Assembly (NCBI GenBank): GCA_027619595.1 | Contig: JAQCHP010000014.1 | Span: 1 to 56,472, forward strand | Direction: 5' to 3' | Origin: Planctomycetota bacterium | GTDB lineage: Bacteria > Planctomycetota > Planctomycetia > Pirellulales > Pirellulaceae | Length of the DNA: 56,472 nt | Shown: positions 1-56,472 of the stretch, in pieces | Position numbering within the stretch: the stretch's first letter is position 1 | Layout: every line of letters begins with the position of its first letter | The notes under the pieces: model-generated | What the model was told of the DNA's origin: nothing | What the model saw: the letters and a program-made list of their open reading frames with translations, nothing else | Database searches by the model: none | Translations under genes and position numbers: made by a program

Positions 1-1
1 C

Positions 2-30
2 ATTTGAGCCTGCAAAATGCAGGCTCAAAT
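2..30. repeat. Perfect inverted repeat at the window edge
   Basis: Thirteen bases (2-14) are repeated as their exact reverse complement at 18-30, with a loop of only three A residues. It lies inside the open frame of the NRPS-like gene. It could be a real hairpin, for example the terminator stem of an upstream gene, or a fold-back artefact where an assembly stopped. No T run follows on either strand, so I do not call it a terminator. Confidence 0.7.
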
Positions 31-2682
31 CGCAAATTACCTGCTGAAATCCGGTTCAAGTTCGGGCTAGACGAGCGTGATAAAACACTCGGGGAAATTC
101 GATTAGCCTTGAACGGCTTTGAACCTGTCTGGCAGCGGATCCTGCAGCACGCCGAAAATCGACGCGCCATCGAGTTCGGAGCACAAACCTGCACCTATGG
201 CTCGCTGTCGACGTGTTCCGGTAAAATCGCCGCTCACTTGGCGTCTCAATACGAACCCGAATCATTGATTGCGGTATGCATGCCGCGTACACCCCAATTG
301 GTTGCAATTCTCCTGGGCATCTTGCGGGCGGGGTGCGCGTTTCTTCCGATCGACGCCAAATACCCGTGGGAAAGAACGAGGTTCATGTTAGAGGATGCCG
401 CTCCCAAATTGTATATCTGCGGCTCAAGTTGCCAGCCATCAACATCGATCGACTGCCCTGCCGTTACGCCTCAACAACTGCTGGAACAGTGCAATCCTTA
501 CCAACCAATAAGTGTTCCGGTATCGGCACACAACTTGGCCTATTCCATTTTCACATCCGGATCGACAGGCCAGCCGAAAGCGGCCCTCTTGGAGCATGGG
601 GGACTCACCAATTTGGTCCGTGAGCAGTGTCGTATTTTTCGTGTCACACCCATGTCTCGCGTGTTGCAATTCGCCAGCATTGGATTTGACGCTGCTGTGA
701 GTGAAATCTTTGTCACGCTGCACGCTGGTGGAACCCTTTGCCTTGCAACCGAAAACGAGCTTACACCTGGTCCACGATTGGCAAATCTACTCCGCACACG
801 CCGTATTTCCGATGTAACCCTTTCGCCCTCAATTTTGGCAAGACTAGGTCGAATCGATTTGCCGGAATTGCGCACTTTGGTGGTAGCTGGGGAACCGTGC
901 TCTGGACAGTTAGCCCAACAATGGTCCGTTGGCCGCACAATGATCAACGCATACGGCCCGACAGAAGCAACTGTATGTGTTACAACCGACCGCTGTACAC
1001 CTGGCAGCGATGAAACTCCGTCGATGGGCTTTCCCATCGAGAACGTGACGGCGTACGTATTGGACGACCAGGGCAACCTCGCCCACGAAGGCGAACTCTA
1101 CGTGGGAGGTGTGGGACTTGCGCGAGGATACCTCCGCCGGCCCGAACTGACCCAGCAAAGGTTTGTCTATCACCGCATTGAAAATCAACCCACCGTTCAA
1201 CGACTCTATCGCACCGGCGACCGAGTACGTCAAGAACGGGATGGCAGATTGACGTTCTTAGGACGCGTCGACGACGAAATAAAAATCAACGGAGTACGCA
1301 TCGACCTCGGGGAAATACAAGCGTTAATCGAGCGAGATCCGTTCGTCATGAAGGCGGTTGTGTGCCGCGAATCGATCGACATGAAAACCAAACTGCTTGG
1401 CTTCGTACAATGGCGCCCGGGAGTCCAAGAAGACTGGGACCGTCTCTGGTCACAAATTCGCGAATTCTTTCCGGTGTCCTGTTGGCCAGCCGAACTTATC
1501 CCGGTCCCTGAATTTCCGTTAACCTCCAGTGGCAAACTGGACCGCAACCGACTCTTGCAGCACGTAGATGAGTATCGCCACGGAATGCGTCACCACCTGC
1601 GAGTCGTCGGAATTGAAGAGCCACCGATTGACTCAAATGGCATCAATTTGCCTTCAATGACGCGAATCCGCGAGCTTCAGAATTGTTGGCGTGAAGTACT
1701 TCCGAATACGCCCCACGAAATCTACAGCGATTTCTTTCTCAGTGGCGGCGATTCGCTCAGTGCCATGGAATTCTTGGCACGCATTGCCGAAAAAACAGGT
1801 GAACAAATATCTATGGCCGAATTCGCACGCAATCCCACCCTTCTTGGAATCGCTGCGTGTTTGAATCGCGAAACCGCCCTCCATGAACCAACCGAACATC
1901 TCATAAAATTACAAACAGGGACCTCCGAGAAGACTGCCGTCTGCATCCACCCAGGCGGCGGCCACATCTTCTGCTATCACCCGCTCGCTCAAGCGTTGCA
2001 GCCTGATTGGACCTTGTTCGCTATGCAAGCACAGGGCGTGGACGGCCTCATGCCACCACACCGCAACATGAACGACATGGCAGACGCTTATGCTCGACGA
2101 ATCGAGCAACAATTTGCCGGTAGGTCGATTGATTTGCTGGGTTGGTCATTCGGCGGCCTGGTTGCCTACGAGATCATGACCCGACTTGCCGATAGTCAAG
2201 TCATGACCGTACGCAACTTGTGGGTCGTTGATGCTGCTCCACTGTACAGTCTCGTGGTGTTGCGAAGCCTCTTTCCAGACGAAAACTTATCGCTCCGAAA
2301 GATCATCAACGCCGACCAATCGATATTAAGCGACGTGTTTTCCGAGATGGCAGTTCGCACGCACTTGGTTCCACCGCAAGCGCCTCCTCACGAGATTAAA
2401 ACGATCTTCAAGGTGTTTATGGCCAACGTAGAAGCCACCCTGGGATACCGTCCCCCACGATTCACTGGCCGTACAAATCTTGTGCTTGCACGAGGCGGAT
2501 GTTCGGGCATGCGGCACGATGTCGTCGCCGAATGGAAAGCAATATCGTCCAACCTGCGTGTGCAATACGTCGAAGGAAATCATCTCACGATTTTGCAAGA
2601 ACCCAACGTACACGGTCTCGCCAAGCGAATTCAACAAGCAGCGAGTGAATTCGCTTCAACCAACGACAGACGCGCTGCGTAA
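4..2682 (+). CDS. NRPS-like protein: adenylation, carrier and thioesterase domains (5' end probably cut)
   Basis: The frame is open to the window edge. The only start near it is a TTG at 4 inside a hairpin, and the first in-frame ATG comes about 90 codons in, so the gene probably begins upstream. Numbering from the TTG, the adenylation domain spans about 35-520: A3 TSGSTGQPKA (184-193, Ala for the usual Gly at the end), A5 NAYGPTE, A7 YRTGD, A8 GRVDDEIKINGVRIDLGE, and the A10 lysine SSGKLDR at Lys511. A carrier domain follows with GGDSL, Ser584 being the phosphopantetheine site. A type I thioesterase starts near 645, with GWSFGG (nucleophile Ser715) and a His in GNHL. It would activate an amino acid, load it on the carrier and release it. 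No condensation domain is visible; one may lie upstream. A methyltransferase gene follows 31 bases downstream. Confidence 0.9.
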   Translation: MSLQNAGSNRKLPAEIRFKFGLDERDKTLGEIRLALNGFEPVWQRILQHAENRRAIEFGAQTCTYGSLSTCSGKIAAHLASQYEPESLIAVCMPRTPQLVAILLGILRAGCAFLPIDAKYPWERTRFMLEDAAPKLYICGSSCQPSTSIDCPAVTPQQLLEQCNPYQPISVPVSAHNLAYSIFTSGSTGQPKAALLEHGGLTNLVREQCRIFRVTPMSRVLQFASIGFDAAVSEIFVTLHAGGTLCLATENELTPGPRLANLLRTRRISDVTLSPSILARLGRIDLPELRTLVVAGEPCSGQLAQQWSVGRTMINAYGPTEATVCVTTDRCTPGSDETPSMGFPIENVTAYVLDDQGNLAHEGELYVGGVGLARGYLRRPELTQQRFVYHRIENQPTVQRLYRTGDRVRQERDGRLTFLGRVDDEIKINGVRIDLGEIQALIERDPFVMKAVVCRESIDMKTKLLGFVQWRPGVQEDWDRLWSQIREFFPVSCWPAELIPVPEFPLTSSGKLDRNRLLQHVDEYRHGMRHHLRVVGIEEPPIDSNGINLPSMTRIRELQNCWREVLPNTPHEIYSDFFLSGGDSLSAMEFLARIAEKTGEQISMAEFARNPTLLGIAACLNRETALHEPTEHLIKLQTGTSEKTAVCIHPGGGHIFCYHPLAQALQPDWTLFAMQAQGVDGLMPPHRNMNDMADAYARRIEQQFAGRSIDLLGWSFGGLVAYEIMTRLADSQVMTVRNLWVVDAAPLYSLVVLRSLFPDENLSLRKIINADQSILSDVFSEMAVRTHLVPPQAPPHEIKTIFKVFMANVEATLGYRPPRFTGRTNLVLARGGCSGMRHDVVAEWKAISSNLRVQYVEGNHLTILQEPNVHGLAKRIQQAASEFASTNDRRAA

Positions 2683-2713
2683 ACTATCTCGCTTTTCACG
2701 ACAGGAGGCTATC

Positions 2714-3406
2714 GTGCCACAAGAAAACCAAACCTCACCGACCAAATGTCGATTCGATAAAGTGGCATGGTTCTATGAACTTGTCTCGGGAATCTACTCA
2801 ACCGGCCAAATCTCGGCCTCCAAGGCCTGGCAGGTCAGTCAAATGCAACCCGAGCAAAGGGTTCTTTACGTGGGTGTTGGTGCCGGAGAAGATGCCGTGC
2901 TCGCAGCCGATCGCGAGGTAGAACTTACTTGTGTCGACATGTCTCAACGCATGTTGCATCGTACCGCTAGAAAAATCGCACGGGCAAATCACACGGCCAC
3001 TCTGTTATGTGATGATATTCGCAACCACCGTCTGTTTGGACATTATGACGTAGTTACGGCAAACTACTTCCTCAATTGCTTTAACCCAGAAGACATGCGT
3101 ACGATGCTGCTGCACCTACTTCAGCTATTAAAGCCAACTGGCCGACTGATGATCGCTGACGTCGCGCCGGCACAGGGAAACTGGATCTTTCGCATAATGC
3201 ACGAATTGCATCACGCAGTTGCAATACGTAGCTTCCACGCATTGGGCTTGGTGCCATTACATCCCATCTATGACTACGAACCACTTCTGCGGAACGTCGG
3301 CCTGCAAATTGCTGAACGGGCTGAATTTCGCCTCGGCGGCGTTGGCCCCATCGCCTATCAATCGCTGATTTGTCAAAGATCGCAAGCGTGTCGAGCTGCC
3401 GCGTAA
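2714..3406 (+). CDS. Class I SAM-dependent methyltransferase
   Basis: A 230-residue protein. The frame is open further upstream into the NRPS-like gene, but the GTG at 2714 is preceded by AGGAGG (2703-2708) at good spacing, so I start there. Motif I is VLYVGVGAGED (about 50-60), followed by the acidic residue of motif II in TCVDMS (Asp75) and the motif III region LLCDDIRNH. This is the Rossmann-like class I fold, resembling UbiE-type enzymes. The gene starts 31 bases after the NRPS-like stop and is very probably co-transcribed with it. The natural inference is that it methylates the amino acid or peptide product, or a related metabolite. The sequence does not show the acceptor atom or substrate. 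It converges on alkC with a 135-base gap in which I see no clear terminator. Confidence 0.88.
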   Translation: MPQENQTSPTKCRFDKVAWFYELVSGIYSTGQISASKAWQVSQMQPEQRVLYVGVGAGEDAVLAADREVELTCVDMSQRMLHRTARKIARANHTATLLCDDIRNHRLFGHYDVVTANYFLNCFNPEDMRTMLLHLLQLLKPTGRLMIADVAPAQGNWIFRIMHELHHAVAIRSFHALGLVPLHPIYDYEPLLRNVGLQIAERAEFRLGGVGPIAYQSLICQRSQACRAAA

Positions 3407-3541
3407 AGACTCCTCTTTGTGATGCGGGAAGCTTTCCACCGGATTCCCTCGCTACGTCGGTGTGGCCCACGCGAACCTTGCACATGCCTCCGCGCAACCA
3501 TCCCGCTCGCAAGCAGCATTCATTGACGGAGAAGGTCGCCG

Positions 3542-4669
3542 CTAGAGCAACTCAAACGACAGCCTGCCAAACAGTTGCCCGTTAATTTGTATTGATAGAA
3601 AATGCGATCCCGGATAAAGCGTGTACGTCGTCGCATTAGCCCGCAACAAATGACGCTTCTTAATTGTTGTCGATTCCCCCTTTGACAACGAGATAGGCTT
3701 GAGTTTATGTACTTTGGGGGAATGTGTTCCGTTGGACTTCAAATAGTCAATGATATAGTCAATCACCAAGGATTCGTCGCGGAGAGCCCTGACGGTCATG
3801 GTGAACTCAAGCGACTCTCCACGTCGAATCTGATCTGTCGTGAAACGCAAATTACTCACGTGAATCTTAGGCTTGAGGGTAAAGCCAAGGAATCCCAACG
3901 CTTCCGAACTGCCTTGCTTGACCAAAGTCCGCAACGCATGCTTGCACATCCATTGAAGCTCGTCCTCCTTTTGCTTACCCTCGTTCTTCCACCGGCCTAA
4001 TGTCTCTAATACGAGACGGGGATGGGTCTTGGAAATGTCGTTCAAATGGTTCGCCACCGATCGAGTTACATAGCGGGTCGAATCGGCGTACAGATTGTCG
4101 AGTAGTGGCAATGGCGTTGCGGCATCGATGCTCAAGCGTCCGGACCAAGGGAGACGTGGTCGAGTCCCCTCGCTGACGAGGCGCCGAACATGGTAATTCC
4201 CGTCGGTCGACCATTTTCCCAATTCCGCCAGTGTCTCGTCGGTGTGCGTTTGGATAAACGACCGAATCGCGTCCTCCATCGAAAACCTCTGTGTGATTGC
4301 TTTAAGGGTTCTCAATGAGATTGCGAGATGCCTTTTCGCCAAGCCGTTCCGAACCACAAACTCGCCCAACGGAGCAAAAATAAAATCTCCAAAATCATCG
4401 TCGTTGCGCGTTGGATCCAACGGAGGAGGAAGCGCAGCAACAATCTGTCGTGCGGCAAGACGAAAGTCGGTTGCCAGATGGGCCTCTAATTTGGTCGCTA
4501 TATGAACAATGCGAGCCTTTAACTCCAATTGACGGAGCTCTCTCAATGTCTCACGCACGAAACCCGGTGCATCAAACGATTTATCGGCTGAATGAAACAG
4601 CCCCGCAAGATATCGAACCCGGTCCACATTGAACAGATGATCTTTGAGGCTGAACCCTGTTCCATTCAT
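3542..4669 (-). CDS. alkC: AlkC-type DNA glycosylase (HEAT-like repeats plus Ig-like domain)
   Basis: A 375-residue protein. The N-terminus GFSLKDHLFNVDRVRYLAGL is the family's characteristic opening. I therefore take the ATG at 4669 rather than a TTG at 4729 that would add 20 residues with no family similarity. The middle (about 40-270) is helical, with the HEAT-like repeat pattern of the AlkC/AlkD superfamily, which removes alkylated bases (3-methyladenine and 3-methylcytosine in AlkC) without flipping them. The last ~100 residues are beta-rich (KIHVSNLRFT...GESLEFTMTV), matching the C-terminal Ig-like domain known in part of the AlkC family. It lies 90 bases downstream of the repaired end of the PDZ gene, so it may be last in the ileS-purN-PDZ-alkC run. 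Catalytic acids were not assigned by alignment. Confidence 0.85.
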   Translation of the reverse strand: MNGTGFSLKDHLFNVDRVRYLAGLFHSADKSFDAPGFVRETLRELRQLELKARIVHIATKLEAHLATDFRLAARQIVAALPPPLDPTRNDDDFGDFIFAPLGEFVVRNGLAKRHLAISLRTLKAITQRFSMEDAIRSFIQTHTDETLAELGKWSTDGNYHVRRLVSEGTRPRLPWSGRLSIDAATPLPLLDNLYADSTRYVTRSVANHLNDISKTHPRLVLETLGRWKNEGKQKEDELQWMCKHALRTLVKQGSSEALGFLGFTLKPKIHVSNLRFTTDQIRRGESLEFTMTVRALRDESLVIDYIIDYLKSNGTHSPKVHKLKPISLSKGESTTIKKRHLLRANATTYTLYPGSHFLSIQINGQLFGRLSFELL

Positions 4670-4759
4670 GCTGCCAATACCATTGTTGTCGCTGGTAATT
4701 CGGCCTACGCCGCGTTCTCGCAGGTTCAATAAGGCACTTTAGCTATGTGCCGTCGCATT

Positions 4760-4938
4760 TTAGGGCAATGCTACCGTAAGATTCGATTCGCGCCCCGACT
4801 TGGAGTCAACCATCCGCAATTCGATGCGTTGGCCTGCACCTCTCTCCGCGTCGAGCAGATCATTAGGGTGCAAGACCGCCATCCCATTGGCTTTTGTAAT
4901 AATCGTCCCCGCTCGTAAGCCAGCCTTGGCAGCTGGGG
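4760..4938 (-). pseudogene. Frame-shifted C-terminal part of the PDZ protein
   Basis: Directly after the point where the intact PDZ frame loses family similarity, another minus-strand frame reads PAAKAGLRAG, TKANGMAVLHP, LRMVDSKSGRES and LTVALP, then stops at 4760-4762. This is the second half of a PDZ domain and lines up with PDZ2 of the same protein (SPAAKAGLEPGD...VKANGTAM). Removing one base from the four-base G run at 4935-4938 (CCCC on the coding strand) joins both parts into a continuous SGSPAAKAGL and gives a protein of about 499 residues. The residual in-frame reading runs on to a false stop at 4863. Confidence 0.85.
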
Positions 4939-6260
4939 CTGCCGCTCTCCACTTCGGTAATCACAACTGCGGCCTCGTTATCGTAAAACGCCAACTCGGT
5001 CACCACTCCCAACCGACTGTTCGAGGGATCGCCGGACGGGCTACTCGGCGAAGGAGGGAGGGAAATGGCTGGCGGCTGTGGCGCTGGCGAAACCTTGGAG
5101 TCCTTTTCCCGACCGCCCAATTGCACCTCCACATCCACGTCCTTACCAGTACGAACGTCACGCACCGTGAGCGTCAGCTTCGGGCCAGTCTTGCGCAGTG
5201 CCGCTACGAGTTGTTCTGGCCGAGTCATGGCAGTGCCATTCGCCTTGACAAGTACGTCACCTGGTTCGAGGCCCGCTTTGGCGGCTGGGCTATCTGGAAC
5301 GACGCGAGTCACCTTCAGGGCACTGCGAACGCCAATCGTCACAGACTCCGCCGAGATCCCTAGCGATATCGGGCGTTGTGCAACGACGTCCGAATCGGGC
5401 GTGACATGCGGTGTCGCTGGAGTTTCGGCCGGTACCGCGGCATCCGGAGCACTTGTTTGTGGAACGATTTCCACCTGCGCCACGCGTCCGCTGTTGACGT
5501 CGACAACGCTTAACTGCAACTTGCCAATCGGAGGCCGCTGCAAAAGTTCTAAATCGATCGTTTCACCGTTGATGGCAACGATCACGTCTCCCACTTCCAA
5601 GCCGGCACGGCGGGCAGGCCCGTCTGCATGGACCTTCATTACCCGCACGGCAACACGACTGCCAACACTCGCCGTTTCACCTTGCATTCCCCAGTACCCA
5701 AAATCAACCAGGTCTCCGCGCTTCGTAGGTCGTTCAGTTGGTTTACCTCTTTCTTCTCGACTTGCACGGTCATCCAAACCGGAGTCGATTAAATCGAACC
5801 ATACCGCCGATACACTCTGCCATGCCCCATGCTCCGCAGATGTGAGGTAGGCACGAATCAATTGGCCGGCCTCCGGAAACACGTGTTGACTGCCGTCGGC
5901 GGATTCATTTTCTACAGAAGCGATATGAATATAGACGTACTCACCAGGTACGGGGTACCTGGCCACAGCGTCGCTGTCGGAAGACCGGCGAAGGGTGGCT
6001 TGTTCAATCAAAACTTGCACAACATCGCTCGGTATTCGACCCGATTTTCCCTCTAGAATCTGTTCCACTCGACCTTCGATAACCACCGATGCGTCGCGCC
6101 GATCGGACGAGGTTTGCCCGATTGCGGTGCGGCACAGATCCAATGCCCCTAGGCAAAACGTGAGAAATCCAATCGTTAACGCGACCTGTTGTGCTGTGAG
6201 AGACTGCCAACTTCGGTAGTGCGGAAGACGATAGAGCATGACTAGGTACCGGTGGGTCAT
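4863..6260 (-). CDS. Membrane-anchored multi-PDZ protein, frameshifted near its end
   Basis: The frame opens at a TTG (6290), but the ATG at 6260 is the more natural start. A hydrophobic stretch near residues 28-48 (QQVALTIGFLTFCLGALDL) is an uncleaved signal anchor or signal peptide, so the rest is probably periplasmic. A region of unknown family follows (to about 185), then PDZ1 (about 190-265, ARRAGLEVGDVIVAINGE), PDZ2 (about 295-370, AAKAGLEPGDVLVKANGT), a Pro/Ser linker, and the start of PDZ3. There is no trypsin-like protease domain, so it is not a DegP-type enzyme but probably a scaffold or binding protein. The true frame is lost at 4935-4938; the encoded tail after SGSPS is out of frame. 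It lies about 100 bases downstream of purN on the same strand. Confidence 0.8.
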   Translation of the reverse strand: MTHRYLVMLYRLPHYRSWQSLTAQQVALTIGFLTFCLGALDLCRTAIGQTSSDRRDASVVIEGRVEQILEGKSGRIPSDVVQVLIEQATLRRSSDSDAVARYPVPGEYVYIHIASVENESADGSQHVFPEAGQLIRAYLTSAEHGAWQSVSAVWFDLIDSGLDDRASREERGKPTERPTKRGDLVDFGYWGMQGETASVGSRVAVRVMKVHADGPARRAGLEVGDVIVAINGETIDLELLQRPPIGKLQLSVVDVNSGRVAQVEIVPQTSAPDAAVPAETPATPHVTPDSDVVAQRPISLGISAESVTIGVRSALKVTRVVPDSPAAKAGLEPGDVLVKANGTAMTRPEQLVAALRKTGPKLTLTVRDVRTGKDVDVEVQLGGREKDSKVSPAPQPPAISLPPSPSSPSGDPSNSRLGVVTELAFYDNEAAVVITEVESGSPSCQGWLTSGDDYYKSQWDGGLAP

Positions 6261-6361
6261 GGGAAAACGAAACGATGCAACGAACGGCAAGTGTCAACTG
6301 AATAAACAAAAGGGTACCGTGCCAACGTCCATTCCGGCAAGCCAAAAAGCAAGAAAAGCGA

Positions 6362-7030
6362 TCAAACACGCTCTTCCGCGGGTAACCGAGCATCAACCCA
6401 AACCCTTCGTCCCGTGATGCGAAGAAATCCACTGGCGTAACGTCTTAACGCTTCAGGAAAGGCTTCACACTCCTGAAGAAACACCCGCGCTGACAATGTC
6501 CCAGCGGTATCATCATCAGCGACAGGAACCGAACGCTGGAGAACGACAGGGCCATGGTCGTACTGGTTGTCGACGAAATGAATAGTACAGCCTGTGATTT
6601 TGGCCCCATAGTCCAGCACCGCTTGGTGAACATGGTCACCAAAGAAGCCGACACCACTGAAAGCCGGTATCAATGACGGATGAATATTGAGAACTCGAAA
6701 ATTAAAGTCGGTGGGCACGGGTGCGAATTGTGTAAAGCCGGCCATCAGCACAACGTGGCTGCTGACAGATCGTGCGATACCGAAAATAGCGTCGCTAAAT
6801 TGTTCGGCGGAGTCGAACTGTTTACGTCGGAGCGTGGTGGCTGCGATGCCGGCATTTGCGGCAACCTCAAGCCCTCGCACCGCAGGCCGACTAGAGATAA
6901 CGTGCTGCACATCCAGTGGCAACTCGTTAAGTGACGCCTTTTTTAAGAGGTTCTCCAACGTGCGACCCGAACCGGACAACAAAACCGTGGCGGTCAACCG
7001 GTTCCGATGAGGAATTGCAATCGTATCCAT
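6362..7030 (-). CDS. purN: Phosphoribosylglycinamide formyltransferase (GART, PurN)
   Basis: A 222-residue enzyme of de novo purine synthesis. It transfers the formyl group of 10-formyl-THF to GAR in the cytoplasm. I start at the ATG at 7030; the open frame continues upstream into ileS, but those residues do not fit the family. The phosphate-binding loop is LLSGSGRTLENL (about 17-28). The catalytic residues are visible: Asn115 and His117 in LNIHPSLIPAF, and Asp158 in HFVDNQYDHGPVV, equivalent to Asn106, His108 and Asp144 of the E. coli enzyme. The length is normal. It starts 22 bases after the ileS stop and is likely co-transcribed; no strong ribosome binding site is visible. Confidence 0.95.
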   Translation of the reverse strand: MDTIAIPHRNRLTATVLLSGSGRTLENLLKKASLNELPLDVQHVISSRPAVRGLEVAANAGIAATTLRRKQFDSAEQFSDAIFGIARSVSSHVVLMAGFTQFAPVPTDFNFRVLNIHPSLIPAFSGVGFFGDHVHQAVLDYGAKITGCTIHFVDNQYDHGPVVLQRSVPVADDDTAGTLSARVFLQECEAFPEALRRYASGFLRITGRRVWVDARLPAEERV

Positions 7031-7052
7031 AGGTGTGGTTTCAACAAGCACT

Positions 7053-10000
7053 TTAAGCCTCTTGGACAACTCGCAGAAACAACTGCAAAGTAAATGCCGA
7101 GAGTTCGCGATCCACCGCCACAATCCCTTCGAGCGGTAAAAGTACAGTGTTCACGGCCAAAGTTTCGCCGGCGATATAGTCCATGTTTTCTAGAATAGCC
7201 TGCTGCAGTTCGTGACTCTCCGTAACAACTCCGATTTCAATTCGATCGGTATACAGACAATTGACTTCTTTTCTCCAATCCGCGATGATCCGAACCAACT
7301 CACGGGCGTACCCTTCGCGAAGCAACGAATCGGTAAGTTCGGTCGACAAGACGACCACGCACTGATCACCTTGTGCAGCGGCCCAGCCGTCTCTGGCTTG
7401 CAGTCGAACTTGAATGTCTTCGGCATCGAGCGTCACGGATTCCGATTCAACCAGCAAGGTGACACGCCCTTCCCGACGTAACGTTGCCAATAGTGTAGCA
7501 CCGTCCGCCTGCGCTAGGGCCACCTTAACCTGCGGAAGTAACTTTCCGACCCGTGGGCCTAAGCGTTTAAAGTTGGGCTGTACGAGATAGTCAATGTACT
7601 GTTCGGCATGCTGAATAAACTCAATTTGTTTTACATTAAGTTCTTCACACAACAATGCACTGTGCGCTTCCAGCCAAGCCTGGTGATCAAGTGAAGCCAG
7701 AACAACTTCAACTTTACCGAGTGGCTGCCGGACCTTTAATTTGGCATCCATACGGGCACTCCGTCCGAGCGAGGCAATTTCCCGTAAGAGTTCCATACGC
7801 GTCGAAAGCTCTGGATCGCAAAGCGATGCATCGGACGTCGGATAGTCACACAGGTGCACGCTCTCCAGGACATCGGACGAAGCTGACCGAGCTAAATTTT
7901 GCCAGATGGCCTCGGCCAAGAAAGGGGTAAACGGTGCGATGAGTTTTGTCACTGTCACGAGACATTCGTACAATGTCCAGTAGGCGTCGAGTTTCGACGA
8001 ATCGGTTTCTATGCCGCTCCAAAATCGATCGCGACTTCGGCGTACGTACCAATTACTGAGTGCGTCGACGAATGCATGAAGTCGTTGACAGGCTCCATAG
8101 TTGTCATAGGCGTCCATCGCCTCAACAACAAAGGCAATTGTGCCATGAAGCTCACTGAGAATCCATCGGTCGAGTTCGCCCCTCTGAGGAACCGCGCGGC
8201 GGGCGGGAGCGTTTGATAGTTCTTCCGGAGTCAACTGGCTCAGTGGACCGGGAAGCAGTCGACTAGGTTCGAAGCGGTCGATATTGGCGTAGATAACGAA
8301 GAAGCTGTAGACATTCCAGAGTCTCAACAAGAACTCCGGAATGCTGTCACGAATCGAAACTTCGTTGTACCGAATTGATGTCCAGGGTGGCTGATTAGCG
8401 AACAAGTACCATCGTAGGGCGTCGGCGCCATACCGGTCGAAGATTTCCTGTGGTTCGCGATAATTCCGCTTGCTCTTCGACATCTTCGTACCGTCTTCGC
8501 CCAACATCAGTCCCAATACGATGCAATTTCGGAACGGATGTGGAAACGAATTGTGAACTCCGGTAGTGTCGGGCTCGACGGAGTCGTCGTGAAACAAGAT
8601 CGTGCTGATCGCGAGGAGCGTATAGAACCAACCACGTGTTTGGTCAATCGCCTCGCTGATAAAGTCGGCGGGGAATTGTTGCTGGAACTCGTGTTCGCCT
8701 TGATGAGGATATCCCCATTGAGCGAACGGCATGGCACCCGAGTCGAACCAGCAGTCAATCACCTCAGTGACGCGTTGCATCGTCGCGCCGGGTGCAAATG
8801 GCGAGTCGTACGTGACGGCGTCGATATACGGTTTGTGGACGCGAAGATCATCAGGTAAATCTGGATTGGCTGCCTTGGCGTCGGCCCAGACATGAAGTCC
8901 CTTGACGCCGGGCTTGAGCAGCAACTCGTCGTATCTACCCACCGCCTCCATTTTTCCAGTCTGCTGACAGACCCAAATTGGCAACGGAGTCCCCCAATAG
9001 CGTTCCCGGGAAAGGGCCCAGTCGACGTTGGATTCGAGAAAGTTACCGAATCGACCTTCTTGGATGTGGTCCGGCATCCAGTGGATTTTTCGGTTGTTCG
9101 CCAGCATTTGGTCTCGGAATTGTGTTGTTCGCAAGAACCAACTGCGGCGAGGATATTGAATCAGGGGATCCTCTTCCGCACGCCAGCAGAAGGGATAATC
9201 GTGGAGAAACTGTTCTTGATGGTAGAGAATTCCGTCGGCACGCAATTGTCGAATAATATCGCGGTCCGCGTCCTTCACCCATTTTCCCTGGTAATCGGGA
9301 GCTTCGTCGGTAAATTTTCCATCCGGTCCGACAGCGCACAGCAGCGACGGCCCGGTGCCTTCGGTGAATCGTTCTTGCTGATCCAACAGCACCTGATAGT
9401 CCACCTCGCCGAACGCAGGTGCCTGATGCACGACACCGGTACCGGTATCCGTGGTGACAAACTCGGCCGGAACGACGCGCCAAGACACGAAGTCCGTTCC
9501 GCCCGCCTTGAGCGTTCCCCGTAAGTCTCCCGTCCGAGAATGGTAATAGGAGAATGGAGGCAGGTAACGCAATCCAATCAGCTCTTGACCGTCAAGGTGG
9601 CGAACTTCGCTGAGTTCACGTTTGGTTTTAGTCTTCATCGTCTCCAGAAGGTCAGTAGCGACGACAAGATTTTCCCCTAACTCAGCATCATGAACGACAA
9701 CGTATTTTACCCGAGGATGTACGGCAGCAAATTGATTGCTGGGCAACGTCCACGGAGTTGTCGTCCAAACCAAGAGACTGGTATTTTTCCACGCCGGATC
9801 AACAAGTGGAAACCGAACATAGACGCTTGGATCAGCCCCCTGCCGATAGCCTTGACCAACTTCACCAGCACTAAGCGCGGTTCCACCTTGTGCCCACCAC
9901 CAAACAATTTTGTTTCCCTGGTAGAGCAGTCCTCGCTCAAATAGTCTCTGCAGTGACCACCAAACACTTTCAACATACGACTGATGGTAGGTAACGTAAG

Positions 10001-10439
10001 CGTCTTTCAGATGGATCCAAAACCCCAACCGCTCAGTCATCTGCTCCCATTGTTGCATGTATCGCCAAACGCTCTGCTGGCATTTTTGAATAAACGGCTC
10101 AACTCCGAACGCTTCAATTTCTTCCTTGGAATGAATGCCAAGCTCTTTGCAGACTTCTACCTCCACCGGCAAGCCGTGGGTATCCCAACCAGCCTTACGG
10201 CGACAGAGATAACCACGCATTGTGCGGTAACGCGGAAACAAGTCCTTGATCGCCCGCGTGAGGCAATGCCCCGGATGGGGCATCCCGTTTGCTGTCGGCG
10301 GCCCTTCGAAGAATACGAAGGAAGGAGACGATCGGCGCTGTTCCAGCGACTTCTCGTAAATCTGCCGCGACTTCCAAAAATGAAGAATCTGAGTCTCCTG
10401 GTCCGGGAATCGCACATTCTGTGCTACCGATTCAAACAT
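7053..10439 (-). CDS. ileS: Isoleucyl-tRNA synthetase, type 2 (eukaryote-like)
   Basis: A 1128-residue class I synthetase charging tRNA-Ile. The HIGH motif is HPGH (55-58) after FEGPPTANG, and the KMSKS loop is KMSKS (652-656) in [16 protein letters not shown]. The editing (CP1) domain lies between them, and the anticodon-binding region contains WILSEL and [16 protein letters not shown]. The length, the [19 protein letters not shown]-like block and the long C-terminus place it in the type 2 (eukaryote-like) clade rather than the ~930-residue E. coli-type clade. Type 2 enzymes are known for low sensitivity to mupirocin. It is probably the first gene of a minus-strand run with purN. Upstream are short tandem repeats and the TPR gene. 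Confidence 0.96.
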
Positions 10440-10562
10440 TACCGTTCCTTACCCGCACCATTGCGGCCACGACTTATTCCATGGGCGTGACACTGAATTG
10501 CCTTTTGCAAGCGATATCCCTAGCTTCGGCCAACCCAGGGTAGAAAATTTCCTGGAAACGGC

Positions 10563-10610
10563 ACCGCGCCCAGGAACCGCACCCAGAAACCGCACCCAGA
10601 AACCGCCCAG
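10563..10610. repeat. 13-base tandem repeat between ileS and the TPR gene
   Basis: Four head-to-tail units of about 13 bases (ACCGCACCCAGAA and close variants; the last is shorter) in the 190-base gap between ileS and the TPR gene, both on the minus strand. It sits in the ileS leader region. No function is evident; slippage is the simplest explanation. Confidence 0.75.
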
Positions 10611-10631
10611 CACATGAACGATCGAACCAGC

Positions 10632-11042
10632 TTAACGTATTCCGCGGAACCGGCGAATCAACTCCTTGTACAGGGGATGTTCGCGCAACGGATCGAGGTC
10701 GGGATCGGTTTGTAGATGGACGACGTCCGAATAACCACGCTGAATGGCTTCGTGCAACTCATCCAAAGCTGCCTCAATCTGGCCTGTCATGGCCAAACTG
10801 CAGGCCAGATTGTATCGAACGATGCAGTTTTGTGGCAGCAGTCGCACGAGCCGAAAATCAAGCGGCAGGGCCTTGTCGTGTTCGCCAGCCGTCGCAAATA
10901 CCTCTACCATCCTGCGCAACGCATCAATGTGCTCGCCGTTACGGCGCAAGACACACGAAAAAAACTGCCGCTCAAAAGCAGCTTGGTCCAAAGCGGGATC
11001 AAACACCAGCGTCGGCATCGTCAATTCTTCGCACGGCTTCAT
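10632..11042 (-). CDS. TPR-repeat protein
   Basis: A 136-residue protein starting at an ATG at 11042 (an ATG at 11018, MPTLVFDP, is an alternative). Two to three tetratricopeptide-like helical pairs are visible: DALRRMVEVFATAGEHDKALPLDFRL, and NCIVRYNLACSLAMTGQIEAALDEL followed by AIQRGYSDVVHLQTDPDLDPLREHP. The last block resembles the C-terminal 'WL..DPDLDPLR..P.F' pattern seen in many bacterial TPR proteins. No signal peptide or membrane segment is present, so it is probably a cytoplasmic interaction protein. Its partner is unknown. It lies upstream of ileS on the same strand, separated by 192 bases containing the tandem repeats. Confidence 0.82.
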   Translation of the reverse strand: MKPCEELTMPTLVFDPALDQAAFERQFFSCVLRRNGEHIDALRRMVEVFATAGEHDKALPLDFRLVRLLPQNCIVRYNLACSLAMTGQIEAALDELHEAIQRGYSDVVHLQTDPDLDPLREHPLYKELIRRFRGIR

Positions 11043-11359
11043 GGGGCTACCGATCAGAATGAATTTTCTAATCCTACGGACTGTAGGGCCTTAAGCGTAT
11101 AGGATGACATCCTCACCCAATCATCGTCAAGATCCCTACTGCGGATTCACGGAGGCTGCGTCGCTTTTTTGCACAAGCCACCTGCCAGCAGCCATACGAC
11201 CGGACCGATACCTCCAGGGGGCGGAGTTCAAGGGTTGCGCACCCACCTTGCGGAAATGAAAGATCGATTTAAAACCCGTTAACTGCGACGAAGAGTGAAA
11301 CCCGTACAGAGAACACTCTTGCCTGCGATTCGTCCCTTGCCTGCGATTCGTGCTATCGC
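11043..11359. other. Intergenic stretch, 317 bases
   Basis: Lies upstream of the minus-strand TPR gene and downstream of the minus-strand acidic gene. The one clear structure is a 16-base direct repeat, CTTGCCTGCGATTCGT, at 11318-11333 and 11336-11351, just past the stop of the acidic protein gene. No convincing coding frame, tRNA, hairpin with T run or recognisable promoter was found. Confidence 0.6.
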
Positions 11360-11650
11360 CTATTTGTCCGGCTCGGTAGCTCGGAAGTCGATTTCAGGCT
11401 CTTCGACTTCATCGTCGAGTTCCTCTGGCGGCGCGATGCCTTCGTCGAGGTCCTCGTCGTATAACTCGTCAAAATCATCGTCGAATTCATCGTCGAAATC
11501 ATCTTCGTCGAAGTGGTCAACGTCCTCCGATGGCTCGTCAGGCTCATCGTCAAAAGCCCTGACCGTTACCCACGCGGGGTCTTCAGCTGAGTTTTGATAT
11601 AGAATGCCAAATTCGGCGGCATTGCGAGACTGAACATGTCCGGCGATCAT
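11360..11650 (-). CDS. Very acidic small protein of unknown function
   Basis: A 96-residue protein from an ATG at 11650. The first ~30 residues look like an ordinary folded segment (EFGILYQNSAEDPAWVTVRAF). From about residue 33 to 90, Asp and Glu make up most of the chain (for example DHFDEDDFDDEFDDDFDEL). No Cys, signal peptide or membrane segment is present. Such tails occur in nucleic-acid mimics, histone-chaperone-like and metal- or protein-binding factors, but I recognise no family and assign no role. The opposite strand of the tail is also open as a Ser-rich frame because of the GAY/GAR codons; the acidic reading is far more plausible. A hairpin with a T run lies about 145 bases upstream on the same strand. 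Confidence 0.7.
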   Translation of the reverse strand: MIAGHVQSRNAAEFGILYQNSAEDPAWVTVRAFDDEPDEPSEDVDHFDEDDFDDEFDDDFDELYDEDLDEGIAPPEELDDEVEEPEIDFRATEPDK

Positions 11651-12132
11651 CGGGTACCTGTTTTCGAAACTAGAGATGGGACAACTCCTCCACCCTGGTT
11701 TAACTACAGAACCGGCATTGATTTGTCAAGCATTACCATGGGACTCCACAAGATTTTTACAAGTTTTCTGGCGTCGCGAAGGGCATCAAGGCAACAAAAA
11801 AAGGACAGGACCAGCCAAATGGACCGATCCTGCCCTATACGGGGGGCATTGTGAGCGAGGCGGGAAATCCAGCCGACAGATCACCCTTGGGTGCCTCGAT
11901 AATGAAGAATACGGCAACAAATCGCCCGTGTCCTGCGGTTCTTGAATCAATTCTGGCAGAAACTAAAGAACTGAGAGCCGAATAGTGCGGTCAAATCGAA
12001 TAAACTAGCCAGGCAGGTGGTCACCAGGGGGCTCAGGCGGAACTTCGGGGTATGAGCCGCTCACCGTAGGTCGATCCGGGAGCCGCGTGGAGTTAGCCAG
12101 TTGGGTGCAGGAAAGGGTGTGGTTCAACGACG
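11651..12132. other. Divergent intergenic region, 482 bases
   Basis: Separates the minus-strand acidic gene from plus-strand hsp20-lon, so it should hold promoters for both. I see a minus-strand terminator-like hairpin (entered separately) and a weak dyad at about 12030-12055 (GGCTCA...TGAGCC), but no CIRCE element, sigma-32-like or sigma-54-like promoter ahead of hsp20. Short open frames here lack ribosome binding sites and family similarity. Confidence 0.6.
11796..11835 (-). terminator. Terminator-like hairpin on the minus strand, upstream of the acidic protein gene
   Basis: Read on the minus strand, GGGCAGGA (from 11835) pairs with TCCTGTCC (ending at 11803) with one G-U. The stem can continue inward through several G-U and G-C pairs to a small loop, and it is followed at once by seven T residues (11802-11796). 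This is the form of an intrinsic terminator. No minus-strand gene lies upstream of it before the divergent hsp20, so it would end either a small RNA or a leader of the acidic protein gene. Confidence 0.5.
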
Positions 12133-12492
12133 ATGAACTTGCGATTGCGTCAATTTTTGGATTCGCTCACTGTTCCGGACGCAGAGGGATGCTGGTGTCC
12201 GCCGGTCGACGTCTACCAATCGCCCAACGGCTGGCTCATAAAATTTGATCTGGCGGGAGTACGGGCGGCAGACCTGCAAATCGAGTTGCGGGGCCAACAA
12301 CTGGAAGTGTGCGGATTCCGCCGTGATTTATCGCTCGTTCGCGGGCACCAGGCCTATTCGATGGAAATCGCGTACAACCGTTTCCATCGCGTCGTGAACT
12401 TGCCGTGCCAGCTCGACCATTCGGACATTCACTCCGAATACCAAGATGGAATGTTGCTCATTACGATCCTGACCAGGGGATCCGAAGCATGA
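12133..12492 (+). CDS. Hsp20/alpha-crystallin family small heat-shock protein
   Basis: A 119-residue protein, short for the family. Most of it is the alpha-crystallin domain: PPVDVYQSPNGWLIKFDLAGV (about 23-43), a strand at LQIELRGQQLEVCGFRRD, and the characteristic C-terminal segment FHRVVNLPCQLDHSDIHSEYQDGMLLITI. The N-terminal arm is brief and the C-terminal IxI extension is essentially missing, which may limit large-oligomer assembly. Family members hold unfolding proteins in a refoldable state. Its stop overlaps the lon start in ATGA (12489-12492), implying translational coupling of a holdase with a protease that disposes of damaged proteins. The ATG at 12133 is the first plausible start. 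Confidence 0.9.
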   Translation: MNLRLRQFLDSLTVPDAEGCWCPPVDVYQSPNGWLIKFDLAGVRAADLQIELRGQQLEVCGFRRDLSLVRGHQAYSMEIAYNRFHRVVNLPCQLDHSDIHSEYQDGMLLITILTRGSEA

Positions 12493-14918
12493 CCGTAGTT
12501 CCCGCAGCACACCCGCCAACGACGCTGGCGTTTCCGTTACTACCCTTACGCGACGGCGTACTTTTCCCGCAGCTCATGATGCCCCATGTCGTCCAGCGTC
12601 CCCAAGCAATAGCGGCTGTGATGGCGGCCTTGGCGACGGAAGACAAGATTTTAGCCGTGGTAGCGCAGCGCAGAAGTGACGTCGAAGATCCAACATTGGA
12701 TCAGCTGTACGACGTGGGCGTTTTGGCTGTAATCAAAAAAATGGGACGCGTTGACGACTCGCTCCAGGTCGTCTTACAGGGAACCACGCGTGTCCGACTC
12801 TCGACGGCCGCGACGACGGCGAATCATGCCGGGACCGATAAAATTGCTACTCATGAAAATGCTCCGTTACTCGGAGTCGACAACACGTCCGACTATCTAA
12901 AATGCCAAACCGAACTTCTTCCTCCACCGGACGATTGGACGCCCGATACTGAGGCCCTGCATCGCGAAGTACTGGATCTGGCACAGCAAGTTGTCCAACG
13001 TGTTAACCCTGAATCGGAACCCGCCTTCCGTCAAATGCTTGGCCAATTGAAACAACCGCTCCAGCAGATCTATCTTGTGAGTACGTTGCTATCGCTGAGT
13101 ACTGAACAAGAACAAGGACTGCTGGCGTCGAATACACTCGCCGATGCGTTGCACAAGATGCACGACTATCTCAGCCGGGAGATTCAGGTACTCAAGATCC
13201 GTCACCAAATTAGTAGTCAAGTACAAAGTGAATTAAGCGCCGAACAGCGGGAATTTTTGCTGCGAAAACAATTGCAAGCGATCCAAGAAGAACTCGGAGA
13301 ACAGACGGCCGAACAAGCCGAATTGGTCGATCTTAAGTCACGCCTCCTAGAGTCTGGTTTGCCCGCAGCACCGCGACAACTACTGGAAAGGGAATTGAGC
13401 CGATTGGAACGACTACCGGCGTCTTCTCCCGAATTTCAAATTACTCGAAGTTACTTGGAGCTAGTGGCCGAGCTGCCGTGGACCAAACGGTCTCCCGCCT
13501 TAATCGATCTTTCCGCAGCACGGCAAGTCTTAGATGAGGACCATTATGACCTCGAAAAGATTAAGGAGCGGATCATCGAGCACTTGGCAGTGCGGAAACT
13601 GAACCCGACCGGAAAATCACCTGTACTCTGTTTCGTGGGACCGCCTGGAGTAGGCAAGACGTCCCTGGGGAAGTCGATTGCCAGAGCGGTGGGGCGTGAG
13701 TTCTCTCGCATTAGCCTGGGTGGCCTACACGACGAATCCGAACTACGGGGGCACCGCCGCACTTACGTGGGAGCGATGCCGGGAAGAATCATCCAAGCAA
13801 TTCGCCAGGCGCAGGTCGGGAACCCGTTGCTGATGTTGGATGAGGTCGACAAACTAGGGCACGACTACCGCGGCGATCCGGCGGCGGCGCTGTTGGAGAT
13901 TCTTGACCCAGCACAGAATCACGACTTTCGTGACAACTATTTGAATCTGCCATTCGATCTTTCGCAGGTATTCTTTATCGCTACCGCGAATAGCCTGGAT
14001 CCCATTCCCGGCCCGCTGTTGGACCGCTTGGAAATCATTCGCCTGGCTGGCTATACGGACGAAGACAAGTTGCATATTGCGTGCACCTATCTACTACCAC
14101 GCCAGTTAGCGGATTCCGGCCTTACACCCGACCAACTACGCGTCGACGATTCGGCGCTAATGGAGATCATCCAGCGGTACACACGCGAAGCGGGCGTGCG
14201 GCAATTAGAACGAGCCCTGGGAAGACTTTGCCGTCGAGTGGCAACTCGCGTAGCATCGGGTGACGTGAGTCCCACATCGGTCGATAAACAGCAACTCCAG
14301 TCATGGCTGGGAGGCGTCGAATTCACGCGAGACCCGGCCCGACGGAATCTGCCTCCCGGTGTTGCGGCAGGATTGGCCTGGACGGCGGCGGGGGGCGAAC
14401 TCCTGTACGTTGAGTCGGTCATGTTGCCCGAAGAAGGGAACCTGAGGATCACGGGACAATTAGGTGATGTCATGAAGGAGTCGGCCAGCGCGGCTCAGAG
14501 TTATGTCAGCTCGCGTTGGGCCGAATTCGATCTGGATAAACGTGCCTTGCGAAGCGGGGTTCATGTTCATGTTCCTGCCGGAGCGACACCCAAAGATGGT
14601 CCTTCGGCGGGTGTGACGATGGCCGTCGCATTAACGTCGCTTTACTCGTCCATTCCGGTCCGGGACGATATTGCCATGACGGGCGAGATTACCTTGAGCG
14701 GACTCGTCTTACCAGTCGGTGGAATACGTGAGAAAGTCCTGGCGGCGTACCGTGCTGGGATCCGGACCGTCATCCTTCCCGAACAGAACGAAAAGGACTT
14801 AGACGATTTGAGTCCACCCGTGCGCGAGGCGATGCGTTTTGTGTTGGCACACACCATCGAAGATGTGCTCGTCACCGCCATACCACAGCTGGAACCACGT
14901 ATCCGAACGCACGCCTAA
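12489..14918 (+). CDS. lon: Lon protease (ATP-dependent, LonA type)
   Basis: An 809-residue cytoplasmic AAA+ serine protease. The frame is open upstream through hsp20, but the ATG at 12489, overlapping the hsp20 stop, gives the normal LonA N-terminus (FPLLPLRDGVLFPQLMMP). An N-terminal substrate-binding domain and long helical region lead to Walker A GPPGVGKT (384-391), Walker B-like LLMLDEVDK, and the proteolytic domain. The catalytic dyad is visible: Ser706 in PKDGPSAGV and Lys749 in REKVLAAYRAG, with the family's 43-residue spacing. It degrades misfolded and selected regulatory proteins. It is coupled to hsp20. No terminator is obvious; a run of palindromic repeats follows about 25 bases after the stop. 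Confidence 0.97.
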   Translation: MTVVPAAHPPTTLAFPLLPLRDGVLFPQLMMPHVVQRPQAIAAVMAALATEDKILAVVAQRRSDVEDPTLDQLYDVGVLAVIKKMGRVDDSLQVVLQGTTRVRLSTAATTANHAGTDKIATHENAPLLGVDNTSDYLKCQTELLPPPDDWTPDTEALHREVLDLAQQVVQRVNPESEPAFRQMLGQLKQPLQQIYLVSTLLSLSTEQEQGLLASNTLADALHKMHDYLSREIQVLKIRHQISSQVQSELSAEQREFLLRKQLQAIQEELGEQTAEQAELVDLKSRLLESGLPAAPRQLLERELSRLERLPASSPEFQITRSYLELVAELPWTKRSPALIDLSAARQVLDEDHYDLEKIKERIIEHLAVRKLNPTGKSPVLCFVGPPGVGKTSLGKSIARAVGREFSRISLGGLHDESELRGHRRTYVGAMPGRIIQAIRQAQVGNPLLMLDEVDKLGHDYRGDPAAALLEILDPAQNHDFRDNYLNLPFDLSQVFFIATANSLDPIPGPLLDRLEIIRLAGYTDEDKLHIACTYLLPRQLADSGLTPDQLRVDDSALMEIIQRYTREAGVRQLERALGRLCRRVATRVASGDVSPTSVDKQQLQSWLGGVEFTRDPARRNLPPGVAAGLAWTAAGGELLYVESVMLPEEGNLRITGQLGDVMKESASAAQSYVSSRWAEFDLDKRALRSGVHVHVPAGATPKDGPSAGVTMAVALTSLYSSIPVRDDIAMTGEITLSGLVLPVGGIREKVLAAYRAGIRTVILPEQNEKDLDDLSPPVREAMRFVLAHTIEDVLVTAIPQLEPRIRTHA

Positions 14919-14942
14919 TGGCACCCCCAAACAAAGCCGTAC

Positions 14943-15040
14943 GGTAGCGCGGGCCTCCAGGCCCGCAGGCAATTCCAACCGTAGTGCGGGTCTCCAGGCC
15001 CGCAGGCAACTCCAGCCGTAGTGCGGGTCTCCAGGCCCGC
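14943..15040. repeat. Three tandem 37-base palindromic repeats
   Basis: Units begin at 14943, 14980 and 15017, the last one cut short at 15040. Each contains a GC-rich palindrome: GCGGGCCTCCAGGCCCGC in the first, with GGGTCTCC in place of GGGCCTCC in the others. The linker CAGGCAAYTCCARC joins them. They resemble dispersed hairpin repeats seen between genes in planctomycete genomes. They fill part of the 403-base gap between lon and the DUF1549 gene (14919-15321). In the rest of that gap I see nothing definite. The repeats keep an open Arg/Leu/Pro-rich frame on the minus strand that I do not consider a gene. Confidence 0.85.
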
Positions 15041-15321
15041 CAGGTTCTTCTTGCAAAGTCCAACGCACACAGGTTGCCTCGGGCTTGCGGTTATCTCCTT
15101 CGACGTTTACGACGGGCCTCACTCGTGATAAACTAAACACGGTCGTGCCCCAGGGCCATTGAGTCAAACTTACATCCGCTACCAGCCGAACCCGTCTTCC
15201 CACCTACCTGAAGCCTACTACCAAAAGCAATTCCGCGGTCATCCGTGGAAGCCGGATTCAAGATGACCATCCTCGGCTGGCTTTTGCTGAAAATCAAGTA
15301 ACTGCACGAAATGGACTCGGA

Positions 15322-17838
15322 ATGAGGGTACCCTGTATGTGCCGTAGTTTACCATGGATAGCACTTGTGCTTGTCGCTTGGCAGCAAGTGGGAGCAGTGT
15401 CGGTTGATACGTTGGCTGCAACTTCGGATCCAATCGTAGAATTGATGATCGAGTCGGGTCGAAACGAAGCAAAATTGCTCCACCTGCGAGGGAGTCGCGA
15501 CCGGCAGCAACTGATTGTTTCGGGCCGTCACCATTCGGGCCGCGAGACCGATCTTACACGACAAGTCAAAATATCCAGTTATCCCGAAGGAGTCATAACC
15601 GTCGACGAAATGGGTGTGTTGCGCCCCGTGTCGGTAGGGGTCGCGCACCTTCACGTCGTTTACGATGGGCATCTCAACGATTCCCTGCTCGTGTCGGTCG
15701 ACGTCTTTCCCGAGGATCCGCCGGTCAGTTTTCAGCACCAAGTCGTACCAGTTTTCACGAAGCTAGGGTGCAATGGAGGTGGCTGCCACGGCAAGGCCAG
15801 CGGACAAAACGGATTTCGGTTGTCTCTGTTGGGTTTCGAACCCATGGAAGACTTCGAGCACCTTGTCCGAGAATCACGCGTCCGGCGTGTGTCGGTCGCA
15901 GCCGCTGCGGAAAGCCTGTTGTTACTCAAAGCAACGGGTGTCGTGCCACATGGTGGTGGCACTCGTATGAAGATTGGTGATCCAAACTACGACGTGGTGC
16001 ATCGTTGGATTGCTGAAGGAGCTCACGCTGGTGACGCAACCGCTCCTCAGGTCGTGGCCATTGAAATTTTCCCACGAGATCGCACATTAAATCGGCTATC
16101 GCAACAACAGTTGGTCGTGATAGCTCGCTATTCAGATGGCCGACTTGAAGACGCAACGGCCATGGCTCAATATGACGTCAACGCTTCCGACGTGGCGTCG
16201 GTTGATTCATCCGGCCTGATAAAAATCCAAGATCAATCGGGCATTGCGGCGGTCATGATCCGTTACCAATCCCAAGTGGCAGTCTTCAACGCCACGATCC
16301 CCGTGGGCGCACCCATGGGCCCACTACCTCCTGCACGCAACTTTATCGATGACCTCGTGTTTGAAAAACTGACCGTCTTGGGACTTCCGCCTGCCGAACT
16401 CTGTGACGACACGACATTCCTCCGGCGTGTGACAATCGATATCGCGGGGCGCCTGCCAACCCCTGAAGAAATAGCGACGTTCGTCCAGAATCCCACGAAA
16501 GACAAACGCGATCAGTGCATCGACACGTTATTGAACAGCTCGGACTACGCCGACAATTTTTCCAAGAAATGGTCAGCCATTTTGCGGAATCGTCGCGGAG
16601 ACGACAATTATCGGCACGGTACCTATGCCTTTCACAATTGGATACGCGACTCATTAATCAGGAACGACTCGTATAAGGAATTCGTGCGTGGAATCATCAC
16701 GGCCACAGGTGATCCACAAAGTCATCCACCGGTGGTTTGGTACCGGGAACTCAACGAAACAACCGAGCAGGTCGAGGATACTGCACAATTGTTTCTAGGG
16801 TTACGGATTCAATGTGCGCGCTGCCACCATCACCCGTATGACAAATGGAGCCAGCATGACTACTACGGCTTTTCGGCATTTTTCTCCCAGGTCGGCACCA
16901 AAAGTGTCGATCGTCCAAGTGAATCGCGAGTCTTTCACCGACGCGGCATTGCATCGTCGAAACATCCAAAGACACAGCAGGTGATTTTGCCATCCGGACT
17001 GGGTGCAACTCCCCAACAAATTGCCGCAGAATTGGATCCACGTGAGGCATTAGTCGATTGGATGACAGCTCCGGAGAACCCCTTCTTCGCTCGCATGGCC
17101 GTGAACCGCTATTGGAAACATTTCTTTGGACGTGGTCTAGTCGACCCGGAAGATGACATGCGTGCCACGAACCCTCCAACCAATCCTCAACTGATGGACG
17201 CGTTAGCGAAACATTTTGTAGATAATAATTTCGACTTAAAAGATTTGGTACGTAACATCTGCCGCTCCTCGGTCTACCAATTGAGTTCGCATCCCAATGA
17301 ATACAATAGCGACGATCGGCAAAATTTCTCTCGCTTCTATCCACGGCGACTGTCAGCCGAAGTTTTACTGGATGCTGTCGACGATGCCACCGCGTCCCGC
17401 ACACAATTCGGTGGAGTCCCGCAAGAAACACGTGCAATCCAATTGCCCGACACCGGATTTGAATCCTATTTCCTGAAGGTGTTTGGCCAACCTGACAGCA
17501 CGTCGGCCTGCGAATGCGAACGCTTCGGCGACGTGAATTTGGCGCAAAGCCTTCACTTGATCAATTCCGCCGAAGTACAAAGCAAACTAGCGGCAGATAC
17601 CGGCCGAGTTGCATCCATTGCCAACAATGTTCATATGTCGACTGAAGAAAAGGTGGAACAAATCTACTTGTTAACGGTGAGCCGTTCTCCCAAACCAACA
17701 GAAATGGCAGAAGCTTTGAAATATCTGCAACGCAAATCGGCGACCGACGCGTCCAACGCACTCCAAGAAACACGCCTGGCCTACGAAGACCTGCTCTGGG
17801 CAATGATCAATTCCAAAGACTTCTTGTTCAATCACTAA
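15322..17838 (+). CDS. DUF1549/DUF1553 planctomycete cytochrome-like exported protein
   Basis: An 838-residue protein from an ATG at 15322 with a signal peptide (about 1-27). In order: an Ig-like (BIG2-type) region to about 130; the motif CNGGGCHGKASGQNGF (from Cys150), the signature preceding these proteins' haem-type domain; a second Ig-like stretch (about 240-335); DUF1549 (about 345-545, with the CARCHHHP motif); and DUF1553 (about 580-830, with ENPFFARMAVNRYWKHFFGRGLV and RRLSAEVLLDAV). These families are abundant in planctomycetes and usually adjacent to DUF1501 genes; their biochemical role is not established. The PPC-domain gene starts 16 bases downstream, so this is the first gene of a four-gene plus-strand module. 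Confidence 0.93.
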   Translation: MRVPCMCRSLPWIALVLVAWQQVGAVSVDTLAATSDPIVELMIESGRNEAKLLHLRGSRDRQQLIVSGRHHSGRETDLTRQVKISSYPEGVITVDEMGVLRPVSVGVAHLHVVYDGHLNDSLLVSVDVFPEDPPVSFQHQVVPVFTKLGCNGGGCHGKASGQNGFRLSLLGFEPMEDFEHLVRESRVRRVSVAAAAESLLLLKATGVVPHGGGTRMKIGDPNYDVVHRWIAEGAHAGDATAPQVVAIEIFPRDRTLNRLSQQQLVVIARYSDGRLEDATAMAQYDVNASDVASVDSSGLIKIQDQSGIAAVMIRYQSQVAVFNATIPVGAPMGPLPPARNFIDDLVFEKLTVLGLPPAELCDDTTFLRRVTIDIAGRLPTPEEIATFVQNPTKDKRDQCIDTLLNSSDYADNFSKKWSAILRNRRGDDNYRHGTYAFHNWIRDSLIRNDSYKEFVRGIITATGDPQSHPPVVWYRELNETTEQVEDTAQLFLGLRIQCARCHHHPYDKWSQHDYYGFSAFFSQVGTKSVDRPSESRVFHRRGIASSKHPKTQQVILPSGLGATPQQIAAELDPREALVDWMTAPENPFFARMAVNRYWKHFFGRGLVDPEDDMRATNPPTNPQLMDALAKHFVDNNFDLKDLVRNICRSSVYQLSSHPNEYNSDDRQNFSRFYPRRLSAEVLLDAVDDATASRTQFGGVPQETRAIQLPDTGFESYFLKVFGQPDSTSACECERFGDVNLAQSLHLINSAEVQSKLAADTGRVASIANNVHMSTEEKVEQIYLLTVSRSPKPTEMAEALKYLQRKSATDASNALQETRLAYEDLLWAMINSKDFLFNH

Positions 17839-17854
17839 TTCGCGGTGACTCCCT

Positions 17855-20332
17855 ATGTATCGGACCGGTTTACGAGTTCGCTCAACATGCGGTTGGTTCG
17901 CCTTGGTTTTGGCCATCAGCGCTGCCTCCCCAGGTTGGTGCCAACTCCCCCAGATCCGTCTGGATGGAATTTCGCCCTGCGGTGGCCAGCGAGGTAGTAC
18001 GTTCGAAGTTTCGGTGCGTGGTTTGGACCAGATCGATGTTACCAGCTTGGTCTTTTCGCACGCGGGTATCACGGCTGCACCCATTCTCGAAGCGCCGAAC
18101 CGCTTTTATCCTGACCCTCGACCCGCCCCAGGCAAATACCGAATCACCATCGATGCATCGGTTCCCGCGGGCATCTACTATGCACGTATCTATGGTCGGT
18201 ATGGAATTTCTGGCCCCCGCCGATTCCACGTGGGGGACTTTACGGAAATTCAGGAAGTCGGTGAAAATCATTCGTCCGCCACAGCACAAGTTCTGGATCC
18301 AGAGACGCTCGTCAATGGCCTCACGGACGCTGATAAGATCGACTATTTTCGCCTTTCGCTGCAGCTAGGCGAATCGATTGTCTTGCACTGTTGGTCTCGT
18401 CGCTTGGACTCACATGCAGATATCATGCTAACGCTGTGCGACTCGCATGGCACTCCGCTGGCCTTCAGCACAAACCAAATGCGACGCGACCCGTTGTTAG
18501 CGTTTGTCGCACCTGCTGCTGGCGATTATCTCGTGAGAGTTCATGACACGACATTTGCGGGCAGCGATGATCACGTTTATCGCCTGGCGGCCAGCCGACG
18601 TCCCCATGTCGAATTTATTTTTCCCCCGGCGGGAATTCCAGGTACCACCGGAAACTTTACGCTTTACGGCTATAACCTACCGGGCGCAGCAATCGTGCAA
18701 TCGGCCGGGGTTCAGCAATTCCCCTTAGTTAATAAGAATGTCCAAATTGCCATACCGCGAGAGGGCGAGGCAACGACGCCGATGCACCCAGCGCTGGTCG
18801 AACCGACCGGTACCAGCGTCACTGGATTCGAATATCAATTTTCTGAAGATGGCTTTAACGCGAATCCCGTTTGGATCGCCCTGGCCAACGCACCACTCAC
18901 CTTGGAGCAGGAGCCTAACGACGCCGTCGAACGGTCGCAAACGATCACGGTCCCCGGAGAATACGTGGGACAATTCAATTCGCGACACGATATCGATTGG
19001 ATCACCTTTTCGGCCAAGAAAGGCGAAGTCCTTAGCATCGATATCTATTCAGAACGAATGGGAGTTCCCGCCGATCCTTTTTTTAGTATCCAACGCAAGA
19101 AAGACTCGGCACCGGAACATGCCGCGTATGAAGAGGTTACCGATGCGGATGATTCACCTGCATTAACCGGAGTACCCGGATACGAACACACCGCGAACGA
19201 TCCGTCGTATCTGCTGACCGTCGATGAAGACTCAAAATATCGCCTCATGGCTCGCAATCTGCGAGGATCAAGTCGAGAAGATCCTGGCCTAACGTACCGA
19301 CTTAGCATTCGCCCGGCTCAGCCCGATTTTCAACTGCTGTATGCGCCTAGATCGCCCTACGACAACGAGCGCAAGATTCCTAGTCGATGGGGGACGTTGC
19401 TGCGACCCGGAGACACATCTCAAATAATGATTGCCGCCGTCCGCCGTGATGGGTTTAATGGCCCGATCACTGTCATCCCTCAGAATCTTCCGCCCGGCGT
19501 GCGGCCAGCGGTTGATACGACCATCGCCGCCGGCCAGACGGAAACACGGCTTCTACTAGCCACGGACCCAGACGCCAAACCATGGCAGGGCTCCATCACT
19601 GTCACCGGCCGGGCCACAATTGGCGGCCAAGAAGTCGAACATAGTGCTTTGAGTTCTGAATTATGCTGGGATGGAGTAGAAGACTACTACTCGGTGGCCC
19701 AAGTAACGTCGGAATTGATGCTGACAGTAACGGATGAACCACGACCATTGAGGCTTGCGTTCGAAAAGACGAAGCTGGGACCGCTGGCCCCAGGAACGGT
19801 AGTTGAAGTCCCTTGGTCGTTTTCCATCAGTAAGGAATACAAGGAAAAAATGGGCGCCGAGGCCTTTGGGTTGCCTGATGGGATCTCAGCTGAACTGACC
19901 TTTGATGAGCAGAAACGTAACGGAAAATTAATTGTCAAAGCCACCGATAAAGCGGAACCTGGCGAATACAAATTCTGGTTGGCAGGTAAACCGGAGATCA
20001 ATTATCAAGCCAATCTGCACGCTGTTGCTCAAGCCGAGCAGGACAAAGTTCGTATTGCGGCGCTCGCGGAACAGTCTCGCACTGCCTACGCCGCTTTACG
20101 AACTTTGCATGACGCACAGGTAAATCAACCAAACTCAGCGAATTCGGTTTCCGAGGACCAACTGGCGCAGGCAGAAGCAGCAGAAAAAGAGGCCGCGGAT
20201 GCATTAAAAAAAGCGACCGAGATCGCCAAGACGCTGGCCGACGCCGCCGCCCCTTCCGAACGCCGCTGTTATTTCACCACGGAAGTCTTGACCGTTGTTG
20301 TGACCGAAAAGAACTCGACCCCAACCCCCTAG
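17855..20332 (+). CDS. Exported protein with PPC (pre-peptidase C-terminal) domains
   Basis: An 825-residue protein with a signal peptide (about 1-29). After it comes an IPT/TIG-like region (PQIRLDGISPCGGQRGSTFEVSVRG). Two stretches have the PPC pattern: NGLTDADKIDYFRLSLQLGESI...LVRVHDTTFAGSDDHVYRL (about 150-245) and YVGQFNSRHDIDWITFSAKKGE (about 370-470). Beta-sandwich-like sequence follows. The last ~120 residues are an Ala/Glu/Lys-rich helix, probably coiled coil (EDQLAQAEAAEKEAADALKKA). PPC domains usually mediate binding or secretion. Only 16 bases separate it from the DUF1549/1553 gene and 46 from the WD40 gene. No catalytic motif is visible, so the role is probably structural within the cell-envelope module. 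Confidence 0.85.
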   Translation: MYRTGLRVRSTCGWFALVLAISAASPGWCQLPQIRLDGISPCGGQRGSTFEVSVRGLDQIDVTSLVFSHAGITAAPILEAPNRFYPDPRPAPGKYRITIDASVPAGIYYARIYGRYGISGPRRFHVGDFTEIQEVGENHSSATAQVLDPETLVNGLTDADKIDYFRLSLQLGESIVLHCWSRRLDSHADIMLTLCDSHGTPLAFSTNQMRRDPLLAFVAPAAGDYLVRVHDTTFAGSDDHVYRLAASRRPHVEFIFPPAGIPGTTGNFTLYGYNLPGAAIVQSAGVQQFPLVNKNVQIAIPREGEATTPMHPALVEPTGTSVTGFEYQFSEDGFNANPVWIALANAPLTLEQEPNDAVERSQTITVPGEYVGQFNSRHDIDWITFSAKKGEVLSIDIYSERMGVPADPFFSIQRKKDSAPEHAAYEEVTDADDSPALTGVPGYEHTANDPSYLLTVDEDSKYRLMARNLRGSSREDPGLTYRLSIRPAQPDFQLLYAPRSPYDNERKIPSRWGTLLRPGDTSQIMIAAVRRDGFNGPITVIPQNLPPGVRPAVDTTIAAGQTETRLLLATDPDAKPWQGSITVTGRATIGGQEVEHSALSSELCWDGVEDYYSVAQVTSELMLTVTDEPRPLRLAFEKTKLGPLAPGTVVEVPWSFSISKEYKEKMGAEAFGLPDGISAELTFDEQKRNGKLIVKATDKAEPGEYKFWLAGKPEINYQANLHAVAQAEQDKVRIAALAEQSRTAYAALRTLHDAQVNQPNSANSVSEDQLAQAEAAEKEAADALKKATEIAKTLADAAAPSERRCYFTTEVLTVVVTEKNSTPTP

Positions 20333-20378
20333 GCCCGTCTCGTCGAGACTGCTCAATCTGTTAACCCACGCGATCTTC

Positions 20379-23300
20379 ATGTACAACCATTCGAATTCCA
20401 CCAACTCGGTCCCACTTGCGCTGCTTCGTACCTTCGGGACCTATTGGCTGGGTTGGTCGATCCTGAGTAGCAACTTGGCAAGTGCCATTGAAATTGCAAA
20501 ACTCAGTCGAACATCCAAGGTCGATTTCCAAACGGAAGTCCTGCCGATTCTGCGTGAGAACTGTTTGACATGCCACAACGCGACGGACGCTGATGCTAAT
20601 TTGGTACTGGAAACCCCAACCACCATCTTGAGAGGGGGTATCTCCGGAGCTGCCATCGTTCCAGGAAACGCCGACGAAAGCCTCCTCCTGCGACTGGCAT
20701 CGCATCAAGACGAGCCCGCGATGCCGCCGCCCGATAACAATCGAAGCGCCACCCCCCTAACCCCCGAGCAACTCGGCCTGATCCAGCAATGGATCAACGA
20801 GGGAGCACAGGGAAACGTCGAGGAATCAACCCGCAACCCGCTGGTGTGGCAACCCTTGCCCAACGACTTCCAACCCATTTTGGCAACCGCGATCACAAGA
20901 GACGGCCGTTTTGCAGCCTGCGGACGGGGCAATCGACTGTTTGTCTACCGACTCCCCCAAGGGCATCTTGTACAACAATTGATCGACACGACCCTGGCCG
21001 ACCGACTGCCAGAACTGAATTCCGCTGCGCACATGGATGTCGTAAACTCGGTAACCTTCAGTCCCGACGGTCGCCTATTGGCATCAGGGGGCTTCCGCAC
21101 CGTAAAGCTTTGGGAACGAGTCGCAAATACTCTAGAAAATTCTCTCGCACTCACACACGATTCTCATTTGCTCGCGATGTCGCCGGATGGATCATGGTCG
21201 GCACTTGCAATCGAAGGGGGCGCGGTCGAAATCGCACCCTGTGCAGCCAACATTCCGCCACGACGCTTAACTTTCCATACTGCGACCGTTGCATCGCTAC
21301 AGTTTTCCAGTGACAACAAATGGTTGTTCGCAGCGGGTGCAGACGGAATGGTATCGATCTGGAATACGGCATCCGCCACCAGGGCCGCGACAATCGCTAC
21401 GCACCATGCAACGCGATCGATTGCTGTGCTGCAGGACGGGACGGTCTTTGCTACCGCTGGTGCCGATCATATCATTCGACTTTGGGCACGACCTACGGCA
21501 GTTGAACCAACCGGGACACCCGAAACGCCGGCAGGTCTGCCTGAGACAATCATCAAGGACGCCAAGCCGATACGGGAAATTATCGGACACTCACGGACCG
21601 TAACTTCTCTAGCAACAGTTGCCGCCAATCCGCACCATTTGATTTCGGGTAGCGTTGACGGAACCTGGTCCCTCTGGGATACGTCTACGGGCCAATCGCT
21701 CCAAAGAGGTGTCCATGGAGACAGCGTTACGCATGTTGCCGGAAGCTCGAACGACGCCTGGATTGTCTCGCTTGGCGACGATCATGTCGCTCGCGTTTGG
21801 AATGCTCACGACGGAACCATGCTGGCAGCAATACAGCGAGACCCTGAACAACAACTTCAGATCCAACGCTTGCATCAGGCGATTGCGATCGGTCGAACTA
21901 ATCAAACAGCCGCGACGGCGGCGGTAGCGGAAGCAGGCAAACGGGTAGCCAATGAACAGCAAGCCCGAATTGACGCACTACGCGTCAAAGCGGAAACCGA
22001 TCAGGCACTAGCAGTGCAACTCAACTTGGTGACCGCTCGCACCGAGGAAAAGGAAGCAGCGGAAAAGCAGGCCGCGGAAGCCGCCACCGCCCTCAAGTCG
22101 ACGGATGAACTACTCGCCGCCACGCAAAACAACGGAAAACTCACCGAAGAACGGCATGAGGCAATCGTCGCGCAACTCAAAGCTTCCAAACAAGCCCTCG
22201 TGGCACAGGACGTAGCCGTTGTCGAAAGCTTCAATCTGATCGAACGAGCAATCCTTGATTCAATCGAAGCCCAGCGAAAGGACCATCGCAGTCTGTTAGC
22301 AACACTCTCAGAACAGCAGGCGGTGGCAAAAGCGGCACTCGAAACAATCACGAAACGCGTCGAGTTGCTCATCAGCGGTGTTTGGGATGCCGCAGTCATG
22401 GGCAAGACTCAACTGGAGGAAAAACAGAAACTTGCGACAGCCGCGGTCGATCGCGCTAATGAAGCCGTAACGCGTACTGAGACTCTCCTGAAAAACGCAA
22501 ACGCCGAACTTAATACCCTTGCAACGGACATACAACGGCAGGAACAGCGACTTTTGCAAGCCGAACAGATCCAGCAAGAGCATCCGCTGATTTTTACGTC
22601 TGCGTCATTTTCTCACGACGGCACGCAACTCGCATTGGGCGATGCGGAACGATCGATTCGCTTGTATGACATTCCGAGCGGCAAAGCGGGCGAGATCCTC
22701 GAGGGGCATCGCGGTGCCATTCGTTCCGTATGCTTTGGCTCAGGCGATCGACTCTATTCCATCGGTCAAGATCAGCGTCGCAACGAGTACAATATTCAGA
22801 CACGTTGGATCTTGCAACGGACCATCGGCGATATGGACGATCCTCGGCCGTTAGTCGATCGCGTAATGGCGTTGAGCTTCAGCCCCGACGGACTCCTCCT
22901 GGCCACTGGGAGTGGCCGGCCAGCGCGGAACGGCCAATTGGCGGTGTGGAACGTCGCCGACGGGAAACTCGTCCATCGCCTGGACGATGCTCACAGCGAT
23001 ACCATTTTTGGCCTGGAATTCTCACCTTCCGGCCGACACGTAGCATCCGCCGGCGCCGATCGCTTTGTCCGCGTCTTCGTTTGGGACAAAAATGAATTGC
23101 AGCCCGCCAAAACATTTGAAGGACATACAAACTACGTCCTGGACGTGAGCTGGCGTGCCAATGAACGCCAACTAGCATCCTGCGGCGCCGACAATGCCAT
23201 AAAAGTGTGGAACTTCGTCACGGGCGAACAGGAACGTTCTTTCGCCGAATCCAAGAAGGAGGTGACCTCCATCACCTACGTTGGAATCAACGGCCAAGTA

Positions 23301-23525
23301 CTTACGAGTTCCGGTGATAATCTCGTCCGACTCTACAACGCGGATGACGGAAAAGCGATCCGGGACTTTACTGGTCAGAACGATTATGTTTACTCCTCCG
23401 CAACTTCCGCCGATGGCAATTGGATTATCGCGGGCGGAAGCGGCCCGCTGCTGCGGGTATGGAACGGCGAAAGTGGTGAACCCCTCGTACAAATTGCAAC
23501 CGACGGACCCGCAGCGGCCGAGTAG
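20379..23525 (+). CDS. PSCyt1 cytochrome c domain fused to WD40 repeats
   Basis: A 1048-residue exported protein. After a hydrophobic leader (about 10-35) comes a PSCyt1 domain with one haem c site, CLTCH (62-66), ILRGGISG, a Met in AMPPP as likely axial ligand, and LIQQWINEGAQ. WD40 blades begin near 165 (VNSVTFSPDGRLLASGGFRTVKLW) and run to about 485. A ~245-residue Ala/Glu/Gln-rich coiled coil (about 495-735) interrupts the propeller, and further WD repeats (VMALSFSPDGLLLATGSG, GLEFSPSGRHVASAGADRF) complete it. Such fusions are typical of planctomycetes. The probable role is electron transfer or sensing attached to a protein-binding scaffold in the periplasm. It is third in the module, with DUF1501 following after 288 bases where I see no other feature. 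Confidence 0.92.
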   Translation: MYNHSNSTNSVPLALLRTFGTYWLGWSILSSNLASAIEIAKLSRTSKVDFQTEVLPILRENCLTCHNATDADANLVLETPTTILRGGISGAAIVPGNADESLLLRLASHQDEPAMPPPDNNRSATPLTPEQLGLIQQWINEGAQGNVEESTRNPLVWQPLPNDFQPILATAITRDGRFAACGRGNRLFVYRLPQGHLVQQLIDTTLADRLPELNSAAHMDVVNSVTFSPDGRLLASGGFRTVKLWERVANTLENSLALTHDSHLLAMSPDGSWSALAIEGGAVEIAPCAANIPPRRLTFHTATVASLQFSSDNKWLFAAGADGMVSIWNTASATRAATIATHHATRSIAVLQDGTVFATAGADHIIRLWARPTAVEPTGTPETPAGLPETIIKDAKPIREIIGHSRTVTSLATVAANPHHLISGSVDGTWSLWDTSTGQSLQRGVHGDSVTHVAGSSNDAWIVSLGDDHVARVWNAHDGTMLAAIQRDPEQQLQIQRLHQAIAIGRTNQTAATAAVAEAGKRVANEQQARIDALRVKAETDQALAVQLNLVTARTEEKEAAEKQAAEAATALKSTDELLAATQNNGKLTEERHEAIVAQLKASKQALVAQDVAVVESFNLIERAILDSIEAQRKDHRSLLATLSEQQAVAKAALETITKRVELLISGVWDAAVMGKTQLEEKQKLATAAVDRANEAVTRTETLLKNANAELNTLATDIQRQEQRLLQAEQIQQEHPLIFTSASFSHDGTQLALGDAERSIRLYDIPSGKAGEILEGHRGAIRSVCFGSGDRLYSIGQDQRRNEYNIQTRWILQRTIGDMDDPRPLVDRVMALSFSPDGLLLATGSGRPARNGQLAVWNVADGKLVHRLDDAHSDTIFGLEFSPSGRHVASAGADRFVRVFVWDKNELQPAKTFEGHTNYVLDVSWRANERQLASCGADNAIKVWNFVTGEQERSFAESKKEVTSITYVGINGQVLTSSGDNLVRLYNADDGKAIRDFTGQNDYVYSSATSADGNWIIAGGSGPLLRVWNGESGEPLVQIATDGPAAAE

Positions 23526-23813
23526 CCCTGACCGACGGAACCAGGACGGGTTAGGGAATCGTTTACAGACAGTTGCGACCGCATTCGGCCTTCACGCGAG
23601 CCGTTGCCCTAGAAGCCGATGCAAGGTGTTGACGCAGTCAGGAAGGCTGCCGCGGGCGATGGACACACATCTTGCAGTTTGGTAAAATGGGAGGACGCGA
23701 GACCGATGCGCTCTACTTGAACCCGCCTCAGTATCCTCAATTGCGAACCCCGACAAACAGCGATCACGCACAATCGACTTCGGTAACACGATCGCCGAGC
23801 CTGGAGGTACGAC

Positions 23814-25148
23814 ATGCTAAATATTTTGGGTGCCCGCCGACAATTCTGCGACGGAGTTTCTCGTCGCGACTTCATGCGAATTGGCGCTTTGGGAGTGGGA
23901 GCGACTTCTCTTACGCTCTCCGATATCTTACGAGCCGAATCCCAAGACGGACGCGGATCGCGACACAAGTCGGTCATTCATATTTTCCTGGGTGGGGGAC
24001 CACCCCACCAGGACATGTTTGATTTGAAAATGGATGCTCCGGTGGAAATCCGGGGCGAGTTCAAGCCGATCGCTACCACCGTTTCGGGCATCCAGATCGG
24101 CGAGACGTTGCCGCAGATTGCCGGAATCATGGACAAGTGCGTACTCATTCGTTCGGTAGTCGGTGCCGTCGATAGCCATAGCCCCTACCAGTGCAATACC
24201 GGTTGGACCACAGACAGCCTAAGGTCACTGGGGGGACGACCTTGTTTTGGTTCTGCCACGGCAAAATTGTTGGGACCGACCGATCCTTCGGTCCCGCCAT
24301 TTGTTGGCTTGGCAACACCGGGCGTCTGGCGCGATCCAGGCCAACCGGGATTCTTGGGTCCGACCTATGCACCGTTCTCACCCGAAGGTCCTGGGCTGGA
24401 AGATATGCGTCTCCAAGGGATCACCTTAGATCGATTGAACGATCGCAAGGCCCTTTTTTCGAGCTTTAACGCGTTTCAGAACATCGTCGATCGACGTGGC
24501 GCCGCGGGTGCCTACGACGCTTTCGCCGAACGCGCGTTCGACGTTCTGACTTCCAGCCGCCTGCTTGATGCTTTGGACTTGTCGGCTGAGGACCCCAAGG
24601 TTCTGGCGCGGTACGGTACCGGCGAACCGTTTCAATACACGTACGACGGAGCTCCCACAAATAACCGGAATTTCTTGGTGGCCCGACGGCTGGTGGAAGC
24701 GGGCGCTAGGTGTGTTTCGTTCACCTACGGTCGTTGGGACAGCCATCTTGATAACTTCACGCTTGTGCGTGACCATGGCTCTAAATTCGACCAAGCGTTT
24801 ACCGCTTTGATAGAAGACCTCGCCGAACGTAATTTATTGAATGACGTCACAGTCATTGCCTGGGGCGAGTTTGGTCGTACTCCACGCATCAACCCTCAGG
24901 CGGGTCGAGACCACTGGCCACTCGTGGGAGCAGCGCTCATGGCCGGTGGTGGCATGCCGACCGGACAAGTCATTGGCTCCACCAATCGCCTAGGCGAAGT
25001 CGCCAAGGATCGGCCAGTACACATGCAAGAAGTTGTGGCGACCCTCTACAACAAATTGGGACTTGATACCACCAGCGTGACACTCGTCGATCCAACCGGA
25101 CGTCCGCAGTATCTGACCGAACATCCGCCTATGCACGAATTGATTTAG
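23814..25148 (+). CDS. DUF1501 protein with Tat signal
   Basis: A 444-residue protein of the DUF1501 (sulfatase-like) family. The N-terminus carries a twin-arginine signal, SRRDFMRIGALGVGATSL (Arg17-Arg18), so it is exported folded. Family blocks seen are HIFLGGGPPHQDMFDLKMDAPVEIRGEF, GGRPCFGSATAKL, VARRLVEAGARCVSFTYGRWDSH and VIAWGEFGRTPRIN, with GRDHW and LYNKLGLD near the end. The fold belongs to the alkaline phosphatase/sulfatase superfamily, but the substrate is unknown. In planctomycetes DUF1501 genes are regularly found beside DUF1549/1553 genes, as here, which suggests a joint role. Its stop codon overlaps that of the converging small gene at 25145-25148. Confidence 0.94.
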   Translation: MLNILGARRQFCDGVSRRDFMRIGALGVGATSLTLSDILRAESQDGRGSRHKSVIHIFLGGGPPHQDMFDLKMDAPVEIRGEFKPIATTVSGIQIGETLPQIAGIMDKCVLIRSVVGAVDSHSPYQCNTGWTTDSLRSLGGRPCFGSATAKLLGPTDPSVPPFVGLATPGVWRDPGQPGFLGPTYAPFSPEGPGLEDMRLQGITLDRLNDRKALFSSFNAFQNIVDRRGAAGAYDAFAERAFDVLTSSRLLDALDLSAEDPKVLARYGTGEPFQYTYDGAPTNNRNFLVARRLVEAGARCVSFTYGRWDSHLDNFTLVRDHGSKFDQAFTALIEDLAERNLLNDVTVIAWGEFGRTPRINPQAGRDHWPLVGAALMAGGGMPTGQVIGSTNRLGEVAKDRPVHMQEVVATLYNKLGLDTTSVTLVDPTGRPQYLTEHPPMHELI

Positions 25149-25543
25149 TCGTATGAATACCCGCAAAAGTACAACTCGGCGGGTTGGTCGTTCGTATATA
25201 CCACAGCATAACGGCCTTGCCCTCGTTCAAGGTCGTCCCAATGATCTTCGGCGCTTTCAATATCATTACGGGATGGCTTGTCCGTACCGAAATACTGCTG
25301 AAGTTCGCTCGCCGTAAACGGCGCTGCGCAGCCAAAATTGGGCGTGGACGAGATCTGGGAAATATCGAGTATCGATGCTGTACCGTCGGCATCCGCAATT
25401 TCAAGCGCCTCGTCAATTGATGTGGGGGCTTCCTCAGCATAGCGATATCGCCCAGACTCGAACTCAAGCTTGCGCAATCGATCAAGTGCCCTGCTTGTGT
25501 CAGCTTCGTACTTCGTAAAATAACTCCAAGGTTCTGCACCCAT
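25145..25543 (-). CDS. Conserved hypothetical protein (MGAEPWSYF type)
   Basis: A 132-residue cytoplasmic protein. I start at the ATG at 25543 because GGAG lies about 8 bases upstream; a GTG immediately before would add one residue. The opening MGAEPWSYFTKYEADTSRALDRLRKLEFESGRY is a pattern I recall from hypothetical proteins in several phyla, but I know no function. Later segments SIDEALEIADADGTASILDIS and TASELQQYFGTDKPSRNDIES are followed by AVVYTNDQPAELYFCGYSYD at the very end. No membrane segment or metal motif is visible. Its stop overlaps the DUF1501 stop from the other strand. The 239 bases upstream to the next gene contain no feature I can name. Confidence 0.75.
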   Translation of the reverse strand: MGAEPWSYFTKYEADTSRALDRLRKLEFESGRYRYAEEAPTSIDEALEIADADGTASILDISQISSTPNFGCAAPFTASELQQYFGTDKPSRNDIESAEDHWDDLERGQGRYAVVYTNDQPAELYFCGYSYD

Positions 25544-25782
25544 CACATTAGCTCCTGATCGCTCACTCCCATCGGGACGCTCAACAATGCGTCAATACGG
25601 GCCGAATCTCCCGTACAAGTTGAGCTTGGCAGGCGATCGGATCGTCTCCCAATCCTTGCCGTCGATTCGGTTGATTGGTACTAGTTTGCCAACTTTCCCT
25701 ATTGTCCCTCCTGAAAGGCTATTAAGAATCCGCAAGCCGAACGATAACGTCGATCCAGACGCCTTAGGTTATTTCGGAACAA

Positions 25783-26169
25783 CTAGCGGTTACTGTAAGC
25801 GTAGGTGATCAGTGCGATCAACGTCATTCCCACACCGCACCACCGCATTGCCAGGATCATGGTGTGCCCGCGTTGAACGACTTGGTCGAGACGGTCGCAG
25901 TATACCTGGTGATTGGCCAACGCCTGCTGCACCTGTTGTTCAGAAATCGGTTTTCCGAAAGCTTTTTGCTGCGCCAGCGCTTTAGCCTCTAGGGCCGTCT
26001 TGATCATCCCTTCGGCGTCGGCCGGCGACCACGAAGGCGCAGAGAATCGTGGCCCCGAAAATACAAAGGAAGCCACAATGAGAGACAGGCCGAGGGCTGC
26101 CAAACTTCCAAAAACGATCATTCCAAAATTGCGACGACTCATTTCGTTTGCTGAAGATTGCTTGAGCAT
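25783..26169 (-). CDS. Small membrane protein, two transmembrane helices
   Basis: A 128-residue protein from the ATG at 26169 (a TTG at 26175 and an ATG at 26142 are alternatives). Transmembrane helix 1 is about residues 17-38 (GMIVFGSLAALGLSLIVASFVF) and helix 2 about 106-124 (WCGVGMTLIALITYAYS). Between them is a hydrophilic segment with helical heptad-like character (AEGMIKTALEAKALAQQKAFGKPISEQQVQQALANHQVYCDRLDQVV). No family was recognised. It lies 54 bases downstream of the DUF1559 gene on the same strand and may share its transcript. Confidence 0.65.
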   Translation of the reverse strand: MLKQSSANEMSRRNFGMIVFGSLAALGLSLIVASFVFSGPRFSAPSWSPADAEGMIKTALEAKALAQQKAFGKPISEQQVQQALANHQVYCDRLDQVVQRGHTMILAMRWCGVGMTLIALITYAYSNR

Positions 26170-26223
26170 CGGCAACGATCAAATTCTGGAGCCTGAGATC
26201 CGACAAACAAACGCGGTGCAGAA

Positions 26224-27306
26224 CTATTGGCTGAATTCAACGACATTTCCGTCATCAATCGACACGAGAAACGCCATCGTTACGTGATCAATTTCGTCCC
26301 TGATAAATTGAATATGACCGTCCATAAAAAGCGCATTGACGCCACCCGGGTGATTGCTTCGAGGCGCACTGGACAGGTATCGACCTTCGCCGTTGGGGTC
26401 GCTGTTCCAGGTGCGGCATAACATTCCCTCCAGTTGGGCCGCTTCGGGGTCGGAGCAATCGTAGATTGTATCCAGGTTGTTACGACGACAATTCGGAGGT
26501 TGCGTGAAGTCGGCGAGTTGTAGATCAGGCACGTACTCACGGTTAGTCGGGTCCTTAATGACGTGCAAATCGTAGGCCAGAACGCTGGCAGCATTCCATC
26601 CGATCGCCCAGGCACCACGCTGATCGAGCCGATTTTCGCGGGTGCGAACTTCGGCGATACCGAGCACATGCGACGAACCATCGACATAAGCCGAGGTGCG
26701 TTGTGCACGTGTCGCCGTCAGCGCTCCGGGGTAAATCCATTGCGATTCAATGTGAAAGGGACTCACGTAGGCAGCATAGTTGGCCTTTCCCAACTGCCGA
26801 TCCAAAGTCAATTTCGGATGCTGGAAAAAGCGGCCGCGAGCGCCATCGGTGGGGCACAAAAGGACATCCGGCTGAGCGGCTGCAGCCTCGCTTGGCTGCT
26901 CAACCAGTTTTTTTTCAAAATCGAATTGGTCATGCAACGCTGATTCTTCGAGATAGGGGAGTGTCAAGGAAATCCAACTAAAGAGGGTGCCCGCTTGCGG
27001 ATTGATGAACCCGAGGTAAAACAGCTTCCCGTCATAAATGCCCGATGCGGGATACATCCCTTGATTGGATTCGTACTGGGCCACCGCCAAGCCGATCTGT
27101 TTCAAGTTATTGACGCATTGAGTACGCCGCGCCGTTTCACGGGCCGACTGGACGGCCGGAAGCAACATCGCCACCAGTACGCCAATAATCGCGATCACGA
27201 CCAATAGTTCCACCAACGTGAAACCGGTCCCGCTCCCGCCTGGGGGGAGTCGCAGATTTCGCTTCACTTGGGTCGGCCGTCGTGCGGCAGTGAGCAATTC
27301 GCCCAT
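26224..27306 (-). CDS. DUF1559 prepilin-like protein
   Basis: A 360-residue protein. It has a type IV pilin/pseudopilin N-terminus: a short basic leader, then G-FTLVELLVVIAIIGVLVAMLLPAVQSARE, with prepilin peptidase cleavage expected after the Gly before FTLVE (about residue 28). The body is a DUF1559 domain (QCVNNLKQIGLAVAQYESNQGMYPASG, and SNHPGGVNALFMDGHIQFIRDEID near the C-terminus, the family's H-X9-DG signature). Planctomycetes encode many of these; they are thought to be secreted pseudopilin-like proteins, but individual functions are unknown. The ATG at 27306 is preceded by GAGG. It diverges from the pentaheme cytochrome gene across 245 bases. Confidence 0.93.
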   Translation of the reverse strand: MGELLTAARRPTQVKRNLRLPPGGSGTGFTLVELLVVIAIIGVLVAMLLPAVQSARETARRTQCVNNLKQIGLAVAQYESNQGMYPASGIYDGKLFYLGFINPQAGTLFSWISLTLPYLEESALHDQFDFEKKLVEQPSEAAAAQPDVLLCPTDGARGRFFQHPKLTLDRQLGKANYAAYVSPFHIESQWIYPGALTATRAQRTSAYVDGSSHVLGIAEVRTRENRLDQRGAWAIGWNAASVLAYDLHVIKDPTNREYVPDLQLADFTQPPNCRRNNLDTIYDCSDPEAAQLEGMLCRTWNSDPNGEGRYLSSAPRSNHPGGVNALFMDGHIQFIRDEIDHVTMAFLVSIDDGNVVEFSQ

Positions 27307-27363
27307 TGTTCCTCATCCCCCGTTTCGTCGACACGGTTCCTACCATCCAAAATATATCAAGTC

Positions 27364-27379
27364 GTGACGATTCCGTCAC
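27364..27379. promoter_or_regulatory. 6-base dyad between divergent genes
   Basis: GTGACG and CGTCAC flank ATTC, a perfect short palindrome 58 bases upstream of the DUF1559 start and about 170 bases upstream of the cytochrome start. The position suits an operator. The spacing does not match the canonical CRP/FNR pattern (GTGA-N6-TCAC), and one such site is weak evidence. Confidence 0.25.
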
Positions 27380-27551
27380 CGGAAAAATGTGCGGGGCCGG
27401 AACAACCCGATTCGCTGGATGGCGCAATCATGTCGGTCGCATCAGGTGCACCTCTGATGATTAATTGTGCGGGGCGTTTACGCCGAATAGCAGTGCGTCT
27501 GAGACATATTGGGGTTGGCCGATTATCTTTCCTTTCGCCACGGATGGCGTC

Positions 27552-29864
27552 ATGAAGCGCGGTATTTGTTGCCTGATCGCTATCGTCGTTCTAGGCTATA
27601 CACTCTCTCGATCGCAGAGATCCGCGGCGCCGTACTCGAATCTTCTTGCCCCCCCTCCCCCCAAGGCTACAGACTCCTCACGCCCACCCGTTGACCGACT
27701 GGCACTTTCGCCGCAGCAAATTGTCCAAGCGTTAAACGACCAATCATTGGGAACTCCCCTGGAGATGCCTGTCTGCATCTTAAAATTCGCAGCTGGCCAA
27801 CCCGATGGCCAAACGGCTGCAGGCAAACCGGCCATCGCTACTCCCCCCAACTCGAAATTACGGCGACTGCCCAGTCTGCCTCAGCCCAGTCTGCCTCAGC
27901 CCAGTCTGAAACAGCGCGACTTCTCGGAACCGACCGCAGACCAACCACAGTACGACGTAGAGATTCGCCAGATCCTGCTCTCGAACCAAAGAATTGCCAT
28001 GGGCAATGTCCATGAACCAGATAATCCGGCTCTTGACCCTCCTGTGGGGACCGACGAGGACTTGCTGATCGACACACCAAGCCACACGGAACGTCCCATC
28101 GCTCCCATGGCGAAGTCGATGGATGCCGATGCGGCGCCGAGCACGACTGGACAGGCGTCCCCAAAAACCGGAGGGGGCGACTCTCCTGCTGTTAAAGATC
28201 AGCCGAAGTCGGACCCTCATGCCGAGCTATTCGCTCGGAATCCGTTTCCGTCGGCTAAGGATTGCCGCGGGTGCCACGAGAAGACTTACGAAGAATGGGC
28301 AATATCTGGTCACGCCTACGCGTACGTTTCGCCCATGTTCCAGAAATTTGAGCAAGCGATTACCGACCTGACACAGGGGACCATCGGATATTTTTGTATC
28401 CGATGCCATTCCCCGGTTGGCGCAACAACTTGCGAATCACGGGATGCCGCGCTGTGGGAGGTGAGTCCGGCGGCTCGGGAAGGAGTCACTTGCATTGTCT
28501 GCCATCGCGTCAAGGAACGATACGGTCGCGTTAACGGAGAGCGGAGAATCGAACCAGGCGACATCTTTGAGCCAGTCTACGGCGCTGGCCATGGCGATGG
28601 GCTTCGCGCGGTCATCTCCAAAAAAGAAGAATACAAAGTCAAGACTTCGCCCGAAGACAAAGGGCCTGGGCAGCCAATTCATCGAGAGGCAATTCAGTTC
28701 GACCAATTGTCATCGAGTAGCTTCTGTGCTTCGTGTCACCAGGTAGCTGTCTATCCCGGAATCAAGTTGGAAGTAGTGTGGGAACAATACCGTGCATCAC
28801 CCGCATGTAAGAAAGGCATATCGTGTCAGGACTGCCACATGGGTAAGATCCCAGGCCTGGCCAGCGGATACGATATCGCACCCAAGGCGATCGTAGCCGA
28901 CAAACCCATATCACCGGATAGTAAACACTCGAATCATACCTTTTATGGACCGGGCTATTCGATTGCCCATCCCGGTATCTTCCCCTTTCATAAAGATGCG
29001 GACCGTTGGTCGACGCAAGATTGGCTTCGTTTCGACTATCGAGCAGGTTGGGGAACGGAAGCCTTTGAAGAGCAAATCGAGGACAAAAAGATCGTCGCAG
29101 CATTTCCGGCCGTTTGGAAGGAGGTCGATGATCGCATGGACGCACGCGAGATCGTCGACGCCAACTTGAAAAAACTTCGTAGCAAGCATGAATTGCGACG
29201 TAAGGTCATGGAAAACGGTTCTCACCTCGAAGGTCCGTTCTTTGCGCAATCCCCCGCAACAGGTAAGTCGCTTCGGTTCCACTACGACGTTACAAACCGC
29301 AATGAGGGACACAATTATCCTACCGCATCCCTTGGTGCACAGCCGCAGTTTTGGCTCAATGTTGTCCTCACAGGCCCCTCGGGTCAGCGAGTATGGGAAT
29401 CGGGTTACGTCGACGCCAATGGCGATCTCGCCGACTTGCATTCCCTGGAGGTTGCGGCGGGCCGGATCCCTCATGATGACCAGCTGTTTAACTTACAGAC
29501 AAAGTTCTTGACCACGAACGTCAAGGGGACGGAACGTGAAATGTGCTTGCCGATCAATGTCGACATTGACCAAATCCCGTTCATACGCCCCAGCGGTTTA
29601 CCTGTGACCGTACTGAATCATCCCCCGTTCATTCGAATGGAAGCGCACTCGATTGCCCCGTTGGGAACGCGCCGAGCACGCTATCACATCCCAGCCCAAT
29701 GCGTAGCGCAACCTGGCAGGTATCGATTATCGGCGCGTATGCGTGGGCGTGCCGAACCGATTTATTTCATGCGGTTTTGCCGCTCAACACCCGAGATGGA
29801 ACGCAACATGAACGAAGGAATCCTGGACTATCACGAACAAGCAGTGGAGTTTCTCGTGAGGTGA
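27552..29864 (+). CDS. Exported multiheme (five CxxCH) cytochrome c
   Basis: A 770-residue protein. The frame is open upstream, but MKRGICCLIAIVVLGYTL, a signal sequence, starts at the ATG at 27552. Residues about 25-235 are a Pro/Ser-rich low-complexity stalk. Five haem c sites follow: CRGCH (238-242), CIRCH (282-286), CIVCH (314-318), CASCH (392-396) and CQDCH (425-429). The pattern DCRGCHEKTYEEWAISGHAYAY is like the cytochrome c554 family, where such proteins carry electrons or reduce N or S compounds. The rest (about 430-770) has beta-rich blocks without haem sites. It probably acts in the periplasm or at the surface, tethered by the stalk. The beta-barrel gene lies 86 bases downstream, so the pair may work together in the outer membrane. 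Confidence 0.9.
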   Translation: MKRGICCLIAIVVLGYTLSRSQRSAAPYSNLLAPPPPKATDSSRPPVDRLALSPQQIVQALNDQSLGTPLEMPVCILKFAAGQPDGQTAAGKPAIATPPNSKLRRLPSLPQPSLPQPSLKQRDFSEPTADQPQYDVEIRQILLSNQRIAMGNVHEPDNPALDPPVGTDEDLLIDTPSHTERPIAPMAKSMDADAAPSTTGQASPKTGGGDSPAVKDQPKSDPHAELFARNPFPSAKDCRGCHEKTYEEWAISGHAYAYVSPMFQKFEQAITDLTQGTIGYFCIRCHSPVGATTCESRDAALWEVSPAAREGVTCIVCHRVKERYGRVNGERRIEPGDIFEPVYGAGHGDGLRAVISKKEEYKVKTSPEDKGPGQPIHREAIQFDQLSSSSFCASCHQVAVYPGIKLEVVWEQYRASPACKKGISCQDCHMGKIPGLASGYDIAPKAIVADKPISPDSKHSNHTFYGPGYSIAHPGIFPFHKDADRWSTQDWLRFDYRAGWGTEAFEEQIEDKKIVAAFPAVWKEVDDRMDAREIVDANLKKLRSKHELRRKVMENGSHLEGPFFAQSPATGKSLRFHYDVTNRNEGHNYPTASLGAQPQFWLNVVLTGPSGQRVWESGYVDANGDLADLHSLEVAAGRIPHDDQLFNLQTKFLTTNVKGTEREMCLPINVDIDQIPFIRPSGLPVTVLNHPPFIRMEAHSIAPLGTRRARYHIPAQCVAQPGRYRLSARMRGRAEPIYFMRFCRSTPEMERNMNEGILDYHEQAVEFLVR

Positions 29865-29950
29865 ACAAGTCGGTTACCAATTGTTGCCGTCAAGGAGAGG
29901 CGAGTATCGAAGCGTGTTCGTCATCGTGATGCAGTCGTCGAATCAAAATT

Positions 29951-31639
29951 ATGTTTAAACTCCTATCAACACGATCTGTCGCGACGGCGCTCGTCTGTGT
30001 GTTGCTAGGGAATGCGCTGCCGGCAACGGAACCGATGTGGGGCCCCAGTGTGCTGGAATTGCCATCGCCGGCGCGGGCAGGGCAGTTGGATGACCGACCT
30101 CAGCAGTCGACCCAAGAACCGGCGACATCGGCGGCCGGGGAAGCGCCACCGAGCTACCGATCGTCGGGGAGCCCATCCCCAGAAGTGGTGTCGGCGATGC
30201 CGCATCGATTGCCAGCAACTGCGGCACACACGACTGCTGTCCCTTTCGACTCGTCAGTGTTCAGCCAAGACCCTCATTACGATGCGCCCTTAGTGCCCGA
30301 CGTAGAAACCAGTATTTATGGCGGCAAATATCTCGTGCCGACACAACGTCCGTGGATCGAATGGTTTCGTGGGATGTATCAACCCGGCCCCATTCCTGAA
30401 TCAACGGGACTGTTTGGTACCACAAACCCCACGGCCCCTCATTTCTTGCTCTATGGCGACTACCGATCGGGAATTGGATATGTTGACCAAGGGGGACAGG
30501 ACAAACTGATCGCTGCGCAACGGCTCAATTTAGATTTGGACTTGAAACTGACCGGGACCGAGCGAATCCACGCCTTTATCGGCCCACTGGATCGAGGCGC
30601 CAATATTACGCGTTGGGAATACGACGACGGCGACGTCGACTTTTTTGAAGAATTCGATAGCGACTTTGACACATTTTTTTTCGAAGGTGATCTAGGCGCC
30701 TTATGGGGTGGCATGCGGGGCAAAGACAGTCCATTCGATATTCCCTTTGCCGCGGGTTACATCCCGTTATTTTTTCAGAATGGGATCTGGGCGGAAGATG
30801 CCATGCTGGGCGCCGCCGTCACCCTCCCAGCCAAGAACAGCGCTACTTTCGATTGGGCCAATTTCGATCTGACGTTTTTTGTTGGCTGGGATGAACTCGA
30901 CAGCCCCGCATTCCCCGCAGACGACAGTGCCGCCCAACTCTATGGCTTCAATTGGTTCCTGGAAGCCTATGGTGGTTATTTTGAAATTGGATACGCCTTT
31001 TTGGATGATCAAGTGAGCACCGGACGGAGCTATCACAATACCGGTTTCGCCTACACACGTCGTTGGCGGGACCGCCTGTCGTATTCAATTCGGTATTTGT
31101 CCAATTTTGGTCAGGATTCCGCTGCTGGTGCACAGACGGCCGACGGTCAACTTTTCTTATTCGAATCGTCATTGATTACACGGTGGCCCTCGCGGATTGT
31201 GCCGTATTTTAACCTATTTGCGGGATTCGATCGCCCTCAGTCGCTGGCACGCGCCGGCGTGGCAGGTGGGGTGCTGAGGAACACGGGAATCAATTTTGAA
31301 ACCGACGGACTGACAGGTTTTCCCACGCTCGACCCGACCGGACCGGAAACGATACCTACGGTGGTGCCATGGGAATCGAGTTTTTGGGACCGTTTTTTGA
31401 TCATCAGATCGTCATGGAACTTGCCACCGTACAGACCATGGGAATCAACAGCACGCGGATCGCACCCGGAGACCAATACGGCGTCGGGGTGCGGTACCAA
31501 ATTCCTCTCAGCAATGCCTGGATCTTGCGAATGGACGCCATGCATGGCATCCTGGAAGAAACGTCCGATATCACAGGCGGGCGCGTGGAACTACGACATA
31601 AATTCTAACGGGCGGCGGGGTGCGGCAACTGCGGGATGA
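29951..31639 (+). CDS. Outer-membrane beta-barrel protein, frameshifted near the C-terminus
   Basis: Signal peptide at about 1-25, then a Pro/Ser-rich region, then from about residue 125 a beta-barrel pattern with alternating hydrophobic residues and many aromatics (FLLYGDYRSGIGYV, LSYSIRYLSNFGQ, IVPYFNLFAGFDRP). It belongs to a porin-like type common in planctomycetes. From about 31356 on, the encoded frame turns into unrelated sequence. A frame shifted by one base continues the barrel: YGGAMGIEFLGPFF, ELATVQTMG, APGDQYGVGVRYQIP, and ends GGRVELRHKF at 31608 with the terminal Phe expected for outer-membrane assembly. A single missing base at about 31350-31356 explains this. The true product would be about 552 residues, ending at 31608 rather than 31639. 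Confidence 0.85.
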   Translation: MFKLLSTRSVATALVCVLLGNALPATEPMWGPSVLELPSPARAGQLDDRPQQSTQEPATSAAGEAPPSYRSSGSPSPEVVSAMPHRLPATAAHTTAVPFDSSVFSQDPHYDAPLVPDVETSIYGGKYLVPTQRPWIEWFRGMYQPGPIPESTGLFGTTNPTAPHFLLYGDYRSGIGYVDQGGQDKLIAAQRLNLDLDLKLTGTERIHAFIGPLDRGANITRWEYDDGDVDFFEEFDSDFDTFFFEGDLGALWGGMRGKDSPFDIPFAAGYIPLFFQNGIWAEDAMLGAAVTLPAKNSATFDWANFDLTFFVGWDELDSPAFPADDSAAQLYGFNWFLEAYGGYFEIGYAFLDDQVSTGRSYHNTGFAYTRRWRDRLSYSIRYLSNFGQDSAAGAQTADGQLFLFESSLITRWPSRIVPYFNLFAGFDRPQSLARAGVAGGVLRNTGINFETDGLTGFPTLDPTGPETIPTVVPWESSFWDRFLIIRSSWNLPPYRPWESTARGSHPETNTASGCGTKFLSAMPGSCEWTPCMASWKKRPISQAGAWNYDINSNGRRGAATAG

Positions 31640-31707
31640 GACAACATGGCCGGGTGAGACAACATGGTGCATGAACTCGAGCTTTGCCGGTCTTCCAGGG
31701 AGATTGA

Positions 31708-33021
31708 ATGAATATTTTGACGCCCGTCCAGGTGGGAATGATCGGCATGGGGGTTGTGGGAACGGGTGTGGCGAGAATTCTCGTCCAGCACGCGGACCGA
31801 ATCACCCGTCGCGCCGGTCGTCCTATTCGACTCAAGCGTGTGGCCGTGCGGGACACCGGCCGCACACGCGACGTGGAACTCCCGGCTGGCGTCATTTCCG
31901 GTGATGCGGCCGACCTGATCCAGGACCCAGAGATTTCCATCGTCGTACAGCTGATGGGAGGAGTCGACCTGGCTCGGCAGCAGATCCTGGCGGCCCTCAC
32001 ACACGGCAAGGATATCGTCACAGCCAACAAAGCCGTATTGGCGGAACATGGCACCGAAATCTTTGATCATGCTCTACGTTTGGGGAGGTCGGTGGCCTAC
32101 GATGCCGCCGTGGCGGGCGGCATTCCGATTGTTTCCAACATCGGTCAATGCTTGACCGCCAATCAAATTACCTCGCTGCACGGCATCTTGAACGGCACGT
32201 GCAATTTTATCATCTCCAAAATGGAAGAGGACCACAGCGACTATGCATCAGCAGTGGCCGAAGCCCAGCGGCGTGGCTTCGCCGAAGCCGATCCACGGAT
32301 GGATGTCGACGGCAGCGACGCTGCTCAAAAACTAGCGATCTTGGTCCAGATGGCCTTTGACACCCAGATCGGATGGCGTGATATCCATCGCGTCGGAATT
32401 GATCGGTTGGAGCCGGCCGAGCTGCAATTGGCCAAGGAACTTGGATATCGAGTTCGACTGATTGCTTCTGCCAGCCACGGCAACAACGGATTGGAATTAC
32501 AGGTTGCTCCTCGTTTAGTGCGCATTGGTAGTCCGTTGGCGGAGGTGCGTGGCGCTTACAACGCCATCAGCGTTAACGGCGATATGGTGGGAACTATTTT
32601 CTACCACGGCCTGGGTGCTGGCCAGTCACCGACCGCTTCCGCTGTAGTTGCGGATCTCATTGACACGGTCGTCGGTCGATCGGCCATCACTTTTCGTACG
32701 ACTGGACATTGGTCCGACCATGAGCACAGCCTGCCGTTCGCCGACGTCGCGCAAACACGCAGTCGATTCTATTGGCGAATTACGGTTCAAGATGACCCCG
32801 GCGTGTTGGCTCAAATCGCCGGGGCGCTGGGACAAAATGGCGTCTCAATCGCCACCCTCATTCAACGAGAGTCTGTGTTCGATTCGGTGCCGGGTTATAC
32901 CAATTTGGTCCTAATGACTCACGAATCGAGTGAGGGCGCCGCGCTAGCCGCTGAAACGCAATTACGGCAACTGGCCGTTGTGCGCAAGGACACTGGCATT
33001 CGATTACCAGTGCTTAACTAA
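31708..33021 (+). CDS. hom: Homoserine dehydrogenase with ACT domain
   Basis: A 437-residue cytoplasmic enzyme that reduces aspartate semialdehyde to homoserine in the threonine/methionine pathway. The NAD(P)-binding motif is VGMIGMGVVGTGVARIL (about 9-25). Catalytic-domain blocks are VTANKAVLAEHG, DAAVAGGIPIV, LHGILNGTCNFIISKM and EADPRMDVDGSDAAQKLAIL. The C-terminal ~85 residues (YWRITVQDDPGVLAQIAGALGQNGVSIATLIQR) are an ACT domain, the usual site of threonine feedback control. The ATG at 31708 is preceded by GGGAGA. A 13-base direct repeat (TGAGACAACATGG at 31637 and 31655) lies in the leader. It is followed after 52 bases by an M42 peptidase. Confidence 0.96.
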   Translation: MNILTPVQVGMIGMGVVGTGVARILVQHADRITRRAGRPIRLKRVAVRDTGRTRDVELPAGVISGDAADLIQDPEISIVVQLMGGVDLARQQILAALTHGKDIVTANKAVLAEHGTEIFDHALRLGRSVAYDAAVAGGIPIVSNIGQCLTANQITSLHGILNGTCNFIISKMEEDHSDYASAVAEAQRRGFAEADPRMDVDGSDAAQKLAILVQMAFDTQIGWRDIHRVGIDRLEPAELQLAKELGYRVRLIASASHGNNGLELQVAPRLVRIGSPLAEVRGAYNAISVNGDMVGTIFYHGLGAGQSPTASAVVADLIDTVVGRSAITFRTTGHWSDHEHSLPFADVAQTRSRFYWRITVQDDPGVLAQIAGALGQNGVSIATLIQRESVFDSVPGYTNLVLMTHESSEGAALAAETQLRQLAVVRKDTGIRLPVLN

Positions 33022-33073
33022 TGACCTTACCAACGGAATGATAAACCGTGAACCAGACAGGGACCCGCGAACG

Positions 33074-34135
33074 ATGATCGGCAAGCTGCCACAAAACTTC
33101 CTGCAAAAACTCTTGGAAACACCGGGACCATCGGGATTTGAACGCCCCGTTCAGGACGTGGTGCGAAATTACATTGGTGAATTCGCCGACGAGATCCGGA
33201 CCGATACGCACGGAAACGTGATCGCCATTAAGAACCCGCAAGCTGGACTACGCGTGATGCTCGCCGGGCATTGCGATCAGATCGGGATGTTGGTGAGTCA
33301 CATTGACAACGACGGATACCTGTACGCACAAACAATCGGTGGATGGGACCCGCAGCAGCTCATCGGACAGCGTATGGTCGTATGGACGAAAAATGGTCCG
33401 GTTCCCGCAGTCATTTCGCGAAAGCCGATTCACTTGCTCGACGAAGAAGAGCGGCGTCAGGTGGTCAAAGAGCGTGACCTTTGGCTCGACATTGGCGCCC
33501 GGAATAAAGAAGATGCTGCGGCGATCGTGCGGGTGGGTGACCCTGTTACGTTGAAGCTCGAGTACCAAGAACTACGCAATGGTTTGGCCAGTGCGCCGGG
33601 AATGGATAATCGCACCGGAGTGTGGGTGGTCATGGAAGCCTTCCGGCGCTGTGCCGCGCTTCCACTGAAGTGCGGCCTCTATGCAGTCTCCACGGTCCAA
33701 GAGGAGATCGGCCTCCGTGGCGCCCGAACGAGCGCCTACGGAATTGACCCATCCGTCGGCATCGCGGTCGATGTCACGCACGCGACCGACTGCCCGACCA
33801 TCGACAAACGTCAGCAAGGCGATATCAGCCTCGGTAAGGGCCCTGTGATCTTTCGCGGCCCTAACATGAATCCGTGCGTTACCGAGCGACTCATGGCGGT
33901 GGCCGATACCCAACAAATTGGCTATCAAATTGCTGCCGTAGGACGGGCCACTTCCAATGACGCGAATACCATCCAGACCTCCCGAGCCGGCGTGGCCACC
34001 GGACTCGTTGCCATCCCCAACCGCTACATGCACAGTGCCGTGGAAACCATCGCTCTGGCAGATATCGACCGAGCCGCCGATCTCCTCGCCGCCTTTGTGG
34101 CGGCCGTCACCCCCCACGATGATTTTACGCCCTAG
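33074..34135 (+). CDS. M42 family metallo-aminopeptidase
   Basis: About 353 residues from the ATG at 33074, which gives the family-like start FLQKLLETPGPSGFERPVQDVV. An ATG at 33038 would add 12 residues. Metal-binding and catalytic blocks of the M42 (FrvX/glutamyl-aminopeptidase-like) family are visible: LAGHCDQIGMLVSHID (His-x-Asp), APGMDNRTGVWVVMEA, VSTVQEEIGLRGARTSAYG (the Glu-Glu pair), AVDVTHATDCP, and the C-terminal IPNRYMHSAVETI. Members are large cytoplasmic, self-assembling dinuclear metal aminopeptidases that trim peptides. It probably shares a transcript with hom. A 239-base gap holding a sigma-54 promoter separates it from groEL1. Confidence 0.92.
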   Translation: MIGKLPQNFLQKLLETPGPSGFERPVQDVVRNYIGEFADEIRTDTHGNVIAIKNPQAGLRVMLAGHCDQIGMLVSHIDNDGYLYAQTIGGWDPQQLIGQRMVVWTKNGPVPAVISRKPIHLLDEEERRQVVKERDLWLDIGARNKEDAAAIVRVGDPVTLKLEYQELRNGLASAPGMDNRTGVWVVMEAFRRCAALPLKCGLYAVSTVQEEIGLRGARTSAYGIDPSVGIAVDVTHATDCPTIDKRQQGDISLGKGPVIFRGPNMNPCVTERLMAVADTQQIGYQIAAVGRATSNDANTIQTSRAGVATGLVAIPNRYMHSAVETIALADIDRAADLLAAFVAAVTPHDDFTP

Positions 34136-34247
34136 CAATTTCGGCCACTGCCATATTGGCAACCACGCTTGTCGGTTCGTTTGACGGGCACCCACCCCAG
34201 TTGCGTAAGTCGTTGCTCTATAACAACTAACGAATCACGCCGATTCT

Positions 34248-34264
34248 TTGGCACGCCGATTGCT
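34248..34264 (+). promoter_or_regulatory. Sigma-54 (-24/-12) promoter for the chaperonin block
   Basis: TTGGCACGCCGATTGCT matches the sigma-54 consensus YTGGCACG-N4-TTGCW at every defined position, with GG and GC ten bases apart. Transcription would start around 34275, about 100 bases upstream of the groEL1 GTG. It lies in a gene-free gap and points towards groEL1. Sigma-54 promoters need an AAA+ enhancer-binding activator; I could not identify its binding site. No CIRCE element was seen near either groEL or groES. Confidence 0.75.
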
Positions 34265-34356
34265 ATCAGTGTGACGGATAAATTTTCTCTGCCAGCCCGT
34301 TTTTAAGCGGCGAGATTTGATACCCCAATCGTGATGAGTTTAAGTTTCTTGGTTGA

Positions 34357-36087
<1,731 letters not shown>

Positions 36088-36232
36088 TTTTTGCTACTGT
36101 GTTTTGCTGCTCAATATTGCTACTCAGTTGTCTGTGATTTGCGTGTTTACATTTTTCGTCACGGGACTGCCCCATGTGGTGGTCGGATCCCGATAAGTTG
36201 ACTTGATCTATATAAAGAGGATGCTAAAAGCT

Positions 36233-36535
36233 ATGGCTAAGAAAGTGAAAATTCGCCCGCTAGATGATCGTGTTGTGGTGGAACCAACGGAAGCCGAAGA
36301 GACCACCGCGGGTGGAATCGTGTTGCCGGATACAGCCAAGGAAAAGCCGCAGCGTGGCCGAGTCTTAGCGGTTGGGCCCGGACGGCTACTCGACAGCGGC
36401 AATCGCGGCGAATTGTCGGTATCGGTGGGCGACGAAGTCATTTATGGCAAGTACGGCGGTTCTGATATCGAGATCGACGGCGAAGATTACAAGATTTTGC
36501 GAGAAAGCGATATTCTCGCTCGCGTGATTGCCTAA
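36233..36535 (+). CDS. groES: Co-chaperonin GroES
   Basis: A 100-residue lid protein of the GroEL chamber. I start at the ATG at 36233 ([18 protein letters not shown]), with AGAGG at 36216-36220. An ATG at 36221 directly abuts that site and would add four residues. The mobile loop is visible at [25 protein letters not shown], and the C-terminal part reads [32 protein letters not shown]. It lies 145 bases after groEL1 and 39 bases before groEL2, so the single co-chaperonin could serve both GroELs. Within the gap from groEL1 I see no terminator. Confidence 0.97.
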
Positions 36536-36574
36536 CTATCCGACTATCACCCCCATCGTAAAGGGATTCTAGAA

Positions 36575-38194
36575 GTGCCAAAACAACTTTTGTTTGAAGA
36601 TCATGCTCGCAGCAAGATGCTGCAAGGTATCGACAAGTTGGCCAATGCGGTGGCGATCACCATGGGGCCCACTGGTCGTAATGTTATCATCGATAAGTCG
36701 TTTGGTGGCCCCACGGTTACCAAAGACGGAGTCACCGTTTCGAAAGAAATCGAGCTGGAAGACCGCTTCGAGAACATGGGTGCAAAACTCGTGAATGAAG
36801 TTGCTTCCAAAACGTCCGACCTTGCTGGCGATGGAACGACCACCGCTACGGTGTTGGCACGGGCCATCTTTCGCGAGGGAATTCGCAACATTGTTGCCGG
36901 TAGTAATCCGTCCGCCATTCGGCGCGGTATCGAAAAGGCAGTCGACGCTGCGGAAGAGTTCCTGGTGTCGATGGCGAAGCCTGTGTCCAGTAAATCTGAA
37001 ATCGCTCAGGTGGGTGCCATTAGCGCCAATAACGACCGATCGATCGGCGATTTACTCGCAGATTCTCTGGAAAAGGTCGGTAAGGATGGCGTAATTACAG
37101 TGGAGGAAGGCAAGACCGCCGAAACCACGTTGCGCGTTGTCGAAGGCATGCAGTTTGACAAGGGATTTATTTCCCCTTACTTCATCAACAAGCCAGCCGA
37201 TATGACTTGTACGCTCGAAAACGCTTTGATTCTGATCCATGAAAAGAAGATCAGTAATCTGCGTGATCTTGTGCCGATTCTCGAACGCGTTAGCCAAGTC
37301 GGTCGTCCTCTGTTGATTATCGCTGAGGATGTCGAAGGCGATGCACTCACGGCACTTGTCGTGAACAAGTTGCGTGGAGTCCTCAACATCTGTGCCGTGA
37401 AGGCGCCGGGGTTTGGCGATCGACGCAAATCGATGTTGGGCGATATGGCCGTCCTCACCGGTGGAACCCTCATCAGCGAAGATCTTGGTATCCAGCTTGA
37501 TAAGCTAACCTTGGAACATCTGGGCAGCGCCAAACGCATCACCGTCGATAAGAACGAAACGACGATCGTGGAAGGCGCTGGTAAGAAGGATGATATCAAG
37601 AAACGCATCGATCAGCTCAAGAACCAAATTTCGGATACCGATAGCGAGTACGATCGGGAGAAGCTCCAGGAACGATTGGCCAAGCTGACAGGCGGTGTGG
37701 CTATCATATCGGTTGGTGCGGAAACCGAAGCGGACATGAAGCAGAAAAAGGCCCGTGTTGAGGATGCTCTGCATGCCACGCGAGCCGCTGTCGAAGAAGG
37801 TATCCTTCCTGGTGGTGGCGTCGCCTTGTTGCGGTGCGAAGCAGCGGTGAGTACCGCTCGGAGCAGTGCGAAGGGTGACGAAAAAATTGGAGTTGATATC
37901 ATCAGTCGCGTGCTGGCGGCTCCGTTGCGACAAATCGCTGATAATGGTGGCATTGACGGTGCTGTCGTCGTCGATGAGGTTCGTCAACGCAGCAAGAACG
38001 AGGGATACGACGCTAACCATGCGGTGTATACCGATATGTTCAAAGCGGGCATTATCGATCCAGTCAAAGTGGTTCGCACGGCACTCAGCAATGCAGCCAG
38101 TATTGCCGGCCTGCTGCTGACGACGGAAGCCATGGTCACCAACTTTGATGATGACGATAAGAAGAAGCAGCGAGTCGAAGGTAGTATCCAGTAG
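36575..38194 (+). CDS. groEL: Chaperonin GroEL, copy 2 (no Gly/Met tail)
   Basis: A 539-residue chaperonin beginning at a GTG with AAGGGA about ten bases upstream. The equatorial motifs are intact: [36 protein letters not shown] and [13 protein letters not shown]. The apical region carries [15 protein letters not shown]. It ends [17 protein letters not shown], with no GGM repeats, unlike copy 1. Bacteria with several GroELs often use a GGM-tailed copy for housekeeping and others for special substrates; here the roles cannot be assigned from sequence alone. It is tightly linked to groES (39 bases) and followed by dnaJ after 170 bases containing a stem-loop. Confidence 0.97.
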
Positions 38195-38304
38195 TTTGAC
38201 ATCCCGTGACGGCGACCGTCCCGTAGTCGGTTGTCGGACGTGGATGGGATTTGCTCGCCCCTGCCAGCTTCCTGAGCAGTGGCGGGATTACATTGAAACA
38301 ACTC

Positions 38305-38335
38305 AAGAGCCACCTCAATTTGTTGGGTGGCTCTT
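38305..38335 (+). promoter_or_regulatory. 10-base-pair stem-loop between groEL2 and dnaJ
   Basis: AAGAGCCACC pairs perfectly with GGTGGCTCTT across an 11-base loop. It stands 29 bases before the dnaJ ATG. No T run follows, so it is not a typical intrinsic terminator. It could act as an RNA-processing or stability element, or partly attenuate transcription between the chaperonin and DnaJ-GrpE parts of the block. Confidence 0.55.
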
Positions 38336-38363
38336 GCCCTAGACGGGCCCGACGGATCGTAAC

Positions 38364-39503
38364 ATGGCCAGCAAGCGTGACTATTACGAAGTTCTGGGAG
38401 TTGCTCGTGGTGCTTCCGACCGGGACATTTCCAACGCTTACCGCAAGCTGGCCATCAGGTTCCATCCCGATAGCAACCCCGGGGATGCTGACGCCACAGC
38501 ACAGTTCAAAGAAGCTGCCGAAGCCTACGAAGTGCTCAGCGATTCGGCCAAACGCGCGCGATATGACCAGTACGGCCATGCTGGGCTGGACGGACAGAGC
38601 GGGCAAGGCTTCGATAACATGGAGGATATCTTCGAGGCCTTTGGCGATATCTTCGGAGGAATGTTTGGCGGCGGTGGTTCACGCCGCCGACGTGCTCACA
38701 AGGGCGCCGATATTCGCTGTGAGATTGAAGTCGAATTGGCTGAAGCAGCGCGTGGCACCAAGCGTGCCATCGAGTTCTCGCGTCATATCCGCTGTGATTC
38801 TTGTCAAGGCTCGGGCAGTCGCGCCGGTGCGACGCCACAACGCTGCAACCGCTGCGGCGGGCAAGGGCGAGTCGTGCAGTCCGCCGGAATCCTGCGTGTT
38901 CAGACGACCTGCCCGACGTGTCAGGGGGCCGGGACGATTATCTCCGATCCGTGCAGCAGTTGCTCCGGCCAACGGTTTACGAAGAAACGAGTAAGCATAG
39001 AGGCCCAAATTCCCGCCGGGATCGACGATGGAATGCATATCGCTCTGCGGGGCGAGGGGGAGCCAAGTCCGGACGGCGGGCCTGCCGGTGATTGTTACTG
39101 TCGCGTCGCCGTCAAGGCTCATCCACTTTTCCAACGGGATGGGAATGACCTTTTCCTGCAAATGCCCATAACCTACACGCAAGCTGTGTTGGGTGCCAAA
39201 CTCGAAGTGCCTACGTTGGATGGCCGTGACCAACTGCAAGTGCCGGCGGGAACTCAATCGGGTGAAATATTTCGCATTCGAACCCAAGGAATGCCGAACC
39301 CCCGTGGTGGCCCCCGTGGCGATCTGTTGGTCCAAGCCTACGTCGAAGTCCCCAAAAAACTAACGCCCCAGCAAGAAAAACTATTGCGGGACCTAGCCCA
39401 GCTAGAGCATGCTGAAGTGACTCCGCAACGCAAGACGTTTTTGGAAAAGCTGCGTGACTATTTTGTGTCCCACGAAGATAACCATCATACGGCAGGAGCC
39501 TGA
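38364..39503 (+). CDS. dnaJ: Co-chaperone DnaJ
   Basis: A 379-residue type I Hsp40. The J domain (1-70) contains the HPD motif (34-36) that stimulates DnaK ATPase. A Gly/Phe-rich stretch ([13 protein letters not shown]) follows, then four zinc-binding repeats: [24 protein letters not shown] and CSSCSGQR; the last deviates from CxxCxGxG at its final position. Two beta substrate-binding domains and a C-terminal dimerisation segment complete it. The start is an ATG at 38364. grpE begins five bases after the stop, so the two are translated from one message. dnaK itself is not in the window. Confidence 0.97.
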
Positions 39504-39508
39504 ACGAC

Positions 39509-40093
39509 GTGCCCCACGACGATCCAACTCCTTGGGAAAACATTCCCGACGACGAGAAACCCAACGCTACGAAGTCGACTTTGGACCCGTCTGCCAGCGA
39601 CGGTCCCACTACACCGTCGTCCGACGCAGTCATTGCCCAGTTGGAGTCCCAACTGCAGGAGGCTCAACAGCGGGTCCTTCGCGCTCAGGCGGAACTCGAG
39701 AATTCTCGTCGTCGGATGCGTCGCGAAATGGAAGAGGAGCGGCGATACGCGTCTCAATCGTTGATCGGTGATCTACTGCCAGTTCTGGACAATGTCTGCC
39801 GCGCCGTGGAGTCCGCCGAAAAGACCGATCCGGATAGCAGCCTGTTGCAGGGCGTACGCATGGTATCGCGACTACTGGAGGATGTACTGGCCAGACATCA
39901 TTGCCCACGAATTGTCGCACTCGGCAAAGAGTTCGACCCAACCGAACATGAAGCGATCGCGCAACAGCCCAGCGATAGCGTACCGACCGGGAACGTCAGT
40001 TTCGTGGCCCAAGAAGGCTTTCGGCTGCACGATCGGGTCGTTCGACCGGCACAGGTGATTGTATCCTCCGGCCCAGCTTCTGCCTCGCATTGA
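39509..40093 (+). CDS. grpE: Nucleotide exchange factor GrpE
   Basis: A 194-residue DnaK nucleotide-exchange factor starting at a GTG five bases after dnaJ. An acidic, disordered N-terminus (1-40) leads to a long coiled coil (about 40-85, IAQLESQLQEAQQRVLRAQAELENSRRRMRREMEEE). The conserved core SLIGDLLPVLDNVCRAVES and the C-terminal beta domain (FDPTEHEAIAQQPSDSVPTGNVSFVAQEGFRLHDRVVRPAQVIVSSG) follow. The usual signature PxxHEA...GYxLxDRVLRPAxV is clear. It acts with DnaJ and the DnaK encoded elsewhere. A small zinc-ribbon gene follows after 67 bases. Confidence 0.96.
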   Translation: MPHDDPTPWENIPDDEKPNATKSTLDPSASDGPTTPSSDAVIAQLESQLQEAQQRVLRAQAELENSRRRMRREMEEERRYASQSLIGDLLPVLDNVCRAVESAEKTDPDSSLLQGVRMVSRLLEDVLARHHCPRIVALGKEFDPTEHEAIAQQPSDSVPTGNVSFVAQEGFRLHDRVVRPAQVIVSSGPASASH

Positions 40094-40160
40094 CAATTGC
40101 CTCGCATTTACCATTGAAAATTTTGCAACCCGTGCGTTGACGTGATAGGAATTGGATCAT

Positions 40161-40505
40161 ATGCCGACTTACGATTATCAGTGTGACGCTTGCGACCACA
40201 AATTTGAGCTGTTTCAATCCATTACTGAAGCTGTTAAGAAAAAGTGTCCTAGTTGCGGCAAGTCCAAACTAAGGCGGTTGTTTGGGACCGGCGCCGCAAT
40301 CATGTTCAAAGGGTCCGGGTTTTATCAAACCGACTACCGAAGTGAGTCGTACAAGAAGGCTGCCAGCGCGGATAGTAACAAGTCCGAGTCAAAGTCCGAA
40401 TCAAAATCCGATAGCAAAACGTCGGATAGTAAGCCGTCGGACAGCAAGAAAAGCTCGGAATCGACCTCCAAATCATCGCAGCCGAAAAAGTCGTCCGACT
40501 CCTGA
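40161..40505 (+). CDS. FmdB-family zinc-ribbon protein with Ser/Lys/Asp tail
   Basis: A 114-residue protein from the ATG at 40161 (MPTYDYQCDACDH). The FmdB zinc ribbon covers about 1-45, with Cys8, Cys11, Cys29 and Cys32 as CxxC pairs (QCDAC, KCPSC). A short FYQTDYRS segment typical of the family follows. From about residue 70 the chain is almost entirely Ser, Lys, Asp and Glu (KSESKSESKSDSKTSDSK), clearly low complexity and probably disordered. FmdB was proposed as a regulator of formamidase genes in Methylophilus; the wider family has no proven role. Planctomycetes and others often place it beside grpE, as here. It ends the chaperone block. Confidence 0.9.
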   Translation: MPTYDYQCDACDHKFELFQSITEAVKKKCPSCGKSKLRRLFGTGAAIMFKGSGFYQTDYRSESYKKAASADSNKSESKSESKSDSKTSDSKPSDSKKSSESTSKSSQPKKSSDS

Positions 40506-40652
40506 CGATACGGCATCCATGTATCTTGGCGCCGTTTTGTCAACTCCTCCATTCTCTTGCCACCCTTTCTCAGGTAGAATGGGGCCCCATGCTTGCGGCG
40601 GGCGACCGTTGCGACTTCTATTACCCGTAGACACCGAAGGCAGAGGACGAAC

Positions 40653-42434
40653 GTGCTGAGGACGCAGACTTGTGGAGAATTGCGGGCAAATCACGACGGG
40701 CAGACCGTCATTCTCGCTGGCTGGGTCGACACCTACCGTGATCATGGCGGTACGGTGTTTATTGACCTGCGCGACCGGTATGGCAAGACACAAGTCGTAT
40801 TTGCATCTGAAGGCGGTGACGACATCTTGGCCGCTTCGCGCTCACTCCGTTCGGAAGACGTAATCGCCGTGACTGGAACGGTCACACGTCGTCCCGAAGG
40901 GACGGTCAATCCCAAGCTGCCGACCGGTGAAATTGAAGTGCGAGTGCGGAAGATTGAGGTCTTTAACAAGTGCCAACAGCCGCCGTTTCTTCCAACGCAA
41001 ATCGACCTTCCAGGCGAAGACCTCCGTCTTAAGTACCGTTATCTCGACCTGCGACGGCCGGCAATGCAGCAGACACTGATCACACGTGGCCGGATCATCA
41101 AGGCGATGCGCGACTATTTCGCTGATCACGATTTTTTGGATGTCGAAACTCCTATTCTTGGACGCAGTACGCCCGAAGGCGCTCGCGATTACTTGGTACC
41201 CAGTCGAGTACACCGTGGCAAGTTTTTTGCCTTGCCACAAAGTCCGCAACTCTACAAGCAAATCCTGATGATTGCGGGTTACGACCGATACGTGCAAGTT
41301 GCGCGATGCTTCCGCGATGAAGACCTACGAGCCGACCGTCAACCCGAATTTACGCAATTAGACGTCGAAATGTCGTTCGTTAAAGCGGACGACGTGATCG
41401 AAATGGTTGATGGCTTGGTCGCGCGATTGGCCAAGCAATTCCTGGGAATTGACGTTACATTACCACTCCCGCGCATGACGTACGACGAATCGATGCGACG
41501 TTTCGGCCATGATGCGCCCGATTTGCGCTATGGGATGGAACTCGTCGACTGTACGGACCTGGCAAAGCAAACCGATTTTCGCGTCTTTCGATCGGTGGCG
41601 GATGAAGGGGGATTCGTGCGTGGAATTAACGCACTTGGCGCCGCTGAAAAGTACTCACGAAAAGACATCGACTTGCTGACGGAATATACGAAGCAGGACT
41701 TTGGCGCGAAGGGACTGGCTTGGTTCAAAGTAGAATCCGACGGGCAACTCAGTTCGCCCATCGCCAAGAATTTTAGCGATGAAACCAAACAGGCGATTGC
41801 GCAACGAATGAAAGCGAAGCCAGGAGATTTCCTGTTGTTTGTGGCAGATGCCTGGGAAGTTACCTGCAAGGCGCTTAATGGTTTACGGCGGCGTTTGGCT
41901 GCGGAACTGCAACTCTATCAGCCAGGCGACATGCACTTTTCATGGGTCGTTGATTTCCCCATGTTTGACTTCGACCCCGAAGAAAAACGCTGGGTCGCCA
42001 TGCACCACCCGTTTACGGCACCCTTGGATCAGGACTTGGCAAAATTGCAAACCGAGCCCGGGCAGGTGCGCGCCCAAGCGTACGACTTGATAATCAACGG
42101 CTCCGAAGCCGGTGGGGGTACCATTCGTTTGCACGATGCCACCGTTCAGCAACAGGTTTTTGAACTGCTCGGAATGGATGAGACGTCAGCGCGTGAACGA
42201 TTTGGATTTCTGTTGGATGCCCTTCGATTTGGTGCTCCACCCCACGGCGGCATCGCGTTGGGTATCGATCGTGTTGTGATGCTCTTCACGGGTCAAGACA
42301 ACATTCGTGATTGCATCGCTTTTCCCAAGACACAAAAGGCCGCCGACATGATGACGGAGGCCCCGGGACAAGTCGAATTGCGCCAACTTCGCGAACTAGG
42401 GATCCGCGTATTGAAACCGGACGAATCGGCTTAG
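40653..42434 (+). CDS. aspS: Aspartyl-tRNA synthetase
   Basis: A 593-residue class IIb synthetase. The frame opens earlier, but the GTG at 40653, with AGAGG upstream, gives the family start LRTQTCGELRANHDGQTVILAGWVD. The OB-fold anticodon-binding domain (1-105) precedes the catalytic core with motif 2 (RCFRDEDLRADRQPEFTQLD), the bacterial GAD insertion (about 285-415), and motif 3 (GAPPHGGIALGIDRVVM). It charges tRNA-Asp, possibly also tRNA-Asn if the organism uses the indirect pathway; the sequence alone does not settle this. The gene stands alone, with 147 bases of untranslated sequence before it and 200 after it. Confidence 0.97.
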   Translation: MLRTQTCGELRANHDGQTVILAGWVDTYRDHGGTVFIDLRDRYGKTQVVFASEGGDDILAASRSLRSEDVIAVTGTVTRRPEGTVNPKLPTGEIEVRVRKIEVFNKCQQPPFLPTQIDLPGEDLRLKYRYLDLRRPAMQQTLITRGRIIKAMRDYFADHDFLDVETPILGRSTPEGARDYLVPSRVHRGKFFALPQSPQLYKQILMIAGYDRYVQVARCFRDEDLRADRQPEFTQLDVEMSFVKADDVIEMVDGLVARLAKQFLGIDVTLPLPRMTYDESMRRFGHDAPDLRYGMELVDCTDLAKQTDFRVFRSVADEGGFVRGINALGAAEKYSRKDIDLLTEYTKQDFGAKGLAWFKVESDGQLSSPIAKNFSDETKQAIAQRMKAKPGDFLLFVADAWEVTCKALNGLRRRLAAELQLYQPGDMHFSWVVDFPMFDFDPEEKRWVAMHHPFTAPLDQDLAKLQTEPGQVRAQAYDLIINGSEAGGGTIRLHDATVQQQVFELLGMDETSARERFGFLLDALRFGAPPHGGIALGIDRVVMLFTGQDNIRDCIAFPKTQKAADMMTEAPGQVELRQLRELGIRVLKPDESA

Positions 42435-42634
42435 GAGAAACCGCACCCCGCCCGATGCAGGTCACCTAAGAGACTTCGGTTTGACCGAGTGATCCTTGTT
42501 TGCCCACGTCGGTGGATCGAGCGCACGTCGGTCGATTGACCGAAAGGTTTCAGCCCGATATCATGTGGGGACCGCGGTATTCACATTTGGCTTGCCCAGT
42601 GCAAGCGGTCTTTCACGCAACACTGAGGTGTTTA

Positions 42635-43432
42635 ATGACATTACCAAAACAGCACGACGACGCGGCAAAACAACAGAACCCGGTCCCCGGAGCACCCTGG
42701 GCGGAAGGCACCGTCAATCGCCGTGGTTTCCTCCGAGAAACAGGATTGGTTACAGTTGCTGCGAGCATGATACCGACCAACCTTATGCCAGCAGCGACAG
42801 TCTCGGCGGCGCAAACTTCACCCGGAAAGTATGAATTACCTACGCTCCCCTACGCATTCGATGCCTTGGAGCCGTTCATCGATGCTAAGACGATGGAGAT
42901 TCACCACGGTAAGCATCATGCTGCCTATGTGAATAATCTGAATAAGGCGCTTGATGGCACATCGGTCGGGCATCCTGGCTTGGAACAACTGGTCGCGAAC
43001 CTGGAAAGCGTTCCTGAGAACATCCGCCAGACAGTTCGCAATAACGCGGGCGGGCATCTGAACCATAGCATGTTCTGGAAACTGCTCAAAAAGGACGCGG
43101 GAGGACCCACCGGCAAGGTCCAATCGGCCATCGATTCGCAATTGGGTGGCATGACCAAGTTCCAGGAGGATTTCACTAAAGCCGCCATGGGACGCTTTGG
43201 CAGTGGTTGGGCCTGGTTAAGTGTCAACAAAGATAAAAAGCTGGTGATTGAAAGTACCGCCAACCAGGACAATCCAATCAGCCACGGACATATCCCCGTC
43301 TTGGGCTTGGACGTTTGGGAGCACGCCTACTACTTAAAGTACCAAAATCGCCGCAATGATTACGTGACCGCCTTCTTTTCGATCGTCAATTGGCCCATGG
43401 TGGCCGATTTATACGCTGATGCGATCAAGTAG
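42635..43432 (+). CDS. Superoxide dismutase, Mn-type, with Tat signal
   Basis: A 265-residue protein. I start at the ATG at 42635 with GAGGTG upstream. A twin-arginine signal is present ([18 protein letters not shown], Arg29-Arg30), so the enzyme is exported folded, unusual for the mainly cytoplasmic Fe/Mn family. The metal ligands are visible: His90 (EIHHGKHH), His144 ([10 protein letters not shown]), and Asp226 and His230 (DVWEHAYY). The Gly-Gly before HLNH and Gln211 (STANQD) match the Mn-type pattern. It converts superoxide to hydrogen peroxide and oxygen, here in the periplasm. No operon partner is evident; the next gene starts 68 bases downstream with its own ribosome binding site. Confidence 0.94.
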
Positions 43433-43500
43433 CCCGCTGATGGCGACCGTTCCGCTACAAAAATCTACTACTGCCATGTGATTGTGAAGGAGTCAAGCAC

Positions 43501-43938
43501 ATGAATCGTTCGGATAATCAATTCGCTCGCATCGCCGCAATTGTGGGTGACGACGAGGAACTAGGTTTCGAAGATTGTCGTTTCAAGTATTGTGAATACC
43601 TTGAAACTTCGCTTCAGCTACCGTGCGACGTCACTGGAATCGAAGACTTTCGCTGGGAGGAATTCTATGTGCTTGGTCCCGGTGATCCGGATGAATATAA
43701 AAGTCTCCGCAAGGTTCGTCCATCCTACAAAGACAAATTCGAGCTGTTAGAAATTGAAATAGATGCATCTTCGGAATGGATGTTGTTTCATTGCGAAGAT
43801 ATTGCGGGATACGTTCGTCGCAAGTCGGACGGAAAGGAATTCTATCTTGGACTTTCAGAGATTAAGGCCGTTGACAAAAAATCAAAGAACTATCAAATTC
43901 TCGACGATTACAGTGTATGGTTCGCGAATAGTCTGTAA
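43501..43938 (+). CDS. Hypothetical protein, 145 residues
   Basis: Starts at an ATG with GAAGGAG at good spacing, a clear sign of a real gene. The protein is acidic and soluble, without signal peptide or membrane helix. It contains DDEELGFEDCRFKYCEYLETSLQLPCDVTG followed by EDFRWEEFYVLGPGDPDEYKSLRKVRPSYKDKFELLEI, ending in DDYSVWFANSL. The middle looks beta-rich. It resembles calcium- or metal-binding-like hypothetical families that begin 'DFRWEE', but I do not recognise it with confidence and give no function. Its stop touches the stop of the converging sugar-binding lipoprotein gene. Confidence 0.7.
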   Translation: MNRSDNQFARIAAIVGDDEELGFEDCRFKYCEYLETSLQLPCDVTGIEDFRWEEFYVLGPGDPDEYKSLRKVRPSYKDKFELLEIEIDASSEWMLFHCEDIAGYVRRKSDGKEFYLGLSEIKAVDKKSKNYQILDDYSVWFANSL

Positions 43939-45552
43939 CTAGGAACGGCTCAAGTCGCCTAAGCCAATGCTTTGGAGATAGGAACGGCGCTGTGACTCCC
44001 GACCAAGTTCGTCGGTAATACGCTGCCAATGTTCCGACACATCACGCAGCAATATCGAAACATCCTCTTGCCCCGCGACCGCCTGCCGAACCGCCGTGTC
44101 CAACACGTCCATGTAACGTGACGCGTGAGAGAAACGTGGATATGTCAGCCATATTTCTTCCCGTTGCGTTTGTTCAACCAGGCCCGAAAATTCGGTGGGC
44201 AAGGATCCTTGTGCGAATTTCCCCAACCACGCCCCAGTCTCCTGAAGATGTGACTTCCGAAACGGGAACGTCCAAGGACTTGCAGTAGCAATCGATGCTC
44301 CGCGTGCAGGTGATGTGAGCCAAAATAGAAACTGGGAAGCAGCCCGTTTGTGCTTGGAACCCGCATTGACGATACCTAATTGTCCGGCACTGCCCAACAA
44401 CGGGACACGTGCGTTCTGACCATCTTCGCGGAGTTCCCAAGCACGCGAACGCGTGGAGTAGTAATCCTTGGAGCCCGGCAACGGCGCTATAGCTAACACA
44501 TGATTTTCCACAGCGTCGGTCGATCGCGACGGCGTCCACGCGGCGTGGGGCCAAGTAAGTGCCACAGAGGCTTGCCCCTGCAGAACCGCAGTGGCCGCGT
44601 CTGCGGGCGATGTGGCTAACCATTGCTCCGCTGTTCCGCTCGTTTGCGCGCAGCGAACCAATTCCTTCAACGCTCGTTCAAACGGAGGGTCGGTAATGCG
44701 CGGACCGAAATCATCTGGGGCAAAAAAGGGCACCGCCTGCGATATGTCTCGCACGTAGGGTGCAGCATGCGCCAGGAATGTCACCGCCGCCCAACCCACT
44801 GCCAATGGTTCCAGCACCTGAACGGATCGAGGCGTCGGCGACAACGTCGCATCTGGCGGTAACGACCGTGTTTTTGCCAGCATTTCGACCGCCGCCAGGT
44901 ACTCCGCCCAAGTTGTTGGCAAGCGTACTTTCGCCGCTTGCAACACGTCTGGACGATACAGTATCGCCAAGAATGGCGTACCGAATGACACTGCCACAAC
45001 GCGATTTTCCCATTTTACGAACTCGGAAGCGTCACGTAGCAAGACGTCATCACTTTTCCAAGTGCCATCCTTGAACCATTGGTCGGCGAGCGGATCAGCT
45101 AGTCCTAACGCAACTGCATCTCCCAACAATCGCTGTGGAAGTATCAACACGTCATACGATCTTGATTCGGTCGAGAGGTCGCTCGCTCGTAGATGCCGCA
45201 ACTCGAGGCTGCCCCCCGTTTCGGCACGCCACTCCCGTGCGCACGTTTCTCCCAGATCCTGATTGTCTACGACGGCGAGTACTAGCGGCTCCATCTTGGG
45301 AGGGTCGACAGGAGTGGAAGTTGTGGGATTGTCCGATCGTCCTGACGGAGCGATTGACGAGTCCGATTCGCTCCGTTGGCAGCCCACGATTCCGGCAACA
45401 CAAAAGAACATGCTGCCGGTAAAGACGATCGTTTGGCAGAATCGACCAAACAAAATGAGCCAAGCCGCGCACAATTTCAGCAGGACTCCGGGGCACGTAC
45501 AATGGGTAGCGGCCTGTCCCCGGATACGTCGGTTTAATTCGGAGAGGCACAT
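43939..45552 (-). CDS. Extracellular solute-binding lipoprotein (family 1, sugar type)
   Basis: The frame starts at an ATG at 45552 (537 residues). The lipobox is IVGC (Cys58), so the protein is lipid-anchored. An internal ATG (MFFCVAGIVGC, at 45411) is a credible alternative start that would make a short normal lipoprotein signal. The body has the family 1 pattern: DVLILPQRLLGD, AVSFGTPFLAILYRPDVLQAAKVRLPTTWAEYLAAVEML and GQASVALTWPHAAW, then AGQLGIVNAGSKHKRAASQFLFWLTSP. Family members deliver sugars to ABC permeases, but no matching family 1 permease lies in the window. It is divergent from xylB across 139 bases, which suggests shared control by a sugar. Confidence 0.85.
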   Translation of the reverse strand: MCLSELNRRIRGQAATHCTCPGVLLKLCAAWLILFGRFCQTIVFTGSMFFCVAGIVGCQRSESDSSIAPSGRSDNPTTSTPVDPPKMEPLVLAVVDNQDLGETCAREWRAETGGSLELRHLRASDLSTESRSYDVLILPQRLLGDAVALGLADPLADQWFKDGTWKSDDVLLRDASEFVKWENRVVAVSFGTPFLAILYRPDVLQAAKVRLPTTWAEYLAAVEMLAKTRSLPPDATLSPTPRSVQVLEPLAVGWAAVTFLAHAAPYVRDISQAVPFFAPDDFGPRITDPPFERALKELVRCAQTSGTAEQWLATSPADAATAVLQGQASVALTWPHAAWTPSRSTDAVENHVLAIAPLPGSKDYYSTRSRAWELREDGQNARVPLLGSAGQLGIVNAGSKHKRAASQFLFWLTSPARGASIATASPWTFPFRKSHLQETGAWLGKFAQGSLPTEFSGLVEQTQREEIWLTYPRFSHASRYMDVLDTAVRQAVAGQEDVSILLRDVSEHWQRITDELGRESQRRSYLQSIGLGDLSRS

Positions 45553-45691
45553 AATGTGTTCGTTATCCTACGATTTTCCTGGCAGTGTCCAACTTCGGTC
45601 GGTTGCCCTATTATTGCGACTCTTCCGAGGACCGCACATACGGGTAGGTCTTGATAGCACAGCGCGAAAAAATTGAGGCATTGCAGGCACC

Positions 45692-47218
45692 ATGAGCATC
45701 TTGTTGGGAATTGACGTGGGAACTTCGAGCACAAAAGCATTGGCCGTCAGCCCCACGGGTGACATCCTAGCGGAGAGCACCGCCAGCTACCCCCTCCACC
45801 ACCCTCGCCCTTTATGGAGCGAGCAAAGCCCAGAAGATTGGTGGCAGGCTACCGTTTCGGTAGTTCGCGACGTGGTGAAAAAAGTGGGGGGAAAACGCAA
45901 CAGCGTGACAGCGATCGGTCTATCGGGCCAAATGCACGGTTCCGTTTTTCTAGATAAAAAATACCAGGTCATCCGGCCAGCCCTACTCTGGAACGACCAG
46001 CGTACCGCAGCCGAATGCCAAGAAATCGAAAATCGCGTAGGAGGTCGTAAAGCACTCATTCGGATGGTGGCCAACCCAGCATTAACGGGTTTTACCGCGC
46101 CCAAAATTGTTTGGTTGCGAAATCACGAACCACGGAACTACGACAAAGTCTGCCATATACTCCTTCCGAAGGACTACATTCGATGGCGACTCACCGGAGA
46201 ATTGGCGACCGACGTCAGCGATGCAAGCGGCACACTGTTGCTCGACGTGGCGAATCGTGATTGGAATCTCAAGGTACTATCGAAATTGGAAATCGATTCT
46301 CGGTGGTTACCAGCCTGCTTTGAGTCCGAGGATGTAACGGGGCAAATTGCGGCCACGGTGGCGGAATCCCTGGGGCTCTCTACCGAATGCATTGTTGTCG
46401 GTGGCGCGGGAGATTGCGCCGCGAACGCTGTTGGGAATGGAGTTGTGAAATCCGGTCTGGTGGCAAGTTCGCTCGGAACTTCGGGCGTCGTATTTGCCCA
46501 CAGTGATGAAGTCCAAATTGATCCTCAGGGTCGGTTGCATACTTTTTGCCATGCTGTCCGCGACAAATGGCATTTGATGGGAGTAACGTTGTCCGCCGCA
46601 GGTTCTTTGGAATGGTTTTGTCAACAAATCGTCAAGACCGGAGACCCGAAGGCGAGTATGGATTCGTTGTACGATCGCGTGACATCAGAAGCGTCAGCGG
46701 TCGCGCGTGGCAGCCAGGGGCTCTTTTTCTTGCCCTACCTCGCCGGCGAAAGAACGCCGCACGCCGACCCGCTCGCCCGAGGCAGCTTCGTCGGACTGAC
46801 GCTCAGCCACACACGGGGGCATCTTGTCCGTTCGATTATGGAAGGGGTGGCGTACTCGCTACGTGATTGCATCCAATTGATGCAGGAACTGGACGTACCG
46901 ATACGTCAAATTCGCGCTGGCGGCGGTGGCGCTCGTAGCCCCCTTTGGCGCCAAATTCAGGCCAACGTATTCGGCCAAAAAGTTGTCACGCTCAATGCCG
47001 AACAAGGACCCGCCTACGGAGTTGCTCTCTTGGCGGCAGTCGGTGCCGGCAACTACAAGAATATCCAAGAAGCGTGTAAAGCCACGATCCATATCAATAG
47101 CGAAACACCCGTCCAGCGCGAACCGAGACAATATTACGATCGTGCCTTTCCCGTCTATCGACACCTGTACCAAACACTGAAAGACGACTTTGCGGCAATC
47201 GCAAATCTTGAGTGTTAA
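45692..47218 (+). CDS. xylB: Xylulokinase
   Basis: A 508-residue FGGY-family kinase phosphorylating D-xylulose to xylulose 5-phosphate. Conserved blocks are LGIDVGTSSTKALAV (ATP phosphate-binding), GLSGQMHGSVFLD and LLWNDQRTAAEC for the sugar site. VVGGAGDCAANAVGNG carries the catalytic Asp, and the C-terminal FGGY signature region reads ARGSFVGLTLSHTRGHLVRSIMEGVAYSLRD...IRAGGGGARSPLWRQI. Length and motifs fit XylB rather than glycerol or gluconate kinase. It is divergent from a sugar-binding lipoprotein; no xylose isomerase (xylA) is present in the window. Its stop overlaps the stop of the converging kinase gene at 47215-47218. Confidence 0.95.
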   Translation: MSILLGIDVGTSSTKALAVSPTGDILAESTASYPLHHPRPLWSEQSPEDWWQATVSVVRDVVKKVGGKRNSVTAIGLSGQMHGSVFLDKKYQVIRPALLWNDQRTAAECQEIENRVGGRKALIRMVANPALTGFTAPKIVWLRNHEPRNYDKVCHILLPKDYIRWRLTGELATDVSDASGTLLLDVANRDWNLKVLSKLEIDSRWLPACFESEDVTGQIAATVAESLGLSTECIVVGGAGDCAANAVGNGVVKSGLVASSLGTSGVVFAHSDEVQIDPQGRLHTFCHAVRDKWHLMGVTLSAAGSLEWFCQQIVKTGDPKASMDSLYDRVTSEASAVARGSQGLFFLPYLAGERTPHADPLARGSFVGLTLSHTRGHLVRSIMEGVAYSLRDCIQLMQELDVPIRQIRAGGGGARSPLWRQIQANVFGQKVVTLNAEQGPAYGVALLAAVGAGNYKNIQEACKATIHINSETPVQREPRQYYDRAFPVYRHLYQTLKDDFAAIANLEC

Positions 47219-48300
47219 CTAGGCCGCCGAGAAAATCGATGCGGACGAGGTGGAGCAGCACGCCCAGCAGTGGGACTAGCTGACCACACGCTATCGTTGA
47301 TGCCAAGGCTTGTGGAGGGAAATGAATCGCCGGCAGCAGGGTGTCGCAGTGCTAGGGTTTCTAGCTCAAGCTTCAAGAGTCGCTGACGAAGCTCATCGCA
47401 AGAGATCGGCCGGCGCAAGGGTTCCTTTTTCAACATGTCGCAGACCAGATCCGACACGCTGACGGGAATCTCGTTCCACAGGTGATGCGGCGGAGTGACC
47501 GGACAAGTGAGGTGAGCGGTTACCCATTGTCCAGCCGAGCGACACCGGTGTGGATGCCGACCGACCAACATTTCGTACAGCGTAATTCCAAGACTATAAA
47601 TGTCGCTCTGGTGCGTTACTTGACTTCGAAGCACGAGTCGCTCAGGAGCCATGTAGGCCAAAGAACCTCCGTGCTGACTCGGTTGGGCTGGAGTCGACAT
47701 TCGACACGCCATACCCAGATCCAATAACGTGGCATGACCATCCGCGGTGACGTGCAGGTTCTCTGGTTTTATGTCACCGTGAACCCAGCCCGCCCCATGC
47801 AGGACGGCTAAAGCTTCGGTAGCCTGCCTCATAATCCAAAGTGCGTGCGGTATCATGAACCGACCAACTCGCGCGATGGATTCCGACACCAAAGCTCCGC
47901 GTAACCGCGGCATGAGGAGATACGACAATCCACGCGAATCGATTTTTCCGTCTAAGACGGGAACGAGGTGTGGATGCGATAGTTCTTGGCCGAGCTGCTT
48001 TTCCAAGGCAAGCGACTTCAGGATGTGGTCATCGGAAGCGTATTTTGGTTGCAAAAGCTTAATTGCATAGTCGGCCGGACTGCCAACCCAAGTCGCCACT
48101 GGACGCGCCGCCCAAACTGAACTGTAACTGCCCGACCCTAAGTGTTCCGTAAGCAACCATGAGTCCACCACCGTTTGCGCGGGAATTCGTACACCCGTAC
48201 TCCGGCCGTCGCTCGTCCGATTGTCCGGCAACTTTGCAGCCGGAGCACTTTCGTCCGACGTTAAGCCCACGGTCGACGGGGCAGCAAGAGTCTGTCTCAT
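47215..48300 (-). CDS. Serine/threonine protein kinase, non-RD type
   Basis: A 361-residue protein, kinase domain about 48-310. The Gly-rich loop is LGSGSYSSVW, the ATP lysine Lys81 (DYAIKLL), the catalytic loop HGDIKPEN (174-181) and the metal-binding motif DLG (194-196) in place of DFG. APE is present as MAPERL. The residue before the catalytic Asp is Gly (HGD, not HRD), so it is a non-RD kinase, which usually does not need activation-loop phosphorylation. There is no transmembrane segment or sensor domain; the ~50-residue C-terminal tail is Ser/Pro/Arg-rich. Substrates are unknown. It is followed by xylB from the other strand, and its promoter region contains two copies of AGGATGAGCGG 29 bases apart (48316, 48345). 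Confidence 0.93.
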   Translation of the reverse strand: MRQTLAAPSTVGLTSDESAPAAKLPDNRTSDGRSTGVRIPAQTVVDSWLLTEHLGSGSYSSVWAARPVATWVGSPADYAIKLLQPKYASDDHILKSLALEKQLGQELSHPHLVPVLDGKIDSRGLSYLLMPRLRGALVSESIARVGRFMIPHALWIMRQATEALAVLHGAGWVHGDIKPENLHVTADGHATLLDLGMACRMSTPAQPSQHGGSLAYMAPERLVLRSQVTHQSDIYSLGITLYEMLVGRHPHRCRSAGQWVTAHLTCPVTPPHHLWNEIPVSVSDLVCDMLKKEPLRRPISCDELRQRLLKLELETLALRHPAAGDSFPSTSLGINDSVWSASPTAGRAAPPRPHRFSRRPS

Positions 48301-48422
48301 GGAGGCGATGGGGTCAGGATGAGCGGCTTGGTCGTTACGAAGCCAGGATGAGCGGTTTGCCGGTCGACGAAGCGATCGGTTCCTTAGTCAAATCGACCGT
48401 GCAACGGGATAAATTGAACCGT

Positions 48423-49184
48423 TTAGGGCGGAACCGGGCCAGAGAGGAAGGGCTCACTTAAGACGATCGCCGAAATCAGTTCCTGAAAGCGATTACCACT
48501 GCTAGCACTTTTCAGTTGAATTGCATTCACGGCACATCGGTCGGCCGGTTGCAACCCACGTCCGAGCGCATAAACCATCAGCTTTTCGGTCAAACACCGT
48601 ACGAATGCCTCCCGATAGTGCGTGGCCAAAACTTGTGTCAGTTCGTGCGGACCATTGAACTGCAGTCCGTTCGGCAACTCGCCCTGTGCGTCGACCGGAA
48701 ATTCTCCGTCACTGTCGCGCCACTGGCCGATTGCCGAAAAGTTCTCCAATCCGAATCCTAAGGCATCCATCTGAAGGTGACAGACTGCGCAAGCGGGGTT
48801 CGACCGATGCTGTTCCATTCTTTGACGAATCGAGCCAGTCGCGACACTTCCGTCGTTCAGTTGGGGAACGTTCGGCGGTGGTGGGGGCGGCGGTTCACCC
48901 AAGATATTCTCCAGTACCCATTTCCCGCGTTTTACCGGCGATGTACGTGTTGGGTTGGAGGTGACCAGCAAGACGCTGGCGTGTGTCACAATGCCTCGAC
49001 GCGTTTCGGGAAGCTCCACACGTCGGAATTGATCGCCCCGAACACCGGTGATTCCGTAAAAATTTGCTAGTTCCTCATTCACAAACGAAAAGTCGGCCGA
49101 AAGGAATTCTTGGACGTTACGATTTTCGCTTAGTATTGACGCGAACACACGTATCGTTTCCTCTCGCATCGCGTAGCGCCGCAT
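48423..49184 (-). CDS. DUF1588/DUF1585 cytochrome, C-terminal fragment (frameshifted from its N-terminal part)
   Basis: A 253-residue frame whose apparent ATG (49184) is internal to a larger gene. It begins RYAMREETIRVFASILSENRNVQEFLSADFSFVNEELANFYGI, the middle of a DUF1592/1588 protein. DUF1588 follows, with GIVTHASVLLVTSNPTRTSPVKRGKWVLENILGEPPPPPP, a haem c-like CAVCH in NPACAVCHLQMDALGFGLENFSAIG, and then DUF1585 (LPNGLQFNGPHELTQVLATHYREAFVRCLTEKLMVYALGR). The preceding fragment ends LLDVRSPDPRQFPQLNAALR and then loses family similarity within the overlap. A one-base indel near 49160-49195 splits what was one gene, about 48423-50337. Confidence 0.85.
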   Translation of the reverse strand: MRRYAMREETIRVFASILSENRNVQEFLSADFSFVNEELANFYGITGVRGDQFRRVELPETRRGIVTHASVLLVTSNPTRTSPVKRGKWVLENILGEPPPPPPPNVPQLNDGSVATGSIRQRMEQHRSNPACAVCHLQMDALGFGLENFSAIGQWRDSDGEFPVDAQGELPNGLQFNGPHELTQVLATHYREAFVRCLTEKLMVYALGRGLQPADRCAVNAIQLKSASSGNRFQELISAIVLSEPFLSGPVPP

Positions 49185-50337
49185 TCAATTGTGGGAATTG
49201 GCGAGGATCAGGTGATCGAACATCGAGTAGACGTAGTTGCAGCCACTGCCCGGAAAAGTTCTCCACAAACGCGGCCGCTTTGGGATCTTGGACCATACGT
49301 AAAGTTTCCCGGCGCAGTATTGCCGGTTCGTGCAATCGATCTTGTCGAGCCAATTGAAGAAGTTGTTCGTCGGGCAGACTGCTCCACAAAAAATACGAAA
49401 GGCGACTAGCAAGCGTCCAGTCGTTCAGCCAACCTCTGCGTCCATCACGATCGATCGCCGGCTCAGCCGACTCTGTCCGGAACAAAAAATTGGGAGACAC
49501 CAAGATGGAAGTACACGCAGATTGTACGGAATCCTGCGAAGGCTCTCCGCGACGTGGTGCCGCACGAACCAATTCCGCTAGGTTTTGCACTTCGAGTTTT
49601 GTGAGCGGCCGCCGAAAAGCCCGTTCGGCGAACTCCAAGATATTTCTCCCGTGGGGAGCCCCAAGATCGCCCTGTTCTTCGGCGGGGTGCACCAAAATTC
49701 GTAGCCGCAGTTTTGAATCATTCAATACGCGATTCACCAAATTTTCCGCCGCTTCCAAATACTTTTCGAACAACAGTGGTGAAACCGAAAGTACATCGGC
49801 CACGTTGTCGAACCCGTATCCGACGTCATCCGACGGGAAATCGGCGGCAGGTTGCCAATCGACTCCCAATAGGTCGCGCAACGTAAGATTTTCGGTCCGA
49901 TTGATCCGCCGCACAGCCACATAGGGCATCCTGAGAGCTTTGCTGCAGTCGAACGATTGGAGTTCCTGTTCGATAGCTGCGACGAGCATTGACCTCTTGT
50001 CAACTGGCGGTTGAAGCGAGTCGGGAGGTGGCATACGCCCACTGCGCACCATTTTCTGCACGGAACTCCACAGTCCATACTCCTCTTGCACGTGACTGTG
50101 CGTCGCAAATCGATCTAGGGAAATACTCCCTTCGGCGTCGCTGCCACTGTGGCAATCGAGACAATAGGTTTGCAAGAATGGCTGGATCGATTCCACAAAC
50201 GATGGCTGATTGGGAATTGAATCGTCGCCCCGGGCGGTTCCAATCGGATAGCCAATGCAAATCGTGACGCAAGCAACGAATCGAATTGATTTCCGAATCC
50301 GACTGTGCCGTCGAAATTGCATGTCACGCAACCTCAT
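49117..50337 (-). CDS. DUF1592 cytochrome, N-terminal fragment, overlapping the ABC permease
   Basis: The start is well supported: the ATG (50335-50337) overlaps the permease stop as ATGA. Signal peptide to about 37, then a PSCyt-type haem site CLDCH (about 59-63) in FLQTYCLDCHSGSDAEGSISLDRF, with a likely Met ligand at GRMPPP. DUF1587/1592-type blocks follow: MPYVAVRRINRTENLTLRDLLGVDW and FAERAFRRPLTKLEVQNLAELVRAA. The C-terminal ~15 residues (DARGNDTCVRVNTKRKS) are out of frame. Together with the downstream fragment this is one ~640-residue planctomycete exported cytochrome. It sits as the last gene of the ABC importer operon. Confidence 0.85.
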   Translation of the reverse strand: MRLRDMQFRRHSRIRKSIRFVACVTICIGYPIGTARGDDSIPNQPSFVESIQPFLQTYCLDCHSGSDAEGSISLDRFATHSHVQEEYGLWSSVQKMVRSGRMPPPDSLQPPVDKRSMLVAAIEQELQSFDCSKALRMPYVAVRRINRTENLTLRDLLGVDWQPAADFPSDDVGYGFDNVADVLSVSPLLFEKYLEAAENLVNRVLNDSKLRLRILVHPAEEQGDLGAPHGRNILEFAERAFRRPLTKLEVQNLAELVRAAPRRGEPSQDSVQSACTSILVSPNFLFRTESAEPAIDRDGRRGWLNDWTLASRLSYFLWSSLPDEQLLQLARQDRLHEPAILRRETLRMVQDPKAAAFVENFSGQWLQLRLLDVRSPDPRQFPQLNAALRDARGNDTCVRVNTKRKS

Positions 50338-51854
50338 GAATGGTCAGCTGCGCGGCGGGCCAGTTGCCGCCGTACATTCCATTTTTTGAGCGACTCGTCC
50401 GCGATAACACCGGCCAGAATCACCGCACCGATAATGGCAAACTGCAGTGTGTCAGAAATTCGCATGAGCACAATCAAGTTGTAGAGTACCTGCATCAGGG
50501 CGGTGCCGATGACAACGCCAAGAATACCCCCTTCGCCACCACGCAAGCTACAACCGCCAAGCACAGCGGCGGCAATCGCATACAATTCGAAGAAATTTCC
50601 GAAACTGGACGGAGATACAGAATTTGCGTCCAAGGCAAACAGCATACCTCCTAAGGCCGCCAGGCTCGTACAAATCACATAAGCGACGATTGTCATGCGA
50701 CCGGTGTTAATGCCTGAGTATTCCGCCGCCTGACGACTTCGACCAAGGGCGAGCATATAGCGTCCCCAAATCGTTTTTCCCAAAAAGAAGGCCGCTAGGC
50801 ATGCTACACCCAAAAGGATAAAAAACGGGTTGGGGACACCAAACTTGAAACCACCGTCATCGCCGGCCGCAATCATGGCCTTGCCCGTTGCGACAACGCG
50901 CAGCGTGGCGTCGTATTCGTTGCCGAATCCCTGTGGCTGATCGTTGACCAGCCAGCGAGAAATCCCGCGGTAAAACAGCAGTCCGCATAGCGTAACAACA
51001 AACGGTTGTAATCCAATTTTCGTGATCAAAATACCATGGATCCAGCCAAGTGCCGCACCGATTGCAAGAACGAGTGTGACCGCCATTACGATCGACATGC
51101 GCTGAGATCGATACAGCGGCAACGCCACCCACTGAGAATCAAGTTGTTGTTCGAAAGCCCCTTGCAAAGTCATGTGCGTCATCGAACCCGCGGATTCGAC
51201 GCTGGATATGGGCAGTTGCTTGAACCCGGAAGTTGCGTGGATCAACACCACCTGATCACGGGGTCGAACAGGATGTTGCCCCATCACGGTAACTTCCGCG
51301 AGACTCCCGTTTTGGGTGTTCCGCGGCTTCGACGATTCGACGGGAAAAACTCGCGCGACATAACCGAGCGAGTCGTCTTTGCTAAAAGGTTGGTCCACCG
51401 TAACAACGGTGGTTGTCTTCGCTTTACCGTCCAGTTCTACCGATCGTTGTTCAACATCAACCACAGTACGAACAGCGGCTTCCGCACGGCGCCCCCCGTA
51501 ATACCGAATGCGGTCGCCCGGCGAAACGACACTTACATTGGCAGGCAGCATGAGTTGCTTCTCAGCTGCAACCACTGCGTAAACGGGCGTTTGATCCGAG
51601 GGAAGGTGACTGACTCGCAAGAACATCGCTAGTAAGCATCCAGCCAAACAAACTACCGAACCGATAGAGAGGTCGATGCCAGATGTAATAATGACAAATG
51701 CCACGCCGATTCCCAGGACACCGTAAAGGGCAGTGCGTCTGAGCAGATTCTCAATATTGTTGCCGGTCAAGAAAGATTCGGGTACGGTGATTGCGAGCAG
51801 TCCGCACAGGACCAACAGCAACATCAGAATCCCAAAGACTTTAATACGTAACAC
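50334..51854 (-). CDS. Ribose-type ABC importer permease with a large inserted domain
   Basis: 506 residues, against about 320 for RbsC-like permeases. I start at the GTG at 51854, with AAGGG eight bases upstream and just after the ATPase stop; a longer TTG start at 51893 is possible. The first helices contain the family block TSGIDLSIGSVVCLAG. About 170 residues of mainly hydrophilic, beta-like sequence (about 80-252, nt 51099-51617) are then inserted. The core resumes at IVMAVTLVLAIGAALGWIHGILITKIGLQPFVVTLCGLLFYRG and continues to the usual end, including GRSRQAAEYSGIN and GGCSLRGGEGGILGVVIG. The insert probably faces outside the membrane, but topology is not proven. Its stop overlaps the DUF1592 start. 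Confidence 0.92.
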   Translation of the reverse strand: MLRIKVFGILMLLLVLCGLLAITVPESFLTGNNIENLLRRTALYGVLGIGVAFVIITSGIDLSIGSVVCLAGCLLAMFLRVSHLPSDQTPVYAVVAAEKQLMLPANVSVVSPGDRIRYYGGRRAEAAVRTVVDVEQRSVELDGKAKTTTVVTVDQPFSKDDSLGYVARVFPVESSKPRNTQNGSLAEVTVMGQHPVRPRDQVVLIHATSGFKQLPISSVESAGSMTHMTLQGAFEQQLDSQWVALPLYRSQRMSIVMAVTLVLAIGAALGWIHGILITKIGLQPFVVTLCGLLFYRGISRWLVNDQPQGFGNEYDATLRVVATGKAMIAAGDDGGFKFGVPNPFFILLGVACLAAFFLGKTIWGRYMLALGRSRQAAEYSGINTGRMTIVAYVICTSLAALGGMLFALDANSVSPSSFGNFFELYAIAAAVLGGCSLRGGEGGILGVVIGTALMQVLYNLIVLMRISDTLQFAIIGAVILAGVIADESLKKWNVRRQLARRAADHS

Positions 51855-51870
51855 TGTCGATACCCTTCTT

Positions 51871-53376
51871 TTAGTGCTTGCCACCGGTGGCAAGCTGCAG
51901 AATCGCCTCTTCGGTCATCTCACCGCGTGGCAGTTCGCCCGTCATCCGTCCTTCATGCATGACGAGTACGCGATCCGCCATGCCCAAGATTTCTTCCATT
52001 TCACTACTGACAAAGAGAATCGCCATCCCCTGTTCCGCCAGGGACTCAATTAATCCATAGATCTCCTCTTTAGCCCCCACGTCGATGCCACGAGTCGGCT
52101 CATCGAGCAACAGTACCTTGGGTGCCCCGCTCAGCCATTTTCCCATCACAACCTTTTGTTGGTTGCCACCGGACAAGAACTGGGTAGCTTGTTCGTGAGA
52201 GGGAGTGCGGATGTGGAGGAGCTGGACCATGCGCGCCGTATCGTCAGCTTCTTGACGTTGATTCACGAGTCCTGCGCGGAGCTGATTTCGGCGCAGGCCG
52301 GCCAAACCAATATTGTGTCGAACGGACATTTCCAGCACGAGTCCATGTTGCTTTCGATCTTCGGGAACGAGGGCCACGCCAAGTTGAATTGCGTCTCGCG
52401 GCGAGTCCAAAATGGCCACCTTACCGTCGATGCGTACTTCACCCGAGACTTGACGATCAATTCCAAATAACGTTCGCAACAATTCGGTCCGCCCGGCACC
52501 CACCAGGCCCGCTAGGCCCACGATCTCGCCACTTCGAACCGACAGGTTGATCGGATGTTTCGGCCATGTCGCTGTTACCAGTTCCTTTGCCTGCAACAAC
52601 ACCGGTCCCGGCTGTCGCTTTTTGCGACAATAGAACTGCTGGACGTCGCGTCCCACCATCATGCGAACCATTCGGTCGCGAGAGATTTCATTGCCCATCA
52701 GTTCGCCAGCGTTCTGGCCGTCGCGTAAAACTGTAACGCGGTCGGCGAGATCCAAGACTTCTCCCAATCGGTGCGAAATATATACCACACTAACCCCGCG
52801 CCCCTTGAGTTGTCGGATCACATCAAAAAGACATCGTGATTCTGACGCGGAGAGACTCGATGTCGGCTCGTCCATGATCAACACACGTGCATCCACCGAC
52901 AGCGCCTTGGCAATTTCAACCATCTGTTGTTGTCCGATCGACAGGTCTTTAACGATCGTTGATGGTTGGACTTCAAGCCCAACCATTCGCAGGTATTGCT
53001 CTGCTTGTTGATAAAGTTCCCGACGATGAATACAACCCCAATAATTGAACTCGCGACCAAGAAATACGTTGGCTGCCACATCGAGATTGTCAGCCAGATT
53101 AAGCTCTTGATGAATGAGCGCTATGCCAAGTCGCAAGGCATCGGTTACCGACTGCAACTGAACCTGGCGTCCGTCGATTTCCAAGGAGCCCGAATCAGCG
53201 GGTTGAACGCCGGCCAACACTTTCATTAAGGTGCTCTTGCCGGCGCCATTCTCGCCTACGATCGCCAGAACCTCCCCCTTGGCCAGAGTAAGGTCAACAC
53301 CCCGTAAGGCGCGCACCCCAGGAAAGGACTTGGTGATCCCACGGGCCACAAGCAGAGGAGGCGTTATGTCGGTCAT
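51871..53376 (-). CDS. ABC importer ATPase with two nucleotide-binding domains (RbsA-like)
   Basis: A 501-residue cytoplasmic ATPase of the ribose/xylose/galactose (CUT2) class. Domain 1 has Walker A GENGAGKST (41-49), signature LSIGQQQMVEIAKAL and Walker B VLIMDEPTS. In domain 2, the Walker A position reads GLVGAGRTE, degenerate as is usual for this class, while signature LSGGNQQKVVMGKWL and Walker B VLLLDEPTRG are intact. The ATG at 53376 lies 12 bases after the binding-protein stop, and the permease starts 16 bases after its own stop. The three genes form a compact operon. The sugar cannot be told from the ATPase. Confidence 0.95.
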   Translation of the reverse strand: MTDITPPLLVARGITKSFPGVRALRGVDLTLAKGEVLAIVGENGAGKSTLMKVLAGVQPADSGSLEIDGRQVQLQSVTDALRLGIALIHQELNLADNLDVAANVFLGREFNYWGCIHRRELYQQAEQYLRMVGLEVQPSTIVKDLSIGQQQMVEIAKALSVDARVLIMDEPTSSLSASESRCLFDVIRQLKGRGVSVVYISHRLGEVLDLADRVTVLRDGQNAGELMGNEISRDRMVRMMVGRDVQQFYCRKKRQPGPVLLQAKELVTATWPKHPINLSVRSGEIVGLAGLVGAGRTELLRTLFGIDRQVSGEVRIDGKVAILDSPRDAIQLGVALVPEDRKQHGLVLEMSVRHNIGLAGLRRNQLRAGLVNQRQEADDTARMVQLLHIRTPSHEQATQFLSGGNQQKVVMGKWLSGAPKVLLLDEPTRGIDVGAKEEIYGLIESLAEQGMAILFVSSEMEEILGMADRVLVMHEGRMTGELPRGEMTEEAILQLATGGKH

Positions 53377-53388
53377 AAGTGGGATCGA

Positions 53389-54504
53389 TCAGTTGCCTGC
53401 CGTCTTGTTCTTCAGGTCATCCCAATACGCATCCACGTTGTCGATCCGAATCTGACGTGGCGGAATGTCAATGAACTTCGCCGCGGGCTGTTCTTCTCGC
53501 AAGATTGAAGCCAACGCCTTCACGGATTGGTAGCCATATTCATAGGGATTCTGCACGACGGTGCCGTGACAATGGCCGTCCCTGATGGCTTGCAACGTAA
53601 CCGAGTTCTCATCAAACGCGATTAGCTTGATCTGTCCAAGCTTACCGGCTTGTTTAATTGCTTCAAAGCAAACCGGTGGGTTATATTCGAACAAACCGAC
53701 CATGGCGTTCATATCCGCATACGTGTTGATCGCGTCTTCGGCCTTTTGCTTGGCGACTTCCGGCTTACCCTGGTCGGTCAACGTCGCCAAGATCGTGTAC
53801 TTGTCGCCAGAAACTAAGTTCTGGGGATCGTCATCATGTACACCCGGCCCACCAGTCCGCCCCAACAGCTCATCAATAATCCCTTGACGACGGTATTTAG
53901 CATTGTCTTGCTCCAATCGCCCCACAAACAGAACAACTTTTCCACCTTGCGGCAGGGCTTCCTTGATGAGTTCTCCACACATGCGTCCGGCGCGATAGTT
54001 GTCCATGCCAATGTACAACAGGCGGTTTGAATTGGGAGCGTCGGAATCGTGAGTAATCAACGGCACTTTCGCCGCCACCTCGTTAAGAAATCCAACTTGA
54101 TCGTCCGCAGCGAGTGGACTAATCGCAATCCCCTTCACGCCACTGCTCAGGAGATCCTCCACAATTCGCTTTTGTTCTACCGCCGTTGCTTCTTGCGGCA
54201 TCTTGACGTCGACCTTAACGTTAAATTCTTTTTCTGCATCGTTGCAACCCACCTCCGCAATTTTCCAAAAGTCGGCGATTTGGTTGGTGACAAAGGCAAC
54301 CGTCGGACGATCGGCAGAGTCATCCGCCAGTGACGACGAGGTACCACCTTCATCAGAGCCAGATTTGTGCGATGTTACAGCAGCGTCCGGTGCGTTAACA
54401 TTCGTCGGACGGCATCCTACGAGCAACAGGATCCCGCACAAGAAACTCGTCACAAAACCAGGGGTCCAACCGAGCGTAATCATTGGGATCGTCGTTTTTT
54501 TCAT
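53389..54504 (-). CDS. Ribose-type periplasmic sugar-binding lipoprotein
   Basis: A 371-residue protein. The frame opens at 54555, but the ATG at 54504 (MKKTTIPMITLG) follows GGAAAGGGA and gives a proper lipoprotein signal with lipobox LVGC (Cys31). A Ser/Asp-rich linker (32-65) precedes a periplasmic-binding type 1 fold: RPTVAFVTNQIADFWKIAEVGCNDAEKEF, IVEDLLSSGVKGIAISPLAAD, PLITHDSDAPNSNRLLYIGMDNYRAGR and GLFEYNPPVCFEAIKQAGKLGQIKLIAFDEN, then CHGTVVQNPYEYGYQSVKAL. This is the RbsB-like group. It is the first gene of the importer operon and diverges from the phosphodiesterase gene across 108 bases that should hold both promoters. The substrate is probably a pentose or hexose. Confidence 0.93.
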   Translation of the reverse strand: MKKTTIPMITLGWTPGFVTSFLCGILLLVGCRPTNVNAPDAAVTSHKSGSDEGGTSSSLADDSADRPTVAFVTNQIADFWKIAEVGCNDAEKEFNVKVDVKMPQEATAVEQKRIVEDLLSSGVKGIAISPLAADDQVGFLNEVAAKVPLITHDSDAPNSNRLLYIGMDNYRAGRMCGELIKEALPQGGKVVLFVGRLEQDNAKYRRQGIIDELLGRTGGPGVHDDDPQNLVSGDKYTILATLTDQGKPEVAKQKAEDAINTYADMNAMVGLFEYNPPVCFEAIKQAGKLGQIKLIAFDENSVTLQAIRDGHCHGTVVQNPYEYGYQSVKALASILREEQPAAKFIDIPPRQIRIDNVDAYWDDLKNKTAGN

Positions 54505-54612
54505 GGGTCCCTTTCCGGAACTCGCTGGCATACAAACAGTTACGGCGTCAGGCACCGATTGTATCTTGGTGAAAATTTCGCGGCAAGTCCCAAGGGGGAC
54601 GGAGAACCTCCT

Positions 54613-55143
54613 ATGATTCGGATCGGCTTATTGTCGGATACCCACGGCTACTTGGATCCACTTGTTTGGGACTACTTGGACGACCGGGATGAGATCTGGC
54701 ACGCCGGCGATTTTGGTGGTGCCGACGTAGTCCAGCAGCTCCAGGCTGCGGGAAAACCACTCAGGGGCGTGTTTGGCAATATTGACGACGAAGTCGTGCG
54801 TGCTGAGTTCCCGGAACACCTGCGATTCCTTTGCGAGCAAGTCCCCGTCTGGATGACGCACATTGGCGGCCAACCGGGGCGATTTCCGCGGGACCTCCTG
54901 GCGACTCTCCAAGCAAATGGTCCCCGCCTTTTTATCTGTGGACATTCGCACATATTACAGGTTGGTCGTGACAAGTCGTTGGGAAATATGCTTTGTTTGA
55001 ATCCAGGAGCTGCCGGACACCATGGATTTCACACCCTACGAACGATGCTTCGCTTCGAAATCGATGGCCCCCAGGTCCGCGCGATGCAGGTAGTTGAATT
55101 AGGACCCCGCGGGAGAAAAACTCCCGCCGCGATTGTTTCTTAG
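54613..55143 (+). CDS. YfcE/MJ0936-type metallophosphoesterase
   Basis: A 176-residue cytoplasmic enzyme from the ATG at 54613; the frame is open further upstream but without family similarity. The calcineurin-like motifs are complete: LLSDTHG (Asp9, His11), HAGDFGG (Asp33), GNIDDE (Asn56), a His in MTHIGG, and CGHSH with LNPGAAG near the end. Members of this group hydrolyse phosphodiesters with two metal ions; the natural substrate is usually unknown. It diverges from the sugar importer. The DUF218 gene starts 51 bases downstream, so these two may be co-transcribed. Confidence 0.93.
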   Translation: MIRIGLLSDTHGYLDPLVWDYLDDRDEIWHAGDFGGADVVQQLQAAGKPLRGVFGNIDDEVVRAEFPEHLRFLCEQVPVWMTHIGGQPGRFPRDLLATLQANGPRLFICGHSHILQVGRDKSLGNMLCLNPGAAGHHGFHTLRTMLRFEIDGPQVRAMQVVELGPRGRKTPAAIVS

Positions 55144-55193
55144 CCCCTCGACCAGCGGCGAATACGCATCTCCCGAGCAACGGTACCAGCACG

Positions 55194-56099
55194 ATGGACA
55201 TTCCTACCCCGATACAACCTGATTCAGCGCAAGTGCCCCCCCCTGCCGAACTTGCTCGAAGTCGCGCCGTAAAGAAATCAATTGTTTTCGTTGTCATCGT
55301 TTCCGTTCTGACGATGAGCGTGGTATCGAGCACGTCCAATCGTATGCTTTGGGAGAAACTGTTAACGCAGGCCGTCATGCCGTGTTCCATCGTATTTGCC
55401 GCCCTCTTGATCGCGTCGGTGTATGCGTTCATTCGCATCAACCGGTTCGCGGGATGGACGATGGTTGCTGTCTGTTGTACCTACAACCTCTTCGGCAATG
55501 TCTGGATTGGTTCGTGGCTCCTAAGCACATTAGAAGCACCCTACAAGAACCTGCGCCCCCTAGATGGCCCGCGTTACGACGTACTAGTCGTCCTGGGGGG
55601 AGGCACTAACACAGGCGCACATGGCGTCGCCCAATTGGGAACGTCGTCAGGAGATCGTGTCATGTTGGCTGCTCGCCTCTACCACCGGGGCCTGGCAGGA
55701 AAAATTGTTTGCACGGGCACCCTTCTTTCGGGTCCATCTGCGCTTCGCAACGTGAGCCCAGGGGAGGAGGCTCGTTCGATCCTTATGGACGTAAGTATCC
55801 CGACCTCGGCGCTCCAATCAGGAGAAGGCCGCAATACATTCGAAGAGATCCAGTACTTGAAACAAGAATTGCCGAAATTTGGCGAAAATCCTCGTATTGG
55901 ACTGCTTACGTCGGCTTGGCACCTGGACCGAGCAATGCGTCTGGCGCTCGACGCCGATTTGCACGTGGAACCTGTCCCGTCCGACTTTGGCTCCGTTCGC
56001 TATCCATACCACCTGATCTATGGCTTGCCAAATCCAGACGGATTCCGGATGGTCCAATGCGCCCTCAAAGAGTACTTAGCAAAAATCGTCGGACGTTAA
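55194..56099 (+). CDS. DUF218 (ElyC/SanA/YdcF-like) membrane protein
   Basis: A 301-residue protein. The N-terminal part has two or three hydrophobic helices (about 29-46, 60-80, 84-108). The DUF218 domain follows, starting VLVVLGGG (about 128), with AARLYHRGLAGKIVCTG, VSPGEEARSILMDVSIPTSALQSGEGRNTFEEIQYLKQEL, IGLLTSAWHLDRAMRLALDADL and PYHLIYGLPNPDGF. Relatives in E. coli (ElyC, SanA) are linked to cell-envelope integrity; the reaction is not known. The Glu-Glu-x-x-x-T-x-E block and TSAWHLDRA are the usual conserved residues. It ends 125 bases before a small lipoprotein gene. Confidence 0.88.
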   Translation: MDIPTPIQPDSAQVPPPAELARSRAVKKSIVFVVIVSVLTMSVVSSTSNRMLWEKLLTQAVMPCSIVFAALLIASVYAFIRINRFAGWTMVAVCCTYNLFGNVWIGSWLLSTLEAPYKNLRPLDGPRYDVLVVLGGGTNTGAHGVAQLGTSSGDRVMLAARLYHRGLAGKIVCTGTLLSGPSALRNVSPGEEARSILMDVSIPTSALQSGEGRNTFEEIQYLKQELPKFGENPRIGLLTSAWHLDRAMRLALDADLHVEPVPSDFGSVRYPYHLIYGLPNPDGFRMVQCALKEYLAKIVGR

Positions 56100-56223
56100 A
56101 GACCGAGTACGCTGCCTCGGCATCAATCCGCAACGAGCGTTTCCTGGCTGGTGTCCTCACGAGTGATCAAGGAAGGTACGTCGCTGTTGCGGAATTCATC
56201 TTTCATGCAAGATCGCCTTAGAA

Positions 56224-56370
56224 TTGAGGAAATGGGTTCGATGCCTGGTTTGGCTGCTCTTGCCTGCGTGTGGCTATAGTCAAGATAGCGAAGCTAGTGA
56301 GTCACTATTAGCAATCACGCCATCAAATCAGCAAGCTGGTCTTGACGGCAATCCTGATTTTGCGTCATAA
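56224..56370 (+). CDS. Small lipoprotein, 48 residues
   Basis: A short frame from a TTG: basic MRKWVR, a hydrophobic stretch (CLVWLLL), and a lipobox LPAC (Cys16), followed by GYSQDSEASESLL and a short polar tail ending DFAS. Tiny lipoproteins of this shape are frequent in planctomycetes and often precede other exported-protein genes. The ribosome binding site is not clear, so the start codon is uncertain. No family was recognised. It lies 84 bases before the last gene in the window. The rest of 56100-56453 holds nothing I can name. Confidence 0.5.
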   Translation: MRKWVRCLVWLLLPACGYSQDSEASESLLAITPSNQQAGLDGNPDFAS

Positions 56371-56453
56371 CGTGAGCATTCCGGTTCGAATGCCGTTCCG
56401 GACGTGGTATATTTAGGATCCAATAGCATCGGTTTGCAAGGAAGGAGCCAGAC

Positions 56454-56472
56454 ATGGAAATTTTACAACAAT
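56454..56472 (+). CDS. Start of a gene cut by the window edge
   Basis: An ATG with a strong ribosome binding site (GGAAGGAG, 56440-56447) begins MEILQQ and runs out of the window. Only six codons are visible, so no product can be named. Confidence 0.6.

Follow-up and report, generated by a model that had tools for sequence, protein, structure and literature searches.

Chaperonins are normally under the control of sigma-32 or of HrcA and its operator CIRCE, and most bacteria use sigma-54 for other purposes. What, then, is a full-consensus sigma-54 promoter doing directly ahead of a chaperonin operon in a member of the Pirellulaceae? The stretch of DNA in which it lies, here called the window, comprises 56,472 nucleotides of contig JAQCHP010000014.1, and positions given below without a contig or locus name are positions in the window. 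From comparative sequence analysis we argue that the site at 34248–34264 very probably belongs to a heat-shock regulon under sigma-54, driven by an activator that acts from a palindrome upstream of it.

A sigma-54 promoter upstream of groEL1

An earlier note on this DNA read the genes as groEL-groES-groEL-dnaJ-grpE and placed, about 110 bases ahead of the first of them, a site fitting the sigma-54 consensus YTGGCACG-N4-TTGCW throughout; Pfam matches and a consensus scan of the window bear out both readings. All five genes lie on the forward strand: groEL1 (34375–36087, GTG start; Cpn60_TCP1), whose product is 74–84% identical to its counterparts in relatives, groES (36233–36535; Cpn10), groEL2 (36575–38194; Cpn60_TCP1), dnaJ (38364–39503; DnaJ and DnaJ_C) and grpE (39509–40093; GrpE). 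Between groEL2 and dnaJ, a strong hairpin without a T-run (38304–38336, forward strand; fold energy −21.4 kcal/mol) may end or attenuate the transcript; dnaJ and grpE may or may not share that transcript and answer to the promoter described here. The two chaperonins differ at their C-termini: that of GroEL1 consists of a histidine stretch and a long tail of GGM repeats (35960–36084), and the corresponding part of GroEL2 (38130–38191) has no GGM tail.

The promoter itself, TTGGCACGCCGATTGCT at 34248–34264 on the forward strand, comprises a −24 (GG) and a −12 (GC) element, matches 13 of the 13 defined positions and lies 110 bp ahead of the groEL1 start codon (GTG, 34375). By the convention of counting 12 nt from the C of the −12 element, transcription would begin at 34275 (forward strand). 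No other site in the window has the full consensus. Matches with at most two mismatches number five, against 5.7 expected by chance, so the motif by itself is only suggestive. Genome-wide, the core TGGCAC-N5-TTGC occurs 40 times versus 11 for the reversed control. These 40 include six copies of the 15-mer TGGCACGAGATTTGC, which lie at or near contig ends (C32, C53, C107, C135, C173 and C197) and probably represent the border of a mobile element present in several copies.

Conservation provides a stronger argument. Among 30 groEL1 loci, the best upstream match to the consensus was 13/13 in 5, 12 in 15, 11 in 9 and 10 in 1, and just 2.4% of dinucleotide shuffles attained 11/13. A further 27 genomes all had a site of at least 10/13. 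This brings the element to all 57 relatives that were readable, a single contig having been too short, and neither the GG nor the GC varies among them. The conservation in related genomes that had been proposed as a check on the site is therefore found, and implies more than chance. The distance from promoter to start codon varies from 83 to over 300 bp among these loci, so the site is not a simple carry-over of an unselected stretch. As far as sequence can tell, the groEL1 chaperonin genes sit behind a sigma-54 promoter; the same genome encodes one rpoN and about 12 proteins with a strong sigma-54 activator (AAA+) domain.

A phased palindrome upstream of the promoter

Lining up the upstream regions on the −24/−12 box revealed an element that had previously been missed, the palindrome CTGCCA-TAT-TGGCA at 34148–34161 (no strand assigned), which starts 100 bp upstream of TTGGCACGCCGATTGCT, at about −120 from the predicted transcription start and thus within the 80–150 bp at which activator-bound enhancers usually lie. 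It matches at 10 or more of 11 positions in 50 of the 57 groEL1 promoters, and the more general form TGYCA-N3-TGRCA is found at 9 or more of 10 positions in 49 of 55, compared with 0.8 in shuffles. The distance from palindrome to −24 box clusters across relatives at 100, 110–113 and 121–124 bp, that is, in steps of about one helical turn. Such phasing is the anatomy expected of an enhancer whose activator works by looping, and we propose the palindrome as the predicted activator site. A clear palindrome was not found in a few groEL1 promoters (L046, L156 and L161), and on its own the palindrome is uninformative in the window's genome, where it occurs in 15 places versus 9 for the control.

Two more elements accompany the groEL1 promoters. 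An inverted repeat, CGTAAGT-N15-ACTAACG at 34204–34232 (no strand assigned), is centred at about −57. Its consensus is CGYAAGT-N15-ACTTRCG, and in 55 groEL1 promoters the mean score is 9.0 of 14 at this exact offset, whereas other offsets give a median of 5.5. The repeat is weak at targets other than groEL1, and is possibly a site for a bending protein or for a second regulator. Downstream of the predicted start, at about +15, lies CTGCCA (34289–34294, forward strand), which appears specific to groEL1: of 55 groEL1 promoters from Pirellulales, 51 have CTGNCA there, versus 0.6 in shuffles and 3 of 38 other targets.

The enhancer–promoter pair marks chaperone genes

We searched for the pair with the pattern TGCCA-N3-TGNCA, a gap of 75–105 nt and TGGCNC-N5-TTGC, using no information about genes. 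Across the window's genome and 40 relatives, 41 genomes in all, the pattern matched 25 times, versus once for the reversed control. Thirteen of the 25 loci lie upstream of groEL1, two upstream of a separate groES-groEL operon, two upstream of dnaK and six upstream of hsp20; the remaining two are not followed by a chaperone gene. Across the phylum, 49 of 292 Planctomycetota genomes had a match and none had a control match, a rate that is not evidence of absence elsewhere since the strict search misses many true sites: it recovers about half of the relatives, and a relaxed scan of groEL1 promoters recovers nearly all. Among 27 further loci from the phylum, 25 were upstream of groEL (12), groES-groEL (1), dnaK (5) or hsp20 (7), so that 48 of the 52 pair loci inspected lie directly upstream of one of these genes. 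The pair is nearly specific to chaperone genes.

Within the window's own genome, pair sites were located at groEL1 and at the second groES-groEL operon, on contig C20, where a slightly weaker pair (CTGTCAAATTGGCAG and TTGGCGCGCATCTTGCT) is separated by 98 bp; the dnaK and hsp20 sites come from other genomes. In a separate set of 80 groEL loci from named genomes, the pair was clear at 11 of the 21 Planctomycetota loci (including that of Blastopirellula marina) versus 2 of the 59 outside the phylum. The groEL loci of Poribacteria and Aegiribacteria (L360 and L294) combine a strong sigma-54 site and an appropriately spaced palindrome, the Poribacteria pair being TTGGCACGAAAATTGCT and GTGCCAAAATGGCGC, and the system may reach beyond Planctomycetota.

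The company that groEL1 keeps bears on the signal. The earlier note had suggested nutrient, envelope or phosphate state, which now seems unlikely: the same pair also heads dnaK, hsp20 and the second groES-groEL operon, and this points to heat or protein-folding stress.

A candidate activator and its kinase

Judging by gene content and gene order (seven genomes and two gene neighborhoods), the activator is probably a response regulator encoded on contig C261 of the window's genome (G000; positions 7287–8657), working with a neighboring soluble kinase. The regulator, a member of a clade that we call L012, carries the Pfam domains Response_reg (REC), Sigma54_activat (AAA+) and HTH_8 (a Fis-type helix-turn-helix). 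Just upstream is the gene for a soluble histidine kinase (HisKA plus HATPase_c) in which a domain search found no sensor domain; pnp and mutL flank the two genes, and a kinase–regulator pair near pnp recurs across the phylum.

Activator trees were built for G000, G029, G038, G043 and three distant, small genomes that carry the enhancer–promoter module (G252, G127 and G282). L012 was the only activator clade represented in all seven, with support of 99/95 (98/98 in a tree with more members). The small genome G038 also has the module and holds only six activator genes. The L012 profile matches 195 of 195 phylum genomes at 1e-120 or better, and thus offers no contrast between presence and absence (co-loss). 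Gene neighborhoods add to the case: dnaK directly follows the regulator gene in G111 (family f64) and in three genomes of family f55 (G094, G127 and G185). In G127 the gap between the two genes contains an enhancer variant, CTGACAATTTGTCAG, together with GTGGCACCACGATTGCT, and in G111 it contains the enhancer–promoter module itself. None of the other activator loci tested in this context adjoins a chaperone gene. The kinase beside the G127 candidate (L244:8903–9628, reverse strand) has an ATPase domain and no HisKA match, and may be a non-phosphorylating partner in that lineage.

The sigma-54 contact loop of the L012 clade reads GAFTGA in most of the phylum; it is GAYTDA in the window's genome and GAYTDA or GAFTDA in Pirellulales. 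The equivalent changes in NorR, G266D and F264Y, leave a protein that still activates sigma-54 and is relieved of repression (PMC2941729), so the altered Pirellulales loop is compatible with function, which falls short of proof. Five of the roughly 12 activators of the window's genome (L012, L013, L017, L018 and L020), an unusually high share, depart from GAFTGA, with the loops GAYTDA, GAFTDA, GAFTNA and GALGGA.

It is possible, although we consider it unlikely, that the same sigma-54 regulon answers instead to a GAFTGA-type protein of the L010, L014 or L015 family. These families (respectively a REC protein linked to a membrane kinase, a sensorless AAA-HTH protein of the argH–hemA region and an FHA-GAF protein) are all represented in G000, G029, G038 and G043; their loops still read GAFTGA or GSFTGA, where the L012 loop has changed in Pirellulales. 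However, they have no member in G252, G127 or G282, which carry the same enhancer, and for that reason we ranked them below L012; nor does any of their inspected loci adjoin a chaperone gene. At two L014-family loci (L180:5619–8699, L187:3598–6879), which lie in conserved gene order between argH and the ccsA-like and hemA genes, the activator adjoins a protein that seems to combine repeats with a degenerate receiver. L016 was considered for the 13/13 sigma-54 site near its operon and was dropped, having no counterpart in G038; this site (L186:7993–8009, reverse strand, on contig C111 of G000) precedes the operon, and some 230 bp separate it from a near-palindrome, CTGCCATTCTGGCCA. Autoregulation gave no route to the activator, as no inspected activator locus in G000, G029, G038 or G043 has a clear module. 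We retain the C261 regulator and its kinase as the candidate pair.

Other sigma factors and repressors

The sigma-54 promoter could also be real but secondary, adding a boost under special conditions while groEL is transcribed mainly from a sigma-70 promoter of the housekeeping or ECF type. In many bacteria several promoters serve groE, a basal level of the essential GroEL has to be maintained, and planctomycetes have many sigma-70-family proteins, as seen in sub-threshold matches to the RpoH model. No sigma-70-type consensus promoter was seen upstream of groEL1, in scans that are weak for planctomycetes, whose promoters are poorly known. The presence of the same element pair at every main chaperone operon argues instead for major control under stress, and we regard a secondary role as doubtful.

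Far less probable is that heat shock is run by a divergent sigma-32-like factor or by an analogue of HrcA/CIRCE, with sigma-54 serving nitrogen or envelope stress. HrcA was found in 0 of 60 relatives, although 7 of 14 control genomes were positive. None of 40 relatives had an RpoH above the NCBIfam cut-off, the best match scoring 165 bits versus 323.1; we read the sub-threshold matches as other members of the sigma-70 family. CIRCE (TTAGCACTC-N9-GAGTGCTAA), which the earlier note had rightly failed to see, matches upstream of groEL1 at best at 9 of 18 positions in the window and at most at 12 of 18 in relatives; in the set of 80 named loci it is present (at least 15/18) at 0 of 21 Planctomycetota groEL loci versus 32 of 59 elsewhere. 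An rpoH is stated to be present, and not regulated, in Rhodopirellula baltica (PMC2754498), and family models could miss a divergent analogue. A true RpoH is not supported by the family test in our 40 relatives, although a divergent analogue is conceivable, and an enhancer–promoter pair nearly specific to chaperone genes also speaks against assigning sigma-54 to other stresses. Together with the conserved site, the rpoN gene and the dozen or so activators, these absences support the proposal that sigma-54 and an activator have replaced control by sigma-32 or HrcA/CIRCE. A mere chance match to the consensus, for which the chance-level number of weaker matches in the window might speak, can be set aside, as the site recurs with invariant GG and GC in all 57 readable relatives and is linked to the enhancer.

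A model for heat shock in planctomycetes

In the model that we favor, sigma-54 RNA polymerase would be held in the closed state at the −24/−12 elements of chaperone promoters. Folding stress would activate the kinase–regulator pair, and the NtrC-family activator would bind TGYCA-N3-TGRCA, always on one face of the helix and about 100–125 bp ahead of the −24 box, form a ring, loop over and open the promoter with ATP. Opening would raise expression of groEL1-groES-groEL2, and the same pair of elements would drive dnaK, hsp20 and the second groES-groEL operon. With the enhancer shared among these targets, the cytosolic chaperones would rise together and otherwise stay low. The soluble kinase, which has no recognisable sensor domain, might monitor protein folding in the cytosol, possibly by way of a chaperone.

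Published expression data from R. baltica are in line with this model. The orthologues RB8966, RB8969, RB8970, RB8972 and RB8974 are induced by heat, and dnaK, hsp20 and clpB also rise, whereas the transcripts of rpoH, rpoE and rpoN do not change on heating (PMC2754498). A rise in chaperones at constant rpoN is what a sigma-54 activator model expects. We lean towards extending the model to all Planctomycetota, with some reserve: heat shock in the phylum would then depend on sigma-54 and one dedicated two-component activator at the TGYCA-N3-TGRCA enhancers of groE, dnaK and hsp20, in place of sigma-32 and HrcA.

The systems replaced offer obvious comparisons. HrcA/CIRCE has the same targets, groE and dnaK, and an inverted repeat near the promoter, but is a repressor system, and both of its parts are absent here. 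The sigma-32 (RpoH) regulon likewise has the same target genes and induces them jointly, whereas the promoters described here are of the −24/−12 type and no RpoH exceeds the cut-off. The sites of NorR have the core GTCA-N3-TGAC, which is the same geometry as TGYCA-N3-TGRCA. NorR differs from our candidate, a REC response regulator, in its GAF sensor for nitric oxide and in its targets. The nearest working parallel is HsfBA/lonD of Myxococcus, where direct activation of a heat-shock gene likewise depends on a histidine kinase and an NtrC-like response regulator; the kinase, HsfB, is of the hybrid type, and the reported targets are lonD and secondary-metabolite genes (PMC9109919). Unlike in HsfBA, the whole groE, dnaK and hsp20 set here shares one enhancer, and we liken the two systems in their working principle only.

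The sigma-54 class of promoter at chaperone genes is not itself new. A 2025 survey, in its accessible portions, reports an enrichment of predicted sigma-54 promoters at chaperone groups (GroEL, GroES, GrpE, DnaJ, DnaK and IbpA) in Planctomycetia, and a smaller one in Phycisphaerae; those portions contain no shared enhancer, spacing, activator or test for the absence of HrcA and RpoH (PMC12316311). Within the accessible parts of the literature searched, we likewise found no report of the shared enhancer, its helical spacing, the selection of chaperone genes by the pair alone, the absence of HrcA and RpoH or the candidate activator. A 2004 study of Pirellula sp. strain 1 by Studholme and Dixon, cited in that survey, may contain part of what we here call unreported.

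For the control of planctomycete heat shock, these results provide an answer that can be tested directly, in which sigma-54 acts with a specific enhancer and an identified candidate activator. Enhancer, spacing and promoter together form a tight sequence model that selects chaperone genes from unannotated genome sequence and gives few false matches. If the model is right, a core stress response of a whole phylum would have passed to the enhancer-dependent polymerase, with which leakage can be kept very low and one regulator can do the switching.
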